From Cryobacterium shii (lineage in GTDB: Bacteria; Actinomycetota; Actinomycetes; Actinomycetales; Microbacteriaceae): a stretch of 64,000 nt of DNA. The notes beneath the pieces were generated by a model. That model searched no databases and was not told where the DNA came from. It saw nothing but the letters and a program-made list of their open reading frames with translations. A program made the translations under genes and the position numbers. The DNA lies in the NCBI RefSeq assembly GCF_004402595.1, contig NZ_SOFY01000014.1, positions 1 through 64,000 on the forward strand, read 5' to 3'. Below, in pieces: positions 1-64,000 of this stretch (its first letter is position 1; each line of letters starts with the position of its first letter).

Positions 1-75
1 TCACCCGACGCCCTCATCGCCCTCGCCATGCTCAGCCTCGGCGGCCACAAACCAGTGCTCCCCGGCCGGGTTTAA
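1..75 (+). CDS. 3' end of an unidentified gene
   Basis: An open frame enters from the left edge and ends at a TAA at 73-75, giving 24 residues (it ends GHKPVLPGRV). The fragment is too short to assign a family. It could be a real C-terminus or chance; the only support is that the frame is open up to the edge and is followed by an intergenic repeat half-site. Confidence 0.3.
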   Translation, partial: SPDALIALAMLSLGGHKPVLPGRV

Positions 76-100
76 CCCACGGTTACGACAGGAGAGCCAG

Positions 101-120
101 TATCTCCGTCGAATTGGTTC
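101..120. repeat. Half copy of palindrome family 1
   Basis: The 20 bases TATCTCCGTCGAATTGGTTC match the right arm of the family 1 palindrome, which is complete at 23217-23301. No matching left arm is seen upstream, so this copy is truncated or has only one arm. Confidence 0.6.
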
Positions 121-185
121 GCGCCGGGCGCGGGATGGGGGCTCGGGAGGGGGGACGCGGAGGGGGATGGCGGCGCGGGGATCGG

Positions 186-869
186 CTAGCTCGGGGTCAG
201 GGTGCCGTCGACCATGGTGTGCACCGCACTCATCAGCGGGAGCAGACGCTGGTCGTGGGTGACCAGCACCGTGGCGGTGTCGTGTTCGGCGGTGAGCCGC
301 AGGATCAGGGCGAGGATCTCCGAGCCGCGCTCCTGGTCGAGCGCGCTCGTGGGTTCGTCGACGACCAGCACGGACGGTTCGTTCATCAGCGCCCGGGCGA
401 TCTCGACCCGCTGGCGCTGCCCGCCCGAGAGTTGCGCCGGACGCTTGCCGGCCTGGTCGGCCAGGCCGACGGCAGTCAACAGCTCGAGAGCACGGATGCG
501 CGCCCGCCCCCGGCCGCGGGCACCGCCCCGGCGGCCGTCGAGCTCGCCCATCACGACGAGCTGCTCCGCGGCCGTCAGCGCGGGCAGCAGGATCGGCTGC
601 TGGAAGATGATGCCGAGCCGGTCCCGCCGGAGATCCGCCTTCTCGGCGAGCGTCAGCGCGGTCGCGTCGACGCCCCCGATCAGCACCGAGCCCGTGTCGG
701 GTGTGACCAGGGTCGAGGCCACCGCCAGAAGGCTGGACTTGCCGGAGCCGGACGGGCCGGTGATCCCGACGACGGTGCCCGGCGCCACGGTGAGGGTGAC
801 GTTGTCGACCGCGGTGATGCGGTTGCCGCCGTCCGGGTAGGTGAGGGTGATGTGGTCGAGCTGGATCAT
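186..869 (-). CDS. ABC transporter ATP-binding protein (MacB/LolD type)
   Basis: This 227-residue cytoplasmic ATPase powers the FtsX-type permease encoded just upstream. Walker A GPSGSGKS is at residues 38-45, the signature LSGGQ at about 148-152, Walker B VLVVDEP at about 168-174, and the switch histidine is in VLVTHD. The length and the motif spacing fit the lipoprotein/antimicrobial-peptide exporter class (MacB, LolD, BceA). The ATG at 867-869 overlaps the permease stop by four bases (ATGA), so the two are translationally coupled. The two-component genes that diverge from this pair are the obvious candidate regulators. The substrate cannot be read from sequence; cell-envelope or peptide export is the family expectation. 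Confidence 0.9.
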   Translation of the reverse strand: MIQLDHITLTYPDGGNRITAVDNVTLTVAPGTVVGITGPSGSGKSSLLAVASTLVTPDTGSVLIGGVDATALTLAEKADLRRDRLGIIFQQPILLPALTAAEQLVVMGELDGRRGGARGRGRARIRALELLTAVGLADQAGKRPAQLSGGQRQRVEIARALMNEPSVLVVDEPTSALDQERGSEILALILRLTAEHDTATVLVTHDQRLLPLMSAVHTMVDGTLTPS

Positions 870-1933
870 CGGTTGCTCCCGAGGGCGGTGAGGGGGTCGG
901 CGGTGGTGACGGAACGGAGGGCGAACGCGGCCCCGGCCAGGCCGAGGGCGATCATGGCGGCGCCCGGCAGCAGGGTCGTCAGCGGGCTGAGGATGAACGG
1001 CAGCACCGGCCCGGCGAGGGCCCCGAGCAGGGCGGTCAGGCCGATGCCGGTCCCCACCCCCACGATCAGCACGACGGATGCCTGGCCGAGCGCATCCCCG
1101 ATCAGCATGCGGTTCGATGCGCCGAGGGCCTTCAGCACGGCCACATCGGGTTGGCGCTGGATGCTCCAGACAGTGAAGAACGCGCCGACGACCAGCGCGG
1201 AAATGCCGAACAGCATCCCCACCATCAGCAGCAGCGAACCGATCTCGGAGCGGAACGCCTCCAACGCCGTCAGGGACTGGAGCACCCCGGCCGAGGACGT
1301 GCCGGTCGCGCTGTCCGCGGCGGCGAAGTCCAGCCCGGGCGCGGTCACGGCCAGGACGGTCGCGTAGGCATCCGGGGTGCCGGTGGCGGCGGCCGCCCGC
1401 TGCCAATCCGCCAGCGGAAGCCAGACGACGGGCGTGTGCGAGTACCAGGTGTCGGCCGTGACGGAATCGTCGGTGAAGGCCGAGCCGGCCAGCTCCATGC
1501 TGTCGCCGGCCCGCACGTCCAGTTCCTCGGCGGCGGTGGCCGGCAAGGTCAGGCGCCCGGCGCTCGACGGAACCGGCCCGAGCCCGGCTTCGGCGCCGAA
1601 GAGCGCGACGCTGGTCTGGTTCGCCCCGGCGGTGAGCCGCAGCCGGCTGATCCCGAGCGGGGTCACCGTGTCGACGCCGGGCCGGGCGCCCCACGCCTCG
1701 GCCTCGGCGCCGGTCACGGCGGAATCGGAATAGCTGAGCGGGGCGTCGTCCGCCGAAGCGGAGAACACGATCCGGTCGGCGTCGAGCCCCGCGATGGCCG
1801 AGATGTTCTGGTCGGCCAGGCCACCGGTCAGGCCGGAGAGGAATCCGACCAGCAGGGTGATCAGGGTGACCACCGTGCCGATCAGCAGGAATCTCCCGCG
1901 GGCAAATCTAAGATCGCGCCATGCAACGAACAC
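866..1933 (-). CDS. FtsX-family ABC transporter permease
   Basis: The product is a 355-residue membrane protein with one N-terminal TM (about residues 14-33), a large extracytoplasmic region (about 35-220) and three C-terminal TMs, which is the MacB/FtsX topology. I chose the GTG at 1933 because AAGGAG lies seven bases upstream and the reading starts with VFVAWRDLRFARGRF, a usual permease N-terminus; upstream in-frame codons encode low-complexity sequence. It forms an operon with the ATPase. Its start lies about 200 bp from the divergent histidine kinase, so both promoters share this gap. The role, export or envelope stress relief, is inferred from the family. Confidence 0.88.
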   Translation of the reverse strand: MFVAWRDLRFARGRFLLIGTVVTLITLLVGFLSGLTGGLADQNISAIAGLDADRIVFSASADDAPLSYSDSAVTGAEAEAWGARPGVDTVTPLGISRLRLTAGANQTSVALFGAEAGLGPVPSSAGRLTLPATAAEELDVRAGDSMELAGSAFTDDSVTADTWYSHTPVVWLPLADWQRAAAATGTPDAYATVLAVTAPGLDFAAADSATGTSSAGVLQSLTALEAFRSEIGSLLLMVGMLFGISALVVGAFFTVWSIQRQPDVAVLKALGASNRMLIGDALGQASVVLIVGVGTGIGLTALLGALAGPVLPFILSPLTTLLPGAAMIALGLAGAAFALRSVTTADPLTALGSNR

Positions 1934-2139
1934 TGTCAAACTCCTTGATCGATCGAGCGGTAGAGTGTGCGGGGCCGGCCGACAGGCTTGCCCCGCACAC
2001 TCTTCACTCTCCCCGCCGGGCCGCGGCCGGTCATCGTGCATGCGGGTGTTCTTCGGCGGCTCAAGGTGGAGGTCCCGTTCCACCTTTCGGAGGATGCCGC
2101 GGGGCGCTCGGCCGCGTAGCCTGAAAGGGTGATCTTCGC

Positions 2140-3330
2140 GTGATCGAGCCCACTGGCTCCGCCCTCAACCCCGTCTTCGTCGGGCTCCGGATCGGCCTGC
2201 ACGCCCTCGTGGCGGGGCTGGTCGCCCTCTGCGTCGTCTCCTCCCTCGCGGCCGGGTCGCCGTCGGCCGCGATCATCGCCGGCCTGGCGGCGCTCTTCCT
2301 CGGCACCTACGCGGTGGGCGCCTGGGTCGGTCGCAGCCGAACGGCATCCCGATGGGCCGGGGCCCGGCTCGGCCTGCTCAGCCTGGAATGGGTCGTCCTG
2401 GCCGGGCTGAATGCCGAGGCGATCTACCTCGTCTTCCCGCTGTTCTTCCTCTTCCTGCACTTCCTGCCCGGGTGGTGCGGACCGGTCGCGGTCGCCGTCG
2501 CGACCGTCGCGGCGGTCTTCGCGGTCGGCGCGCACCGCGGTTTCAGCCCCGCGGGCGCCGTCGGGCCGCTGATCGGAGCCGCGTTGGCGGTCGCAATCGC
2601 CCTGGCCTACCGCTCTCTGGCCCGGGAAGCCGCCGAGCGGGAGGACCTGATCCGCGAGCTGCGGGAGACGCGCGGGCAGCTGGCCGCCGCCGAACGGACC
2701 GCCGGGGTGCAGGGCGAACGGGGTCGCCTGGCCCGGGAAATCCACGACACAGTGTCCCAGTCGCTGTCGAGCATCGTGATGCTCCTCCACGCCGCCGAGC
2801 GCTCCGGCGACGCCGAGACCTCGCTGCAACGGATGCGCCAGGCTCGGGACGCCGCCGGGCAGACGCTGGCGGAGACCCGGCAGTTCATCGACGAGCTGTC
2901 CCCGCCGGCACTGCGCGGCTCGACCCTGGTCGAGGCCCTGCACCGGCTGGCGACCCAGACCGGCGCGACCAGCGGCATCCGGATCGGCGTCACCGTCGCC
3001 GGCCCCGTCGAGCCGCTGCCCACCCGGGTCGAAACGGCCCTGTGGCGGATCGCCCAGGGCGCCCTGGCCAACGCCGTGCAGCACGCGCACGCCTCCCGGA
3101 TCGACCTGACCCTGAGCGCGCTGGACTCCGAGGTCATCCTCGACGTCGTCGACGACGGCGTCGGTTTCGACGCGGGGGCCTCGGTGCGGCGCGGGGACAC
3201 GTCGACGCGCACGTCGTTCGGCCTGCAGGCGATGCGGGAGCGGGTCGCGGAACTGGGCGGTTCGCTCACGGTGGAGAGCGCCCCGGGGCAGGGCACGAGC
3301 GTCGTGGCCGGGTTCGAGGTGCGCGGATGA
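2140..3330 (+). CDS. Sensor histidine kinase, NarL/DegS type
   Basis: This membrane kinase of 396 residues phosphorylates the downstream NarL-type regulator. About five TM segments fill residues 15-160, followed by a short coiled coil (160-185), a HisKA_3 dimerisation helix with the phosphoacceptor His202 in LAREIHDTVSQ, and a C-terminal HATPase_c domain with the N box near AQGALANAVQHA and the G1 box DDGVGFD. There is no recognisable extracellular sensor, so it belongs to the intramembrane-sensing class. The start is GTG at 2140, the only reasonable start before the first TM. It overlaps the regulator gene by ATGA and diverges from an FtsX-type exporter, a pairing common for sensing cell-wall-active compounds. 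Confidence 0.88.
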   Translation: MIEPTGSALNPVFVGLRIGLHALVAGLVALCVVSSLAAGSPSAAIIAGLAALFLGTYAVGAWVGRSRTASRWAGARLGLLSLEWVVLAGLNAEAIYLVFPLFFLFLHFLPGWCGPVAVAVATVAAVFAVGAHRGFSPAGAVGPLIGAALAVAIALAYRSLAREAAEREDLIRELRETRGQLAAAERTAGVQGERGRLAREIHDTVSQSLSSIVMLLHAAERSGDAETSLQRMRQARDAAGQTLAETRQFIDELSPPALRGSTLVEALHRLATQTGATSGIRIGVTVAGPVEPLPTRVETALWRIAQGALANAVQHAHASRIDLTLSALDSEVILDVVDDGVGFDAGASVRRGDTSTRTSFGLQAMRERVAELGGSLTVESAPGQGTSVVAGFEVRG

Positions 3331-3958
3331 GCGTGCGCGTGCTGATCGCCGACGACCACCCGATCATGCGCACCGGACTGCAGGCCCTGTTCGAGACGGA
3401 CCCTTCCATCGATGTGGTCGCGGCCGTCGGCACACCCGGGGAGGCCGTGGCCGAGGCGGCCCGGCTCCGCCCTGACGTGGTGCTGATGGACCTGCAGTTC
3501 CAGGGCGAGTTCCGCGGCGCGGATGCGACCCGGCGCATCCGTGCCCTGCCCGAGCCGCCGGCGGTGCTGATCCTCACCAATCACGACACCGACGGGGACA
3601 TCATCACCGCGATCGAGGCCGGGGCGGCCGGCTACCTGCTGAAGGACAGCCCGCCCGACGACCTCCTGGCCGCGGTCGCCGCCGCGGCGGCCGCGGCCAG
3701 TCCGCGCTGGCTCCCGCGGTCGCCAGCCGGCTGCTGTCCCGCGTGCGCCAGTCCACCCGGGCGCTGAGCGCCAGGGAACTCGAGGTGCTCACCCTCGTGG
3801 CGGAGGGCCGGAGCAACACCGACGTCGCCCGCCACCTGCACCTGAGCGAGACCACGGTGAAATCCCATCTCGCGCACATCTATCCGAAACTCGATGTGTC
3901 CTCGCGCACCGCGGCGGTCGCCGCCGCCCGGCAGGCCGGGCTGATTCGCCGCCCGTAG
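3327..3958 (+). pseudogene. NarL/LuxR response regulator, frameshifted between domains
   Basis: The ATG at 3327 opens a receiver domain (IADDHP, phosphoacceptor Asp in DVVLMDL, KDSPPDD) in one frame, which then runs into nonsense and stops at 3767. The LuxR-type helix-turn-helix (ALSARELEVLTLVAEG to AAARQAGLIRRP) continues in a different frame from about 3743 to 3958. Deleting or adding one base in the GC-rich stretch near 3690-3700 restores a normal regulator of about 210 residues. Either the gene is truly broken, leaving the kinase without its partner, or the assembly has a one-base error. The last 35 bases of the gene are duplicated in tandem. Confidence 0.85.
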
Positions 3959-3993
3959 CCGCCCGGCAGGCCGGGCTGATTCGCCGCCCGTAG
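3924..3993 (+). repeat. Perfect 35-bp tandem duplication at the regulator 3' end
   Basis: Bases 3924-3958, which include the TAG stop, are repeated exactly at 3959-3993. A shorter CCGCCCGTAG unit repeats again at 3994-4003. This looks like replication slippage and leaves the reading frame of the first copy intact. Confidence 0.9.
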
Positions 3994-4034
3994 CCGCCCG
4001 TAGCCGCCCGAAACCGGCCGGGGACGGCGCGGGG

Positions 4035-6221
4035 TCAGCCCCGGGACGGGGTGACGAACCGCTGCCAGGCCCACGCGCCGACGCTGAGGGCCGCGAAGAC
4101 CCCGGCGGCCACCCCCAGCAGGGTCACCGTGCCGTCACCGTTCCAGATCGCGACGGCCGGGGACAGCACCCCGAACATGATCGTGAACGCGAGCGTGGTC
4201 AGTCCCGCCCAGATCGACGGTGACCAGGCCAGGATGCTGCGCCCGCTCGTGCGCCCGATCGGGATCAGCACGAGCGCGACCGAGCCGATCGCCGTCAGCA
4301 CCACGCTGTTGGCGATTTCCGCACCGAGCGAGCTGAGGAAGCCGTCGGCCGTCGGCAGGAGGCCGAGCGCCAGCCAGCCGGCCGTACTCAGCCCGATCAG
4401 GCTGCCGGCCCGCACGGCCGCGATCTGCCCGCGCTCGGGGTTCAGCGCGCCGGGGGTCGCCGCGACGGAGCCCAGCAGCCCGAAGACGAGCGCCGGGTGC
4501 ACCTCGAAGAGGCGGGAACCGAGGGCGGTCACCGCGACCAGCAGCAGGTAGCGCGGCAGGAACGTGACGGATGCCGGCACCCGGCAGATCCGGGAGCTCC
4601 ACCACAGCGGAACGAGCGCACCGACCCCGTTCACCACGATCAGGGCCACCATCACGGCGAGCAGCAGCCGCAGGTAGGCCGGCTGGCTGGTGACCGGGCC
4701 GGACAGCATGATCAGGGTCGCCGCCGCGGCGAGGGCCGCGCCGGCGACGAGCCACCGGTTGACGGCCACGTCGGGCGCGGTCTCGTACTCCTGCCGGGCC
4801 CGGTTCCGGCCCGCGATGGCCGTGCCCGGCCAGACCGGGCGGCCGCCCCGGGACCGGGAGAGGGTCCCGGCCAGCAGGCGGGCGGGAACGTACAGCAGCA
4901 TCAGGGAGCCCAGGGACAGCAGCACGGCCTGGGACCAGGACAGCCCGGACGGCGACCAGGGCGGCAGAACCGCGGTGGCGAACCGGGTGGGGTCGCTCCA
5001 GCCGCCCGGCAGCGCGCCGAGCGCCACCGCCTCGTCGCCGTCCCGCTGCGAGGGCGTCGCCGTCTGCGGGCTCCGGGCCGGTTCCGGCGCGGGCGCCGCG
5101 GTCGCGGTCGCGGCGGCGAGTGGAGCGGATGCCCGCGGAGAGGGGGTCGCCCGGCCGGCGGCCGGTGCCGGTGCGGCCGGGCCGTAGGCGAGGGTGAAGG
5201 CGGGGCTGCCCTGGCCCACATTGCCCGCGGCATCCTGCTGCACCGCGATCACGGCGTACGAACCGGCGGCCACGCCGCCGGCGGAACAGGTCCAGGAGCC
5301 GCCGGCGACGACGCCGCTGCAGACCGAGTACGCGCCCGCGAAGACCGTCACGGTCGAACCGTTCTCCCCGGAACCGGCGTAGGTGGCCCGGTCCAGCGGC
5401 ACCCGTCCGCCCGCGGCCGGCTCGGTCACGGTCGGCGGCGCGGGCCGGTCGACGTCGAACAGGAGGGCGATGGCGGCGCTCTCGTTCGACCAGGAGGGCA
5501 GGCTGAAGGTGGCCTGCTGGGCTGCCGTGACCTCGGCGGCCCCGCTGGCAAGGCGCCCGCCGAATGCGCAGGTCCAGGCGCCGGAGGTGTCGGCCGTCGC
5601 CGTGCAGCGATTGCCGTCGGCCAGGCGGACGATGACGGATGCGTTCGGGTACGCCGTCCCGCGCACCACGCCGTTCGATGCCGCCTGGCCGCTCGGCCCG
5701 CCGGTCACGACCGGTGCGGCCAGCACGGCGATGGTCTGCTCCGCGGCGAAGGCCGGGTCGGCGGTGACCACGACCCGCAGCCGCACCGACGGGCCGCTGG
5801 GCAGGCGCACCCCCGTGCAGCTCCACTCCGAGGAGTCGTCGACGACCAGGATGCAGGACGGGTCCTCGCCCGGGAACGCCGACAGGAGCTGGATCTCCTG
5901 GCCGGGCTCGCCCGTGCCGGAGACGGTGGTGCTGCCGCTGCCGACGAAACTGCCCGGCCGTGGACCGGTGATCGTCGGTGAGACGGTGGGCGGCGCCGAC
6001 GACCGGGTCGGCGCCGGTGTCGCTGCGGGGGTCGCTGCGGGGGTCGGCGCGGGGGCCGGCGTGGGGGAGGAGGTGGCGGCGACCGCGGACCCGACGGAGC
6101 CGCCCGCCAGGAGGGCCGGAACGAGGAAGCCGAGCAGAAGGACCCCTGCAAGGAGACGGCCGGCGCGGTAGGACCGACGGGCCCGCGATGAGCCCGATCC
6201 GGTGAAGCGTGTCCCAACCAT
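4035..6221 (-). CDS. Large secreted/membrane protein with Ig-like repeats and about nine TM helices
   Basis: This protein has 728 residues. A basic N-terminus is followed by a signal anchor (about 22-48), a Pro/Ala/Thr-rich linker (50-80), and about three bacterial Ig-like units (roughly 80-350), each with paired cysteines near a Trp (SEWSCTG, GAWTCAFG, GSWTCSAG). A second Pro/Ala-rich linker (350-410) leads into a C-terminal half with eight to nine hydrophobic helices (from about 428). The start at 6221 has a GGGGGG-A3 ribosome site. I do not recognise the membrane domain. The extracellular Ig-like part suggests surface binding or adhesion; the membrane half could anchor or transport. It ends convergently against the broken response regulator. 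Confidence 0.75.
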   Translation of the reverse strand: MVGTRFTGSGSSRARRSYRAGRLLAGVLLLGFLVPALLAGGSVGSAVAATSSPTPAPAPTPAATPAATPAPTRSSAPPTVSPTITGPRPGSFVGSGSTTVSGTGEPGQEIQLLSAFPGEDPSCILVVDDSSEWSCTGVRLPSGPSVRLRVVVTADPAFAAEQTIAVLAAPVVTGGPSGQAASNGVVRGTAYPNASVIVRLADGNRCTATADTSGAWTCAFGGRLASGAAEVTAAQQATFSLPSWSNESAAIALLFDVDRPAPPTVTEPAAGGRVPLDRATYAGSGENGSTVTVFAGAYSVCSGVVAGGSWTCSAGGVAAGSYAVIAVQQDAAGNVGQGSPAFTLAYGPAAPAPAAGRATPSPRASAPLAAATATAAPAPEPARSPQTATPSQRDGDEAVALGALPGGWSDPTRFATAVLPPWSPSGLSWSQAVLLSLGSLMLLYVPARLLAGTLSRSRGGRPVWPGTAIAGRNRARQEYETAPDVAVNRWLVAGAALAAAATLIMLSGPVTSQPAYLRLLLAVMVALIVVNGVGALVPLWWSSRICRVPASVTFLPRYLLLVAVTALGSRLFEVHPALVFGLLGSVAATPGALNPERGQIAAVRAGSLIGLSTAGWLALGLLPTADGFLSSLGAEIANSVVLTAIGSVALVLIPIGRTSGRSILAWSPSIWAGLTTLAFTIMFGVLSPAVAIWNGDGTVTLLGVAAGVFAALSVGAWAWQRFVTPSRG

Positions 6222-6379
6222 GATTTCCCCCCGTGACCATTTCAGGGGGTGGGGGCCTCAAAGTCAACGCCGGACACGCCGTGCCGGTTGCACCGCGACA
6301 CATTCGTGATCTTCCGGGCATGGTGCATACTGAAAAATCGGGTCATCTGTCCCGCCCACCAACCAGAACGGGACGGCGC

Positions 6380-7654
6380 ATGAGCGCACCGAACCTACTC
6401 GCGGGCTCCGGCTCCGGCTCCGTCTTCGCCGAACCGAACCGGCGCGTTCCCGGGCGCTGGATCGCCGTCTTTGCGACGGCCTGGCTCGGCATCTGGATGG
6501 CGCAGCTCACCCCGGTGCAGCTCCTCCTGCCGGCCCAGATCGACCGGCGCCTCCAGCCCGAGAATTGGGTGGACAGCGTCGTGGCCTTCGGCGTGATCTC
6601 GGGCATCGCCGGCCTGTGCGCGATCGTGGCCTACCCGCTGACCGGGGCGCTGTCCGACCGCACGACCTCCCGGTTCGGCCGTCGCCGACCCTGGATCGCC
6701 GGCGGGGCGGTGCTCTTCGCGGCCGCCCTGCTGCTGCTCGGCGCGCAGACCACCATGCTGGGGATCGGGTTCTTCTGGGCGCTCGCCCTGACCGGTTTCT
6801 GCGTGATGACGGCCGCGCTCACCGCCACCATCTCGGACCAGGTCCCGGTCGACCAGCGCGGGTACGTGTCCGGCTGGCTGAGCGCCCCGCAGGCGGTGGG
6901 CATCATCGTGGGCCTGCTGCTCGTGACGATGCTGTTCACCGGCCAGTTCGCCGGCTATTTGGTCGTAGCGGTGCTCCTGCTGGTCCTGGCGGTTCCGTTC
7001 CTGCTGCTGCCCGACGCGGTGCTCCAGCCGCACCAACGCGCGCCGGTGACCGTGCTGGGCCTTCTGTCCAGCCTCTGGATCAGCCCGCGGGAGCACCCCG
7101 ATTTCGGCTGGACCCTGCTCAGCCGGGTGCTGGTCAGCTTCGGCAACGCGTTCGGCACGACCCTGCTGCTCTACTTCCTGATGTTCGGGCTGAACGACGA
7201 GAATGCGGAAGACGACCTGATCCTGCTCACCCTCGTCTACATGGTGTTCGTGATCCTGGCGTCGATCTTCCTGGGCCGGTGGAGCGACGCGCTGGGCATC
7301 CGCAAGGGCTTCGTCTTCGTCGCCGCCGGCCTGCAGGGGTTCGCGGCGCTGCTGCTCGCCTTCATCCCCGACCTGGGCGTCGCGATGGTGGCCGCCGGCA
7401 TCCTCGGTCTCGGCTACGGCTGCTTCCTCTCCGTCGACCAGGCGCTGGCCACCCAGGTGCTGCCCGACCCGGCCGCCCGCGGCAAGGACCTCGGCATCAT
7501 GAACATCGCCACCGCGGTGCCGCAGGCGCTCGCGCCGCTGCTGGGGGCGTTCACGGTCGCCGTGGGCGGCGGCTTCCAGGCCCTGTTCGTGCTCGCGGGC
7601 CTCTGCGCCTTCGGCGGGGCCCTCGCGGTCACCCGGGTGAAGGCGGTGCGCTGA
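6380..7654 (+). CDS. MFS transporter (GPH/sugar-like)
   Basis: This 424-residue polytopic carrier has about twelve hydrophobic segments and the MFS loop 2-3 signature GALSDRTTSRFGRRRPW, the form seen in sucrose/glycoside-cation symporters. The start is ATG at 6380, just before the first TM (residues about 28-48); longer in-frame extensions are not membrane-like. It is the first gene of a four-gene unit in which each stop overlaps the next start. The operon partners (PLP enzyme, FAD oxidase, GH1-fold protein) suggest that it imports or exports a glycoside or sugar-derived compound, but the substrate is not readable. Confidence 0.85.
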   Translation: MSAPNLLAGSGSGSVFAEPNRRVPGRWIAVFATAWLGIWMAQLTPVQLLLPAQIDRRLQPENWVDSVVAFGVISGIAGLCAIVAYPLTGALSDRTTSRFGRRRPWIAGGAVLFAAALLLLGAQTTMLGIGFFWALALTGFCVMTAALTATISDQVPVDQRGYVSGWLSAPQAVGIIVGLLLVTMLFTGQFAGYLVVAVLLLVLAVPFLLLPDAVLQPHQRAPVTVLGLLSSLWISPREHPDFGWTLLSRVLVSFGNAFGTTLLLYFLMFGLNDENAEDDLILLTLVYMVFVILASIFLGRWSDALGIRKGFVFVAAGLQGFAALLLAFIPDLGVAMVAAGILGLGYGCFLSVDQALATQVLPDPAARGKDLGIMNIATAVPQALAPLLGAFTVAVGGGFQALFVLAGLCAFGGALAVTRVKAVR

Positions 7655-8889
7655 TGGGCCTCGACCTCGGCTCCCGGCCGGCGTCGCAGCCCTGGCTGAC
7701 CCCCGGGCAGTACTGGCCCGGACTGACCGCCGCCACGGCGCAGCTGGAGACCCCCGTCGCCGCCCTGCACCTGGACGCGCTGCGGCACAACACCCGGTCC
7801 CTCCTCGGTCGTGCGGGCGGCACCCCGATCCGGGTGGCGACGAAGTCGATCCGGGTGCGCGGCGTGATCGAGGCCCTCCTGACCCTCCCCGGTTTCCAGG
7901 GGGTCCTCGCGTACACGCTCGCCGAGGCGCTCTGGCTGGCCGAGACGGTGACGGATGTCGTCGTCGGCTACCCCACGGCCGACCGGTCCGCGATCCGGCG
8001 GCTGGGCACCTCGCCACACCTGGCCGCGACGGTCACGCTGATGATCGACTCGGTCGCGCAGCTGGACGAAATCGACGCCGTGCTCCCGCCGGCCGGCCGG
8101 GCCCCGATCCGGGTCTGCCTGGAACTCGATGCCGCCTGGGACGCCCCGGTGCTCGGCCACCTGGGCGTGTGGCGCTCGCCCGTGCACACCCCGGCGGATG
8201 CCCGCAGCCTTGCCGCCGCCGTCGTGGCCCGGCCCGGCTTCTCCCTGGTCGGCCTGATGGCCTACGAGGCGCAGGTGGCCGGAATCGGCGACCGCCCGGC
8301 CGGCAAACCGGTGCAGGGGCGGGTCAACCGCTGGGTGCGGCGGCGGTCCGTGGCCGAGATCGCGGACCGGCGCAGCGCGGCCGTCGCCGCGGTGCGCGAG
8401 ATCGTCGCGCTCGAGTTCGTGAACGGGGGCGGGACCGGTTCGCTGGAGACCACCCGCGCCGACGCATCCGTCACCGACATCGCCGCCGGCAGCGGCTTCT
8501 TCGGCGGGCACCTGTTCGACCACTACGCCAGTTTCCGGCCCGCGCCGGCCGCCGCGGTCGCCCTCTCGATCGTGCGCAAGCCGAGCCCGGCCACGGGTAC
8601 GCTGCTCGGTGGAGGCTGGGTGGCCTCCGGGGTGCCCGGCCGCGACCGCCTGCCGCGCCTGGTCTGGCCGGAGGGCCTGCGCCTGATGCCGCGGGAGATG
8701 GCCGGCGAGGTGCAGACCCCGCTGACCGGGCCCGGAGCGGCCGGCCTCTCCGTCGGCGACCGGGTCTGGCTGCGGCACGCCAAATCCGGGGAGCTGAGCG
8801 AGCACGTGAACGAATTCGCCCTGGTCGACAACGGGCGGGTGGTCGACATCCTGCCGACCTACCGCGGCGAGGGGAAGGCCTTCCTGTGA
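7654..8889 (+). CDS. Alanine-racemase-fold PLP enzyme (D-threonine aldolase/D-amino acid deaminase-like)
   Basis: The 411-residue protein has an N-terminal alanine-racemase-type TIM barrel with the presumed PLP lysine K64 in RVATKSIRVRGV, then a C-terminal beta domain (from about residue 285) with a metal-site-like HAKSGELSEH near residue 371. Proteins of this type are usually annotated amino acid deaminase/aldolase or DSD1-like D-serine dehydratase. The start shares one base with the stop of the MFS gene, and its own stop overlaps the next GTG. The reaction in this operon is unknown. A PLP enzyme beside a sugar oxidase suggests handling of an amino sugar or an amino-acid conjugate, which is inference. 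Confidence 0.8.
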   Translation: MGLDLGSRPASQPWLTPGQYWPGLTAATAQLETPVAALHLDALRHNTRSLLGRAGGTPIRVATKSIRVRGVIEALLTLPGFQGVLAYTLAEALWLAETVTDVVVGYPTADRSAIRRLGTSPHLAATVTLMIDSVAQLDEIDAVLPPAGRAPIRVCLELDAAWDAPVLGHLGVWRSPVHTPADARSLAAAVVARPGFSLVGLMAYEAQVAGIGDRPAGKPVQGRVNRWVRRRSVAEIADRRSAAVAAVREIVALEFVNGGGTGSLETTRADASVTDIAAGSGFFGGHLFDHYASFRPAPAAAVALSIVRKPSPATGTLLGGGWVASGVPGRDRLPRLVWPEGLRLMPREMAGEVQTPLTGPGAAGLSVGDRVWLRHAKSGELSEHVNEFALVDNGRVVDILPTYRGEGKAFL

Positions 8890-10199
8890 GTGCGAGCGGA
8901 GGGGTCTGGACCAACTGGGCCCGCAACCAGAGCGTGCGGCCGGTGCGCGTCGAACGGCCCCGCAGCGTCGGCGCCGTGCAGCGCGCGGTGGTGTCGGCCG
9001 GGAAGGCCGGGCTGCGGATCAAGGCGGTGGGGTCCGGGCACAGCTTCTCCGCGATCGCGGTGGCCGGCGGCGTGCAGCTGGACCTGCTCGACCTGGCCGG
9101 CCTGATCAGCGTCGACCCGGTTCTGGGCCGGGTCACGCTCGCCGCCGGCACCCGCCTGTTCGAGCTGCCGCGGCTGCTCGAACCCCACGGCCTGGCCCTG
9201 GCGAACATGGGCGACGTGGACCGGCAGACGATCTCCGGCGCCACCTCCACCGGCACGCACGGCACCGGCGGCCGTTTCGGCGGCCTCGCCACCCAGATCA
9301 CGGCCCTCACCCTGGTCACCGGCGACGGCACCCTGCTGCGCGTGAGCGAGACCGAGAACGCCGAGCTGCTCCCGGCGGCCCGGCTCGGGCTCGGGGCGCT
9401 GGGCATCCTGGTGGACCTGACCCTGCAGTGCGTGCCCGCGTACCTGCTGCGCGCCGTCGAGGCCGCCGAACCCCTCGAGGAGGTGCTGGACACCTACCTC
9501 GATCGGTCGGAGAACCCCGACCACTTCGAGTTCTACTGGTTCCCGCACACGGACACCGCGCTGACCAAGACCAACACCCGACTCCCGGCGGACGCGGGCC
9601 GGTCCCCGCTCGGCCGGGTCTCCCGCTGGGTCGACGACGAACTGCTCGCGAACGGGGCCTACCGCGCCATCTGCGCGCTCGGCCGGCTGGTGCCCCCGGC
9701 GGTGCCCCCGTTCAACCGGCTCGCCACCCGCCTCAGCGGCCGGCGTGAATTCACGGATGTCTCCAACCGGGTGTTCGTGACCCGCCGCACGGTGCGCTTC
9801 CGGGAGATGGAGTACGCCCTGCCGCGCGAGCAGGTGCCGGCGGCGCTGCGCGAGGTGCGGGCCCTGATCGAGGAGCGCGGCTGGCGGATCTCCTTCCCGA
9901 TCGAGGTGCGCTCCGCGGCGGCCGACGCCCTGTGGCTCTCCACCGCCAGCGGGCGGGACACCGGCTATATCGCCGTGCACCGCTACTTCCGGGAGGACCC
10001 GACCGAGTACTTCGACGCGGTGGAAGCGATCATGCGCGCGCACGACGGGCGCCCGCACTGGGGCAAGCTGCACGACCGGGACGCGGACTCGCTGCGCCAG
10101 AGCTACCCGCACTTCGGCGACTTCCTCTCGGTGCGTGACAGGCTTGATCCGGAGCGCCGCTTCAGCAACAGCTATCTGGAAAGAGTTTTGGGTCGATGA
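8886..10199 (+). CDS. FAD-linked oxidase, D-arabinono-1,4-lactone/L-gulonolactone oxidase family
   Basis: The 437-residue protein has an N-terminal PCMH-type FAD-binding domain carrying VGSGHSFS (residues 49-56), whose His52 is the position that covalently binds FAD in aldonolactone and alditol oxidases. The C-terminal ALO domain has the family signature HWGK at 391-394 and ends DPERRFSNSYL. Such enzymes oxidise sugar lactones or alditols and usually pass electrons to oxygen or a quinone. The GTG at 8886 overlaps the previous stop (GTGA), and the stop overlaps the GH1-fold gene start. There is no signal peptide, so it is cytoplasmic. A sugar-type substrate for the operon is a reasonable inference. 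Confidence 0.88.
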   Translation: MSASGGVWTNWARNQSVRPVRVERPRSVGAVQRAVVSAGKAGLRIKAVGSGHSFSAIAVAGGVQLDLLDLAGLISVDPVLGRVTLAAGTRLFELPRLLEPHGLALANMGDVDRQTISGATSTGTHGTGGRFGGLATQITALTLVTGDGTLLRVSETENAELLPAARLGLGALGILVDLTLQCVPAYLLRAVEAAEPLEEVLDTYLDRSENPDHFEFYWFPHTDTALTKTNTRLPADAGRSPLGRVSRWVDDELLANGAYRAICALGRLVPPAVPPFNRLATRLSGRREFTDVSNRVFVTRRTVRFREMEYALPREQVPAALREVRALIEERGWRISFPIEVRSAAADALWLSTASGRDTGYIAVHRYFREDPTEYFDAVEAIMRAHDGRPHWGKLHDRDADSLRQSYPHFGDFLSVRDRLDPERRFSNSYLERVLGR

Positions 10200-11665
10200 G
10201 CACCAAGCCAGTCAACAGCAACACCCCCGCGGCGCGCGCCTGGGAACACCGGGCCGCAGAGTTGGGCGACCGGCTCCCGGACGGTTTCGTCGTGGGCACG
10301 GCCACCTCCGCCTTCCAGATCGAGGGCGGGGCTCGCGAGGGCGGACGCGGGGAATCGAGCTGGGACCCGTTCACGGCGGCGACCGGCCGCATCCGTGACG
10401 GTTCGAACGCCTCGGTGGCGACCGACCACTTCACCCGGGTCGACGACGACGTCGTCCTCCTCCGCGAACTGGGCGGTGACGCGTACCGGTTCTCGCTGGC
10501 CTGGTCGCGGGTGCAGCCGGACGGCCGCGGGGCGCTCAGCCGCGCGGGCCTGGCGTTCTACGACCGCCTGCTCGACGGCCTGCTCGCGGCGGGTATCAGC
10601 CCGATGGCGACGCTGTACCACTGGGACACCCCGCTGAAACTCCGCGGAGGCTGGCTGAACCGCGACACCGCGATGCGGTTTGGTGACTACGCGCACCAGG
10701 TCGGCGAGGCCTTCGGGGACCGGATCGATTCCTGGGTGACCCTGAACGAGCCCGCGACGGTGACCCTGAACGGCTATGCCCTGGGCACCGACGCGCCCGG
10801 GGAGGCCCGGCTCTTCGGTGCCCTGCCGGCCGCCCACCACCAGCTGCTCGCCCACGGCCTCGCCGTGCAGGGGCTCCGCGCCGCCGATGTGCGCGGCGGC
10901 ATCGGCATCGCCAACGCGCACTCGCCCGTGCAGGCCGCCAGCGGCCGGGAAGCCGACGAGGTGGCGGCGCAGCTGTTCGACGTGCTGCACAATCGGATGT
11001 TCGCCGACGCGGTCCTGCTCGGCCGCTACCCGGAACCGCCCGAACCGTACGCGGTCCCGCTGCGGCTGCTGCTGGAGACCGACCCCGACGACCTGCGCAC
11101 CATCCGGCAGCCGCTGGACTTCTACGGCCTCAACTACGTGCAGCCGTCCCGGATCAAGGCCGGCCCGGCCGCGCCGAAGACCCCGCAGGGTCCGCCCCGG
11201 GAGGGGCCGGCCGAGACGGTGGTCGCGTTCCCCTTCCACGTGATCCCGTTCCGCGAGTTCCCGGTGACCGGGTCCGGCGCCGCCATCGCCCCGGAGTACC
11301 TCGGCGTGGCGCTGGGCGAGCTGCGGGACCGCTACAGCGACGACCTGCCGCCGGTGTACGTCACGGCCGGCGGCGCGGCCTTTCCCGACGTGGCCGACAA
11401 GTGGGGAGCCGTGCACGACCCGGCCCGGATCGACTACCTCGCCGAGCACCTCACGGCCGCGCTCGCCGCGGTCGCCCCGGGCGGCACCGCGGCCGGGGTC
11501 AGCCTCCGCGGCTACTTCATCTGGTCCCTGCTGGACAGCTTCGAGTGGACGGCCGGTTACACCCGCCGGTACGGGCTCGTGCACGTGGACTTCCTCGACG
11601 GAACCCGTCCCCGCACGCCCAAGTCCTCCTACCGCTGGCTGCAGAAGGTGCTCGCCGCCCGCTGA
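10196..11665 (+). CDS. GH1-family protein lacking the catalytic nucleophile
   Basis: This 489-residue protein is clearly GH1 (beta-glucosidase) over its full length. It keeps Gln41 (FQIEGG), His142 (YHWDTP), the acid/base Glu185 in TLNEP, the FYGLNYV motif and the -1 subsite Glu450-Trp451 (DSFEWTAGY). The motif that should carry the nucleophile, T-E-N-G, reads T-A-G-G here: the codon at 11366-11368 is GCC, giving Ala391. A retaining glucosidase cannot work normally without that glutamate. The protein may bind glycosides, use an external nucleophile, or act on a substrate already oxidised by the neighbouring FAD oxidase. It is the last gene of the operon. Confidence 0.87.
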   Translation: MSTKPVNSNTPAARAWEHRAAELGDRLPDGFVVGTATSAFQIEGGAREGGRGESSWDPFTAATGRIRDGSNASVATDHFTRVDDDVVLLRELGGDAYRFSLAWSRVQPDGRGALSRAGLAFYDRLLDGLLAAGISPMATLYHWDTPLKLRGGWLNRDTAMRFGDYAHQVGEAFGDRIDSWVTLNEPATVTLNGYALGTDAPGEARLFGALPAAHHQLLAHGLAVQGLRAADVRGGIGIANAHSPVQAASGREADEVAAQLFDVLHNRMFADAVLLGRYPEPPEPYAVPLRLLLETDPDDLRTIRQPLDFYGLNYVQPSRIKAGPAAPKTPQGPPREGPAETVVAFPFHVIPFREFPVTGSGAAIAPEYLGVALGELRDRYSDDLPPVYVTAGGAAFPDVADKWGAVHDPARIDYLAEHLTAALAAVAPGGTAAGVSLRGYFIWSLLDSFEWTAGYTRRYGLVHVDFLDGTRPRTPKSSYRWLQKVLAAR

Positions 11666-11720
11666 CCCGCCCCCTTCCCCGTCACGCCTGCCTCGCTACC
11701 CAAATCCCGCCTGCCCGTGT

Positions 11721-11817
11721 GTGGCTAACTCAGGAGAAACGCGGCTACCGCGGGGTGCAGGCCGCGGACCAGTGCGACGGATGCCGCCACTCTGGCGGGA
11801 TCTCCTGAGTTGGCCAC
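11721..11817. repeat. Palindrome family 3, copy a
   Basis: A 17-bp arm GTGGCTAACTCAGGAGA at 11721-11737 pairs with TCTCCTGAGTTGGCCAC at 11801-11817 (one mismatch) around a 63-bp GC-rich centre that itself holds inverted segments. The same arms occur at 42320-42420 and 42693-42793. It lies between the GH1-fold gene and the convergent ABC-2 gene. Confidence 0.8.
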
Positions 11818-11873
11818 GGGAGGGCAGAGCAGTGGATGCGCGCGGAGGGTGGTGGGCGCAGCGTAGGAGGCGG

Positions 11874-12608
11874 CTACGGGGTGCGGCGGCGCAGGGTGAT
11901 CGAGCCGAGCACGACGGCGCCGACGATCCAGGCGCCGATGATCAGCAGCTCGCCGGCGACGTAGGCGGCATCCTGCGAATCGGTCGCCACCGCCCGAAGC
12001 GCGTCGACGGCGTGCGAGAGCGGCAGCCAGTCGCTGACCGCCTGAAGGGCGTCCGGCAACTGGTCGCGGGGGAGGAAAATGCCGCAGAGCAGGATCTGCG
12101 GGAAGACCAGCAGCGGCATGAACTGCACCACCTGGAATTCGGTGCGGGCGAACGCGCTGGCCAATAGGCCGAGGGTGGTGCCGAGAATCGCGTCGGCGAC
12201 CGCGACGGCGAGCAGCAGCCAGATCGAGCCCTGGATCTCCAGCCCGCAGACCCAGACCGAGAAACCGACCGCGATCGAAGACTGCAGCACCGCGAGCAGA
12301 CCGAACGCGAGCGTGTAGCCGAGGATGAAATCACCCTTGCCGAGCGGCATAGAGAGCAGCCGCTCGAGGGTTCCGGTGCGCCGCTCCCGCAGGGTCGTGA
12401 TGCTCGTGACGACGAACATGATCGTGAACGGGAACAGGGCGATCATCGCCGGGCCGACCGTGTCGAAGACCCGGGTGTCGGAGAAGATCCAGGCCAGCAG
12501 CCCGATCAGCAGGCTGGGCACGGCCAGCAGGAGCACCACGGTGCGCGGGTCGTGCCGGATCTGGGTGAGCACCCGTCCGGCCGTCGCGAGGGTGCGGCGC
12601 GGATTCAC
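11874..12608 (-). CDS. ABC-2 type transporter permease
   Basis: This protein has 244 residues and six hydrophobic segments, with the ABC-2 membrane family motif TTLRERRTGTLERLLSMP in the first cytoplasmic loop and the conserved stretch LPDALQAVSDWLPLSHAVDALR near the C-terminus. It forms the membrane part of an exporter with the ATPase immediately upstream; its GTG start overlaps that gene's stop by four bases. Such pairs export drugs, lipids or polysaccharide precursors. The substrate cannot be predicted. Confidence 0.9.
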   Translation of the reverse strand: MNPRRTLATAGRVLTQIRHDPRTVVLLLAVPSLLIGLLAWIFSDTRVFDTVGPAMIALFPFTIMFVVTSITTLRERRTGTLERLLSMPLGKGDFILGYTLAFGLLAVLQSSIAVGFSVWVCGLEIQGSIWLLLAVAVADAILGTTLGLLASAFARTEFQVVQFMPLLVFPQILLCGIFLPRDQLPDALQAVSDWLPLSHAVDALRAVATDSQDAAYVAGELLIIGAWIVGAVVLGSITLRRRTP

Positions 12609-13372
12609 GAATGGCCCGCGTCCGTCGGGCCGGCGGGGAACGTGTCATCGACCGACGGATGTGACGCGATCAGCGCGAGGAACGCCGCCTCGATATCGGG
12701 GGTGCCGGTGGTGCCCAGGAGACCGGCCGGTGTATCGTCGGCGAGGATCTCACCGCCGCGCATCAGCAGGAGCCGGTCGCAGCGGCTGGCCTCGTCCATC
12801 ACGTGGCTGGAGACGAGCAGGCTCGTTCCGGCCGCCGCGAGGCGGTGGAACAGGCTCCACAGCTCCACCCGCAGCACCGGGTCCAGGCCGACCGTCGGTT
12901 CGTCGAGCACCAGGAGCTCGGGCGAGCCGAGCAGCGCACCGGCCAGGGAGACCCGGCTGCGCTGGCCGCCGGAGAGGGACCCGGCCAGCTGGCCCGCATA
13001 CGGGGCCAGGTCGGTGGCGTCGATCACCCGGTCGACGTCGCCCAGGGGCACCCCGAGCACGGAGCGGAAGTACAGCAGGTTCTGGCGCACCGTAAGGTCG
13101 TCGTAGACGCTGGCATCCTGGGTGACGTAGCCGACCCGGCGCCGGAGCGGCGCGGAACCGGCGGGACGTCCGAGCACGGTCACGGTGCCGGACCGCACGA
13201 TCTGAACGCCGACGATCGCCCGCATCAGGGTGGTCTTGCCGCATCCGCTGGGTCCGATCAGGCCGACGACCAGCCCGCTGGGCACCGTGAGGTTCAGGCC
13301 GTGCAGAACCGGATGCGCGCCGCGACGGGCACGAAGGTCGCGCACCACGACGGCGGAAGTTTCGGAGGTCAC
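12605..13372 (-). CDS. ABC transporter ATP-binding protein (DrrA/CcmA type)
   Basis: This ATPase is about 255 residues long: Walker A GPSGCGKT at 40-47, signature LSGGQ at 133-137, Walker B LLVLDEP at about 153-159, then VSSHVMDEASRCDRLLLMRGGEI, the form usual for drug-export ATPases. I placed the start at GTG 13372 because the reading VTSETSAVVVRDL fits the family. No separate ribosome site precedes it (GGAG abuts the codon), and a TTG at 13411 is the alternative. It is coupled to the ABC-2 permease. Confidence 0.88.
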   Translation of the reverse strand: MTSETSAVVVRDLRARRGAHPVLHGLNLTVPSGLVVGLIGPSGCGKTTLMRAIVGVQIVRSGTVTVLGRPAGSAPLRRRVGYVTQDASVYDDLTVRQNLLYFRSVLGVPLGDVDRVIDATDLAPYAGQLAGSLSGGQRSRVSLAGALLGSPELLVLDEPTVGLDPVLRVELWSLFHRLAAAGTSLLVSSHVMDEASRCDRLLLMRGGEILADDTPAGLLGTTGTPDIEAAFLALIASHPSVDDTFPAGPTDAGHS

Positions 13373-13593
13373 TCCTGCATTATTCGCCCGTGCTGCGGGA
13401 ATGTCGATCAACCGCCGGGGCGATTCTTGGAGTCTGATGGGAAGCGGATGGGAGCCTCAGGACGCGCGGTTATGATGGTTACGAACTGCGAGTACGCCTC
13501 CGAGGCGAGCTTGTTCAGTCCGTGTCTCCTCTCTCAAACACAAGCTCAATCGCCCGCTCAGAATTGCCTCACCCGTCTCAAGGAGAAGCTGCC

Positions 13594-14160
13594 ATGGAAT
13601 GGCTCATCCCGGTCCTCATCATCGTTGTACTCGTCGCCATCGTCGGGATCTACCTGTGGGCTACCTACAATTCCCTCGTCACGCTCAAGGTTCGCGTCGA
13701 CGAGGCGTGGAGTGACATCACGGTGCAGATGAAGCGGCGGGCCGACCTGATCCCCAACCTGATCGAAACGGTCAAGGGCTACGCCGCGCACGAGAAGGCG
13801 GTCTTCGAGAACGTCACCAAGGCGCGCGCCGAGTCGCTTAGCGCGCAGGGCCCGGCCGAGGCCGCCGCCGCGGAGAACCACATGCAATCCGCCCTGCGCA
13901 GCATCTTCGCCGTCGCCGAGGCCTACCCGCAGCTGCAGGCCAGCCAGAACTATCTGCAGCTCCAGGCCGAGCTGGTCGACACGGAGGACAAGATCCAGGC
14001 GTCACGCCGCTTCTACAACGGCGGCGTGCGCGAGCTCAACACGAAGATCCAGGTCTTTCCCAACAACCTGATCGCCCGCAATCTCGGTTTCACCCAGCGC
14101 GATTTCTTCGAGGTGTCCGACTCCGCCGCCATCGCGGAGCCGCCTCGCGTGCAGTTCTAG
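13594..14160 (+). CDS. lemA: LemA family protein
   Basis: The product is 188 residues: an N-terminal TM (about 4-25) preceded by a very short outside segment, then a helical-bundle domain with the family signatures YNSLVTLKVRVDEAWSDI and RRADLIPNLIETVKGYAAHE, ending in the FYNGGVRELNT and FPNNLIA motifs. AAGGAG lies nine bases before the ATG. It is followed 12 bp later by htpX, a pairing seen in many bacteria, and is thought to act with membrane quality control. The exact function of LemA is not known. Confidence 0.93.
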   Translation: MEWLIPVLIIVVLVAIVGIYLWATYNSLVTLKVRVDEAWSDITVQMKRRADLIPNLIETVKGYAAHEKAVFENVTKARAESLSAQGPAEAAAAENHMQSALRSIFAVAEAYPQLQASQNYLQLQAELVDTEDKIQASRRFYNGGVRELNTKIQVFPNNLIARNLGFTQRDFFEVSDSAAIAEPPRVQF

Positions 14161-14172
14161 CGGCCGGCCGAT

Positions 14173-15057
14173 ATGTACAGCGCGATAGCGCGCAATAAGC
14201 GCAACACGGTCTTCATCATCATCCTGTTCCTGGTGATGATCGCGGGCCTCGGCTGGCTCGCCAACTATGTCTACAGTCCTCCGGGCAGCTACGGCATCCT
14301 GATCATGACGATCGTGATCGCCTCCGGCTACGCCCTGGTGCAGTACTTCATGGCCGGCCGCCAGGCGGTTGCCCTGAGCGGTGGAGTGCGCCTGAACAGC
14401 AAGGCGGAGAATCCGCGGCTGTGGAACATCGTCGAGAACCTGTCGATCACGACCGGCACCCCGATGCCCGAGATCTACGTCATCAACGACCCGGCCCCGA
14501 ACGCCTTCGCGACCGGCCGCGACCCCCGACACGCGATCGTGGCGGCCACCACCGGGCTGCTGGAGATCATGACCGATTCCGAACTCGAGGGCGTCATGGC
14601 GCACGAGCTCGGGCACGTGCGCAACTACGACATCCGGGTGTCGATGGTCGTCTTCGGGCTGGTCGTCGCCGTCGGTTTCATCTCCGACATGTTCCTGCGG
14701 ATGGCGTTCTTCGGCCGCGACAACAAGAACGGCAACCCGGTCGTGATGGTGTTCGGGCTGGTCGCCATGGTCGTGGCGCCGTTGGTGGCCAGCATGGTGC
14801 AGCTGGCCGTGTCCCGTCAGCGCGAATACCTGGCGGATGCGACGAGCGCGCTGACCACCCGCAACCCGGACGCGCTGGCCAGCGCCCTGGCCAAACTCGA
14901 GACCTACGCCCGGCCGATGCGCAAGCAGAACACGTCGATGGCGCACCTCTGGATCGCCAACCCGCTGAAGCCGGGCGCGATGGCGAAGCTGTTCAGCACG
15001 CATCCGCCGATCGAGGAACGGATCGAACGCCTGCACACCATGGGCCGCAAGTTCTAA
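14173..15057 (+). CDS. htpX: M48 membrane metalloprotease HtpX
   Basis: The protease has 294 residues, two N-terminal TMs (about 13-33 and 42-60), the zinc site HELGH at 144-148 facing the cytoplasm, two further hydrophobic segments (about 156-175 and 188-208), and the third ligand region QREYLADATSA. It degrades misfolded membrane proteins. It lies directly downstream of lemA and is probably co-transcribed with it. A strong hairpin follows the stop. Length and motifs are normal for the family. Confidence 0.95.
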   Translation: MYSAIARNKRNTVFIIILFLVMIAGLGWLANYVYSPPGSYGILIMTIVIASGYALVQYFMAGRQAVALSGGVRLNSKAENPRLWNIVENLSITTGTPMPEIYVINDPAPNAFATGRDPRHAIVAATTGLLEIMTDSELEGVMAHELGHVRNYDIRVSMVVFGLVVAVGFISDMFLRMAFFGRDNKNGNPVVMVFGLVAMVVAPLVASMVQLAVSRQREYLADATSALTTRNPDALASALAKLETYARPMRKQNTSMAHLWIANPLKPGAMAKLFSTHPPIEERIERLHTMGRKF

Positions 15058-15083
15058 CTGCCGTTCCCGCCGCCCGAGAGTGA

Positions 15084-15133
15084 CCGTTCCGGTCGAGAGT
15101 GCCCGCTCCGCCGGGCACTCTCGACCGGAACGG
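15084..15133. terminator. Perfect 22-bp hairpin between convergent genes (family 2 palindrome)
   Basis: The arms at 15084-15105 and 15112-15133 are exact reverse complements with a six-base loop (CTCCGC). The hairpin sits between htpX (plus) and the YcaQ-like gene (minus), seven bases from the latter's stop, so it could end transcription both ways, although there is no T run. The core TTCCGGTCGA is shared with the intergenic repeats at 42-51 kb. Confidence 0.65.
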
Positions 15134-15139
15134 GAACTG

Positions 15140-16342
15140 TCAGAGCTCTGCGGCCAGCGCGGCCGCGAGGGTGCCGCGCGGCCGGACGTCGATCGCGCCC
15201 AGTCCCTGCCAGGCGGCGGTCTCGCGCAGCACGCCGGCGAGCCGTTCGGCCGTGTCGCGGGGCGCGCCGGGCTCTGACCAGGCCGCCTGCACCCGGAGCA
15301 CCCCCGCCTGGCGGTCGTTCTTGAGGTCGACCCGGCCGACGATCGTGTCGCCCAGCAGCACCGGCAGAACGTAGTAGCCGAAGACCCGTTTGGGCTGCGG
15401 GGTGTAGATCTCGATCCGGTAGTGGAAGCCGAACAGGCGCTGGGCCCGGCCCCGATTCCAGACCACCGGGTCGAAGGGCGAGAGCACCGCGTCGGCGTCC
15501 ACGCTGCGCGGCAGGCGGGCGTCCCGGTGCAGCCAGGCGGCTCCCGGTGAGCCCGCGGGGCCCCAGCCCGGCACCTCGACCGGGAGCAGCTCGCCGGCAT
15601 CCGTCAGGTCCCGGATGGCGGCCAGCGTCGGTGCGCTCTTCAACCGGAAGTAGTCGGCGAAATCGTTCGCCGTGCCGATGCCGTGGGCGCGCGCCGCCCG
15701 GCGCACCAGCTCCCGGTGCGCGTCGGCCGGTTCGACCCTTCGGCCGAGCAGCTCGGCCGGGAAGATCTGCTCCGGCAGCCCGTACACCCGCTCGAACCGT
15801 GAACGCCCGGCGCTGACCACATCGCCCCAGCGGAAGAGCACCTCGAGCCCGGTCTTCACGTCCGACCAGCCCCACCACGGGCCGCTGCGCCTGTTCGCGT
15901 CGTGCTCGATCGCGCTCGCGGGGAGGGGGCCCTTCTCGGCGAGTTCCGCCAGCAGCCAGTCCAGCAGGGGCTTGTTCCCCGCCGACCACGCATCCGGGCT
16001 GCGTGCGGACAGGTCGCGGTACTGCTGCATCCGCCAGCCGAACAGCGGCCGGGTGTCGAGCGGCAGGAACGACGCCTCGTGCGCCCAGTACTCCGTGAAA
16101 CGGGCTTCCCGGCCCGAGGTGAGCCGGTCCAGCTGCGCCTTGTCGTAGCGGCCGAGACGGCTGAACGCCGGCAGGTAGTGGCTGCGCTCGAACACGTTCA
16201 CCGAGTCGATCTGCAGCAGCTCCAGCCGGTTCACGAGGGCGTCCAGCTGACGGATGCCCGGAGTCACGCCCGAGCGCCGGCCGAAACCCTGCGCGCCGAG
16301 CGCGATCCGGCGGGCGAGGGCGGGGGAGACGGTCTGGAGCAC
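15140..16342 (-). CDS. YcaQ/AlkZ-like DNA glycosylase (HTH_42)
   Basis: This protein of 400 residues has tandem winged-helix domains. The active-site motif is Q44-I-D46 (LELLQIDSVNVFERSHYLPAFSRLG); a Q-x-D pair is the YcaQ pattern, whereas AlkZ has Q-x-Q. YcaQ-type enzymes release alkylated bases and unhook interstrand cross-links. There is no signal or membrane segment. The gene is alone between htpX, which converges on it, and a divergent ABC importer. A broad role in alkylation or antibiotic-crosslink repair is expected. Confidence 0.85.
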   Translation of the reverse strand: MLQTVSPALARRIALGAQGFGRRSGVTPGIRQLDALVNRLELLQIDSVNVFERSHYLPAFSRLGRYDKAQLDRLTSGREARFTEYWAHEASFLPLDTRPLFGWRMQQYRDLSARSPDAWSAGNKPLLDWLLAELAEKGPLPASAIEHDANRRSGPWWGWSDVKTGLEVLFRWGDVVSAGRSRFERVYGLPEQIFPAELLGRRVEPADAHRELVRRAARAHGIGTANDFADYFRLKSAPTLAAIRDLTDAGELLPVEVPGWGPAGSPGAAWLHRDARLPRSVDADAVLSPFDPVVWNRGRAQRLFGFHYRIEIYTPQPKRVFGYYVLPVLLGDTIVGRVDLKNDRQAGVLRVQAAWSEPGAPRDTAERLAGVLRETAAWQGLGAIDVRPRGTLAAALAAEL

Positions 16343-16539
16343 AGTCCGACCCTAGCGGCACCGGGCGCGCTGTCGGCGCGGGCGCCCACCGGCATCCGTC
16401 ATGCGTCATTCACGCGGCGTTCAGGTCGGTGCCGCCTGCCGGTCGAATTCCGCTCCTAGTCTCGCGGTGACCAGTTACCCGGTTACGAACGGCCCGCGCT
16501 GACGCGTGAGCGGCCGGGCCCTGGTCCGACGGAGGAAAA

Positions 16540-17676
16540 TTGTTCAGCACCCGAACCCTGGCCACCACCCTGGCCGCGGCCGCACTCGCCCTCAGCCTGG
16601 CGGCGTGCAGCGGATCGGCCGCGGGCGGCACCCCGGCGGCCGGCGCGGTCGACGCCGCCACCGCCACCAGCCTCACCGCTTTCGGCGACCTGACCGCGCT
16701 GGAGGACGCAGCCCAGGCCGAGGGCGCCCTGAACGTCATCGCCCTGCCGCGCGACTGGGCCAACTACGGCGCCGTGCTCGACGCGTTCGCGAAGAAGTAC
16801 CCGGGGATCGCCATCACCGAGGCCTCGCCCGACGGTTCCAGCGCCGAGGAGATCCAGGCGGCCGACAACCTCAAGGGCCAGGACACCGCCCCCGACGTGT
16901 TCGACCTGGGCCTGGCCGTCGCCCTGTCGAGCACCGACCGGTTCGCGCCGTATCAGGTCGCCACCTGGGCCGACATCCCGGATGCGCTCAAGGAGGCCAG
17001 CGGCCTCTACACCGGCGACTACGGCGGATACATGGCCGTCGGCTACGACCCGGACGTGGTCCCGGCACCGAAGAAGCTGGATGACCTGCTCGGCAGCCAG
17101 TACAAGGGCAAGGTCGCTATCAACGGCGACCCGACCCAGGCCGGTGCGGCGTTCGCCGCCGTCGGGATGGCCGCCGTGCAGAACGGCGGCACGGTCGACG
17201 ACTTCCAGCCCGGCGTCGACTTCTTCGCCAAGCTCAACACGGCCGGCAACTTCGTCAAGATCGACCCGACCCCGGCCACCATCGCCTCGGGCGAGACCCC
17301 GGTGGTGCTCGACTGGGACTACCTCAACGTGGGTTACGGCACCAAGCTGAAGGGGGAGCGCAACTGGAAGGTCGTCGTCTTCCCCGGCACCGGCTACGCC
17401 GGGTACTACAACCAGGCCGTCAGCAAGGATGCCCCGCACCCGGCAGCCGCCAGGCTCTGGCAGGAGTTCCTCTACAGCGACGAGGGGCAGAACCTGTGGC
17501 TGGCCGGCGGGGCCCGCCCGGTGCGAGCCGAGGCCATGGCCGAGGCCGGCACCATCGATTCCGCCCTCTTCGACGCCCTCCCCGCCGCACCGGCGGAGAC
17601 CGTCGTGCCGACCGAGGACCAGAGCGCCACGGGAGCCGCACTGCTCGGCGAGAAGTGGGCGGCTGCTGTCCGCTAG
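16540..17676 (+). CDS. ABC importer substrate-binding lipoprotein (family 1)
   Basis: The 378-residue protein has a lipoprotein signal peptide with lipobox LAAC (Cys23), then a family 1 binding-protein fold (DLGLAVALSSTDRFAPY, GDYGGYMAVGYDPDVVP, SPDGSSAEEIQA). The start is TTG at 16540 with GGAGG five bases upstream. It is the first gene of a cassette with two permeases and an ATPase resembling the polyamine, iron(III), thiamine and phosphonate importers. The ligand is not certain; the closest general resemblance is to spermidine/putrescine-type binding proteins. Confidence 0.88.
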   Translation: MFSTRTLATTLAAAALALSLAACSGSAAGGTPAAGAVDAATATSLTAFGDLTALEDAAQAEGALNVIALPRDWANYGAVLDAFAKKYPGIAITEASPDGSSAEEIQAADNLKGQDTAPDVFDLGLAVALSSTDRFAPYQVATWADIPDALKEASGLYTGDYGGYMAVGYDPDVVPAPKKLDDLLGSQYKGKVAINGDPTQAGAAFAAVGMAAVQNGGTVDDFQPGVDFFAKLNTAGNFVKIDPTPATIASGETPVVLDWDYLNVGYGTKLKGERNWKVVVFPGTGYAGYYNQAVSKDAPHPAAARLWQEFLYSDEGQNLWLAGGARPVRAEAMAEAGTIDSALFDALPAAPAETVVPTEDQSATGAALLGEKWAAAVR

Positions 17677-18526
17677 ACGACGCCCGCCGGCAGCGGCCTT
17701 CGGGCTGCTGCCGTTCGCGGCGTATGTGCTGCTCTTCCTGGTGGTGCCCACGGTCATCGCGGTGGGCACCGGCTTCGTCGACCAGGACGGCGCGTTCACT
17801 CTGGCCACCGTGGCCGCCCTCGGCGACCCGGTCGTCCTCGGCGCGTTCTTCAACTCCTTCTGGCTGTCCGCTCTGACGGCGGTGATCGGCGCCACCGTCG
17901 GCGCCGCGGCCTGCTACGCGCTGCTGGGCGCCCCCAGCGGCGGCCCCCTGCGTGCCGTGGTGGATTCCCTCAGCGGCGTGCTGGCCCAGTTCGGCGGCGT
18001 CATGCTGGCCTTCGCGTTCATCGCGACCATCGGCATCCAGGGCATGGTCACCGTGGTCCTGCGCGACAGCTTCGGCGTCGACATCTTCGCGGACGGGGTC
18101 TGGCTCTACGAGATGCCAGGCCTGGTGCTGCCCTATATCTACTTCCAGGTGCCGTTGATGATCATCACCTTCATGCCGGCCCTGCAGGCGCTGAAGCCCA
18201 CCTGGGCCGAGGCGAACGCCACGCTCGGCGGCAGCCGGTCCACCTACTGGCTGCGCATCGCGCTGCCCATCCTCGCCCCCTCCTTCCTGGGCAGCCTGCT
18301 GCTGCTCTTCGCGAACGCGTTCTCGTCCTATGCGACCGCCGCGGCCCTCACCAGCCAGGGTTCGCAGATCGTGCCGTTGCAGATCCGATCCGCCCTGACC
18401 AGCGAGACCCTGCTGGGCCGGGAGAACCTCGCCGGCGCGCTGGCACTCGGGATGGTCGTGGTCATGGGCCTGGTCATGTTCGGGTACTCGGCGCTGCAGG
18501 CCCGCGCGGCCAGGTGGCAGCGATGA
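17663..18526 (+). CDS. ABC importer permease 1, no canonical start codon
   Basis: The frame encodes a normal binding-protein-dependent permease with six TMs and the EAA loop (KPTWAEANATLGGSRSTYW). The expected N-terminus, a short basic stretch then AAFGLLPFAAYVLLFLVVP, is present, but no ATG, GTG or TTG lies in frame in front of it; the nearest in-frame GTG is inside the first TM. CTG at 17663 or 17666 is the best guess and would overlap the end of the binding-protein gene. Either a rare CTG start is used or a base near the junction is wrong. Confidence 0.8.
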   Translation: MLSARRRPPAAAFGLLPFAAYVLLFLVVPTVIAVGTGFVDQDGAFTLATVAALGDPVVLGAFFNSFWLSALTAVIGATVGAAACYALLGAPSGGPLRAVVDSLSGVLAQFGGVMLAFAFIATIGIQGMVTVVLRDSFGVDIFADGVWLYEMPGLVLPYIYFQVPLMIITFMPALQALKPTWAEANATLGGSRSTYWLRIALPILAPSFLGSLLLLFANAFSSYATAAALTSQGSQIVPLQIRSALTSETLLGRENLAGALALGMVVVMGLVMFGYSALQARAARWQR

Positions 18527-19386
18527 ACCGCTCCGAACTTTCGAGCGGCCGGCCGGCGGCTCCCGCCGTGGCGCACGCCCCGTCCCGCCCGGTCCGAACG
18601 GCGATCCTGGGCGTGATCGGCCTGGTCTTCGCCGTGCCGATCGTGGCGATGGTCGAATTCACGCTGCGCAAAGGCCTCGGCGGGGGACACGACTTCAGCC
18701 GCTGGAGCGCACTCTTCGCCGGCGGAGCCAGCGGTCAGTACCGGCCGGTGCTGACCGCCCTGGGCAACTCGGTCGGGCTGGCCCTGGGCACGGTCTTGAT
18801 CGTGCTCCTGCTGCTCGTGCCCACCCTGCTGCTCGTGCACCTCCGCTTCCCACGGTTGCGGCGGCTGATCGAATTCGTCTGCATCCTGCCGATCAGCATC
18901 CCCGCGATCGTGCTCGTCGTCGGGCTGGCGCCCGTGTATTCGGTGATCGCGGGGATCGTCGGCAGCGGCGTCTGGACCCTCGCCTTCGCCTACGGCATCA
19001 CGGTGCTCCCGTTCGCCTATCGGGCCATCCAGTCGAACCTCGACGGCGTGGACGTGCGCACACTGAGCGAGGCGGCCCGCACCCTGGGCGCCGGGTGGGG
19101 CAGCGTGCTCCTGCGTGTGCTCGTGCCCAACCTCCGCCGGGGCATCCTGGCCGGGGCCTTCATCGCGATCGCGGTGGTGCTCGGCGAGTTCACCATCGCG
19201 TCCCTGCTCAACCGCATCACCCTGCAGACGGCGCTCGTGGTCGTCAGCAAGGCCGACCCGTACACGGCCGTCATCCTGTCCCTGCTCGCACTCGGGTTCG
19301 CCTTCGTGCTCCTGCTCGTCATCGGGCGGCTGGGCGCGGTCCGCACGCGCCCCGCACGTCGACCAACCCCCGGAGGTCAGCCATGA
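18523..19386 (+). CDS. ABC importer permease 2
   Basis: This inner-membrane permease has 287 residues and six TMs, with the EAA motif SEAARTLGAGWGSVLLRVLVP near residue 185, which contacts the ATPase. The ATG at 18523 overlaps the stop of permease 1 (ATGA). The N-terminal 25 residues are polar and Ala/Pro-rich. Together with permease 1 it forms the heterodimeric channel of the importer. Confidence 0.92.
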   Translation: MNRSELSSGRPAAPAVAHAPSRPVRTAILGVIGLVFAVPIVAMVEFTLRKGLGGGHDFSRWSALFAGGASGQYRPVLTALGNSVGLALGTVLIVLLLLVPTLLLVHLRFPRLRRLIEFVCILPISIPAIVLVVGLAPVYSVIAGIVGSGVWTLAFAYGITVLPFAYRAIQSNLDGVDVRTLSEAARTLGAGWGSVLLRVLVPNLRRGILAGAFIAIAVVLGEFTIASLLNRITLQTALVVVSKADPYTAVILSLLALGFAFVLLLVIGRLGAVRTRPARRPTPGGQP

Positions 19387-20510
19387 TCCAGCCTCAGACC
19401 CAGCCCACGATCCAGGCGGAGACCCGGCCCCGGACACAGGCGGAGAGCCGCCCCCGGCCGGGCGCGGTCGTCGAATTCTCCGGGGTCGTCAAGGAATTCG
19501 CCGGCCACCGGGCACTGGCCGGTTTCGATCTCACGCTGCACGCAGGGGAGTTCGTGGCCCTGCTCGGTCCGAGCGGGAGCGGCAAGACCACGGCGCTCCG
19601 GGTGCTCGCCGGCCTGGAATCCACGGATGCCGGCAGCATCCTGATCGACGGCACCGACGTGTCCCGGATGGCGACGAGTCGGCGCGACATGGGGATGGTG
19701 TTCCAGTCCTACTCCCTGTTCCCGCACCTCAGCGCCGGGGAGAACGTCGAGTTCGGGCTGCGGATGCGCAAGGTCCGGGGCGAGGAACGTCGCAGCCGTG
19801 CCGCCGAGGCGCTGGCGCTGGTGGGCTTGGACGCCCACTACGACCGCTTCGCCCACCAGCTGTCCGGCGGGCAGCAGCAGCGGGTGGCCCTGGCCCGCGC
19901 CCTCGTCACCCGGCCGCGCGTGCTCCTCCTGGACGAGCCGCTGTCCGCCCTCGACGCCAAGGTGCGCGTGCAGCTGCGCGAGGAGATCCGGCGGATCCAG
20001 ACCGAACTGGGAATCACCACCCTGTTCGTCACCCACGACCAGGATGAGGCGCTCGCCGTCGCCGACCGGGTGGCCGTGATGCGGGACGGATTGGTCGAGC
20101 AGGTCGGCACGCCCGAGGAGCTCTACACTCGGCCCGCCTCGCCGTTCATCGCCGATTTCGTGGGGCTGAGCAACCGGCTCGCCGGGGAGGTGCGTCACGG
20201 CTTCGCCCGCGTGCAGGGCGCGGTGCTGCCGCTGGTCGATCCCTCGCACCCCGACGGCGACGTGCTGGTCTCGGTGCGCCCCGAGGACCTTGAACTGACC
20301 GATCTCGAACTGACCGAGGATGACGCGCGGGGCCAGGTGCTGTCCACCAGCTTCCACGGTTCGCTGCGCCGCACGACCGTGCGGCTGGATGACGGGACGC
20401 TCGTGTTCGTGCAGCACGGTGCCCGGCTGCATCCGTCGAAGGGAGACCGAATCGGGGTGCGGTTCACGGGGGTGCCGGTGTCGGTGGAAACGCTGCGGCC
20501 GGAGGCCTGA
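19383..20510 (+). CDS. ABC importer ATPase with TOBE domain (PotA/FbpC type)
   Basis: The 375-residue protein has a polar N-terminal tail of about 28 residues built from repeats of T-Q/R-P-x-T-Q-A-E-x-R-P. Then come Walker A GPSGSGKT (62-69), Q loop VFQSYSLFPH, signature LSGGQ (160-164), Walker B LLLDEP (181-186), H loop FVTHDQDEA and a C-terminal TOBE_2 domain (about 280-375). GGAGG lies seven bases before the ATG, which overlaps the permease stop. The architecture is that of polyamine/iron(III) importers. The repetitive N-terminal extension is not usual for the family. Confidence 0.92.
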   Translation: MIQPQTQPTIQAETRPRTQAESRPRPGAVVEFSGVVKEFAGHRALAGFDLTLHAGEFVALLGPSGSGKTTALRVLAGLESTDAGSILIDGTDVSRMATSRRDMGMVFQSYSLFPHLSAGENVEFGLRMRKVRGEERRSRAAEALALVGLDAHYDRFAHQLSGGQQQRVALARALVTRPRVLLLDEPLSALDAKVRVQLREEIRRIQTELGITTLFVTHDQDEALAVADRVAVMRDGLVEQVGTPEELYTRPASPFIADFVGLSNRLAGEVRHGFARVQGAVLPLVDPSHPDGDVLVSVRPEDLELTDLELTEDDARGQVLSTSFHGSLRRTTVRLDDGTLVFVQHGARLHPSKGDRIGVRFTGVPVSVETLRPEA

Positions 20511-20538
20511 CCCCGGCCCGGAAACGGCGGAACATGCC

Positions 20539-20566
20539 TGACCCGGCACGTGTGACTGCCTAGAAT
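20539..20566 (+). promoter_or_regulatory. Promoter of a probably leaderless transcript
   Basis: CTGACC (20539-20544) and TAGAAT (20561-20566) are 16 bp apart, and the GTG of the next gene begins six bases after the -10 box. That leaves no room for a ribosome site, so the mRNA should start at or next to the GTG. Confidence 0.5.
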
Positions 20567-20572
20567 GATGCC

Positions 20573-21877
20573 GTGACTGAATCCGAGACAAACCCGGCCC
20601 GTGGCAGGTTGTTCGGTGCGCGGGGACGCCGCCGGGTGCCGGCTTCGATCCGGACCCAGGTCCCGACCGCCGAGGCCCCCAACGGCACGGTCCCGAACGG
20701 CACGGTCCCGAACGGCGTCGACGAGAACCTTCCGCCCGGTCTGCGTCTGGCCGCCGCCTGGTCGTGGCGCCTGCTCGCGCTCACCGCCGCGATCGCGGTG
20801 TTCATCTTCATCGTCATCCAGCTGCGGCTGATCGTCATCCCGGTGCTCGTGGCCGTGCTGGTATCCGCGCTCCTCGTGCCCCTCGTCGGCTTCCTGGTGC
20901 GTCATCGGTGGCCCAGGGGCCTGGCCGTCGCGGCGGCCCTTCTCGGCACCCTCGCGGTCGTCGCCGGGCTGATCACGCTGGCTGTGACCCAGATCGCCGT
21001 CGGCACGGTCGGCCTGAACGACCGGGTCGCCGCCTCCTACCAGAGCCTGAAGGCCGTGCTCCTGGCCTCCCCGTTGCAGCTGACCGAACCCGAGCTGAAC
21101 GCGTTCCTGCAGCAGGTGTGGAAGGCCGTCCAGGCTGACAGCCAGGTCTTCGTGAGCGGGGCCCTGACCGTGGGATCCTCGCTGGGGCATCTCCTGACCG
21201 GGCTGCTGCTGGCCCTGTTCAGCCTCCTGTTCATCTTGATCGACGGCAGGGGGATCTGGGCCTGGGTCGTGCGCATCTTCCCGCAGCGGGCCCGGGCGGC
21301 CGTGGACGGCGCGGGAACGGTCGGTTGGGCGGCCCTGGGCAACTTCGCGAAGGTGCAGATCCTGGTGGCCTCCATCGACGCGGTCGGCATCGGCGTCGGG
21401 GCGGCGCTGCTCGGCGTGCCCCTGGCCATCCCGATCGGCGTGCTGGTCTTCCTCGGCTCCTTCATCCCCATCATCGGAGCCGTCGCCGCCGGAGCCGTGG
21501 CGGTCGTCATCGCCCTGATCTTCAACGGCTGGGTGGTGGCCCTGCTGATGCTCGGGGTGGTGCTGTTGGTGCAGCAGGTCGAGGGGCATGTCCTGCAGCC
21601 GCTAATCATGGGAACCGCGGTCAAGGTGCATCCGCTCGGCGTCGTGCTCGCGGTCGCCGCGGGATCACTGCTCGCCGGCATCGCCGGGGCGCTCTTCGCA
21701 GTGCCGGTCGCGGCCGTGCTCAACGTCATGATCACCTACATCAACAGCGGAGTCTGGCGGGACGTACCGCCCACGACGGTCCCCGTCGCCCGTTCCCCGC
21801 TCTGGCAGACCGTTCCGCAACGCCCCGGATTCCGCCGAACCGGCTACCGCATCGAGAAAAGTGCCACCCATGACTAA
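20573..21877 (+). CDS. AI-2E family transporter
   Basis: The membrane protein has 434 residues: a polar N-terminus with tandem P-N-G-T-V repeats (about 38-52), about eight hydrophobic helices, and the family hallmarks LVPLVGFLVRHRWPRGLAVAA, GLPLA-like GVPLAIPIGVLVFLGSFIP and QQVEGHVLQPLIMG. Members export autoinducer-2 or work as Na+/H+ antiporters; which applies here is unknown. The start is the GTG at 20573, directly after a -10 box. Its last eight bases overlap the start of the threonine dehydratase gene. Confidence 0.88.
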   Translation: MTESETNPARGRLFGARGRRRVPASIRTQVPTAEAPNGTVPNGTVPNGVDENLPPGLRLAAAWSWRLLALTAAIAVFIFIVIQLRLIVIPVLVAVLVSALLVPLVGFLVRHRWPRGLAVAAALLGTLAVVAGLITLAVTQIAVGTVGLNDRVAASYQSLKAVLLASPLQLTEPELNAFLQQVWKAVQADSQVFVSGALTVGSSLGHLLTGLLLALFSLLFILIDGRGIWAWVVRIFPQRARAAVDGAGTVGWAALGNFAKVQILVASIDAVGIGVGAALLGVPLAIPIGVLVFLGSFIPIIGAVAAGAVAVVIALIFNGWVVALLMLGVVLLVQQVEGHVLQPLIMGTAVKVHPLGVVLAVAAGSLLAGIAGALFAVPVAAVLNVMITYINSGVWRDVPPTTVPVARSPLWQTVPQRPGFRRTGYRIEKSATHD

Positions 21878-23105
21878 CGCCTCCCTCGTCGGACCGACCC
21901 TGGCCGACTTCGAGTCCGCCCGTGCCGTCGTCGCCCGGGTCACCGCCGTGACCCCGATGGAAACCTCCCGCTACCTGTCCGAGGTCCTGGGCGCACCGGT
22001 CCTGCTCAAATGCGAGAACCTGCAGCGCACCGGCTCCTACAAGATCCGCGGCGCCTACAACCGCCTCTCGAAGCTGACCGACGAGGAGAAGCAGCGCGGC
22101 GTGGTGGCGGCGTCGGCCGGCAACCACGCTCAGGGCGTCGCCTTCGCGGCCCGGGAGCTGGGCATCAAGGCCACCATCTTCATGCCCGTGGGCGTGGCGC
22201 TGCCCAAGCTGCAGGCGACCCGCGACTACGGCGCGCACGTCATCCTGCGCGGCAACACGGTGGCCGAGCCGCTCCTCGCCGCGGCCACCTACGCCGAGGA
22301 GACCGGCGCGATCCTGATCCCGCCGTTCGACCACCCGGATGTCGTCACCGGCCAGGGCACGCTGGGCCTGGAAATCCTCGATCAGGTTCCCGACCTCGAG
22401 ACCGTGATCGTCCCCATCGGCGGCGGCGGTCTCATCTCCGGCGTGGCCAGCGCGCTCAAGCAGCGCGCGCTCCGGGACGGCCGCCGGATCCGGGTGATCG
22501 GGGTGCAGGCCGAGAACGCGGCGGCCTACCCGCCCTCCCTCGAGGCCGGCCGGGCCCTGGAGATCACCATCACGCCGACCATCGCCGACGGCATCGCCGT
22601 GGCCAAGCCGGGCCTGCTCAATTTCGAGATCGTGCGCGACACCGTGGACGAGATCGTCACCGTCAGCGAGGACGACATCGCCCGGGCGCTCCTGGTGCTG
22701 CTCGAGCGGGCGAAGCTCGTGGTCGAACCGGCCGGCGCGGTGGCGGTCGCGGCCATCCTGGCCGGCAAGGTCACCGCGTCGGGCCCCACGGTCGCGATCC
22801 TCAGCGGGGGCAACATCGACCCGCTGCTGATGCAGCGCGTGATCAGTCACGGCCTGTCGGCATCCGGGCGCTATCTGACCCTGCGCATCATGCTGCCGGA
22901 CCGGCCGGGGCAGCTGGCCCGCATCTCCGAGCTGCTCGCCGAGGCGCACGCCAACGTGATCGAGGTGCTGCACACCCGCCACGGGGTCGGGCTGCAGATC
23001 AGCGAAGTCGAGCTGGACGTCAGCGTGGAGACCCGGGGACCGGACCACCGGCAGCTCGTCGTCGACGTGCTGCGCGCGGCCGGCTACGACCCCCAGTTCG
23101 ACTAG
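21870..23105 (+). CDS. ilvA: Threonine ammonia-lyase
   Basis: The 411-residue PLP enzyme deaminates threonine to 2-oxobutanoate, the first step of isoleucine synthesis or threonine breakdown. The PLP lysine is K58 in GSYKIRGAYN, the phosphate loop is IGGGGLISG, and a single C-terminal ACT domain occupies about residues 330-405 (LRIMLPDRPGQLARISELL). One short ACT domain rather than two ACT-like domains resembles the catabolic/actinobacterial form. The ATG at 21870 overlaps the upstream gene by eight bases. A tandem repeat, a palindrome and a terminator follow. Confidence 0.93.
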   Translation: MTNASLVGPTLADFESARAVVARVTAVTPMETSRYLSEVLGAPVLLKCENLQRTGSYKIRGAYNRLSKLTDEEKQRGVVAASAGNHAQGVAFAARELGIKATIFMPVGVALPKLQATRDYGAHVILRGNTVAEPLLAAATYAEETGAILIPPFDHPDVVTGQGTLGLEILDQVPDLETVIVPIGGGGLISGVASALKQRALRDGRRIRVIGVQAENAAAYPPSLEAGRALEITITPTIADGIAVAKPGLLNFEIVRDTVDEIVTVSEDDIARALLVLLERAKLVVEPAGAVAVAAILAGKVTASGPTVAILSGGNIDPLLMQRVISHGLSASGRYLTLRIMLPDRPGQLARISELLAEAHANVIEVLHTRHGVGLQISEVELDVSVETRGPDHRQLVVDVLRAAGYDPQFD

Positions 23106-23129
23106 CCGGACCGCCCGGCCACTCCCACC

Positions 23130-23210
23130 GTCTCGACTCCTCCCGTCTCGACTCCTCCCGTCTCGACTCCTCCCGTCTCGACTCCTCCCGTCTCGACTCC
23201 TCCCGTCTCG
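23130..23210. repeat. 15-bp tandem repeat, five copies plus a partial
   Basis: The unit GTCTCGACTCCTCCC starts at 23130, 23145, 23160, 23175 and 23190, and a partial unit starts at 23205. The copies are identical, so the array is young or being homogenised. It has no spacers and is not a CRISPR. It lies between the ilvA stop and a family 1 palindrome. Confidence 0.9.
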
Positions 23211-23216
23211 GCGTGG

Positions 23217-23301
23217 AACCAATTCGACGGAGATTTTGCCCGGATCGGCCCCAAACCGGCTGAAAACGCTTTTTTACAGCGGTATCTCCGTCGAATTGGT
23301 T
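23217..23301. repeat. Palindrome family 1, full copy
   Basis: The 18-bp arm AACCAATTCGACGGAGAT (23217-23234) is exactly reverse-complemented at 23284-23301. The 49-bp centre contains a run of T after GAAAACGC. Related copies are at 29927-30003 and 60614-60694, with a half copy at 101-120. Confidence 0.85.
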
Positions 23302-23324
23302 CGGGGCCGGACGGGTTAACGAGC

Positions 23325-23354
23325 GATGGGCCCCGCCTGCCGGCGGGGCCCATC
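23325..23354. terminator. Bidirectional terminator between ilvA and greA
   Basis: The perfect 13-bp arms GATGGGCCCCGCC (23325-23337) and GGCGGGGCCCATC (23342-23354) form a hairpin with a four-base loop between convergent genes. No strong T run is present on either side. Confidence 0.7.
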
Positions 23355-23374
23355 GGGTGCGGGGAGCGGTTCGG

Positions 23375-23866
23375 CTAGTTGCCGGTCCAGGTCTCCACGA
23401 GGAAGATCTCGACGGCGATGTCCTTGCCGGTCGGGGTGATGTACGACGTCTTCGCGCCGACCTTGAGGCCGAGGATCGCCGCGCCGAGCGGGCTCTGCTC
23501 GCTGAAGACGTCGAGGTCGCTGTCCCCGGCGATCTCGCGGCTGCCGATCAGGAAGCGGTTCTCCTCGCCGGCGATCGTGGCGGTGATGACCGTGCCCGGT
23601 TCGACGACGCCCTTGCTCTCGGGGGCGTGGCCGACCTCGGCGTTGCGCAGTAGCAGGACCAGCGTGCGGATGCGCGCCTCCATTTTGCCCTGCTCGTCCT
23701 TGGCGGCGTGGTAGCCGGAATTCTCCTTGAGGTCACCCTCTTCGCGCGCAGATTCGATCTTCTTCGCGATCTCCACGCGGCCGACGGTGCTCATGGTCTC
23801 CAGCTCGGCAGCGAGGCGGTCGTAGGCCTCCTGCGTCAGCCAGGTGACAGTGGTCTCGGTAGTCAT
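23375..23866 (-). CDS. greA: Transcription elongation factor GreA
   Basis: This 163-residue factor rescues backtracked RNA polymerase. The N-terminal coiled coil carries the acidic tip region EGDLKENSGYHAAKDEQGKMEARIR, and the C-terminal FKBP-like domain has SPLGAAILGLKVG. The ATG at 23866 has GAGGAGGGG upstream; further upstream in-frame codons are not GreA-like. The next gene encodes a DUF4307 protein and mca follows divergently, the same order as in mycobacteria. Confidence 0.96.
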   Translation of the reverse strand: MTTETTVTWLTQEAYDRLAAELETMSTVGRVEIAKKIESAREEGDLKENSGYHAAKDEQGKMEARIRTLVLLLRNAEVGHAPESKGVVEPGTVITATIAGEENRFLIGSREIAGDSDLDVFSEQSPLGAAILGLKVGAKTSYITPTGKDIAVEIFLVETWTGN

Positions 23867-23985
23867 GGTGGTCCCCTCCTCGTGCTCGTGTGGTGCCCGC
23901 GCAATGATCCCGCCATTCGCAGATACGTCTGCGCGGATGAACGCGGATGAAACCGCGCGGATCAGACTGTGCAGGTCAAACTGCA

Positions 23986-23991
23986 ATTATA
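23986..23991 (-). promoter_or_regulatory. Consensus -10 box upstream of greA
   Basis: Read on the minus strand the hexamer is TATAAT, about 115 bp before the greA start. The -35 region is weak. This is one of the few A/T-rich spots in the window. Confidence 0.4.
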
Positions 23992-24033
23992 TGACGGACG
24001 CCCCGACGTTGACCGTCAGGGCGAACCCTCAGT

Positions 24034-24435
24034 CTAGGTCAGCCAGCAGCGGTAAATCAATCCCGTGTTGCTCTGCTCGGTGGTGCGGACATCCGTCGTG
24101 AACGACCGGGAATAGACGGTGCTCGCCGGTACGTCGATCACTTTCCAGCCGACGACCGTGAAGCTCTCGTTCAGGGCCTGCACGGCGCAGGCGGCGCTCC
24201 GGCCGACCGGGATCGACGCCTCGAACGTGATGCTGACGCCGTTCTCGTCGACGATGCTGTGACCGATGTCCCGGGTCTCGATCAGGGGTTTGGACGCGCC
24301 GAGCCCCACCCAGACCACCCAAGCGACGAGGACGACAGCGAGGGTTCCGGCGACGGTCCACAGCACACGGCGGTCCCGGATGCCCCGGTTCGCGGCGCGC
24401 CCGTAGCGCGTGTCGAGGTTGTTGCTCACGGCCAC
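24034..24435 (-). CDS. DUF4307 membrane protein
   Basis: The 133-residue protein starts with a short N-terminus containing the family motif LDTRYGR, has one TM (about 26-46) and an outward-facing beta-rich domain with two cysteines (AACAVQAL and IYRCWL). It lies between greA and mca, as its homologues do in mycobacteria. Its function is unknown. Start GTG 24435 or GTG 24429 are both possible. Confidence 0.88.
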   Translation of the reverse strand: MAVSNNLDTRYGRAANRGIRDRRVLWTVAGTLAVVLVAWVVWVGLGASKPLIETRDIGHSIVDENGVSITFEASIPVGRSAACAVQALNESFTVVGWKVIDVPASTVYSRSFTTDVRTTEQSNTGLIYRCWLT

Positions 24436-24505
24436 TCAGACTCCACACTCACGGATCAACGATTAGTCTTAGTACCAAGGTTATCTGGCATTTCTGAGGA
24501 GTTTC

Positions 24506-25369
24506 ATGACGCTGCGACTCTTGGCGGTGCACGCCCATCCCGACGACGAGTCGAGCAAGGGCGCTGCGACCTACGCCTACTACCGGAGCCGGGGCGCCGA
24601 GGTGATGGTGCTCAGCTGCACCGGCGGCGAACGGGGGAGCATCCTGAACGAAGCCCTCGTCGGGCACCCGATGGCGGAGCGCGACCTCGCCGGCCTGCGC
24701 CGGCTGGAGATGCAGGAGGCCCAGCGGGCACTCGGCGTGCAGCACCGGTGGCTCGGCTACGAGGACTCCGGGATGAACGACGACGGCTCGGTGCCGACGA
24801 ATTCGTTCGCCTCGATCCCGGTCGAGATCTCGGCCGAACCGGTCGTGCGGTTGATCCGTGAATTCAAGCCGCAGGTACTGATCACGTACGACGAGAACGG
24901 CGGCTACCCGCATCCGGACCACATCCGCTGCCACGACGTGTCGATGGAGGCCTACCGGGCCGCCGCCGACCCGGCCCGGTACCCGGACGCCGGTGAGCCC
25001 TGGCAGGTCGACAAGCTCTATTTCGACCGCATCTTCAACCTCGAGCGGATCGACGCCATGCTCCTCGAACTGAGCGTCAAGGAACCCGACTCGCCCGTGC
25101 TGGAGCCGCTGGGCGCCGCGCGGGACTGGATGAAGGACTACCCGAAACTGGCGACGACCCATGTGAACGTCGGCGACTTCCTGGAGGTGCGGGACGCGGC
25201 GCTCCGCGCCCACGCCAGCCAGGTTTCCCCCAAAAGCAGCTTCTTCTTCTGGCCGAACGACCTCATCCGAGAGGCCTGGCCGTACGAGGACTTCCAGCTC
25301 GTCGAATCGAAAGTGGACACCGTGATACCTGAATCCGATCTCTTTGCCGGAGTGCGGGAAGACGCATGA
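24506..25369 (+). CDS. mca: Mycothiol S-conjugate amidase
   Basis: This zinc amidase of 287 residues cleaves mycothiol S-conjugates to release mercapturic acids for export and to recycle glucosaminyl-inositol. The LmbE-fold zinc motif AHPDDE is at residues 10-15, with the third ligand in HPDH (136-139). The length fits Mca, and Mca rather than the deacetylase MshB is supported by the neighbours greA and DUF4307. GAGGAG lies just before the ATG. The gene implies that the organism makes mycothiol. Confidence 0.93.
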   Translation: MTLRLLAVHAHPDDESSKGAATYAYYRSRGAEVMVLSCTGGERGSILNEALVGHPMAERDLAGLRRLEMQEAQRALGVQHRWLGYEDSGMNDDGSVPTNSFASIPVEISAEPVVRLIREFKPQVLITYDENGGYPHPDHIRCHDVSMEAYRAAADPARYPDAGEPWQVDKLYFDRIFNLERIDAMLLELSVKEPDSPVLEPLGAARDWMKDYPKLATTHVNVGDFLEVRDAALRAHASQVSPKSSFFFWPNDLIREAWPYEDFQLVESKVDTVIPESDLFAGVREDA

Positions 25370-25638
25370 GCGCCGTTTTCCTGAGCCCCGTGGTCTCGTT
25401 CGTGCTCGCCGCGACGCCGCCGCCCGAGTTCGACCCCACGACCGTGACGCCGGGGCCGGCCGGCTTCGTGGCGATCGCGGTGGTCGCTGCCGGCACGGTG
25501 CTGCTGGCGATCGACATGGCCCGCCGCATCCGTCGCAACACCTACCGGGCCGAGATCCAGGAACGTCTGGCGGCGGAGATGGCCGCCAATGCCGCGGCCG
25601 AGGCCGGTTCACCGGACCAGGGCCGCCCGCAGGGATAG
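25366..25638 (+). CDS. Small single-TM protein downstream of mca
   Basis: The product is 90 residues: a hydrophobic N-terminus (about 5-16), a main TM (about 32-50, FVAIAVVAAGTVLLAIDMARRIRR) and a charged, Ala/Glu-rich cytoplasmic tail. The ATG overlaps the mca stop (ATGA). A protein of the same kind follows mca in mycobacteria. Its function is unknown; coupling suggests a role with Mca at the membrane. Confidence 0.85.
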   Translation: MSAVFLSPVVSFVLAATPPPEFDPTTVTPGPAGFVAIAVVAAGTVLLAIDMARRIRRNTYRAEIQERLAAEMAANAAAEAGSPDQGRPQG

Positions 25639-25662
25639 CCCGGCAGGGTCAGGTCCGCACCC

Positions 25663-26364
25663 TCAGGGGTAGAGCGGGTGGGTGGCGATGATCAGGATGG
25701 CCACCCAATGGCAGAGGAACGCCACGACGGTCAGGGTGTGGAAGATCTCGTGGAACCCGAACACGCCCGGGACCGGGTTGGGCTTCTTGAGTCCGTAGAC
25801 CACGGCGCCCACGGAATAGCAGAGCCCGCCGATCATGATCAGGGTCATCATCGCGGCATTGGCCTGGAAGAAGTCCACGATGAACATCAGCGCGCCCCAG
25901 CCGAGCGCCAGATACAGCGGAACGTACAGCCAGCGCGGGGCATGGATCCAGAACACCCGGAAGGCGATCCCCAGGATCGCCCCGCCCCAGACCAGCGACA
26001 GCAGCAGCGTGGACTTCTCCGGCGGCAGCGCCAGCACCGCGATCGGCGTGTAGGAGCCCGCGATCAGCAGGAAGATGTTGGCGTGGTCGATCCGCTTCAG
26101 GATCACCTTCGTGCGGGGCTGCCAGTCGAACCGGTGGTACAGCGCCGAATTGCCGAACAGCAGCATGGAACTGAGCACGAACACGAGCGAGCTCCACCGG
26201 GCCGCGGCGCCATCGGCGGCCAGCAGCAGGATGATGCCCGCGACGATCGTCAGCGGGAACGTGCCGGCGTGGATCCAGCCGCGCCAGGTGGGTCTGACGT
26301 CCACCGGCTGAGGGGTGTCATCCTCGAGAAACGGCAGGTTGGGGATGTCATCTGGTGTGGCCAT
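25663..26364 (-). CDS. Hemolysin III / PAQR family membrane protein
   Basis: The protein has 233 residues and seven TM segments with the family metal-site motifs SALYHRFDW (about 104-112), IDHANIFLLIAGSYTP and the C-terminal HEIFHTLTVVAFLCHW. Members are YqfA/HlyIII-like proteins of the PAQR hydrolase superfamily; real haemolytic activity is doubtful. The start has weak ribosome-binding support. It diverges from the UppS-like gene. Confidence 0.92.
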   Translation of the reverse strand: MATPDDIPNLPFLEDDTPQPVDVRPTWRGWIHAGTFPLTIVAGIILLLAADGAAARWSSLVFVLSSMLLFGNSALYHRFDWQPRTKVILKRIDHANIFLLIAGSYTPIAVLALPPEKSTLLLSLVWGGAILGIAFRVFWIHAPRWLYVPLYLALGWGALMFIVDFFQANAAMMTLIMIGGLCYSVGAVVYGLKKPNPVPGVFGFHEIFHTLTVVAFLCHWVAILIIATHPLYP

Positions 26365-26434
26365 GAGGCAAGAATACGGCAGGCTTCATGCCCGGAGCGG
26401 TACGCAACGGCCCCGAGTGGGCTAGCGTCGATGT

Positions 26435-27220
26435 GTGCAGAAGCGGGACATTCCAATAGCGCGCGGCATCCTCTACGGGGTGTACCAGCGCCGACTCCGA
26501 CGCGGACTGACCCCGGAGGTGCTGCCCGATCACGTGGCCATGATCATCGACGGCAACCGTCGGTGGGCCAAGCAACTCGGCTTCGATTCCGCCGCCCACG
26601 GGCACCGGGCCGGCGCCGCCAAGATGCGCGAGTTCCTCAAATGGTGTGACGACCTCGGGATCTCCGTGGTCACGCTCTACCTGTTGTCCTCCGACAACCT
26701 CACCAACCGGCCGAGCGAGGAGCTCACCGAGCTGACGAAGATCATCGCCAAGCTCGCGGAGGAGCTCTCCCGCTACCGGGACTGGCGGGTGCAGCAGGTC
26801 GGGTCCAAGGCCGGCCTGCCGGAACCGCTGATCGCGGCCCTGGACGCCGCGGAGGCGCGGACGGCACGCAAGAAGGGCCTGCACATCAACCTCGCCGTCG
26901 GCTACGGCGGGCGCACCGAAATCACCGACGCCATGCGCAGCATTGTGGGCGCCCACCACGCGAGCGGCGGGTCGCTCGAGAACCTGGCGGAAACGCTCAC
27001 CCCCGAATTGATCGGCCAGCACCTCTACACGGGCGGCCAGCCCGACCCCGACCTGGTGATCCGCACCTCGGGCGAGCAGCGGATCAGCGACTTCATGCTG
27101 TGGCAGAGCGCCCACAGCGAGTTCTACTTCGTGGAAGCCCTCGGCCCGGACCTCCGGCAGGTCGACTTCCTGCGTGCCCTGCGTGACTTCGCCAAACGCC
27201 AGCGCCGGTTCGGCGGGTAG
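26435..27220 (+). CDS. Short-chain cis-prenyl (isoprenyl) diphosphate synthase
   Basis: This 261-residue enzyme of the UppS family condenses isopentenyl diphosphate onto allylic diphosphates. It has the catalytic Asp39 in MIIDGNRRWAK, the DDLGISVVTLYLLSSDN stretch and the C-terminal DLVIRTSGEQRISDFMLWQSAHSEFYF motif. The basic N-terminal extension and gene position match the actinobacterial Z-farnesyl diphosphate synthase type (Rv1086-like) that feeds decaprenyl phosphate synthesis. Which chain length it makes is inference. The start is GTG 26435, close behind a TAGCGT -10-like box. Confidence 0.92.
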   Translation: MQKRDIPIARGILYGVYQRRLRRGLTPEVLPDHVAMIIDGNRRWAKQLGFDSAAHGHRAGAAKMREFLKWCDDLGISVVTLYLLSSDNLTNRPSEELTELTKIIAKLAEELSRYRDWRVQQVGSKAGLPEPLIAALDAAEARTARKKGLHINLAVGYGGRTEITDAMRSIVGAHHASGGSLENLAETLTPELIGQHLYTGGQPDPDLVIRTSGEQRISDFMLWQSAHSEFYFVEALGPDLRQVDFLRALRDFAKRQRRFGG

Positions 27221-27228
27221 GAGACCCC

Positions 27229-28350
27229 ATGAGCTCCATCGAACGGTTCACGGCGGGGTTCCTCGAGGAGCCCGGGTACCTGGACTATGCCAGGGTGGGG
27301 CCGCTGTCCGCCGGCGTGGTGAGCGAGACGCTCGGCCAGACGGATGTCCTCTCCCGCGCCCGATACGGCAGCCTGGACCACTTCCGGACCCAGGATGAAC
27401 GGTTGCGTGCCGCGGTCGCCGCGGCCACCGGCTTCCGCGCCGACCAGGTCGTCTCCGAGCCCAACACCACCACCGGGATCATGCAGGCCATGTTCGGCCT
27501 GACCGGGGGAGTGCTGCTCTCGCCCGGGGATTTCCCCACGGTCCCCTTCGCCGCCGCGCGTGCGGCCGAGGCGCTGCGGGTGGTGACCCCGCTCTGGCTG
27601 GAGACCGAGCACGGCCGGGTGACCCCCGGGGAGATCAGGGAACAACTCACCCCGGCCACCGCCGCGGTGGCGGTCTGCCTGGTCGACTCCCGCACCGGGT
27701 ACCGCGTCGACCTGGACGGCATCCGTCAGGTCATCGGCGACCGCCTGCTCATCGTCGACGCCATTCAGGGGTTCGGAATCACGGATGTCCCGTACGAGGT
27801 CGCGGATGTCGTCGCCTCGGGCGGACAGAAATGGGCCAGGGCCGGCTGGGGCACCGGGTTCCTGGCCCTCAGCGACCGCGCGATCGAACGGCTGATCCCG
27901 GTGTTCTCCGGTTTCGCCGGCACCGACACGGCCGAGCCGTGGGACGAGATCCTGCCCCCGAGCCGCGGCGCGAACGCCTTCCGGGTCAGCAACCCCGACC
28001 CGATCGCGCAGGCGCGGTTCGCGACCGCCCTCGAAGAGGTGGCGGAGGTGGGCATCCGTTCGATTGAAGCGGCGGTCGCCGTGAACGTGTCCACACTCAT
28101 CGACCTCGCCGACGAATTCGCCGTGCCCGTGGCGTCCTCCCGGGACGAACGCGAACGTGCGGGGATCGTGGTGCTGGAACCGCCCGCGAGCCAGTTCACC
28201 CTGCTCAGCGCCGCCCTGCACAACCACGGGGTCACCGCGACCGCCCGCCAGGGCACCGTGCGGCTCAGCGTCCACGCGGCCCTGAGCGTCGACACGGTAG
28301 ATATGCTGCGCGGGGCACTGACCTCGTATGCCACCGCGGTGACCTACTGA
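27229..28350 (+). CDS. Class V aminotransferase-like PLP enzyme
   Basis: The 373-residue fold-type I PLP enzyme has the cofactor lysine in ASGGQKWARAGWGTGFL (about residue 202), an aspartate in VDAIQGFGI that holds the pyridine nitrogen, and SRTGYRVD upstream. The class includes kynureninase-, isopenicillin epimerase- and cysteine desulfurase-like members; no feature fixes the substrate. It follows the prenyl synthase gene by eight bases, with GGAGA before the ATG, so it is probably co-transcribed. Confidence 0.88.
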   Translation: MSSIERFTAGFLEEPGYLDYARVGPLSAGVVSETLGQTDVLSRARYGSLDHFRTQDERLRAAVAAATGFRADQVVSEPNTTTGIMQAMFGLTGGVLLSPGDFPTVPFAAARAAEALRVVTPLWLETEHGRVTPGEIREQLTPATAAVAVCLVDSRTGYRVDLDGIRQVIGDRLLIVDAIQGFGITDVPYEVADVVASGGQKWARAGWGTGFLALSDRAIERLIPVFSGFAGTDTAEPWDEILPPSRGANAFRVSNPDPIAQARFATALEEVAEVGIRSIEAAVAVNVSTLIDLADEFAVPVASSRDERERAGIVVLEPPASQFTLLSAALHNHGVTATARQGTVRLSVHAALSVDTVDMLRGALTSYATAVTY

Positions 28351-28565
28351 CCGCTGACGTGCTGACGGATGACCTGCTGACTGCGGGCGGGTTAACGTAC
28401 GGTCTCAATGGGCGTGTCGCTCTTCCCTTGCCGGGCCGCGCTCACTAACGTCATCCTCATCAGGCATACTGCCTGGTCGAGACGGCCACATAAGTACGGC
28501 TCGATAACCCTGTGGCCTCTCGCCGACACAATCTGCGCCCCCGGGGGCGCGGGGTGGGAGTGATT

Positions 28566-29918
28566 GTGACCGCTAATCAGGTTGACAATGCGGGTTCGAA
28601 CCGGGCGGCCTCGGCTGAGGCCGAACAGGCGCAGTGCACGTATGTGCTGGACACCTCGGTTCTGCTCTCGGATCCCAAGGCGATCTTCCGTTTCGCCGAG
28701 CACTCCGTCGTGCTCCCCGTGGTGGTCATCGCGGAACTCGAGGCCAAGCGCAACGACCCGGAGATCGGGTACTTCGCCCGCCAGGCGCTGCGGCTGCTCG
28801 ACGAGCTCCGGATCAAGCACGAACGGCTCGACTTCCCGATCCCGGTCGGTGAGGGCGGCAGCCTCCGGGTGGAGCTGAACCACTCCAACATGTCGGTGCT
28901 GCCCTCCGGGCTGCAACTGGGCGACAACGACTCCCGCATCCTCGCGGTGGCCCTGAACCTCGCCAATGACGGGCTGAACGTGACCGTGGTCTCCAAGGAC
29001 CTTCCCCTGCGGGTGAAGGCCGCCTCGATCGGCCTGATGGCGGACGAGTACCGCCACGAGCTGGCCGTGGACTCGGGCTGGACCGGGATGGATGAGATCA
29101 CGCTCGGCTCCAACCAGATCAACGAACTCTACGAGAACGAGGTCATGCACACCCGCCTCGTGCAGGACATGCCGATCAACACCGGGCTCGTCATCCACTC
29201 CGACCGGGGCTCGGCCCTCGGCCGGGTCACCGGCAGCGGCCAGATGAAGCTCGTCCGCGGCGACCGCGACGTCTTCGGGCTCAAGGGCCGGTCGGCGGAG
29301 CAGCGGCTCGCCATCGATCTGCTCCTCGACCCGGAGATCGGGATCCTGTCGCTGGGAGGTCGAGCCGGGACGGGGAAGTCGGCGCTCGCCCTCTGCGCCG
29401 GGCTCGAAGCGGTGCTGGAGCGCCAGCAGCACCGCAAGATCATGGTCTTCCGCCCCCTCTACGCGGTGGGCGGCCAGGAGCTGGGCTACCTGCCGGGCGA
29501 CGCGAACGAGAAGATGAGCCCGTGGGCGCAGGCGGTCTTCGACACGCTCGGGGCGATCGTCTCGGAGAACGTGCTGGAGGAGGTCATCGACCGTGGCATC
29601 CTCGAGGTGTTGCCGCTCACCCACATCCGTGGCCGGTCGCTGCACGACGCCTTCGTCATCGTCGACGAGGCGCAGTCCCTCGAACGCAATGTGCTGCTGA
29701 CCGTGCTGAGCCGGATCGGCACGAACTCCCGGGTGGTGCTGACCCATGACGTGGCGCAGCGGGACAACCTGCGGGTCGGCCGGTTCGACGGGGTGGCTTC
29801 CGTGATCGAGACGCTCAAGGGGCATCCGCTCTTCGCCCACATGACCCTGACCCGCTCCGAGCGGAGCGCGATCGCGGCCCTGGTCACCGAGATGCTCGAG
29901 GGCAACGAGATCGCCTAG
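28566..29918 (+). CDS. phoH2: PIN domain-PhoH ATPase fusion (PhoH2)
   Basis: The protein of about 450 residues has an N-terminal PIN ribonuclease domain (first acidic residue in YVLDTSVLL) with the remaining acidic cluster near [14 protein letters not shown] linker OB-like region is followed by a PhoH P-loop ATPase with Walker A GRAGTGKS and Walker [11 protein letters not shown]. PhoH2 proteins unwind and cleave RNA and behave like a VapC-type toxin fused to a helicase. I took GTG 28566, five bases after GGGAG; GTG 28560 is also possible. A family 1 palindrome lies eight bases after the stop. Confidence 0.92.
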
Positions 29919-29926
29919 CCCCAACG

Positions 29927-30003
29927 AATTCGACGGAGATTTTGCCCCAAAACCCGTTTTCGGACCGAAAACAGACTTCTGGGAGCAAAATCTCCGTCGA
30001 ATT
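29927..30003. repeat. Palindrome family 1, full copy
   Basis: The 19-bp arm AATTCGACGGAGATTTTGC (29927-29945) is exactly inverted at 29985-30003. The centre carries a second small inversion (CCGTTTTCGG and CCGAAAAC). It sits between convergent phoH2 and fumC and could also act as a terminator. Confidence 0.88.
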
Positions 30004-30046
30004 GGTGACTGCGCGAGCGGCGGAGGTGCCGGGCGCTCGGGGCGGG

Positions 30047-31462
30047 CTACCGGGCCTGGGGCGGACGGGTCATGCTGAGCACGTCGAGCGCCGTGTCGAG
30101 CTGCTCGAGGGTGACCTCGCCGCGCTCGACGAAACCGAGGGCGATCACGGACTCGCGCACGGTCAGCCCCTCGGCCACGGCGTGCTTGGCGACCTTGGCG
30201 GCGGCCTCGTAGCCGATCACCCGGTTCAGTGGGGTGACGATCGCGGGGGACGACTCGGCCAGCGCGCGGGCGCGCTCCACGTTCGCGGTCAGGCCGTCGA
30301 CGGTCTTGTCCGCCAGCGCGCGGGTCGCGTTCGAGAGCAGCCGGATCGACTCGAGCAGTGCGGTGCCCATCACCGGGATGGCGACGTTCAGCTCGAACGA
30401 CCCGGACGCGCCGGACCAGGCGATGGTGGCGTCGTTGCCGATGACCCGCGAGCAGACCATCAGCACGGCCTCGGGGATGACCGGGTTGACCTTGCCGGGC
30501 ATGATCGAGGAACCGGGCTGCAGGTCGGGGATGTTCAACTCGGCGAAGCCGGTGTTTGGGCCCGAGCCCATCCAGCGCAGGTCGTTGCAGATCTTGGTCA
30601 GGCTGACCGCGATGGTGCGCAGGGCGCCGGATGCGTCGACGAGGCCGTCACGGTTGGCCTGCGCCTCGAAGTGGTCGCGTGCTTCCGTGACCGGCAGCTC
30701 CGTCTCCTCGACCAGAAGCTCGATCACGAGCTGCGGGAACCCGGCCGGCGTGTTGATGCCGGTGCCGACGGCGGTGCCGCCGAGGGGGACCTCCGCGACG
30801 CGGGGGAGGGCGGAGCGCACGCGCTCGATGCCGAGGCGCATCTGGCGCGCGTAGCCGCCGAACTCCTGGCCGAGGGTGACCGGGGTGGCGTCCATCAGGT
30901 GGGTGCGGCCGGCCTTAACGGCGCCGACCCACAGCTCGGCCTTGGCCTCGAGTGACACGGCCAGGTGGTCGAGGGCGGGAATCAGCTCGTCGATGAGCGC
31001 GCTAGTGACCGCCAGGTGCACGGATGTCGGGAAGACGTCGTTCGAGGACTGGGACGCGTTCACGTGGTCGTTCGGGTGCACCGGGCGGCCGAGGCTCCGG
31101 GTCGCGAGGGTCGCGAGGACCTCGTTCATGTTCATGTTCGAGGAGGTGCCGCTGCCGGTCTGGTAGACGTCGATCGGGAATTCGGAGTCGTAGCGGCCGG
31201 TGATGACCTCGTCGGCCGCCGCGGCGATCGCGTTGGCGATGTCGCCGTCGAGCACGCCGAGCTGCGCGTTGGCCAGGGCGGCGGACTTCTTGATCCGGGC
31301 CAGCGCGCCGATCTGGGCCGACTCCAGCACGGAGCCGGAGATCGGGAAATTCTCCACGGCGCGCTGCGTCTGGGCCCCGTAGAGGGCGGCGGCCGGAACC
31401 CGGACCGCGCCCATCGTGTCGTGTTCGATCCGGTAGTCGGCTTCAACGGTCTTGTCCACCAC
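30047..31462 (-). CDS. fumC: Class II fumarate hydratase
   Basis: The 471-residue enzyme interconverts fumarate and malate in the citric acid cycle. The superfamily signature [11 protein letters not shown] is at 317-327 with the mobile catalytic serine, and the other active-site stretches [14 protein letters not shown] (102-115) and [16 protein letters not shown] (185-200) are intact. The start is GTG 31462. Carbonic anhydrase and a DUF4245 gene lie upstream on the same strand. Confidence 0.96.
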
Positions 31463-31572
31463 TGTGTGTATTACCTTTCGGTTGGGGAAACTGCAGTTCG
31501 TAAAATGTGAGCGACGCCGGCAGGCCGGCGGAACGCCACAATGCGCGCCGGAGCGCGGCTGGACACGTCGAC

Positions 31573-32214
31573 CTAGACCACGCCGACGACGATGTCGGGC
31601 ACGGCACGGCCTTCGAGCAGCCGGTAATTAGCCCCGACGATAGCCAATGTACCTTCTGCGACGGCGGCGCTGATCACCTCCGAGCGCTCCAGCAGTTCGG
31701 CAACGGTGTCGCGCAGGTGCTCGCGACCCACCGCGAGGGCGTCGACGTGATCCGGGTCGATCGGCGTCGCATCCGTCGCCCCGCTGACGCGGCGCACGGC
31801 GGGCACGATCTTCTCGATGATCTTCGTGATGTGCACGGGCAGGGCGACCGCGTCGGCGGACTGCGAATCGATCGCGGCCCGCACGGCGCCGCAGCCGTCG
31901 TGTCCGAGCACGAGGATCAGCGGCACCTCCAGCACGGCGACGGCGTATTCGAGCGAGCCGAGCACGGAGTCGGAGATGACCTGGCCGGCGTTCCGCACGA
32001 CGAACAGGTCGCCCAGACCCTTGTCGAAGATGATCTCGGCGGCCAGTCTCGAGTCGCTGCACCCGAACAGGGCCGCATCGGGGGTCTGCACGAAGGCGAG
32101 TTCGGCACGGCGGTCGACGTCCTGGCGCGGATGCCGCGGCTCGCCCCCCACAAAGCGGTCGTTGCCCCGCTGCAGGTCGCTCCAGACCTCGGCCGGAGTG
32201 GATTTGCCGGTCAT
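31573..32214 (-). CDS. Beta-class carbonic anhydrase
   Basis: The 213-residue zinc enzyme hydrates CO2. The zinc ligands are Cys52 (GCSDSR), His105 and Cys108 (GHDGCGAV); Asp54-Arg56 forms the catalytic dyad. GGAGG lies before the ATG at 32214, which overlaps the stop of the DUF4245 gene. A 110-bp gap to fumC leaves the question of co-transcription open. Confidence 0.95.
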
Positions 32215-32870
32215 TGTGTTCCTCCGGTGTTGGTGCTGATCTGCGCGGCGAGTACCTCGGCGAGGGCCGCGAATTCGTCTTCGCCGGCCGTGCCGACCAG
32301 AACGTAGGTGCTGCCCGCGGTGGTGGTCACGAGGGCGGAATCGAAGTTGCCGTGATCCTGCTCCGGCGCGGTGTTGCGGTAGACGTCCCAGGTGACCCCG
32401 TTGATGGTGACGGTGTCGACGACCGGCGCGTTGTCCAGCTTCTCGGCGAGCCAGCTCGGGTTCGCGTCGAGGCCCTGGGTGAGGCCGATGAACTCCTTGC
32501 CCGGGGTGAGCAGGCCGATGTACCAGGACGGGATCCTGTCGGTGCCGCCGAGGCGCCACTGGGCCGCATTCGCCTTCCAGCCGGTGGGCAGTTTCGGCAC
32601 GATCAGGGTCTGGTCGAGCCCGGTCTGAGCCTGGGCGGCGACCGTGGCGAAGTCGACGGGGCGGTCGATCGGAGCCTCGCTGCGCGGAACCAGCAGCACG
32701 AGCACGAGCACCGTGCCGAGTGTGGCCAGCAGCGACAGCACCAGGTTGTTCACGGTCTTGTGAGACCGGTACTTGCGCGAATTCTCGGCCAGCCTGCTCT
32801 TCGTCTCTTCCGGCGTCTCGGGGCGTCCGAGTTCAGCGACGACGCGGGGAGCGCGCCTGGCGGCGCTCAT
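32211..32870 (-). CDS. DUF4245 membrane-anchored protein
   Basis: The 219-residue protein has a polar N-terminus (1-40), one TM (about 43-64) and an extracytoplasmic domain of about 150 residues with the DUF4245 motifs [13 protein letters not shown] and [19 protein letters not shown]. Its ATG overlaps the stop of xseB, and its stop overlaps the carbonic anhydrase gene. In mycobacteria a homologue lies next to glpX. Its function is unknown. Confidence 0.88.
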
Positions 32871-33100
32871 CCGGCGGTCGCGGCGGACGGGGCCTGGCCG
32901 GCCCGGGCGGCGTCCAGCCTGGCCTTCGCGCCGATCAGCCATTCCTCGCAGCGACGGGCGAGGGCCTCGCCGCGCTCCCAGAGCGCGAGGGATTCTTCGA
33001 GCGTCGATGAACCCTGCTCGAGGGCGTTCACCACGCGCACGAGTTCGTCCCTGGCCTGTTCGTAACTCAGGGCTGTGATGTCATCTGCTGCCGGGGTCAT
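32867..33100 (-). CDS. xseB: Exodeoxyribonuclease VII small subunit
   Basis: The 77-residue helical protein matches Xse[46 protein letters not shown]. It binds XseA to form the single-strand DNA nuclease. The start may be ATG 33100 (used here) or ATG 33109, which begins immediately after the xseA stop. It sits between xseA and the DUF4245 gene with overlapping ends. Confidence 0.93.
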
Positions 33101-33110
33101 GGCTTCCATT

Positions 33111-34343
33111 CTAAGTCGAGGGGAGAGGGGCGGACGGGGCGGCGCCCGCGGTGGCGGGCAGGTTCCCCTCGGCGAGGGTGATCAGGAGCGCGGTGCCGGC
33201 GGGCGCCTGGCCGGGTGCGCGCACGATCCGCCCGTCCGCCAGCTGCACGATGGCATACCCGCGGTCAAGGGTGCCCTGGGGCGAGAGGGCGCGCAGCCGG
33301 GATCGCAGCTCGAGCACCGTGGTGCCTGCGCGCTCGACCGCCCGGCCGACCAGCTCGGTGCCGCGCGCGACGAAACGGGTGAGGTCCTCCGAGCGGGAAT
33401 CGATCAGCCACTCGGGGGTGCTGAGTACGGGGCGGGACCGGAGCTGCCCGATCCGGTCGACCTCATGAGCGAGGATGCCGGTGAGCCGGTTGCTGAGGCG
33501 GGCACGGGCCTGCTGTACCCGGTTCAGTTCGTCGGACACGTCGGGAACCACGCGCTTGGCGGCATCCGTGGGCGTCGAGGCACGCAGGTCGGCCACCTCG
33601 TCCAGCAGCGGCCGGTCGGCCTCGTGCCCGATCGCGCTGACCAGTGGGGTGACGCAGGCGGCCGCCGCGCGAACCAGTCTCTCGTCGCTGAAGCCGAGCA
33701 GGTTCTGGAAGTCGCCGCCGCCGCGGGCGACGATGATCACGTCGACCTCCGGGTCGGCGTCGAGCCTCTGGATGGCCGCTGTCACTTCGGCGACCATGCG
33801 GTCGCCCTGCACGGCCGCGTAGGCGAGGTGGAAGCTGACGGCCGGCCAGCGCAGCTGGGCGTTGCGGATGACGTCTTTCTCCGCGTCGGAGTCTTTGCCG
33901 GTGACCAGCCCGATGCAATGGGGGAGGAAGGGCAGCGGCTTCTTGCGGGCGGCGTCGAAGAGCCCCTCGCCGGCCAGCTGTTTGCGCAACCGCTCGAGCC
34001 GCTCCAGCATGTCGCCCAGGCCCACATGGCGCATCTCGAACACCTGCATGGTGAGGGTGCCGCCCTTGACCCAGAAGTTGGGTTTGACGAGGGCGATGAC
34101 ACGGTCGCCCTGCTTGAAGTCGCTGGTGAGCTTCGCGCGCACCGACGACCAGACCGTGAAGCTGACCGTGGCGTCCTCGGTGAGGTCTTTCAGCTTGCCG
34201 TAGACGTTGCCGCCGCTGGCGCCCCACTGGACGATCTCGCCCTCCACCCAGGCGGTGCCGAGCCGGTCGATGTAGCCGCGGATCTTGTTGGCCAGCAGCG
34301 CGACCGGCCACGGGGTCTCCAGGGTGGGCGGTGCATCCGTCAT
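33111..34343 (-). CDS. xseA: Exodeoxyribonuclease VII large subunit
   Basis: The 410-residue protein has an N-terminal OB fold (about 30-110, [10 protein letters not shown]), a central catalytic domain with [36 protein letters not shown] and [16 protein letters not shown], a long coiled-coil region (about 290-350) and a C-terminal RGYAIV domain. GGGAGG precedes the ATG at 34343. It forms an operon with xseB and diverges from ispH across only 51 bp. Confidence 0.95.
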
Positions 34344-34394
34344 CAATCGTTCCTCCCACGGACTGTGCAGTCGGGCACCCATAGACTGGATGGC

Positions 34395-35474
34395 GTGACT
34401 ATCAGTACGGATTCGCCTGTGATCGGCCTCGGCATGCCCCGGATTCCCCGGGCACGCAACAGGCTCAACGATACCCCGGTGCACGGACACAAGCGGGTGC
34501 TGCTGGCCGCCCCCCGCGGTTACTGCGCCGGCGTGGACCGTGCCGTGATCGCCGTCGAGAAGGCGCTCGAGCTGTACGGGGCCCCGGTCTACGTGCGCAA
34601 GCAGATCGTGCACAACGTGCACGTGGTCTCCGAGCTGGAGAAGAAGGGCGCCATCTTCGTCGAGGAAGTCGACGAGGTGCCCGCCGGCTCCCATATCGTT
34701 TTCAGCGCCCACGGCGTCTCGCCGGCCGTGGTGAACGCCGCGGCCGACCGTGGACTCCTCGCCATCGACGCCACCTGCCCGCTGGTCACCAAGGTGCACC
34801 GCGAGGCCGTGCGGTTCGCCCGCGACGACTTCCAGATCCTCCTGATCGGCCATGCAGGCCACGAAGAGGTCGAGGGCACCGCCGGCGAGGCGCCGGAGCA
34901 CACCACGCTCGTGGGCAGCCCCGACGAGGCCGACACCATCGAGGTGCGCGACCCGGACAGGGTCGTCTGGCTGTCCCAGACCACCCTGAGCGTGGACGAG
35001 ACCATGGAGACCGTTCGACGCCTGCGCGCCCGGTTCCCTAATCTGCAGGACCCGCCCAGCGACGACATCTGCTACGCCACCCAGAACCGCCAGGTAGCGA
35101 TCAAGAAGGTAGCCCGCGACTCCGACCTCGTCATCGTCGTCGGTTCCGCGAACTCGTCCAACTCGGTGCGTCTGGTGGAGGTGGCGCTCGAGTACGGCGC
35201 CCAGGCCGCCTACCGGATCGACTACGCCAGCGAGATCAAGCAGGAGTGGCTCGACGGCGTCGTCACCGTCGGGGTGACGAGCGGGGCATCCGTTCCGGAC
35301 GAGCTCGTGCACGAGGTGCTCGCCGACCTCGCCGAAGCCGGCTACGGCGACGTCGAGGAGGTCAAGACGGCCGAGGAGGACCTCCTGTTCTCCCTGCCCA
35401 AGGAACTCCGCAAGGACCTGGCCGGCAACGCGGATGCGCGCGCGCTCGGCGGGCGGGTCAGCCGGCCCGAATAG
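34395..35474 (+). CDS. ispH: 4-hydroxy-3-methylbut-2-enyl diphosphate reductase
   Basis: The 359-residue enzyme performs the last step of the MEP isoprenoid pathway, making isopentenyl and dimethylallyl diphosphate. The iron-sulfur cysteines are Cys44 ([10 protein letters not shown]), Cys128 ([11 protein letters not shown]) and Cys226 ([11 protein letters not shown]); His76 and the TQNRQ and SANSSNS motifs are present. The GTG at 34395 follows a TAGACT -10-like box by seven bases, so the mRNA may be leaderless. The product supplies the UppS-like enzyme in this window. Confidence 0.96.
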
Positions 35475-35492
35475 GCAGCCTGACGGGGCCCC

Positions 35493-35919
35493 TCAGCCGG
35501 TCTGGAACTCCAGCTCCTGAAAGAGGGTCACGGTCAGGTCGGCCGGCCCCTGCAGGCGAGAGTTGAGTGACTGCCACGGGGTGACCCGCGGCGAGGCGAT
35601 CAACGCGGCGCCGGCATCCGTGAGCTGCCGGGTCTTGCCGGCCGCGTCGGAGACCTCGAAGGCCACACGGATGTGCCCGCTCGGGTTGCCGTCGGTCTCG
35701 AGATCGTCGACCATCCGCCGCTGGGCTGGATTGTGCAGCTCCGGGGTCGCCCGGCCGGCGTCGAGGACCATGCCGCGGGCCCCTCTCGTCCTCGAAGGAC
35801 TCCGCCTCGGTGAGGCCGAGAGCGTCACGGTAGAAGCGCACGGCGGCGTCGTAGTCTGCCGCCTCGACGACCAGGCGCAGTTGGAGGACGGGCGGTATCG
35901 GTACGGTCTCATCGTTCAT
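35493..35919 (-). pseudogene. VOC/glyoxalase-like gene, frameshifted
   Basis: The N-terminus (MNDETVPIPPVLQLRLVVEA, RFYRDALGLTEAE) lies in one frame and the C-terminus (RGMVLDAGRATPELHNP to LFQELEFQTG) in another. The switch maps to a run of four C at 35780-35783; three would restore a single protein of about 140 residues. A homopolymer sequencing error is likely, but a real frameshift cannot be excluded. The fold is a vicinal-oxygen-chelate half; no metal or substrate is assignable. Confidence 0.75.
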
Positions 35920-36048
35920 GCGTTCAGGCTAGGAACGGTGGCCGGTGCGCGCAAGGAGGCGTCGACCGTCACATCCACGGTGACCGTGTCATGCACACGA
36001 TTCGTGCGGCTGAACGTCTGGGCGGCCGAACCGCTCAGCGGCTGAGCG

Positions 36049-36636
36049 TTACGGCTTCAGGTTGAGCAGGGTCGGGTCGGTGGTCAGAGCCACGCTCACG
36101 ATGACGATGAGCACGGTGAAGGACACGACCCCGCCGATCAGGGGCAGGTAGAAGGCCCGCTTGCCGCGCACCGTCATCAGGATCGAGCCGACGGCGGTGG
36201 CGAGCCAGATCAGGGCTTCGGCGATGCTCCCGGCCACGATCAGGCCCGGGATGGCGTCGTCCGGTGTGTATGTGCCCAGGTCTCGCTGCTCGTAGAGGAT
36301 CTTGAACGCGTCGGGGAGCCCGCTCAGGGCACCGATGAAGAAGATCGTCGCCAGGAGCCCGAAGACGAGCAGGCTCAGGGTCACGGGGCGGTCCCAGGCC
36401 GGCGTCTTGCCGCCGCGGAAGGGCCCGGCGGGTTTTTCCGGGGAACCCGGGCCGGCAGCCGGGGCGGCAGCCGGGGCGGCAGCCGGTGCGACTGCCGATG
36501 CGGGGAGCGTGCGCTCATCCGGGGCGGGAGTCCAACTCCAGCCTTCGGGCGCAAGCTCGCCGTACCGGGGACGTGGCCGGGAATCCTCCGGAGGGGTTCC
36601 CGAAGGAGTCGACAGGGGATTCTCGGCCATCGTCAT
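36049..36636 (-). CDS. DUF6264-like membrane protein
   Basis: The protein has 195 residues. The first 80 are Pro/Ala-rich with RYGELAPEGWSWTP, the short motif seen in small actinobacterial membrane proteins; four TMs follow (about 83-103, 128-150, 158-170, 172-190). It begins six bases after the fbaA stop and is probably in its operon. The function is unknown. The DUF6264 label is from memory of the family layout. Confidence 0.75.
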   Translation of the reverse strand: MTMAENPLSTPSGTPPEDSRPRPRYGELAPEGWSWTPAPDERTLPASAVAPAAAPAAAPAAGPGSPEKPAGPFRGGKTPAWDRPVTLSLLVFGLLATIFFIGALSGLPDAFKILYEQRDLGTYTPDDAIPGLIVAGSIAEALIWLATAVGSILMTVRGKRAFYLPLIGGVVSFTVLIVIVSVALTTDPTLLNLKP

Positions 36637-36642
36637 TCGGTG

Positions 36643-37668
36643 CTAGCTGTTCGACTGGCCGGCGGAACCGAGCTGGCGGGTGGCTTCGGACACGCGGGCG
36701 GCCATGGCCGTCTCGGCAACTTTGCCCCAGGCGCGGGGGTCGTAGACCTTCTTGTTGCCGACTTCGCCGTCAACCTTGAGCACGGCGTCGTAGTTCTTGA
36801 GCATGTAGCCGGCAACCGCGCGCGTGAACGCGTACTGTGTGTCGGTGTCGATGTTCATCTTCACGACGCCGTTGGCGACGGCCTCGGCGATCTCGGCGTC
36901 GGTTGAGCCCGAGCCGCCGTGGAAGACGAGGTCGAGCGGCTTCGGGCCGGTGCCGAGCTTGGCGGCGATGCCGTCCTGGATCTCCTTAAGCAGCTCCGGG
37001 CGCAGCTTGACATTGCCGGGCTTGTAGACGCCGTGCACGTTGCCGAAGGTGAGCGCGGCCATGTAGCGGCCGTTCTCGCCCATGCCGAGGGCGTCGATCA
37101 TGGCGAGTGCGTCATCGAGGGTCGTGTACAGGTTCTCGTTGATGTCGCCTTCGACGCCATCCTCTTCGCCGCCGACGGCGCCGATCTCGACCTCGAGGAT
37201 CGCGTTGATCGCCTGGGTGCGCTTGAGGATGTCCTTGGCGATTTCCAGGTTCTCGGGGAGAGCGATGGCGGAACCGTCCCACATGTGCGACTGGAAGATC
37301 GGGTTGCGGCCGGCCTTGACCTCTTCTTCGGAGGCGCTGATGAGCGGCAGCACGAAGTCTTCAAGGGCGCCCTTGGGGCAGTGGTCGGTGTGCAGGGCGA
37401 CGGTGACGGGATAATTGTCGGCGACGGACTGCACGAAGTGAGCCATGGCGAGCGCACCGGATGCGCGGTTCTTGACCGTGTGGCCGGCGAAATAATCTGC
37501 GCCACCGGTGGTGACCTGGATAATGCCGTCTGAGCCGGATTCGGTCAGGCCCTGAAGGACAGCATTAATGCTTTGCGAGGACGAAACGTTGAACGCCGGG
37601 TAAGCGAACCCCTTCGTCTTGGCCTTGCTGAGCATCTCGGCGTACTGGTCTGGGGAAGCGATGGGCAT
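36643..37668 (-). CDS. fbaA: Class II fructose-bisphosphate aldolase
   Basis: The 341-residue zinc enzyme cleaves fructose 1,6-bisphosphate in glycolysis and works in reverse in gluconeogenesis. It shows the metal-site stretch VALHTDHCPK, the class II signatures MWDGSAIALPENLEIAK and LEVEIGAVGGEEDG, FGNVHGVYKPGNVKL, and VFHGGSGSTDAE with the phosphate-binding NIDTDTQYAF. GAGGAGA precedes the ATG at 37668. It diverges from glpX, its gluconeogenic partner, across 190 bp. Confidence 0.96.
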   Translation of the reverse strand: MPIASPDQYAEMLSKAKTKGFAYPAFNVSSSQSINAVLQGLTESGSDGIIQVTTGGADYFAGHTVKNRASGALAMAHFVQSVADNYPVTVALHTDHCPKGALEDFVLPLISASEEEVKAGRNPIFQSHMWDGSAIALPENLEIAKDILKRTQAINAILEVEIGAVGGEEDGVEGDINENLYTTLDDALAMIDALGMGENGRYMAALTFGNVHGVYKPGNVKLRPELLKEIQDGIAAKLGTGPKPLDLVFHGGSGSTDAEIAEAVANGVVKMNIDTDTQYAFTRAVAGYMLKNYDAVLKVDGEVGNKKVYDPRAWGKVAETAMAARVSEATRQLGSAGQSNS

Positions 37669-37860
37669 TGTTGAGTCTCCTCGGTTGAACCGTTTCGGTT
37701 CTCTCATCCTACCGAGATGGGTACCCGGACGTGCCAGCGCCGGAAGAGGCGGTGCGCGGGGAGCGGGCGCTAGGCTGAAGGAGGCAGCACCGGTATCACC
37801 GATGCCGGCCCAAAGATGGGTCTTGCCACTGCCGCACTCTTCGTCCGGGAAGGACCATCT

Positions 37861-38847
37861 GTGAACAGCCCCGAAATCGCCCTCAATTTCACGCACCCCG
37901 ACCGCAACCTGGCCATGGAGCTGGTGCGAGCGACAGAGGCTGCCGCAATCCGTGCGGTTCCGTTCATCGGTCGCGGTGACAAGAACGCCGCCGACAAGGC
38001 GGCCGTCGACGCCATGCGCGTCTTCCTCGGCACCGTCAATTTCGACGGCCTCATCGTCATCGGCGAGGGTGAAAAAGACGAAGCCCCCATGCTCTTCAAC
38101 GGTGAACGCGTCGGCAACGGCACCGGCCCGCACTGCGACATCGCGGTCGACCCGATCGACGGCACGAGCCTCACCGCCGCCGGCCGCCAGAACGCCCTTT
38201 CCGTGATCGCGGTCTCCTCCCGCGGCACCATGCTCGACGCGTCATCCGTCTTCTACATGGACAAGATCGTCACCGGCGGCGCCGGCCGCGGAGTCGTCAG
38301 CCTCGACGCACCGATCGGCGACAACATCCGTGAGCTGTCCCGAGCCACCGGCAAGCCGGTCGGCGAAATGGTCATCGCGGTGCTCGACCGTCCCCGCCAC
38401 GCCGAACTGATCGACCAGATTCGCAGCGCCGGCGCCGGCACCCGGCTGATGAGCGACGGCGACGTCGCCGGCGGCATCAACGCGGCCCGCTGGGAAACCC
38501 GGATCGACATGTGCGTCGGCATCGGCGGCAGCCCCGAGGGCATCACCACGGCCTGCGCGCTCAAGGCGATCGGCGGCTACATGCAGGGACGCCTCGCACC
38601 GAAGGATACCGCCGAGCGCGCGGGCGCGGTCGCGGCCGGGCTCGACGTGGACAAGCTGCTCGAACTCGATGACATGGTCAGCGGTGACAACACGTTCTTC
38701 GTGGCGACCGGCGTGACGGATGGCGGACTCGTCGACGGCGTGCGCCGCCAGGGCCCGATCATCCGCACCGAGAGCATTGTGCTGCGCGCCAAGTCGGGCA
38801 CCACCCGCCGCGTGGTCGCGGAGCACCTCGCCTCCAAGTGGCTCTAG
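37861..38847 (+). CDS. glpX: Class II fructose-1,6-bisphosphatase
   Basis: The 328-residue enzyme of the GlpX type dephosphorylates fructose 1,6-bisphosphate. The metal and substrate motifs are IGEGEKDEAPML (about 60-71), DPIDGTSLTA (about 98-107) and GIGGSPEG. The GTG at 37861 follows GGAAGGA. It diverges from fbaA, and TAGGCT near 37770 is a possible -10 box. A hairpin lies 65 bp after the stop. Confidence 0.95.
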   Translation: MNSPEIALNFTHPDRNLAMELVRATEAAAIRAVPFIGRGDKNAADKAAVDAMRVFLGTVNFDGLIVIGEGEKDEAPMLFNGERVGNGTGPHCDIAVDPIDGTSLTAAGRQNALSVIAVSSRGTMLDASSVFYMDKIVTGGAGRGVVSLDAPIGDNIRELSRATGKPVGEMVIAVLDRPRHAELIDQIRSAGAGTRLMSDGDVAGGINAARWETRIDMCVGIGGSPEGITTACALKAIGGYMQGRLAPKDTAERAGAVAAGLDVDKLLELDDMVSGDNTFFVATGVTDGGLVDGVRRQGPIIRTESIVLRAKSGTTRRVVAEHLASKWL

Positions 38848-38912
38848 CCACCGGGCGCGGGGCTCGCTCGGCACGCTGACCCGCTGAGGTCGCCGCCGAG
38901 TGTCGCCCAATA

Positions 38913-38948
38913 CGCTGAGAATCGCCGTTCCGACGGCGATTCTCGGCG
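38913..38948. terminator. Hairpin between convergent glpX and rmuC
   Basis: CGCTGAGAATCGCCG (38913-38927) pairs with CGGCGATTCTCGGCG (38934-38948), 15 bp with one G-U type mismatch and a six-base loop. A third copy of GCGATTCTCGGCG overlaps the rmuC stop just beyond. Confidence 0.65.
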
Positions 38949-40286
38949 TTAAGGGCGATTCTCGGCGGCCTCCAGTTCGGCCGACTGGAGCTCCGTCACG
39001 AACTCCCAGGCGGCCAGCTCCCGAGGGGCCTCTTCGATGCCGACCAGCGGCGCCAGCACCTTCGACTCGTCCAGCGCGCTGAGCTTGCGGGCCGTGGGCA
39101 GCACCTGGCGCTCCATCGAGCCGACGAAGCCGTTGTAGTCCTTGACGGTGCGCTCGATCGACCGGCCGAGTTTCTCGATGTGGGTGGCCGTGGTGGCCAG
39201 GCGGGCGTAGAGCTCCCGGCTGAGGTCGAACAGGACCTTGGCGTCATGGGTGAGCACATCCTGCTGCCAGCTGAACGCCACCGTCTTCAAGACCGACCAC
39301 AGGGTCACGGGGGAAGCCAGGGCGACCCGCTTGGAGAAGGCGAACTCCATGATCGACGGGTCGGCCTCCAACGCAGACGAAACGAGGGATTCGCTCGGGA
39401 TGAAGGCGATCACGATCTCCGGCGAGGCCTCCAGGCCCTGCCAGTAGGCCTTACTGCCGAGGGCGGTGATGTGGTCGCGCACGGCCTTGACGTGCGCCTT
39501 CATGTACGCGGCCCGTTGCGCGCCCAGGGCGCCGGTGGCGGTGACCGGAATCTGGCTGGCCTCCAGGAACGCCGTGAACGGCACTTTGGCGTCGACGGCG
39601 ATGTTTTTCCCCCCGGGCAGGTGCACCACCATGTCGGGGCGACCCGCGCCGGCATCCGAGTTGATGCTCGACTGCAGGTCGAAGTCGACCCGCTCGATCA
39701 GGCCCGCCGCCTCCACCACGCTGCGCAGCTGGGTTTCGCCCCAGACCCCGCGGGTGTTGTTGGCGCGCAGGGCGGACGCGAGCGCCTCCGCGGTGCTGCG
39801 CAGACGTTCCTCCGACTCTGTGGCGGACCGCAGCTGTTGGCTCAACTCGCCGTGCTGCAGGCTGCGCTGGGCCTCCAGCTCGAACACCTTCTGCTGCATG
39901 TCCTGCAGGCTCTCCTTGACCGGGGCCAGGGCCTGCAACACCTTGCTCTCCTGCTTCTGCCGCACGGCCTCAGCGTCCTGGTCACCCTGCTGCCGTTGGA
40001 GCAGCTCGCGGTACTGCCGCCCGGCGTCGACGACCTGCCCGCGCAGGGCGTCGGCCGTGGCGTGCACCGAGGCGAGTTCTTCCCGGAGCAGCGATTGGAC
40101 GGCGGCCTCTCGGGAGCGCGCCTCGACCAGCGCCACCTGGTGACGGGCCTCGATCACGGCCGGGTCGTCGCCCGCTGAAGCGTTCACTGAGGCAGCGCGG
40201 CGCCGCTGACCGGCGACGATCGCGACCAGGGCGCCGAGGAGGGCGCCGATGACAATACCGAGGAGAAGAGGGAACCAGGAATCCAT
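38949..40286 (-). CDS. rmuC: DNA recombination protein RmuC
   Basis: The 445-residue protein has an N-terminal TM (about 5-27), a long coiled coil (about 40-185) and a C-terminal nuclease-like RmuC domain with the motifs NTRGVWGETQLRSVVEAAG, DAKVPFTAFLEA, and FIPSESLVSSAL. RmuC limits inversions at short inverted repeats, which are abundant in this window. The start is ATG 40286. Confidence 0.93.
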   Translation of the reverse strand: MDSWFPLLLGIVIGALLGALVAIVAGQRRRAASVNASAGDDPAVIEARHQVALVEARSREAAVQSLLREELASVHATADALRGQVVDAGRQYRELLQRQQGDQDAEAVRQKQESKVLQALAPVKESLQDMQQKVFELEAQRSLQHGELSQQLRSATESEERLRSTAEALASALRANNTRGVWGETQLRSVVEAAGLIERVDFDLQSSINSDAGAGRPDMVVHLPGGKNIAVDAKVPFTAFLEASQIPVTATGALGAQRAAYMKAHVKAVRDHITALGSKAYWQGLEASPEIVIAFIPSESLVSSALEADPSIMEFAFSKRVALASPVTLWSVLKTVAFSWQQDVLTHDAKVLFDLSRELYARLATTATHIEKLGRSIERTVKDYNGFVGSMERQVLPTARKLSALDESKVLAPLVGIEEAPRELAAWEFVTELQSAELEAAENRP

Positions 40287-40375
40287 GGCTCCACTCTGCC
40301 AGTGACCACCGACACGACCTCGACACGGCGGCTGGAGGGCCTCGACGCGGCCTCGGCGCGCAGGGGAGGAGGGAC

Positions 40376-40993
40376 CTAACTGAGCGCCATCGGGCCGTGC
40401 GTCGCGGCCTTCTCCTTCGTGGCGACCGGCCCGATCGCGCCGATGTTCACCCCGGTGATGCGGGCCAGATCTTCGAGGGTGTCTGCCTCGTGCCGCCCGG
40501 CCGCGTGCACCATGATGGCGGCGCAGGCCTCCGCGTCGGCGAGGGCGTCGTGGTGGGCGAAGCCTTCGAAACCGGCCGCCATCGCCGCGACGGGCAGGCG
40601 GTACGAGTCGAGATGGTAGGTGCGGCGGGCCACCTGGAGGCTGCAGACGTAGTTGAAGTCCGGGACCGACAGGCCGGCGACCGTGGAGGATGTCTTGATG
40701 ACTCCCAGGTCGAAGCCGGCGTTGTGGGCGACGAGGTGGTCGCCGTCGGCGAAGGCGACCAGGTCGGGGAGCTGCTCGGCCCACGTGGCCGCGTCCACGA
40801 CATCCGTCGGCCGGATGCCGTGGATCTTGATGTTCCAGGCCAGGAAAGCGTCGTGCCCGACCGCCGGTTTGATGAACCAGGCGATCTTGTCGACGACTTT
40901 TCCGTCTCGAACCTTCACCAGCCCGACCGAGCACGCCGAAGCGCTGGAGGAGTTGGCGGTCTCGAAATCGATGGCGGTGAAGTTGACTGGCAC
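40376..40993 (-). CDS. DnaQ-like 3'-5' exonuclease
   Basis: The 205-residue protein has the DEDD motifs: Exo I AIDFETANS (Asp9, Glu11), Exo II HNAGFDLGV, and Exo III HDALADAEA, which gives the DEDDh type. The catalytic domain stands alone, without polymerase or BRCT domains. It is likely a DNA or RNA proofreading/trimming exonuclease. The start is GTG 40993 with no clear ribosome site. Confidence 0.9.
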   Translation of the reverse strand: MPVNFTAIDFETANSSSASACSVGLVKVRDGKVVDKIAWFIKPAVGHDAFLAWNIKIHGIRPTDVVDAATWAEQLPDLVAFADGDHLVAHNAGFDLGVIKTSSTVAGLSVPDFNYVCSLQVARRTYHLDSYRLPVAAMAAGFEGFAHHDALADAEACAAIMVHAAGRHEADTLEDLARITGVNIGAIGPVATKEKAATHGPMALS

Positions 40994-41076
40994 CGCATCA
41001 TCATTTCACGGGCCGCTGACAGCCCGTCCCGGTCGGCTCGACGGGGCCGGGGACACACCCGGTACGATGGACTCTC

Positions 41077-42150
41077 GTGGCTCTTACTATTGCAATCGTC
41101 GGACTGCCCAATGTCGGCAAGTCCACCCTCTTCAACGCGTTGACCAAGAACAACGTGCTCGCGGCGAACTACCCGTTCGCCACCATCGAGCCGAACGTGG
41201 GCATCGTCAACCTGCCCGACCACCGCCTGGCCAAGCTGGCCTCGGTCTTCGGCAGCGAACGCCTGCTGCCCGCCCCGGTGTCCTTCGTCGACATCGCCGG
41301 GATCGTGCGCGGCGCCAGCGAGGGGGAGGGGCTCGGCAACAAGTTCCTCGCCAACATCCGTGAGGCCGACGCCATCGCGCAGGTTATCCGTGGCTTCGCC
41401 GACCCCGACGTGGTGCACGTCGACGGCGCCGTGAACCCGGCCGGCGACATGGAGACCATCAACACCGAGCTCATCCTCGCCGACCTGCAGACCCTCGAGA
41501 AGGCGGTGTCCCGCTTCGAGAAAGAGGTCAAGGGCCGCAAGCTTCCCCCGATCGTGCTGGAGACCGCCCTCAAAGCGCAGGCGATCCTCGACGCCGGAGC
41601 GCCATTGTCGTCCGCCACGCTCGACATCGAGCCGATCCGTGAACTGGGCCTGCTCACCGCCAAGCCGTTCATCTACGTGTTCAACGTCGACGAAGCGGTG
41701 CTGCAGGATGCCGAGAAGCTCGCCGTGCTGGCCGCGCTGGTGGCCCCGGCCAACGCCGTGTTCCTCGACGCGAAGCTCGAGTCCGAACTCAGCGAGCTCG
41801 ACGCCGAGGACGCCGCCGAGATGCTCGCGTCGACCGGCCAGGCCGAGAGCGGACTCGACCAGCTCGCCCGCATCGGCTTCGACACGCTCGGCCTGCAGAC
41901 CTACCTGACCGCGGGCCCCAAGGAAACGCGGGCCTGGACCATCCATAAGGGCTGGACCGCCCCGCAGGCCGCCGGAGTCATCCACACCGACTTCCAGAAG
42001 GGCTTCATCAAGGCGGAGATCTTCTCCTTCGAGGACCTGATGGACGCCGGCTCGGTGGCGGAGGCCCGCGCGAAGGGCAAGGCCCGGATCGAGGGCAAGG
42101 AATACATCATGCAGGACGGCGACGTGGTGGAGTTCCGTTTCAACGTCTAG
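41077..42150 (+). CDS. ychF: Redox-regulated ATPase/GTPase YchF
   Basis: The 357-residue Obg-family P-loop protein has G1 GLPNVGKST (9-17), the switch region NYPFATIEPNVG, G3 DIAGIVRGASEGEGLGNKFL and a C-terminal TGS-like domain ending VEFRFNV. It binds ATP in preference to GTP and contacts ribosomes. The GTG at 41077 lies eight bases after TACGAT, so the transcript may be leaderless. The last 33 bases of the gene recur twice downstream in a duplicated segment. Confidence 0.96.
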   Translation: MALTIAIVGLPNVGKSTLFNALTKNNVLAANYPFATIEPNVGIVNLPDHRLAKLASVFGSERLLPAPVSFVDIAGIVRGASEGEGLGNKFLANIREADAIAQVIRGFADPDVVHVDGAVNPAGDMETINTELILADLQTLEKAVSRFEKEVKGRKLPPIVLETALKAQAILDAGAPLSSATLDIEPIRELGLLTAKPFIYVFNVDEAVLQDAEKLAVLAALVAPANAVFLDAKLESELSELDAEDAAEMLASTGQAESGLDQLARIGFDTLGLQTYLTAGPKETRAWTIHKGWTAPQAAGVIHTDFQKGFIKAEIFSFEDLMDAGSVAEARAKGKARIEGKEYIMQDGDVVEFRFNV

Positions 42151-42173
42151 CTCGCCCTCTGCGGCTCGCGGCC

Positions 42174-42241
42174 GAGATCGACAGTTCCGGTCCAGTTCAC
42201 CCTGTGTGCTGGACGATCTCGACCGCAAAGGGCGAACTCGG
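42174..42241. repeat. Palindrome family 2, degenerate copy
   Basis: It begins GAGATCGACAGTTCCGGTCC and ends GGGCGAACTCGG, with weak internal pairing. It is recognised by its resemblance to the copies at 44645-44690 and 50318-50386. It lies just after the ychF stop. Confidence 0.55.
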
Positions 42242-42319
42242 CTGGCAGCGTCTCAGCGGAGCACCGCGCGGATGAAAATTCGCGGTGAGCCTCCCGCGGC
42301 AGAATCCGGCGCCGTGGGT

Positions 42320-42420
42320 GTGTGGCTGACTCAGGAGGTCCGTCGGCCGGGGATGCCGTCAGGCTCGTCTTTCTCAGTGGATCCAGTCTCAGCCGGATGA
42401 TATTCCTGAATTAGCCACAC
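42320..42420. repeat. Palindrome family 3, copy b
   Basis: GTGTGGCTGACTCAGGA at 42320-42336 pairs with TCCTGAATTAGCCACAC at 42404-42420, with two mismatches. The centre matches copy c at 42693-42793 nearly base for base, including CAGTGGATCCAGTCTCAGCC. Confidence 0.8.
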
Positions 42421-42547
42421 TTCTCAGGGCTCCACGCGTCTTTCGGCGACGTGGTGGAGTTCCGCTTCAACGTGTATCTCGCGGTAGTAGCGCGTGGGGC
42501 TGGCCCGAGCGGCAGGTCCGCCTCGGCCAGCGGTGGGGAGTCTCGTC

Positions 42548-42600
42548 GAGATCGACAGTTTCGGTCGACTTCGGCAGGCGTACCAGCCGAACTCAACCGC
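42548..42600. repeat. Palindrome family 2, degenerate copy
   Basis: GAGATCGACAGTTTCGGTCG at the left and CAGCCGAACTCAACCGC at the right mark a second, decayed family 2 unit in the second half of the tandem duplication. Confidence 0.5.
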
Positions 42601-42692
42601 ATCCGTCGCCCTCGGCGGCCAGCACTCCCGACGGAACATCCGGTGCAGGACATTCGCGGCGAGCCTCCCGCGACGCAATCTGACACGTGGGT

Positions 42693-42793
42693 GTGTGGCT
42701 TACTCAGGAGATCCGTCAGCCGGGGATGCCGCCAGGCCGGTCTTTCTTAGTGGATCCAGTCTCAGCCGGATGATTTTCCTGAATTAGCCACAC
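42693..42793. repeat. Palindrome family 3, copy c
   Basis: GTGTGGCTTACTCAGGA at 42693-42709 pairs with TCCTGAATTAGCCACAC at 42777-42793. It is 101 bp long, the same as copy b, and sits in the same place in the second duplicated unit. Confidence 0.8.
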
Positions 42794-43014
42794 TTCACAG
42801 GGCTCCACGCGTCTTTCGGTGACGGAACATGGTGGATTTCCGTTTCAACGTCTAGGCTCGGGCAGGTCGGAGGGGGCCCGCGCCTACCTCTCGCAGGAGC
42901 TCTCAGTATTTGCTTCGCGTCAGCGAATTTGCTCAGCTGCGTGATCCCGAAGGGCTGTCGTCCAATCTGACCTCACTCCAGACACCACAACATCATCACT
43001 CGAAGGAGACCACC

Positions 43015-43689
43015 GTGCCTGTCATCGCCATCATCGGAGCTGGACCGGGACTCGGAGCTGCAGTTGCGCGAAGGTTCGGGCGCGAGGGCTTCTCAATCGC
43101 CCTGATCTCGAGGAACCAGTCGAAGCTGGACTCCATGGCTGCGGAGCTCACTGCCGCCGGCTTCACCGTGAGTGGTTACGCTGCGGATGTCCGAGTACCG
43201 GCGGCGCTTGAAGATGCCCTTGCGCGTGCCGCGGCAGAGCTGGGACCCATCAATACGTTGCAGTACAGTCCGCTCCCGTCGCGTGACTACCTGAAGCCGG
43301 TGCTGGAGATGACTCCGGAACTGGCTTTGGAGGCATTGCAGTTCTCGGCTCTCGGGCTCATTCACGCGGTGCGTACGGTGCTCCCGGCCATGCGGCAGGC
43401 AGGAAGCGGCAGCATCATCATGATCAACGGCGGAACCTCGGTGAAGGCCCGCGCTGACTTCGCAGGTACATCGGTCGCCTTCCCGGCCGAGAGCGCCTAC
43501 GGTGAGATGCTCCACGACGCACTCGAGGGTGAGGGAGTCCGTGTCAGCCAACTCGTGATCCCGGGAGGGATTCCTCAGCTTCAGCTTGACAATGGCATCG
43601 ACGGCGTCGCCGATCGCATTTGGGACCTCCACGCCGTTGCCGGTCCCTTTCGAACGATGCTCATCCCGCTCGAGGACGGCAGGGAGTAG
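43015..43689 (+). CDS. Short-chain dehydrogenase-like protein without the active-site lysine
   Basis: The 224-residue Rossmann-fold protein has the nucleotide loop GAGPGLGAAVARRFG (about 7-21) and ADVR at the adenine ring. The usual S-x12-Y-x3-K is changed: after MINGGTS the tyrosine is in SAYGEMLHDALEG, and the lysine position holds leucine or a nearby histidine. It may be a pseudo-enzyme or use another residue. GAAGGAG lies before the GTG at 43015. Codon use here is less GC-biased than in the neighbours, which may mean recent transfer. Confidence 0.82.
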   Translation: MPVIAIIGAGPGLGAAVARRFGREGFSIALISRNQSKLDSMAAELTAAGFTVSGYAADVRVPAALEDALARAAAELGPINTLQYSPLPSRDYLKPVLEMTPELALEALQFSALGLIHAVRTVLPAMRQAGSGSIIMINGGTSVKARADFAGTSVAFPAESAYGEMLHDALEGEGVRVSQLVIPGGIPQLQLDNGIDGVADRIWDLHAVAGPFRTMLIPLEDGRE

Positions 43690-43713
43690 GGGCACTCCGC
43701 TGTTGGGGTCGGC

Positions 43714-44145
43714 TCAGGCCAGGGCCTCGATCTCGAGCTTGTAGGTGGCGAGGGCGCGCTCGATGTCCCTGTCCCCGTGGAAGAAGACCGCGTCGATCAT
43801 CTTCATCAGCGTGGAGGAGTCCCAGCTGGCTGTGAGCGACGTTCCGCTGTCGTCGGCCTCGACGGAGATGGTGAAGATCGGGCCCATCGAGGAATGGTCC
43901 ACGATGCGCTCGTTGACCACATACTCCTCTCTGGTGACGACGGCGGTGAGGTGCATGCCGAGTTCGCGGTACTTGATCTCGTAGCTGACCACCGCCCCTT
44001 CGGGCGTCCGTTGCACCGCCCCCAGGGTGCTGTGGTCCTCCTCCGGCATCGCGCCGACGAAGTGCGCCGGATCCTCGACGTAGTGGAAGACCTTCGCCAC
44101 GGGCGCGTCGATGTGGATGCTGTGTGTGTGCTTATCCGAGGCCAT
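43714..44145 (-). CDS. SRPBCC/START-like ligand-binding protein
   Basis: The 143-residue protein starts with HSIHIDAPVAKVFHYVEDPAHF, the typical opening of SRPBCC (polyketide cyclase/START) domains, and ends in the long C-terminal helix DRDIERALATYKLEIEAL. These domains bind hydrophobic ligands. AAGGAG lies twelve bases before the ATG at 44145. It converges on the SDR-like gene. The ligand is unknown. Confidence 0.85.
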   Translation of the reverse strand: MASDKHTHSIHIDAPVAKVFHYVEDPAHFVGAMPEEDHSTLGAVQRTPEGAVVSYEIKYRELGMHLTAVVTREEYVVNERIVDHSSMGPIFTISVEADDSGTSLTASWDSSTLMKMIDAVFFHGDRDIERALATYKLEIEALA

Positions 44146-44297
44146 GATGCTCCGCTCCTTCGACGACGGCGATCCAACCGGATGGGGCTGTATCGCACAG
44201 TGGGGGAGTGTGCCCTCGTTCTCATCGTTTGGCAAGCTCGAGAGGGCCAGGACGGCGGGCCGCTCGTCGCCTCCCGCGGAACCTCCCTGCCGAGCTG

Positions 44298-44570
44298 TTA
44301 AGCGGCGGCGAACCGTTTCGCCGAGCGGGCCTTCGCCTTGTCCGCCTCGATTTCGCGGTTTTTGGGCGGAGCCGTGCTCACCAGGTCCTCGAGCAGGTGC
44401 CTCGAGATGTGGGCGATCTCCTCGACAGCCCGGTTGAACGCCTCGGCATTGGCGTTGGAGGGCTTCGTGGATCCGCTGATCTTGCGCACGAATTGCAGGG
44501 CGGCCGCGTGTACCTCATCGTCGGTGGCCGCCGGCTCAAAATTATGCAGCGTATGGATGTTCCGGCACAT
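44298..44570 (-). CDS. DUF2277 family protein
   Basis: The 90-residue protein begins MCRNIHTLHNFEPAATDDEVHAAALQFVRKISGS in the manner of DUF2277, a small helical family of unknown function, and ends in a basic Ala/Lys-rich tail. The ATG at 44570 has no good ribosome site. It stands alone. Confidence 0.87.
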   Translation of the reverse strand: MCRNIHTLHNFEPAATDDEVHAAALQFVRKISGSTKPSNANAEAFNRAVEEIAHISRHLLEDLVSTAPPKNREIEADKAKARSAKRFAAA

Positions 44571-44644
44571 GCATCCAGAATAGCCAACCGACCCGGAGCC
44601 GTCACCCCGCAGTTCCGGGACCGTCGCGACCGCCGAAATCGTCA

Positions 44645-44690
44645 GTTCCGGTCGACTTCGACAGGCGTACCTGTCGAAGTCGACCGGAAC
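44645..44690. repeat. Palindrome family 2, perfect 21-bp hairpin
   Basis: The arms 44645-44665 and 44670-44690 are exact reverse complements around a four-base loop CGTA. The core GTTCCGGTCGACTTCGACAG is shared with the other family 2 sites. It lies between two minus-strand genes and could stop transcription coming from either side. Confidence 0.85.
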
Positions 44691-44740
44691 CGTCGAAGTC
44701 GAGGGGAGCGGGACCACAAGAAGACTGCGATCCGCTCCGA

Positions 44741-45763
44741 TCAACCGGCCGCGACCCGCAGCACCACGTTACCCTTCTTGTGCCCCGTGTCGACGTGGCG
44801 GTGGGCCAGGGCGACATCGGCAAGGTCGTAGGTTCGGTCGATGACCGCCCTGAACCGGCCCGACTCGGCGAGGTCGACCAGCAACGCCAGGTCTTCGGCC
44901 GTGTAGTCGACGTTGCCCGCGGTGACGAGCTTCCCGCTCTTCCTGCTGCGCCGGGACGCCAGGAGAATTCCCTGCAGGTCGGAAATGACGAGCAGCAGGG
45001 CGCCGCCGGGATTGAGGCACGCCGCGGCCCGCTCGAAGGGAAGGTTCCCGACGCAGTCCATGATGACGTCGTAGGACCGGCCCTCGGCGAGGAAATCCTC
45101 CTCGGCATAGTCGATCACCCGGTCCGCGCCGAGCGAGGTCACCAATTCCCGGTTGCCGCCGCCGCACACGCCCGTGACGCGCGCCCCGAGTTCCGCGGCG
45201 AGCTGCACCGTCGCGGTGCCCACGGCGCCGGACGCGCCGTTGACGAGGACGGTGCCACCCGGTGCGAGGGCGGCCCGGTTCAGGAAGGCACGGGCGGTGA
45301 TTCCCCCGAACACGACTGTCACGGCTTCCTCGAAGGTCATGTTCCGCGGCTTCGCCGTGATCGCGCCGCTCTGTGGGACGCAGACTTATTCGGCGTGCCC
45401 GCCGAACCTGCCGCCGAGCATCGCGATCACCTCGTCGCCGGGTGTGAACGACGCGACGTCCGCTCCCACCGCTTCCACGACGCCGGCGACATCCATGCCC
45501 AGGACCCGCGTGCGAGGGCGGAAGACGCCGAGCGCGAGCGCGCTCATCAGTCCGAGCCCTTTTGGGACGGTGCGTCCCCGGGCCCGGTGGTCGGCGGCGC
45601 TCACCGTGCTCGCGTGAACCTGGACGAGCACCTCGTCCGGCCCCGGCAGAGGTTTGGGGACCTCCTCGATGTGCACCACCTCCGGGGACCCGAACCGGCG
45701 ATAGACGGCGGCTCGCATCCGGGCATCCTGAGCGTGAGTGCGAGTGGCTGGTTGTGACTTCAT
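44741..45763 (-). pseudogene. Zinc-type alcohol dehydrogenase/quinone oxidoreductase with an in-frame stop
   Basis: The gene reads as one frame of 340 codons. The N-terminal GroES-like half (MRAAVYRRFGSPEVVHIEEVP to GDEVIAMLGGRFGGHAE) ends at TAA (45386-45388), and the Rossmann half (VLVNGASGAVGTATVQLAAELGA to the C-terminus) resumes without any frame change. In the family this position after GGHAE is normally tyrosine, so one base change (TAT or TAC to TAA) made the stop. Catalytic zinc cysteines are absent, as in quinone reductases. The ATG at 45763 has AAGGAG and overlaps the next gene's stop. Either decay or read-through. Confidence 0.85.
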
Positions 45764-46452
45764 GTCGACTCCTTGAGTAGTGATGCGGTTGTTGATGGTC
45801 GGACTGCATTTCGTGCCGGCCGGGCACGGCGACGGATGACGTACTCGGCCACCGAGAGATTGATCACCCAGGCGGCACCCATGAACACGGCCCGGGACAG
45901 CTCGTCGGTTGAGCCGAAGATCATCGATTGCGGGATCAGGACGAGGGCCTGGGTGCCCGCCCCGACCCCGATCGCGTAGGCGCGGGTCATCCAGGCGCGG
46001 TGCTGGACGAAATCTCGACGCACGATGCCTCGAATCCCCAGTCCGAGGCCCGCCACCATCGCGGCCCCGAAGACCAACCGAAGAACCACCAGAATCGCGC
46101 CGTCCCCGGGCGGGTGCGGGTAGAAGGCCGCCATCCACATGCCGGAGAGCGCCGCCAGCAGGCCGGCGGGAATGAGGATGCGTCCGGCGAGACGATGCCA
46201 GGCTACCCTGCGGCACCGCAGAGCCGGGACGAACTGGAACGCTCCGAGCAGGCTGAACACGGTCACGCTCACGATGTGCGTCACGACCGGTACGGGGGAG
46301 TCGAGAAAACGGGCGTTCTGCGGAGTCGAGGCGGCTCCGCCCGTCAGCTCGGTGAGTCGCGCAGCACCGGCGAGCAGCGGGATGAGGGAGAGGAGGATCA
46401 ATCCGGTGGGGGCCGGCCACTGGCCTCGAGGGCTCCGGGTGTCTTTCGTCAT
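45760..46452 (-). CDS. DUF2306-like membrane protein
   Basis: The 230-residue protein has about seven TM segments and conserved histidines at helix ends (VVTHIVSV, AWHRLAGR, RDFVQHRAWMTRAYAIG), typical of the DUF2306/YozB-like haem-b-type membrane family. Its function is unknown. Its stop overlaps the oxidoreductase start by ATGA, so the two are co-translated. It belongs to the cluster next to the MalT-like regulator. Confidence 0.83.
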   Translation of the reverse strand: MTKDTRSPRGQWPAPTGLILLSLIPLLAGAARLTELTGGAASTPQNARFLDSPVPVVTHIVSVTVFSLLGAFQFVPALRCRRVAWHRLAGRILIPAGLLAALSGMWMAAFYPHPPGDGAILVVLRLVFGAAMVAGLGLGIRGIVRRDFVQHRAWMTRAYAIGVGAGTQALVLIPQSMIFGSTDELSRAVFMGAAWVINLSVAEYVIRRRARPARNAVRPSTTASLLKEST

Positions 46453-46457
46453 GGTTT

Positions 46458-46670
46458 TCAGCTCCTCAGAATGTTGACCGAGATCAGTGTCACGCCCAGG
46501 TTTCCGACCCGTCGCAGCAGCCCGTGCAGCGCGGCCTGATCGATGACCGGGCCTGTGAGGGTGGTTGTTCCATCGCTTTCGCTGGTGAGGGTGAAGCCCC
46601 CGAACCAGTCGCTCCAGGACCCGTCGAGCTGCCCCCGGAGGCGAATCTCATACCAATCGACTTCAGTCAT
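46458..46670 (-). CDS. Small protein of unknown function (70 residues)
   Basis: The sequence begins MTEVDWYEIRLRGQLDGSW, then FGGFTLTSESDGTTTLTGPV and LHGLLRRVGNLGVTLISV, a beta-alpha pattern without membrane segments. GAGGAGGAG precedes the ATG. It sits five bases before the DUF2306-like gene and is probably co-transcribed. The QAALHGLLRRV part resembles small proteins that accompany LuxR/MalT-type regulators. No function is known to me. Confidence 0.8.
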   Translation of the reverse strand: MTEVDWYEIRLRGQLDGSWSDWFGGFTLTSESDGTTTLTGPVIDQAALHGLLRRVGNLGVTLISVNILRS

Positions 46671-46703
46671 CGCTCTCCTCCTCTTGCACAGACCCGCGTC
46701 CGG

Positions 46704-47393
46704 TCAGACCGCCGGCGTGCGGTCGAGTCGGGTGCCGTGCCCGGTGGGAGCCGTCCGGCCTGCGATCCTGCGCTGGTCCGACCACAGGGAGTAGCCGAGC
46801 CAGATCAGGGCCAGGCCCATCGGGATGGCGGCCATCCGTTCGAGCGTGTGCGGAAGCAGCGCGCCCGCGACGGGCGTCACCGCCGCGGCGGCAATGAGAA
46901 GGATGCCGGCGCCGCGCGACAGCACCCGGGCACGGAGGACGGCGATCCCGAACACGATCGCGCCGATGACGTAAACGGCGGCTCCGACCAGGGGGAGTGC
47001 GGCGAGGGGGCCGAGGTCGGTCACGGCCGGGTGCCGGCCGAAGAGTCCGACGAAGTCCTCGGCGAACTGCGGTGCGTCCGCCGCGACCAGGGGCGCGATG
47101 AACGCCTCGGCGAAGACAAAGGCGGATTGCAGGATGAAGAACAGTGCGAACAGCGCGTATCCGATCAGGCCGAGCAGCCCGAATTCTCGCACCTGGCGCA
47201 GGTAGATGCCCGTGAGGCCGATCGGGCCGAGGATGGCCATCGCGAAACTGAGACTGTGAACGCTCACCCACATCTGGGTGGTGAGGGAGGCGACCTCGTC
47301 GGCGGGATGGATGAACTGGATGACGATGTAGAGCAGACCCGACACGGCGGCGGCGACGGCGGCCGCCCTGGTGAGGGTGGACGTTGTGATCAT
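46704..47393 (-). CDS. DUF4386-like membrane protein
   Basis: The 229-residue protein has six TMs. It begins with an N-terminal helix (LTRAAAVAAAVSGLLYIVIQFIHP) and ends with a cytoplasmic tail. It is the first gene after the MalT-like regulator, with GGAGAG before the ATG. The DUF4386 label rests on topology and the PIGLTGIYLRQ loop. The function is unknown; expression by the neighbouring regulator is likely. Confidence 0.75.
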   Translation of the reverse strand: MITTSTLTRAAAVAAAVSGLLYIVIQFIHPADEVASLTTQMWVSVHSLSFAMAILGPIGLTGIYLRQVREFGLLGLIGYALFALFFILQSAFVFAEAFIAPLVAADAPQFAEDFVGLFGRHPAVTDLGPLAALPLVGAAVYVIGAIVFGIAVLRARVLSRGAGILLIAAAAVTPVAGALLPHTLERMAAIPMGLALIWLGYSLWSDQRRIAGRTAPTGHGTRLDRTPAV

Positions 47394-47520
47394 GATTGCT
47401 CTCCTTCGTTCTGAGTGCCCCAGGCCACTACCTGAGAACGACCCGAATCTACGGAGACATGTGATGACGCGGCATCACCGTGCGTGGTGATTGAGGTGGT
47501 GATTGTGTCGCGGAGCCAGA

Positions 47521-50235
47521 TCAGACCCGGCGCTGGATCAGACCCAGCTCGGCGGCGCGGGTGACGGCGGCCGGGCGGCTGTTGACGCCGAGCTTGGCGA
47601 AGATGTGCCTGGTGTGGGTGCGCAGCGTGTTGAGCGAGACGTAGAGTTCGCTCGCGATCTGGGGGCCGCTGAGCTCGGTCGCCAGCAGCCGGAGCACGTG
47701 CGACTCCCGCTCGCTCAACGCCTCCGGGATGCCCGGGAGACTCGCCCTGTCGACGTCGGTCTGCCGCAGGGCCCGACCGAGCCGGCGAACGTAGTCGGGG
47801 AGGATTCCCGCGTCGGCGGCCGCGTCCAGAAGCGCCGTCATCGGCGCACCTTCGTCGGCGAAGAGCCGCAGGTAGCCTTCCGGTTCGGCCAGGGAGAGTG
47901 CTCGGTGGAGCGGTGGCAGCGCCGAGGGAATCCGGCCCTGCGCCTCCTGCGCCAGCGCTTGCAGGATGAGGATCTCGTTCGCGCTGCCGGTGCGTCCGCC
48001 CGCTTCCGCGGCGACGAGAAGGCGGTCGAGTAATCCGGTGGCCGCCTGGATCGACCCCCGCGGATCGGCCCGCTGTTGCGCGATCAGCAGCCGCGCCAGG
48101 GTGATGTGCCCGAACTCGCGCAGGTAGGTGAGGTCCTCATTCACGGACAGGCCCTGGCCCGTGACCCAGGCGAGGGCCTCGGCGAGCCTGCCTTGTTCAA
48201 TCCAGATCCGTGCCCTGATCGCGGCGATCGGGCGCACCTCCGGGAAGAACCCGCGCCGGTAGAGGCCCTCAGCCGTGCCGAGCAGGTCGAGGGCGGCGTC
48301 GAAATCTCCCTCGGTCTGCCTGATTCGCGCCATCGCCACGAACCGGCGATGCCGTTTCTCGCTCGACGAGGCCTGTTCGCCCAGCGCCTCACTCGCAGCC
48401 AGGTGCTCGGCGGCGGCCGGTAGTTCGCCCCGCTCCCTGAGCAGTTCACTGATCCCGACGTGCAGGTCCGCCGTTGACTGTGGGGGCGGGTCGCCCTGCT
48501 CGGCCGCCAGCTGCAACGCCTGCTCGTATGCCCGTTGCGCCTCCCGCAACCGGCCCAGCGGAACGAGCATGTCGGCCAGCACGATGGTGGTCGCGAGCAC
48601 GTCGGCCAGGTTGCCGGCCAGACGCAGGCTGGACCTGACCTCGCCGAAGGCACGCAGCCCGGACTCGAGATCGCCGGTCGTCCACGAAGCGAGCCCGAGG
48701 AACCCAGCTGCCGCGCCGCGCCCCAGATGATCGTCGGGTTGGGTGAGCGCCAGGGCTCGCTCGGCGTGTTCCTTCATGCCGACCACCTTCCCGCGCGCCT
48801 GCGCTGCGGCAGCCCGGTAGACGGCGATGGTCACGGGGAGAGTGCGAAGTTCCTCGCTGTCGGCCGAGTCGTGGCCGGGGGCGCCGTCATCCGTCGTGGC
48901 AGCCAACGCCCTCTCCGCGACGCGCAGGCGCGGTTCGATCGCTTCCACGTCGCCGGAGACCAGCGACGACCACGCGCGGTACACGCCCAGCACGGGTCGG
49001 CGATCGATGACCTCCTCGGGCAGCAGCGTCAGCCAGCGGAGCAGTGTGGCATCCTGCCGGCTCTTGCGAACCGCGGGAACGGAGCCCTCGATCACTCTGG
49101 CTGCGCGGGCGAAATCCGCCGCCGCCAGGGCATGCGTGACCGCCTCCTCCGGCAGGTCGTTCCGCTCGTGCCATTCGCTGGCGCGACGGTGGAGGGTCGG
49201 CACGAGGTCGGGCCGGTCGCGCAGCAGCCGCGCCCGGAGCACATCCGCGAAGAGGTGGTGGTAGCGGTACCACTGCCGTCCGTCATCCAACGGAACGAGG
49301 AACAGGTTGTCCCGCTCGAGCGACTCCAGCACGTCGCTGCCGCCGGCCTGCCCGGTGACGGCCTCGCAGAGGGATCCGCTGAGCCTGTCCAGGATCGCGG
49401 TGCGGAGCAGGAATTCCCGCACCTGCTCGGGCTGACGCTGCAGCACCTCTTCGGCGAGATAGTCGATCACGAAGCGGTTGCTTCCGGTGAATCCCCGGAT
49501 GAAACCGGAGACGTCCGAGCGGTCCCGCATGGACAGAGCGGCCAGTTGGAGGCCGGCGATCCAGCCCTCCGTGCGCGATTCGAGAGCGGCGACGTCCTCG
49601 GGGGAGAGCTCGAGGCCCGCCATCTGGCTGAGGAAGGCGGCGGCCTCGTCCGGAGTGAACCGCAGGTCGGCGGCACGCAACTCGGTGAGCTCGCCGCCGG
49701 CGCGCAGTCGCGCCACCGGGAGAAGGGGATCGGAGCGGCTCGCGACAGCCAGGTGCAGATTCGACGGAAGGTGGTCGAGGAAGAAGACGAGGGCGTCCCG
49801 GATCGTCTTCTCCTCGATCAGCTGGAAGTCGTCGAGTACCAGGATGATCTCGGCCGGGCTCTGGGCGACGTCGTTGATCAGCCCCGTCAGCGCCGGTTCG
49901 ATCGAGGCCGGCGAGAGCGTCAACGATTCCGAGCCGAGAGCGGGATCGGCCCGCTGCAGGGCTCCGACGAGGTAGGTGAGGAAGCGGGACGGGTCGTTGT
50001 CGCCCTCGTCGAGCGACAGCCAGGCGACGCGCAGCTGGGGGTCGCGGCGCCGGGCATCCGCGATCCACTCGCTCAGCAGCGTGGTCTTTCCGAAACCGGC
50101 CGGGGCGGAGATGAGCGTCAGCTTTCGGCCGGAGTGCAGCCCCTCGCGCAAACGCTCGACGAGGCGCGGTCGAGGAACCGCTCGGGACCGGAGTCGGGGG
50201 ATGAAGAGCTTGGTCGCGAGGACCGGCATCGCCAT
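47521..50235 (-). CDS. MalT-like LuxR family transcriptional regulator (LAL/STAND)
   Basis: The protein has 904 residues. An N-terminal STAND ATPase has Walker A APAGFGKTT (44-52) and Walker B ILVLDDFQLI (about 137-146). A winged-helix part (about 270-350) is followed by a long TPR-like sensor domain (350-830) and a C-terminal LuxR HTH (LSERESHVLRLLATELSGPQIASELYVS to LGLIQRRV). MalT-type proteins bind an inducer with the sensor, oligomerise with ATP and activate nearby promoters. The four genes that follow on the same strand, from 47393 down to 44741, are the probable targets, through the 127-bp gap. Confidence 0.93.
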   Translation of the reverse strand: MAMPVLATKLFIPRLRSRAVPRPRLVERLREGLHSGRKLTLISAPAGFGKTTLLSEWIADARRRDPQLRVAWLSLDEGDNDPSRFLTYLVGALQRADPALGSESLTLSPASIEPALTGLINDVAQSPAEIILVLDDFQLIEEKTIRDALVFFLDHLPSNLHLAVASRSDPLLPVARLRAGGELTELRAADLRFTPDEAAAFLSQMAGLELSPEDVAALESRTEGWIAGLQLAALSMRDRSDVSGFIRGFTGSNRFVIDYLAEEVLQRQPEQVREFLLRTAILDRLSGSLCEAVTGQAGGSDVLESLERDNLFLVPLDDGRQWYRYHHLFADVLRARLLRDRPDLVPTLHRRASEWHERNDLPEEAVTHALAAADFARAARVIEGSVPAVRKSRQDATLLRWLTLLPEEVIDRRPVLGVYRAWSSLVSGDVEAIEPRLRVAERALAATTDDGAPGHDSADSEELRTLPVTIAVYRAAAAQARGKVVGMKEHAERALALTQPDDHLGRGAAAGFLGLASWTTGDLESGLRAFGEVRSSLRLAGNLADVLATTIVLADMLVPLGRLREAQRAYEQALQLAAEQGDPPPQSTADLHVGISELLRERGELPAAAEHLAASEALGEQASSSEKRHRRFVAMARIRQTEGDFDAALDLLGTAEGLYRRGFFPEVRPIAAIRARIWIEQGRLAEALAWVTGQGLSVNEDLTYLREFGHITLARLLIAQQRADPRGSIQAATGLLDRLLVAAEAGGRTGSANEILILQALAQEAQGRIPSALPPLHRALSLAEPEGYLRLFADEGAPMTALLDAAADAGILPDYVRRLGRALRQTDVDRASLPGIPEALSERESHVLRLLATELSGPQIASELYVSLNTLRTHTRHIFAKLGVNSRPAAVTRAAELGLIQRRV

Positions 50236-50317
50236 GCCCTAATCCTAGAGACAGACGACGTCACGACAACCGCACCGAAATCCTGGGGCCTGGCTATCCG
50301 CGGCGGCGGGAGTCGCT

Positions 50318-50386
50318 GAGATCGCCGGTTCCGGTCGAGTTCGGCAGGCGTGCCGATCGAACTCGACCGCAAGTGTCGAGCTCGGC
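50318..50386. repeat. Palindrome family 2 copy
   Basis: CGGTCGAGTTCG (50352-50363) pairs with CGAACTCGACCG (50368-50379) inside a longer unit that opens GAGATCGCCGGTTCCGG. It is in the divergent gap between the MalT-like gene and the next plus-strand gene, so it may also affect their promoters. Confidence 0.7.
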
Positions 50387-50509
50387 GGGGTGCCATCGCC
50401 GCTCGCGGCGGTTGCCGACGCATCCGCGCCCCGATTGTCGCCGGGCGGCATTCAGTCGTACGGCGTCCTGGGTTAGATTGGCTTCGACCGGATCGATCGG
50501 AGGCCGCAG

Positions 50510-50821
50510 ATGGACATTCCCAGGGACAAGCCTGTCGTCACTTCAGTCGACGCGAGGGGGTTGCCGGAGCGTGAAGGCGACCTCCTCGACGGTTACCGGC
50601 GGATGCTTGCGGCGGGGCAGCCGGACGGGCTGGTCAGGTCCGAGCTCCTGCGCGGCCAGGACGGGTCCTGGCGAATCCAGTCCACCTGGTGGGACATGGA
50701 GGCCCTCCTGGCCCTGCGCAAGGCGGGCGTGCCGCACGCGGCGCAGGCCCTTCTCGACGGCGTCGGAGCCGAACACACGCACAGCTGGTTCGTCGTGGAG
50801 GACGGTTTCGACACGACCTAG
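50510..50821 (+). CDS. Antibiotic-biosynthesis-monooxygenase-like small protein
   Basis: The 103-residue protein has a dimeric alpha-beta barrel pattern: VVTSVDARG, YRRMLAAGQPDGLVRSELLRG, SWRIQSTWWDMEALLALRK, HTHSWFVVEDG. This resembles ABM-type domains, which include small monooxygenases and stress proteins. GGAGG precedes the ATG. It stands alone between family 2 repeats. The assignment is by fold pattern only. Confidence 0.65.
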   Translation: MDIPRDKPVVTSVDARGLPEREGDLLDGYRRMLAAGQPDGLVRSELLRGQDGSWRIQSTWWDMEALLALRKAGVPHAAQALLDGVGAEHTHSWFVVEDGFDTT

Positions 50822-50860
50822 TCGTATCGATGGGCACGCTCGATCGAGCTGCCGGTGCGG

Positions 50861-50968
50861 CGAGTTCGACACTTCCGGTCGAGTTCGAGGGGCGCGCCGG
50901 TCGAACTCGACCGAGACGGTCGAACTCGACCGAGACGGTCGAACTCGACCGAGACTGTCGAACTCGGC
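50861..50968. repeat. Family 2 repeat with a 20-bp tandem array
   Basis: After a family 2 palindrome start (CGAGTTCGACACTTCCGGTC) the unit GGTCGAACTCGACCGAGAC is repeated three times, the last copy slightly changed. This is the most expanded family 2 site in the window. Confidence 0.8.
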
Positions 50969-51016
50969 GGGGGCGATGGCCGGCGAACGGCACCGCCAGC
51001 GCCGGCCGGTGACACA

Positions 51017-51595
51017 ATGAGCACCATGACGCTGCACATTACCGGTGACGCCGCCGCCGACACCCTGCTCAGCGAGGACCCGTTCGCCCTCCTGGTCGGA
51101 ATGCTCCTCGACCAGCAGATCGCGATGGAGACGGCGTTCGCCGGTCCCGCCAAGATCCGCGACCGGATCGGGACCCTCGACCCGGGGGTGATCGCCGGTT
51201 TCGATGCTGACGCCTTCGCCCAGGTGTTCCGGAGCACCCCGGCCGTGCACCGCTACCCGGGCTCGATGGCCGCGCGCACCCAGGCCGTGGCCGAAGTCGT
51301 GGCCACAGAGTGGGACGGCAACGCCGCCGCAATCTGGACCACCGGCACCCCGGACGGCGCCGAGATCCTCCGCCGGTTGAAGGGGCTGCCCGGGTTCGGC
51401 GAGCAGAAGGCCAGGATCTTCCTCGCCCTGCTCGGCAAGCGGCTCGGGGTCGAGGCGCCGGGGTGGCGGGAAGTGTGCGCCCCGTACGGCGAGGAGGGCT
51501 CGCACCGCTCCGTCGCCGACATCGTCGACCCGGAATCGCTCGCCCTGGTGCGGGAGACGAAGCGGGCGGCCAAGGCAGCCGCGAAAAAGGCCTAA
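51017..51595 (+). CDS. HhH-GPD-type DNA glycosylase-like protein
   Basis: The 192-residue protein has the HhH-GPD fold: LVGMLLDQQIAMETAFAGP at the start, a helix-hairpin-helix LKGLPGFGEQKARIFLALLGKRLG (about residues 120-143) and a following region (GWREVCAPYGEEGSHRS). The iron-sulfur cysteines of endonuclease III are absent. The length and content match the actinobacterial family annotated HhH-GPD-type base excision repair protein. The start is ATG 51017. Confidence 0.85.
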   Translation: MSTMTLHITGDAAADTLLSEDPFALLVGMLLDQQIAMETAFAGPAKIRDRIGTLDPGVIAGFDADAFAQVFRSTPAVHRYPGSMAARTQAVAEVVATEWDGNAAAIWTTGTPDGAEILRRLKGLPGFGEQKARIFLALLGKRLGVEAPGWREVCAPYGEEGSHRSVADIVDPESLALVRETKRAAKAAAKKA

Positions 51596-51698
51596 CCGGG
51601 CGCAACCTCGCGCGGCCCGCGTCCGGGGAATACAGTGGCCGCCAGCCGGTTACGCAGCCGCGGCCGCGCATTTGGAGAAGCGTGCACAGGGAGAAGAG

Positions 51699-52097
51699 GT
51701 GGATGCTCGTGTCGAATCCACGGGACGAGCCCGCCCCGGCCCCGATACCACCCCCCCTCACTCGACCTCACCCCGCCAGGGCGGCGGCATCACCCAGGCG
51801 TTTCCGCGCAGCCCGATCGGCTGCTGGGCGATCGTGCTGTCAGCCCTCGGACTGGCGTCCTGGCTGGTGTTGCCGCTGATCACGACGCTCTTCCGCGAGA
51901 CCTACCCGGTCACCGACACCTGGGTGATGCCCGCGATCGGAACCGTGCTGATCGATGCCGCGGCCATCGTGAACCTGCTCTGCGTCTGGCTGTGGCGGGA
52001 GCGCTCGGTGCTGAACATCATCGCCCTCGCCGTGGCGGTACCGGCCGCCCTGTTCTTCACCGTCTTCGTGGTCGGCGAGGGCCTGGGCGGAGCCTGA
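51699..52097 (+). CDS. Small membrane protein
   Basis: The 132-residue protein has a polar, Pro-rich N-terminus (1-35) and three TMs (about 43-62, 77-97, 105-127). I used GTG 51699, five bases after GGGAG; TTG 51672 is an alternative. Its 3' half is overlapped on the other strand by the long C-terminus of the 2H-phosphoesterase-like frame. The function is unknown. Confidence 0.65.
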   Translation: MDARVESTGRARPGPDTTPPHSTSPRQGGGITQAFPRSPIGCWAIVLSALGLASWLVLPLITTLFRETYPVTDTWVMPAIGTVLIDAAAIVNLLCVWLWRERSVLNIIALAVAVPAALFFTVFVVGEGLGGA

Positions 52098-52646
52098 AAC
52101 CCCGTTGCCTGGGCCGAGCGCGGTCGCCGCGGGAGCCGCCAGGGGGAAAACGGCGAGCACGCTCCGGCCGCCGGCCGCCGCCCGGGGCGCCATGTCCACG
52201 AGGGCGATCTGGGCGAGGGTGAGCACCTCGCCCTCGTGCACGCGGGCGCCGTTCTTGATCGTGATGTGGGCCCGGAAGCCGGGGCCGGTGAACGCGGGTT
52301 CGTCCGGGGAGGACGCGAAGGGCCGCACGGCGTCCACCAGTGCCCGGTGCAGCTCGGTCAGGGCCGCGTCGTCCACGACCAGGGTCACCGGCACGTCCTC
52401 ACGCCGTCCGAACAGCGCTTCGACGCCCGCGACGGCCGTGATGGCGGTGCGGCCGCCGGCCGAGACGGCGTCGACACCTCCGGTGACGCCCACAACGACG
52501 CCGGCAACGACGCCGGCGATCACGGATGCCGCGGCATCCGTGTGGAAAGGAGGCAGCACGGTGATGTGGAGGGGCCACTCCGACACCGGGAAGCTGTCAC
52601 CGGTGCGCAGCGCCGTGAGCGGAAGGACGACGACGAGGCGGGACAT
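51840..52646 (-). CDS. 2'-5' RNA ligase/2H phosphoesterase-like protein, abnormal C-terminus
   Basis: The first 178 or so residues are a 2H phosphoesterase: MSRLVVVLPL, first histidine motif HITVLPPF, second HITIKNGARVHEG. An Ala/Gly/Val-rich stretch with VIAGVVAGVVVGVTGG (about 42-60) is inserted between them. After about residue 178 the frame stays open for 90 more residues but is low-complexity and antisense to the membrane protein gene, so that part is probably not a natural domain. A lost stop or frameshift near 52100 would explain it. The start is ATG 52646. Confidence 0.65.
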   Translation of the reverse strand: MSRLVVVLPLTALRTGDSFPVSEWPLHITVLPPFHTDAAASVIAGVVAGVVVGVTGGVDAVSAGGRTAITAVAGVEALFGRREDVPVTLVVDDAALTELHRALVDAVRPFASSPDEPAFTGPGFRAHITIKNGARVHEGEVLTLAQIALVDMAPRAAAGGRSVLAVFPLAAPAATALGPGNGVSGSAQALADHEDGEEQGGRYRHGEGDDVQHRALPPQPDAEQVHDGRGIDQHGSDRGHHPGVGDRVGLAEERRDQRQHQPGRQSEG

Positions 52647-52734
52647 GCGCCGATTCTAGGTGCTTCCCGCTGGAGCGCCGCGGGTGACACAATGCTCGGA
52701 CGCGGCGAAGGCCGCGGCCACGAAAGGGGCAGTC

Positions 52735-52959
52735 ATGATCCGCTTTCTGATTCGCACGGCCATCTTCCTCGGCTCCGGCACTCTCGGCCTCTGGGTGGCG
52801 TCGCTGGTGCTCGACGGCTTCACCCTCACCTGGCAGGGATGGCTGGCAGGCCTGGGTCCTGGCCACGCTGGTGGTGTGGCTGGTCACGGCCCTCGCGACC
52901 GTGACCTTGCCGCTGCTGTTCCTGCGTAGGGTGGCTAAGAAGGACGGCCCCGCGGTTAG
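52735..52959 (+). pseudogene. Phage-holin-IV-like membrane protein with an internal deletion
   Basis: The frame opening at ATG 52735 (MIRFLIRTAIFLGSGTLGLW to TLTWQGWLA) is the usual N-terminus of a four-TM holin-IV-like protein of about 120 residues. From about 52841 the usual C-terminus (AWVLATLVVWLVTALATVTLP to LFLRRVAKKDG) follows in another frame. The middle, about 50-60 residues with two TMs, is missing. An out-of-frame deletion of roughly 170 bp explains this; it cannot be a one-base sequencing error. Confidence 0.65.
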
Positions 52960-52988
52960 GCGCCGCCGGCCACGTCAAGGAGCGTGCA

Positions 52989-53708
52989 GTGGGTCCCCAT
53001 TTCAGCGAACAGACCTTCGATTTTCTCGAGGAGTTGGAGCACCGCAACAACCGCGAATGGTTCGAAGAGCACAAACCGACCTACGAGCTCGAATTGAAGA
53101 AACGGATGCTGGCCGTCGCCGAGGCGGTGAACGTCAGCTTGGCCGAGTTCGCGCCAAACCATCTGCGCCCGCCGAACAAGGCCATGATGCGCATCTACCG
53201 CGACGTGCGGTTCTCCCATGACAAGACCCCCTAGAAGACCAATTTGGCGGCGTTCTGGCCGCGCCAGGGTCTGGAGAAGAGCGGGGGAGCGGGCTTCTTC
53301 CTGCAGGTGGGCGTGCAGAGCGTGATGGTCGCGGGCGGTTCCTGGGGTCCCGGCCCGCAGCAACTGCGGGCCATCCGCGACTACCTGCTCGAGCACCACG
53401 GCGCCATGAGAGGCGTGCTCGCCGACGTGTCGCGCACCGGGCTGGCCGACCCGCTGGACGGCAACCCGCTCATCCGGGCGCCCAAGGGATTCCCGGCGGA
53501 GCACCCGGCAGCCGACCTGCTGCAGAACCGCAGTTGGGCGCTGACCGGCACCCTGCCCGGCGCGGTGGCCCTCGGCGAAGACTTCACCGACCTGGTGCTC
53601 GAGCGGTTCCGGGCGTTCGCCCCGCTGGTCGAGCGGCTGAACGTGCCGCTGGCCTCGGTGACGCCCCTGCAGCGCGAGGCAGCGGCCGGTCGCCGCAAGC
53701 AGGCGTAG
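52989..53708 (+). pseudogene. DUF2461 family protein with an in-frame stop
   Basis: Frame 52989-53708 encodes a DUF2461 protein (FLEELEHRNNREWFEEHKP, MMRIYRDVRFSHDKTP, then KTNLAAFWPRQG, GAGFFLQVG) of 239 codons, broken by TAG at 53232-53234. The reading is perfect on both sides, and the family has tyrosine there (K-T-P-Y-K-T). So a TAC to TAG change is the only defect. AAGGAG precedes the GTG at 52989. This is the second tyrosine-to-stop change in the window. Confidence 0.85.
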
Positions 53709-53746
53709 CGCTTCCTGGCGCCGTGGGGCGGAGTCTAAAATCAGAC

Positions 53747-54985
53747 GTGCTCATCGCCCTGAACGACGGAACCGCGGAAGCCGTCGTGCGCCGCCACCTG
53801 CGCCACCTGGTCGACGACGACGACGAGGTGCGGGCGAGTCCGGGCATCCGGGGCGGCCAGACCAGCGCCGACCGTGCCCTGGCCGGGTTCTCGGTCGCGG
53901 GCTATGCGGCCAGGCGCAGTCAGGTACTGCCGGAAACCGACCGCGGGGCCTCCCGGCTCTCCCCGTACATCCGGCACGGGCTGGTGCCGCTCGGCCGGGC
54001 GTGGGATCACGTCGCAGACGGACCCGCCCGGGACACCCGCAAATTCCGGGACGAGTTGCTCTGGCAGGAATACGCCCGACATCTCTATGCGCGGGTGGGC
54101 GTGGCCCTGCACCGAAACCTGCGGTTCGCGGCGCCCTGGGCCGGAGGGTTCGAACCCGAGGCCTGGCCGCGGCGCATGCACTGCGTCGATTCGGTCGTGT
54201 CGGAGCTGGAAACCGACGGCTGGCTGGTCAACCAGACCCGGATGTGGCTGGCTTCCCAGTACACGGTGAGGTTTGGCGCCGGGTGGCATGCCGGCCAGGA
54301 GGAGTTCTACCGGCACCTGCTCGACGGCTCGCGCGCGGCCAACCTGCTGGGCTGGCAGTGGACCGTGGGCGCCGGGACCGGCAGCCCCTACGGTTTCGCC
54401 CGCTGGCAGGTGGAGAAACGGGCCCCGCAGCTCTGCCGTGCCTGCCCGCTCGCCCAGGCCTGCCCGATCGAGCAGTTCCCGGCGGCCGCCGCACCGGCGC
54501 CGGTGACGGATGCGCCGGCGAACCTGACACGCGATCCGCACCTGGCCGCCACAAGGGGACCCTCCGTCGCCGTCCGGCGCCGCGCGGCCCGGTCGGTCCT
54601 GCTGACGGTGGATTCCCTGGGCGACGCCGATCCGGCCCTCGAGGCGCATTCCGCGCTTCCGGTCGTCTTCGTCTTCGACGAGCCGGCCCTGGCCCGGCTG
54701 CGGCTCTCGAGCAAAAGACTGATCTTCACCGTCGAAACCCTGCAGGATCTGGCCCGGCGGCGCGAGGTGGTCGTGCACCTGGGCGACCCGCGGGTGGTCG
54801 TTCCGAGCCTCGACGCGGCCGTCACGTCCGCGCCGGTGCCCAGCTTCGCGCGCTACGCGGAGGGCGCGGCCGAACTGCATCCGTGGCCGTGGCTGGTGGC
54901 GCCGCACAGCGGCTCGGTGGCCAGTTTCTCGGCCTGGCGCCGAGCCTCGGCCGGGGTCGTCGCCGACGATCCGGGCGCGGGCTAG
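53747..54985 (+). CDS. Photolyase/cryptochrome homologue with reversed domain order and four Fe-S-type cysteines
   Basis: The 412-residue protein has the FAD-binding helical domain first (about 40-245): SRLSPYIRHGLVPL, DELLWQEYARHLY, then TDGWLVNQTRMWLAS and the WHAGQEEFYRHLLDGSRAANLLGWQW motif that cradles FAD. An alpha/beta domain resembling the photolyase antenna domain comes last (about 280-400, LLTVDSLGDADPALEAHS, VVFVFDEPALARLRLSSKR). Cys146 (RMHCVDSVV) and Cys230, Cys233, Cys239 (LCRACPLAQACPI) match the positions of the 4Fe-4S ligands in iron-sulfur photolyases. TAAAAT lies five bases before the GTG, so the mRNA is probably leaderless. Repair or signalling role unknown. Confidence 0.8.
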   Translation: MLIALNDGTAEAVVRRHLRHLVDDDDEVRASPGIRGGQTSADRALAGFSVAGYAARRSQVLPETDRGASRLSPYIRHGLVPLGRAWDHVADGPARDTRKFRDELLWQEYARHLYARVGVALHRNLRFAAPWAGGFEPEAWPRRMHCVDSVVSELETDGWLVNQTRMWLASQYTVRFGAGWHAGQEEFYRHLLDGSRAANLLGWQWTVGAGTGSPYGFARWQVEKRAPQLCRACPLAQACPIEQFPAAAAPAPVTDAPANLTRDPHLAATRGPSVAVRRRAARSVLLTVDSLGDADPALEAHSALPVVFVFDEPALARLRLSSKRLIFTVETLQDLARRREVVVHLGDPRVVVPSLDAAVTSAPVPSFARYAEGAAELHPWPWLVAPHSGSVASFSAWRRASAGVVADDPGAG

Positions 54986-55326
54986 CGGCCCTGGCGGCGC
55001 TTCCCCGGGCGCGGCTGGCCCTTGACCTCGGGCGCGCGGCCCTTGCCCTTCGAGGCCTTGGCCTTGCCGCCCGCGGGCAGCGGCGGCTGCCAGGGCTCAT
55101 CCGAGGCGGCCAGCTCGGCGCGGGCCTCCGTCAGAAACAGGTTGCCCGCCGTGGTCAGCCGGGTGGTCTCCGTGGTGCGGTCGATGAGCACGACGCCGAG
55201 GTTCGTCTCGAGTTTCGCGATCGAGGAACGCAGCTTCGGGGTGGAGACATTGAGGTTCATCGCGGCGCGCGGGAAATGCAACTCCTCGGCGACGGCGATG
55301 AAATGCCGGAGGAGGGTGATGTCCAC
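54982..55326 (-). CDS. LysR-type DNA-binding domain protein without effector domain
   Basis: The 114-residue protein starts with a LysR winged HTH (VDITLLRHFIAVAEELHFPRAA, MNLNVSTPKLRSSIAKLE, GVVLIDRTTETTRLTTAG). In place of the usual 200-residue substrate-binding domain it has a 45-residue Gly/Lys/Arg/Pro-rich tail (GGKAKASKGKGRAPEVKG). The GTG at 55326 follows AAAGG. It overlaps the photolyase-like gene tail to tail by four bases. A nucleoid-like or DNA-bridging role for the basic tail is possible; the alternative is a truncated relic. Confidence 0.75.
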   Translation of the reverse strand: MDITLLRHFIAVAEELHFPRAAMNLNVSTPKLRSSIAKLETNLGVVLIDRTTETTRLTTAGNLFLTEARAELAASDEPWQPPLPAGGKAKASKGKGRAPEVKGQPRPGKRRQGR

Positions 55327-55476
55327 GGAACGCCTTTCTTCGTGCCCCGCATGAATCGCGGGCAGAGTAACAGGGTACGCGCTCCCTCCCGCGGGCGTCG
55401 CCCGGAGGCCGCGGCATCCGTCACGGCCCCCGTGCCGGCTCGTCCGCTGCCCGCTCGCCCGGTGCCCGGCGCACGC

Positions 55477-55482
55477 TAGGCT
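55477..55482 (+). promoter_or_regulatory. Possible -10 box of the gcv operon
   Basis: TAGGCT lies about 80 bp before the glycine riboswitch. The same hexamer occurs before glpX. No clear -35 box is seen. Confidence 0.35.
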
Positions 55483-55560
55483 GAGAGCGCACACGCCCAA
55501 GCGCGCAGCACCAGCATCAAGTGAATACCCTCAAGTGAATACCGGGCCATCAAGGTCGAT

Positions 55561-55752
55561 GCGGGAGAGTTCGACGCCGGGAGGCGAGCGAACACCGAAG
55601 GAGCAATCCTCCCCGACAATCTCTCAGGTACTCGTACCGCATCGAACTGGCCACTCTGAAAAGTAGTCGCGGCACCAACGCGGCTCGCCCATGGTGAAAG
55701 TCACGTCCCGACGGATGCGGTGAAGCTCTCAGGCCTGACGACAGAGGGGGAG
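55561..55752 (+). promoter_or_regulatory. Tandem glycine riboswitch
   Basis: Two glycine aptamers occur in tandem. The first runs from GCGGGAGAG (55561) through CCGAAGGAGCAA, AATCTCTCAGGTA and CACTCTGAAAAG. The second has GGTGAAAG, GAAGCTCTCAGGC and ACAGAGGGGGAG (55741-55752). These are the diagnostic conserved stretches of the gcvT-type RNA. The following 78 bases to gcvT hold short hairpins (TTCGATCGCTCGATCG, GTCGGCTAAGAGCC on the other strand) and GGAG near the ATG. Glycine binding is expected to turn on the cleavage operon. Confidence 0.93.
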
Positions 55753-55829
55753 TTCCCAGGAGTTCGATCGCTCGATCGTGCCCCGGAGAATCTCGCTCGG
55801 CTCTTAGCCGACGACGACCTGGAGAACTC

Positions 55830-57002
55830 ATGACCTCGGACAACGCCGCCCTCACTTCTTCTGCCGACACCGATTCCGCTCCCGCCGCCACGGAGCGATT
55901 CTCCCCGCTGCACCAGGCGCACGTCGAAGCCGGCGCCAGCTTCACGGACTTCGCCGGCTGGCAGATGCCGGTGCGGTACTCCAGCGACCTGGCCGAGCAC
56001 CACGCGGTGCGCACCGGCGCGGGCATCTTCGACCTTTCGCACATGGCCGAAATCGTCGTCGTCGGGCCGGATGCCGGGGCGTTCCTCGACTACGCGCTCG
56101 CCGGCAAGCTCTCCGTGATCGAGCTGCTGCAGGCCAAGTACAGCCTCATCCTGAACCGCGCCGGGGGCATCATCGACGACATCGTCGTCTACCGCACGGC
56201 GGAGGAGGAGTTCCTCGTCGTCGCCAACGCGGGCAACCGGTTCCAGGCCGTCGAAGCGCTCTCCGCGCGCGCCGCCCGCTTCGACGTCACCGTCACCGAC
56301 CGGAGCGACGCAGTCGCCCTGATCGCCGTGCAGGGCCCGAACTCCCGGGCCATCCTGGAAGCCACCGCGGGTCTCACCGTCGACGGCGACCTGGCCGCGC
56401 TCAAGTACTACCGCGCCCTCGGCGGCACCTTCCAGAGCGCCTCGGTACTGATCGCCCGCACCGGCTACACCGGCGAAGACGGGTTCGAACTCTACGTCGA
56501 CGTGCCCGACGCCCTGGCTCTCTGGAACGCCCTCTTCGTCGCCGGCGAGGTCCACGGGCTGGTCCCGGCCGGGCTCGCCAGCCGCGATACCCTGCGGCTC
56601 GAGGCCGGCATGCCCCTCTACGGCCACGAACTCAGCACCTCCACCTACCCGGCCCAGGCCGGGCTCGGCCGGGTCGTCAACCTGGCCAAGGAGGTCGACT
56701 TCATCGGCCGCGAAGCCAGTGAGGAAGGTCCCAGCGCCGAGGCCCGCGTGCTCGTGGGACTCGCCTCGGCCGGCAAACGCGCCGGCCGGGCCGACTACGC
56801 GATCTTCCGCAGCGCCGACGCGACCGTGGCCGACGGCGTGATCACGAGCGGGGCGCTGTCACCGACTTTGGGACATCCGATCGCCATGGCCTACGTGGCG
56901 CCGGGCCTCGCCCGCCTCGGAACCGAGGTCTTCATCGACGTGCGCGGCACCCGCATCCCCGCCACCGTGACCGCCCTTCCGTTCTACCAGCGCCAGAAAT
57001 AG
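55830..57002 (+). CDS. gcvT: Glycine cleavage system T protein (aminomethyltransferase)
   Basis: The 390-residue enzyme transfers the methylene group from the H protein to tetrahydrofolate and releases ammonia. It carries FAGWQMPVRY, HMAEIVVVG, the folate/active-site Asp region KYSLILNRAGGIIDDIVVYR, and GYTGEDGFELY. The N-terminus is 25 residues longer than usual and polar. GGAG lies six bases before the ATG. It is first in gcvT-gcvH-gcvP, behind the glycine riboswitch. Confidence 0.96.
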   Translation: MTSDNAALTSSADTDSAPAATERFSPLHQAHVEAGASFTDFAGWQMPVRYSSDLAEHHAVRTGAGIFDLSHMAEIVVVGPDAGAFLDYALAGKLSVIELLQAKYSLILNRAGGIIDDIVVYRTAEEEFLVVANAGNRFQAVEALSARAARFDVTVTDRSDAVALIAVQGPNSRAILEATAGLTVDGDLAALKYYRALGGTFQSASVLIARTGYTGEDGFELYVDVPDALALWNALFVAGEVHGLVPAGLASRDTLRLEAGMPLYGHELSTSTYPAQAGLGRVVNLAKEVDFIGREASEEGPSAEARVLVGLASAGKRAGRADYAIFRSADATVADGVITSGALSPTLGHPIAMAYVAPGLARLGTEVFIDVRGTRIPATVTALPFYQRQK

Positions 57003-57035
57003 ACACCCCTAATCCATCCCTCGAGAGGAAACCCC

Positions 57036-57407
57036 ATGGCAGACAAGACTGAACTCCAGTACACCGCCGAGCACGAGTGGGTGCTGGTCGACGGCGACAC
57101 CGTCACCGTCGGCATCACCGCCTACGCCGCCGACAAGCTCGGCGACGTCGTCTTCGTCGAGCTGCCCGCCGTGGGCAGCGATGTCGCCGGGGGCAGCGTC
57201 GTCGGCGAGATCGAGTCCACGAAGTCGGTCGGCGAGCTGTTCGCCCCCGTCACGGGCACCGTCGCCGAGACCAACGACGCCGTCGTCGACAGCCCCGAGC
57301 TCGTCAACAGCGACCCGTTCGGCGCCGGCTGGTTGATCAAGGTCACCTACGCCGAGCTTCCTCCCCTCCTCAGCTACGCCGAGTACTCCGCCCTCGTCGG
57401 CGAGTAA
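57036..57407 (+). CDS. gcvH: Glycine cleavage system H protein
   Basis: The 123-residue carrier protein is lipoylated on Lys63 in [17 protein letters not shown] and shuttles the aminomethyl group between P and T proteins. The start is ATG 57036 with GAGAGGAA upstream, 33 bp after gcvT. Length and motif are normal. Confidence 0.97.
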
Positions 57408-57436
57408 CGAAAACAAGAAGCACAGGTTCCCGACAC

Positions 57437-60412
<2,976 letters not shown>

Positions 60413-60464
60413 TAGGGCGGCCCCTGCCCCCCCTTGCTTCGCAGAGGCCCCGCCCGCGTCCGCG

Positions 60465-60519
60465 GAGCCGTGAGGAAAGCTCCTCTTTTTTGGAAATAGA
60501 GAGTCGCAACTCACGGCTC
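60465..60519 (+). terminator. Terminator after gcvP
   Basis: GAGCCGTGAG (60465-60474) pairs with CTCACGGCTC (60510-60519). Inside it, GAGGA-AAGC-TCCTC is followed directly by six T (60486-60491), a small rho-independent terminator nested in a larger stem. The remaining gap to 60867 (455 bp in all) holds this, a palindrome and a tandem array; no gene is seen. Confidence 0.6.
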
Positions 60520-60613
60520 GGCGAGGTTTCGGTGCACCCTGCGTCTCCGTGCCTGCTTTCGCAGACACCCTGCCGGGCGGCACGGCCGGCGCCGGTCGGC
60601 CAGGCCTCCTGGA

Positions 60614-60694
60614 CGAATTCGACGGAGATTTTGAGCATCCGGCCGCTTTTCGGCCCGATTTGAGCCTTTTGCAGCAGAATCTCCGTCGAATTCG
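60614..60694. repeat. Palindrome family 1, full copy
   Basis: CGAATTCGACGGAGATT (60614-60630) pairs exactly with AATCTCCGTCGAATTCG (60678-60694), and the centre has GCTTTTCGGCCC. The arms match the copies at 23217 and 29927. Confidence 0.87.
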
Positions 60695-60725
60695 CACGGG
60701 CACCGGCGGGCGAGGTTCGGCGGGG

Positions 60726-60863
60726 GAGGCGGGGCGCGGCGGGCAGGGGAGGCGGGGCGCGGCGGGCAGGGGAGGCGGGGCGCGGCGGGCAGGTGAGGCC
60801 GGGCTCGGCGGTCAGGTGAGGCCGGGCTCGGCGGTCAGGTGGGGCCGGGCGGCGGCGGGCAGG
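60726..60863. repeat. 23-bp tandem repeat, six units
   Basis: Units start at 60726, 60749, 60772, 60795, 60818 and 60841. The first three are variants of GAGGCGGGGCGCGGCGGGCA and the next two of GAGGCCGGGCTCGGCGGTCA. The array ends four bases before the CPBP gene stop, so it lies in the 3' untranslated part of that gene. Confidence 0.88.
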
Positions 60864-60867
60864 TGGG

Positions 60868-61629
60868 CTAGGCGGCGGTGGGGGCGAGCAGCCCGGGCCA
60901 CCAGGCCAGGGCGAGCGGGTAGCCCACGAACGAGACGATGTCGAGCACCCAGTGCGCGATCACGAGCGGCATCGTGCGGCCCCAGCGGAGGTAGCACCAG
61001 CCGAACACGACGCCCATCACGGCGTTGCCGAAGAACGGGCCGATGCCCTGGTACAGGTGGTAGCTGCCCCGCAGCACGGCCGACGACACGATGATCGTCC
61101 AGGTCGACCAGCCGAGCTCGCGCAGCCGGGTGAAGAGGTAGCCCACCACGATCAGCTCCTCCGTCAGCGCCGAGCGAAGCGCCGAGAGCACCAGGATGGG
61201 GACCGTCCACCAGAACGTGTCGATCGGCGACGGCACGACCGCGACCGTGAAGCCGAAGAACCGCCCGGCCAGGTACAGGCCGAGGCCCGGGATGCCGATG
61301 GCCGCGACCAGGCCGAGCCCGCGCAGGAGGTCGCCCCGCGGCTCCGTCAGGTCGAACCCGAGTCGCCGGAACGCGCTCTGCCCGGGACGCCACAGCAGGT
61401 ACAGCACCAGGGCCACGGCGAAGAAGGCGAAGAAGATCCCGAGGAACTGGTAGGTGAAGTCGAGCCATTCCCGCGGCGACTGCGAGCCGTTCAGCGTGGC
61501 CGACTGCTCCGAGAGCGGCCGCGTGTCGGTCAGGCGGGCGATGATTGAGACCACCGAATAGATGGCGGATGCCCCGAGCGAGAGCCCGAGGACGATTCCT
61601 ACCTCCCAGCGAAGAGCGTTCCGAGTCAC
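60868..61629 (-). CDS. CPBP family intramembrane metalloprotease
   Basis: The 253-residue protein has about seven TMs and the CPBP/Abi motifs: EEL (SALTEELIVVGYLFTRLRE), RGSYHLYQG (histidine in the second motif) and the C-terminal HWVLDIVSF. Family members process prenylated or bacteriocin-related proteins. The GTG at 61629 overlaps the stop of the DCC-family gene. A 23-bp tandem array lies immediately after its stop. Confidence 0.88.
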   Translation of the reverse strand: MTRNALRWEVGIVLGLSLGASAIYSVVSIIARLTDTRPLSEQSATLNGSQSPREWLDFTYQFLGIFFAFFAVALVLYLLWRPGQSAFRRLGFDLTEPRGDLLRGLGLVAAIGIPGLGLYLAGRFFGFTVAVVPSPIDTFWWTVPILVLSALRSALTEELIVVGYLFTRLRELGWSTWTIIVSSAVLRGSYHLYQGIGPFFGNAVMGVVFGWCYLRWGRTMPLVIAHWVLDIVSFVGYPLALAWWPGLLAPTAA

Positions 61630-62018
61630 GTGCCCGGCTTCATCCGGCAGGCCGGCGTGCCCCCGGGAAGCCGGTGGCGGTAGCGCGCCACCAGCCGGTA
61701 GCCGAGTTCGGCGGCCCAGGACCACGGCGGAACCGTGCCCAGCCAGCCGAGGATGCGCAGAACCGTGTTCGGCTGGTGCCGCAGCAGGGCGGCGACGGCC
61801 GCGGCGCCGCCGTACTGGTGCCCGTCGATCACGAGCCAGACCCGCGACTGGGCGTCCTTCGTCGTGAGGGCGTACGACCCGAGGTCGGTCCACTGGTACG
61901 GGGCCGCATCCGGCATGGCCGGAAGGAGGCGGGTCATCAGGTTCACGGAGGTGGTGCAGAACGCGCAGTCGCCGTCGAAGATCAGCAGCGGCGGGCGGGC
62001 GGGGGAGACGAGCGTCAT
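61626..62018 (-). CDS. DCC-family thiol-disulfide oxidoreductase-like protein (DUF393)
   Basis: The 130-residue protein has the family motif FDGDCAFCTTSVNLMTRLLP (about 14-33) with a C-x2-C pair, then YALTTKDAQSRVWLVIDG and a Trp-rich end. DCC proteins have a thioredoxin-like fold and are suspected to act in disulfide chemistry. It is coupled to the CPBP gene by a four-base overlap. Confidence 0.88.
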   Translation of the reverse strand: MTLVSPARPPLLIFDGDCAFCTTSVNLMTRLLPAMPDAAPYQWTDLGSYALTTKDAQSRVWLVIDGHQYGGAAAVAALLRHQPNTVLRILGWLGTVPPWSWAAELGYRLVARYRHRLPGGTPACRMKPGT

Positions 62019-62253
62019 GTCTCAATCCTCCCACTGCCCTCCGACTGCGCAGAACGCGGATGTTGCGGGGTACGGCGGAAGGATCGGCCGAAAGAACCTG
62101 CCGTGGTGCAACTATCCTGCGCAGAATGTTTCGCCTGTGTAACGTTTCCTCATTAGATTGTGCGAACGCAGTCCCGGCTCTTTAGGGTCAATATAACTGA
62201 CGTGTCGGCGCGGTGATGAGCCGCGTGGCACATCCCTGCGCACAGGAGGAAAA

Positions 62254-63873
62254 TTGAAAATCAGGAGACTGGGCATACCAGCCATCGCTCTGGCCGCCGC
62301 GGGAGCACTCATGCTCTCCGGGTGCGCGAGTGGAGAATCCACCCCGAAAGCCGCGACCGGCGACACCGCGGCGATCATCAGCACGAACGGCTCTGAGCCG
62401 CAGAACCCGCTGATCCCGACGAACACCACCGAGACCGGTGGCGGCAAGATCACCACCTCGCTCTTCGCCGGACTCGTTTCCTACAACGCCAAGGGCGAGA
62501 CCGAGAACGAGGTCGCGAAGTCCATCGAATCGGACGACGCGCAGAACTGGACCGTCACGATCAACGACGGCTGGAAGTTCACCGACGGCGAAGCCGTCAC
62601 CGCTTCCTCCTTCGTGGACGCGTGGAACTTCGGCGCGAAGTTCAGCAACGCCCAGAGCGCTTCCTACTTCTTCGACGACATCGCCGGCTTCAGCTACGAC
62701 GCCGACTCCGAACTGACCGGCCTCAAGGTCGTCGACGACAAGACCTTCACGGTCGAGCTGGCTTCCCCCGAGGCCGACTGGCCGCTGCGTCTGGGCTACA
62801 CGGCGTTCATGCCGCTGCCCTCCTCCGCGTACGCGGACATGGCCGCCTTCGGTGAGAACCCGATCGGCAACGGCCCGTACATGCTGGCCAAGAAGGGCGC
62901 CTGGGAGCACGAGGTCAAGATCGACCTCGTCACCAACCCCGACTACGACGGCGTGCGCAAGCCCGTCAACGGCGGCCTGAGCATCGTCTTCTACGCCTCG
63001 CAGGATGCCGCCTACGCGGACGTCCAGGGTGGAAACCTCGACGTGCTCGACGCCGTCCCGGATGCCGCATTCGCCTCCTACGAGTCGGACTTCCCGGACC
63101 GCTTCGTCAACCAGCCGGCCGCCATCTTCCAGGGCTTCAACATGCCGTACTACCTCGAGCACTGGAGTGGTGAGGAAGGCAAGCTGCGCCGCGCCGCCAT
63201 CTCGATGTCGATCGACCGCAAGGAAATCACCGACGTCATCTTCCAGGGCACCCGCACCCCGGCCACCGACTTCACCTCGCCGGTCATCGACGGTTACTCC
63301 GACTCTCTCAAGGGTGCCGACGTCCTCGCCTACAACCCGAAAGAGGCCAAAGCCAAGTGGGCCGAAGCCGACAAGATCGCGCCCTACACCGGCACGTTCG
63401 ACCTCGCCTACAACTCCGACGGCGGCCACGCGGCCTGGGTCGACGCTGTGACCAACAGCATCAAGAACACCCTGGGCATCGAAGCCATCGGCAAGCCGTA
63501 CCCGACCTTCGCCGCAGCCCTCGACGACCGCAAGGGTGACAAGCTGACCGGTGGAACCCGCGCCGGCTGGCAGGGCGACTACCCGTCGCTGTACAACTTC
63601 CTCGCCCCGCTGTACCAGACCGGTGCCGGCTCGAACTACGAGGACTACAGCAGCCCCGAATTCGACAAGCTGATCAAGGATGGCGCAGCGGCGTCGTCCG
63701 TCGAAGCCGCAACCAAGAAGTACCAGGAAGCTCAGGAAGTCCTGCTCAAGGACCTCCCGACCATCCCGCTCTGGTACTCCAACGTCACCGGCGTCTGGTC
63801 TGACAAGGTCGATAACGTCGTCTTCGGCTGGGACTCCGTGCCGCTGTACAGCAACATCACCAAGAGCGAGTAA
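62254..63873 (+). CDS. Oligopeptide ABC transporter substrate-binding lipoprotein
   Basis: The 539-residue family 5 binding protein (OppA/DppA type) has a lipoprotein signal with lipobox LSGC (Cys24), then SEPQNPLIPTNT, GPYMLAKKG, RRAAISMSIDRKEITDVIF and PTIPLWYSNVTGVWSDKVDNV. The start is TTG 62254 with GGAGG five bases upstream. A strong hairpin follows it, and the permease genes of the importer should lie just outside the window. Codon use and length are normal. Confidence 0.94.
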   Translation: MKIRRLGIPAIALAAAGALMLSGCASGESTPKAATGDTAAIISTNGSEPQNPLIPTNTTETGGGKITTSLFAGLVSYNAKGETENEVAKSIESDDAQNWTVTINDGWKFTDGEAVTASSFVDAWNFGAKFSNAQSASYFFDDIAGFSYDADSELTGLKVVDDKTFTVELASPEADWPLRLGYTAFMPLPSSAYADMAAFGENPIGNGPYMLAKKGAWEHEVKIDLVTNPDYDGVRKPVNGGLSIVFYASQDAAYADVQGGNLDVLDAVPDAAFASYESDFPDRFVNQPAAIFQGFNMPYYLEHWSGEEGKLRRAAISMSIDRKEITDVIFQGTRTPATDFTSPVIDGYSDSLKGADVLAYNPKEAKAKWAEADKIAPYTGTFDLAYNSDGGHAAWVDAVTNSIKNTLGIEAIGKPYPTFAAALDDRKGDKLTGGTRAGWQGDYPSLYNFLAPLYQTGAGSNYEDYSSPEFDKLIKDGAAASSVEAATKKYQEAQEVLLKDLPTIPLWYSNVTGVWSDKVDNVVFGWDSVPLYSNITKSE

Positions 63874-63913
63874 TACTCGTTCAATCCGTTTGACAGCAGT
63901 GAATAGATAAGAC

Positions 63914-63949
63914 GTGTGGGGCTCGGGGCGTCAGCCCCGGGCCCCACAC
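63914..63949 (+). terminator. Strong hairpin after the binding-protein gene
   Basis: GTGTGGGGCTCGGGGC (63914-63929) pairs with GCCCCGGGCCCCACAC (63934-63949), 16 bp with one U-G pair and a four-base loop. No T run follows. Such hairpins often stabilise the upstream mRNA so that the binding protein is made in excess over the permeases. Confidence 0.65.
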
Positions 63950-63965
63950 TGACTAGACTCAACCA

Positions 63966-64000
63966 GTGATTGTGAATCTCATGTACATACGTTCTGGCTT
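63966..64000 (+). CDS. Possible start of the next gene (importer permease?)
   Basis: A GTG at 63966 (or ATG at 63981) opens a frame that continues to the edge (VIVNLMYIRSG). Position after an OppA-like gene suggests a permease, but eleven residues are too few to show it, and no strong ribosome site is seen. Confidence 0.25.
   Translation, partial: MIVNLMYIRSG

Follow-up and report, generated by a model that had tools for sequence, protein, structure and literature searches.

In a 64,000-nucleotide stretch of Cryobacterium shii contig NZ_SOFY01000014.1 (the window), four adjoining genes probably, on balance, descend from an inducible operon for the uptake and conversion of a compound, in which the β-glucosidase has lost catalysis but is retained for a second role. 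The gene order, the joins and their spread, the repeated loss of the GH1 nucleophile, the purifying selection on GH1 and the loss of constraint at its active site are read directly from the genomes compared.

The four co-directional open reading frames (positions 6380-11665, forward strand) encode, in order, an MFS carrier, a fold-type III PLP protein, a flavin oxidase (ALO) and GH1 (Table 1). Pfam and NCBIfam matches confirm the families named in the original prediction, and co-directionality, tight joins and a recurring gene order uphold its proposal of one operon-like unit. Its four-base overlaps hold for the PLP/ALO and ALO/GH1 joins, but not for MFS/PLP, where a single base is shared. Of the loci in which both ends could be placed, 30 of 31 from elsewhere in Cryobacterium and 15 of 18 from other genera again have a four-base PLP/ALO join. 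A promoter and terminator scan gave no signal above shuffled sequences. The FGLLP-type membrane protein encoded divergently is also called beside GH1 in 13 of 17 genomes that lack MFS, PLP and ALO.

Table 1. Features of the operon region, in window coordinates.
Feature	Position	Strand	Remarks
Divergent Ig-like / FGLLP-type membrane protein	4035..6221	-	match below cut-off
MFS carrier, 424 aa	6380..7654	+	ATG at 6380; MFS_1 / MFS_2 (Pfam/NCBIfam)
MFS/PLP stop/start overlap, 1 base (base 7654)	7652..7656	+	TGATG; read from sequence
Fold-type III PLP protein	7654..8889	+	Ala_racemase_N; putative PLP lysine K64; alignment of 42
PLP/ALO stop/start overlap, 4 bases	8886..8889	+	GTGA; join recurs in relatives
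Covalent-FAD oxidase (ALO)	8886..10199	+	GTG start; TIGR01679; alignment of 31
ALO/GH1 stop/start overlap, 4 bases	10196..10199	+	ATGA; read from sequence
Putative GH1 pseudoenzyme, 489 aa	10196..11665	+	E185 acid/base kept, A391 at nucleophile position, V315 = Tyr295-equivalent
Former nucleophile loop, T-A-G-G codons	11363..11374	+	A391 codon 11366-11368; Glu in intact relatives

The GH1 protein belongs to its family over the full length (Pfam Glyco_hydro_1, E 3.1e-124, 415.3 bits against a gathering threshold of 22.6) and matches β-glucosidases (TIGR03356; PDB 8znv, 8in1) along its whole length, the best PDB entry being 8znv (E 4.8e-129). Against the TIGR03356 equivalog it scores 448.3, below the cut-off of 478.5, whereas the intact operon relative G247 reaches 506.9. 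The nucleophile Glu and Tyr295 of these enzymes have no equivalents in the window protein: the window reads VTAGG at a site that is T-E-(G/S/N)-G in intact relatives, with Ala replacing the Glu; the acid/base Glu is retained in TLNEP. The protein is thus nucleophile-less, as predicted, and the retained acid/base Glu means that residual chemistry may be possible. The window genome has a further GH1, with TENG (L002). PMC10067761 describes some Cryobacterium species as β-glucosidase-positive.

The original prediction depended on conservation of the gene order in related genomes, and the order is indeed conserved: outside Cryobacterium, 15 further genus codes contribute 34 loci with PLP-ALO-GH1. 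They belong to a set of 40 GH1 loci of other Microbacteriaceae genera (MFS is present in 32 and TetR as well in 27, among the matches listed), and 34 of 40 is not an unbiased rate since the 40 were sampled from 49 GH1-bearing genomes with PLP-nearby ones first. By coordinates, PLP is close to GH1 in 35 of the 49 (among the matches listed). The related-locus search used the best 80 of 375 relatives. Judged from this comparison, the window genes would be what is left of a TetR-MFS-PLP-ALO-GH1 operon of the Microbacteriaceae, its TetR gene missing. The PLP-ALO pair extends further. Among the matches listed for 197 genomes of the class, the two genes lie no more than 2.7 kb apart in 31 of the 89 genomes with PLP, both orders and orientations allowed, and a strong ALO match is found in 85 of these 89 against 16 of 108 without PLP; the hit lists were transcribed and the 16 ALO-only genomes counted by hand. 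The two genes adjoin on Tsukamurella, Arthrobacter and Burkholderia stagnalis replicons and are separated by one gene on an M. riyadhense plasmid. TetR is a recurrent neighbour and others are mostly lineage-specific (Pfam on 20 neighbour proteins, homology of 12, two in both). The NCS2/SLC23 permeases close to two plasmid-borne pairs had no match at 1e-8 to one another or to the other loci compared; no recurrent neighbour that would name the pathway was found among the proteins compared, and our literature search found no paper on an MFS-PLP-ALO-GH1 operon.

Within Cryobacterium, GH1 is present in 55 of 57 genomes. The nucleophile Glu is missing from 46 of the 51 usable rows and present in five; in other genera it is missing from 7 of 41. 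The tree requires at least seven state changes, corresponding to about six or seven losses, and six different residues, Leu, Val and Thr among them, replace the Glu. At the acid/base position the 46 nucleophile-less rows have E (24), D (20), S (1) or Q (1), Glu being kept in the window and in G235, and the equivalents of Y295, N165 and N293 drift. In 17 genomes the Glu-less GH1 is solitary: PLP, ALO and MFS are absent from the stretch read around it, ALO and MFS have no genome-wide match at 1e-100, and a genome-wide PLP search in three of the 17 found none among the matches listed. All 17 have Leu at the nucleophile position, written by four different codons, in a fixed loop motif, LSLAGG. The MFS gene is dispensable in the genus, being matched in 8 of 57 genomes (search at 1e-100) and missing from most. 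Four Cryobacterium rows with a cut, broken or insert-bearing GH1 (G204, G246 and, at contig ends, G198 and G212) were omitted from trees, residue counts and dN/dS; L002 and the duplicates L016-L019 were omitted from the second tree.

Purifying selection on the Glu-less GH1 persists. For the 12 genomes of the window's clade the median dN/dS is 0.199; the 17 solitary genes have a median of 0.127 and 65 intact GH1 one of 0.150 (pairs with dS 0.05-1.5). No internal stops were flagged in the Cryobacterium GH1 rows read. The special constraint on the active site, on the other hand, is gone. In intact relatives pN/pS is ten-fold tighter in active-site segments than in the rest (0.023 vs 0.217; 115 pairs, pS 0.25-0.5), whereas the values are 0.259 vs 0.259 in the window clade and 0.175 vs 0.167 in the solitary genes; the six segments were picked from known GH1 motifs after viewing the alignment, and pooled pairs are not independent. 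One comparison counts against our favoured explanation: across 538 pairs matched with the oxidase (dS 0.05-1.2, clades mixed), GH1 evolves slightly faster, its dN/dS exceeding that of the oxidase in 375 (medians 0.300 vs 0.269). We consider it improbable that GH1 is simply dispensable and undergoing slow loss. The four damaged rows, the disappearance of MFS, PLP and ALO from parts of the genus and the TENG-bearing second copy in the window genome would fit such decay, but dN/dS of 0.13-0.20, retention of the gene in nearly every genome and the invariant loop of the solitary genes argue against it. GH1 is moreover the last gene of the operon, and polarity is therefore no reason for its retention.

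A maintained protein might still bind sugar. It could be a sugar- or acid-binding sensor or lectin that uses the old -1 subsite, with the recurrent change of Trp398 to Arg adapting it to an anionic ligand, for instance the product of the oxidase. On the glycone side, Q41, H142, E450 and W451 are unchanged in 46 of 46 nucleophile-less rows, and the Trp398 position switches between Trp and Arg at least seven times on the tree, Arg being written by four different codons in Cryobacterium. However, retention of all four residues is not above chance (background 97/162, P 0.125) and the pocket segments change no more slowly than other parts of the protein, so that we rejected retained sugar binding as the cause of their conservation. 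One transition, TGG to CGG, is enough for the change in these GC-rich genomes, and the window and the 17 solitary genes keep Trp. We therefore regard a sensor or lectin as rather unlikely. Engineered glycosynthases are known with Ala, Gly or Ser in place of the nucleophile. A naturally occurring glycosynthase or transglycosidase, in which a small residue replaces the nucleophile and the acid/base Glu acts on an activated α-glycosyl donor, would agree with these substitutions and with the Glu retained in the window; the Leu, Val and Thr found elsewhere, the drifting Tyr and Asn equivalents and the unconstrained pocket make it highly improbable.

The original prediction offered another mechanism, in which the oxidase alters the sugar so that cleavage can do without the nucleophile. 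Spelled out, the oxidase would make a keto, lactone or uronic glycoside and GH1 would cleave it by acid/base-assisted elimination. Co-directional genes with conserved tight joins, the acid/base Glu of the window and G235 and a gatekeeper-position Gly that suits an O2-using oxidase speak for it. Furthermore, the Glu is missing from 29 of the 34 usable Cryobacterium loci that have ALO, and from none of 65 GH1 rows from operon-less loci (L020-L085 except L060). Glu loss is confined, among the rows examined, to operon-bearing or operon-descended lineages, a residual association that counts against our favoured explanation. The comparison nevertheless speaks against the mechanism on several points. 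Outside Cryobacterium, 30 of 34 operon loci have both glutamates beside the oxidase (one of them, G490, has lost other active-site residues), and G200 and G247 within the genus have a fully intact GH1 beside it. Conversely, 17 of 57 Cryobacterium genomes have a Glu-less GH1 and no oxidase. The acid/base Glu, needed for elimination, is missing or replaced by a shorter residue in 22 of 46 rows, six different residues stand at the nucleophile position, and the pocket is under no special constraint. Gene presence does not display the dependence of GH1 on the oxidase that an oxidation-elimination system of keto-glycoside lyase type entails. Cleavage of an oxidised glycoside was rejected on the Glu-bearing operons and the oxidase-free Glu-less genes, and the mechanism as a whole is quite improbable.

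In the operon model that we favour, the MFS carrier would import a small hydroxylated, perhaps glycosylated, compound, which TetR would sense. The original GH1 would have taken off a β-glycosyl unit, leaving a remainder on which the PLP protein and the O2-using oxidase may act in successive or coupled steps. In the window lineage glycoside cleavage would have ended, GH1 persisting as a non-catalytic protein whose fold or surface may serve as a subunit, scaffold or regulator. Since GH1 outlives oxidase, PLP enzyme and carrier in 17 species, the second role would be independent of all three in at least one clade. An apparently intact ancestor, loss of its residues and retention of the gene by selection would make this GH1 a pseudoglycosidase. 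Klotho and other pseudoglycosidases (PMC7828330) are GH1-like, without catalytic residues, and serve another function; Klotho is part of an animal receptor that binds FGFs, whereas the window GH1 is a bacterial operon protein, and its group differs in repeated independent losses inside one bacterial family. A bolder and less probable possibility is that the β-glucosidase became a Klotho-like non-catalytic scaffold or regulator in about six independent events. It would have served the PLP/oxidase pathway, undescribed in the literature searched, at first, and one Cryobacterium clade would later have put it to a different use.

For the other proteins, assignments are broader. The MFS carrier (Pfam MFS_1, 1.1e-30) has a weak GPH-sucrose resemblance below cut-off. 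The PLP protein (Ala_racemase_N, 8e-09) weakly matches D-threonine aldolase (4v15, 8.1e-07) and the D-3-hydroxyaspartate aldolase BhcC (6qkb, 1.7e-09), with which it has the fold-III domain and the PLP lysine region in common. Such aldolases have a C-terminal metal-binding motif, HxC/HxD; near the C-terminus of the window protein this is absent, with TYRGEGK in its place (alignment of 42). With 45.3 bits against a BhcC NCBIfam cut-off of 690, membership of either type was rejected, and the protein is distant kin of D-threonine and 3-hydroxyaspartate aldolases. The oxidase (Pfam ALO 2.6e-75, FAD_binding_4 1.3e-26) exceeds the TIGR01679 cut-off (412.3 against 292.25) and falls below that of the sugar 1,4-lactone oxidase TIGR01678 (243 against 396.8), which was rejected. 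Its predicted FAD-linking His52, assigned by homology, and Gly109 at the GALDH A113 gatekeeper position are accompanied by E340, R342 and HWGK394, conserved in the alignment of 31. TIGR01679 oxidoreductases and AldO (2vfr) share the covalent-FAD histidine motif, ExR and HWGK; unlike them, the window oxidase is linked through gene order to a PLP protein. Asp110, invariant in 31 of 31, stands where AldO has its active-site Ser106, and an alditol oxidase was rejected for this reason. PMC11505616 attributes an HWXK motif to aldonolactone oxidoreductases. The protein is best placed in the aldonolactone/alditol oxidase group with covalent FAD.

The intact, eroded and solitary genes form a series from glycosidase to pseudoenzyme, run several times in parallel in one bacterial family, and intact controls within the same operon make the role of a glycosidase after cutting ends directly testable. 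For 46 of the 51 usable rows, and so for the majority of Cryobacterium, 'β-glucosidase' is likely the wrong label for these GH1 genes. The comparison also highlights a widespread PLP and flavin-oxidase pair behind generic annotation names: its PLP members are annotated as 'alanine racemase' or 'amino acid deaminase/aldolase' and its oxidases as 'D-arabinono-1,4-lactone oxidase'.

The families predicted for the four genes, a carrier (MFS), a fold-type III PLP protein (PLP), a covalent-FAD oxidase (ALO) and a glycosidase-family protein (GH1), agree with their Pfam and NCBIfam matches. The GH1 nucleophile glutamate is indeed missing, the window loop reading VTAGG, with the acid/base motif TLNEP still present in the sequence. 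The four-base joins of the original prediction were recovered for PLP/ALO and ALO/GH1 and not for MFS/PLP, where the overlap is a single base. An FGLLP-type/Ig-like large membrane protein is encoded divergently from the operon. Two downstream ORFs, putatively lemA- and htpX-like, have relatives in 15/16 (first ORF) and 16/16 (second ORF) of the compared loci.

Operon genes and neighbouring features of the window
Feature	Position	Strand	Evidence
MFS	6380-7654	+	ORF; Pfam + NCBIfam
PLP protein, Ala_racemase_N	7654-8889	+	ORF; Pfam + NCBIfam
ALO plus FAD_binding_4	8886-10199	+	ORF; Pfam + NCBIfam
Glyco_hydro_1 (GH1)	10196-11665	+	ORF; Pfam + NCBIfam
FGLLP-type/Ig-like membrane protein	4035-6221	-	
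First downstream ORF	13522-14160		
Second downstream ORF	14173-15057		

Across 57 Cryobacterium genomes, including that of the window, GH1 was found in 55, ALO in 39 and MFS in 8 (1e-100). The loci read MFS-PLP-ALO-GH1 in 8, PLP-ALO-GH1 in 24, ALO-GH1 in 6, GH1 alone in 17, ALO alone in one (G239) and none of these in one (G250). "GH1 alone" denotes no genome-wide ALO or MFS match at 1e-100 and no PLP within the stretch read; a genome-wide search for PLP in three of these 17 (G195, G210, G243) found none. Beside the solitary GH1, our own ORF calling placed an FGLLP-type membrane protein in 13/17 and an ABC-2 permease in 12/17. Of the 55 Cryobacterium loci fetched, 11 have a TetR gene directly preceding MFS or PLP, a group that includes both genomes with intact GH1; the window has none there. 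In the wider family (299 genomes) the PLP protein occurs in 152 (E 1e-80), and GH1 reaches E 1e-130 or better in 55, six of them Cryobacterium. Forty loci from other Microbacteriaceae genera were fetched, those with a nearby PLP gene being picked first; 34, from 15 genus codes, conserve the PLP-ALO-GH1 order (27 as TetR-MFS-PLP-ALO-GH1, 5 with MFS only, 2 with neither), and six are without PLP and ALO, one of these (G399) on a 3.9-kb contig too short to judge the operon. From these counts we therefore conclude that the architecture is real and old. A lack of conserved gene order in relatives, which was to have refuted the original proposal, is thereby not what was observed. One locus (L293, genome G287) carries a tandem pair of GH1 genes after ALO, both keeping the two glutamates.

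At the level of the class, 89/197 genomes have the PLP protein, and in 31 of the 89 ALO is no more than 2.7 kb away; either gene may come first, and the two may point the same way or opposite ways. A strong ALO match was found in 85/89 PLP genomes compared to 16/108 others (Fisher P about 2e-33, with genomes treated as unrelated). The two genes adjoin on Tsukamurella, Arthrobacter and Burkholderia stagnalis replicons, and are separated by one gene on a Mycobacterium riyadhense plasmid. Two genomes outside the GH1-bearing set (G117, G094) carry TetR-MFS-PLP-ALO with no GH1 within the stretch read. We infer that GH1 was a later addition to a PLP-oxidase module. The B. stagnalis locus (L257, plas1) lies outside Actinomycetota, so the pair crosses phyla, and has an AraC-like stretch some kb away. 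Annotated NCS2/SLC23 permeases near the Arthrobacter and Tsukamurella plasmid pairs (L255, L256), which gave no mutual match at 1e-8, are a possible substrate hint.

The oxidase scores 412.3 against TIGR01679, above the cut-off of 292.25, and below the cut-off of TIGR01678. All 31 aligned sequences share its GSGHSF histidine, its ExR pair and the HWGK motif. Glycine at the gatekeeper position, A113 of GALDH, allows reaction with O2. ALO Gly109 aligns with this position, which holds Ala in the parent GALDH (8qmy) and was changed to Gly in variant A113G (8qnc), so that the oxidase is predicted from its sequence to react with O2. The PLP protein is distant kin of D-3-hydroxyaspartate and D-threonine aldolases. 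Its K64 is conserved in 90% or more of 42 aligned sequences; where those aldolases carry a C-terminal metal motif, it has TYRGEGK.

The nucleophile is missing in 46 of 51 usable Cryobacterium GH1 rows, replaced by Ala (21), Leu (17), Val (3), Thr (2), Ser (2) or Gly (1); the loop is LSLAGG in all 17 solitary genes. Of the five rows keeping it, two (G200, G247) have the whole active site intact, and the other three (G220, G221, G249) no longer have the equivalents of Tyr295 and Trp398 (Thermotoga enzyme numbering). In other genera it is missing in 7/41 rows, four within the 34 operon loci (G258, G333, G447, G492); the other three (G399, G442, G523), with no PLP or ALO read, cluster with operon-bearing relatives on the GH1 tree. 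On this tree, a quick search with several forks open and the columns at six active-site positions excluded, the nucleophile state changes at least seven times, Trp/Arg at the Trp398 position at least seven and Tyr295 at least five. The nucleophile was lost six or seven times, provided it was never regained. The repeated Trp to Arg change at the Trp398 position (window W443), with four Arg codons used in Cryobacterium, could be an adaptation to an anionic ligand or mutational bias only.

If oxidation of the sugar made the glutamate needless, as originally proposed, its loss should track the oxidase, which it does not cleanly do. The glutamate is kept beside the oxidase in 30/34 operon loci outside Cryobacterium (14/15 genus codes), and 17 genomes have a Glu-less GH1 without oxidase. 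Some tie to the oxidase or operon remains: 29/34 usable oxidase-bearing Cryobacterium loci are Glu-less, and 0/65 GH1 rows from operon-free loci are. The pattern fits a GH1 that first turned non-catalytic partner inside the pathway and later became independent.

The clearest result on selection is the location of the constraint. Over 58 codons in six active-site segments, picked after the alignment was seen, pN/pS pooled over non-independent pairs is 0.023 versus 0.217 for the rest in intact GH1, 0.259 versus 0.259 in the window clade and 0.175 versus 0.167 in the solitary clade. In the pseudoenzymes the active site has lost its extra constraint, and the fold overall remains constrained. Median pairwise dN/dS in the window clade is 0.199 for GH1 (66 pairs), 0.257 for ALO and 0.281 for PLP; for GH1 it is 0.127 in the solitary clade (136 pairs) and 0.150 in 65 intact genes. 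Constraint on GH1 is weaker once clades are mixed, since GH1 exceeds ALO in 375/538 matched pairs (medians 0.300 versus 0.269). Ten intact rows share 162 invariant columns, and 97 of these stay unchanged in all 46 pseudoenzymes. All four glycone-side residues (Q, H, E and W) belong to the 97, which is not above chance (P 0.125).

We suggest that an inducible uptake-and-conversion operon, built around a PLP enzyme together with a flavin oxidase that would use O2, recruited a working beta-glucosidase. In several lineages, including the window's, its catalytic dyad would then have been lost (the window copy retains the TLNEP acid/base motif), the glucosidase surviving as a non-catalytic protein that may now act as scaffold, subunit or regulator. 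A literature search found no report of the operon, most subscription papers being outside its coverage. Among pseudoglycosidases, an established class with Klotho as its GH1 representative (PMC7828330), a bacterial GH1 pseudoenzyme that is encoded in an operon and has arisen by repeated losses would be a new form. The PLP family possibly holds a second pseudoenzyme, judging from a homologue (L157:7765-8940, genome G183) with T-A-A instead of T/S-K-S, in which the catalytic lysine is gone and much else is conserved.
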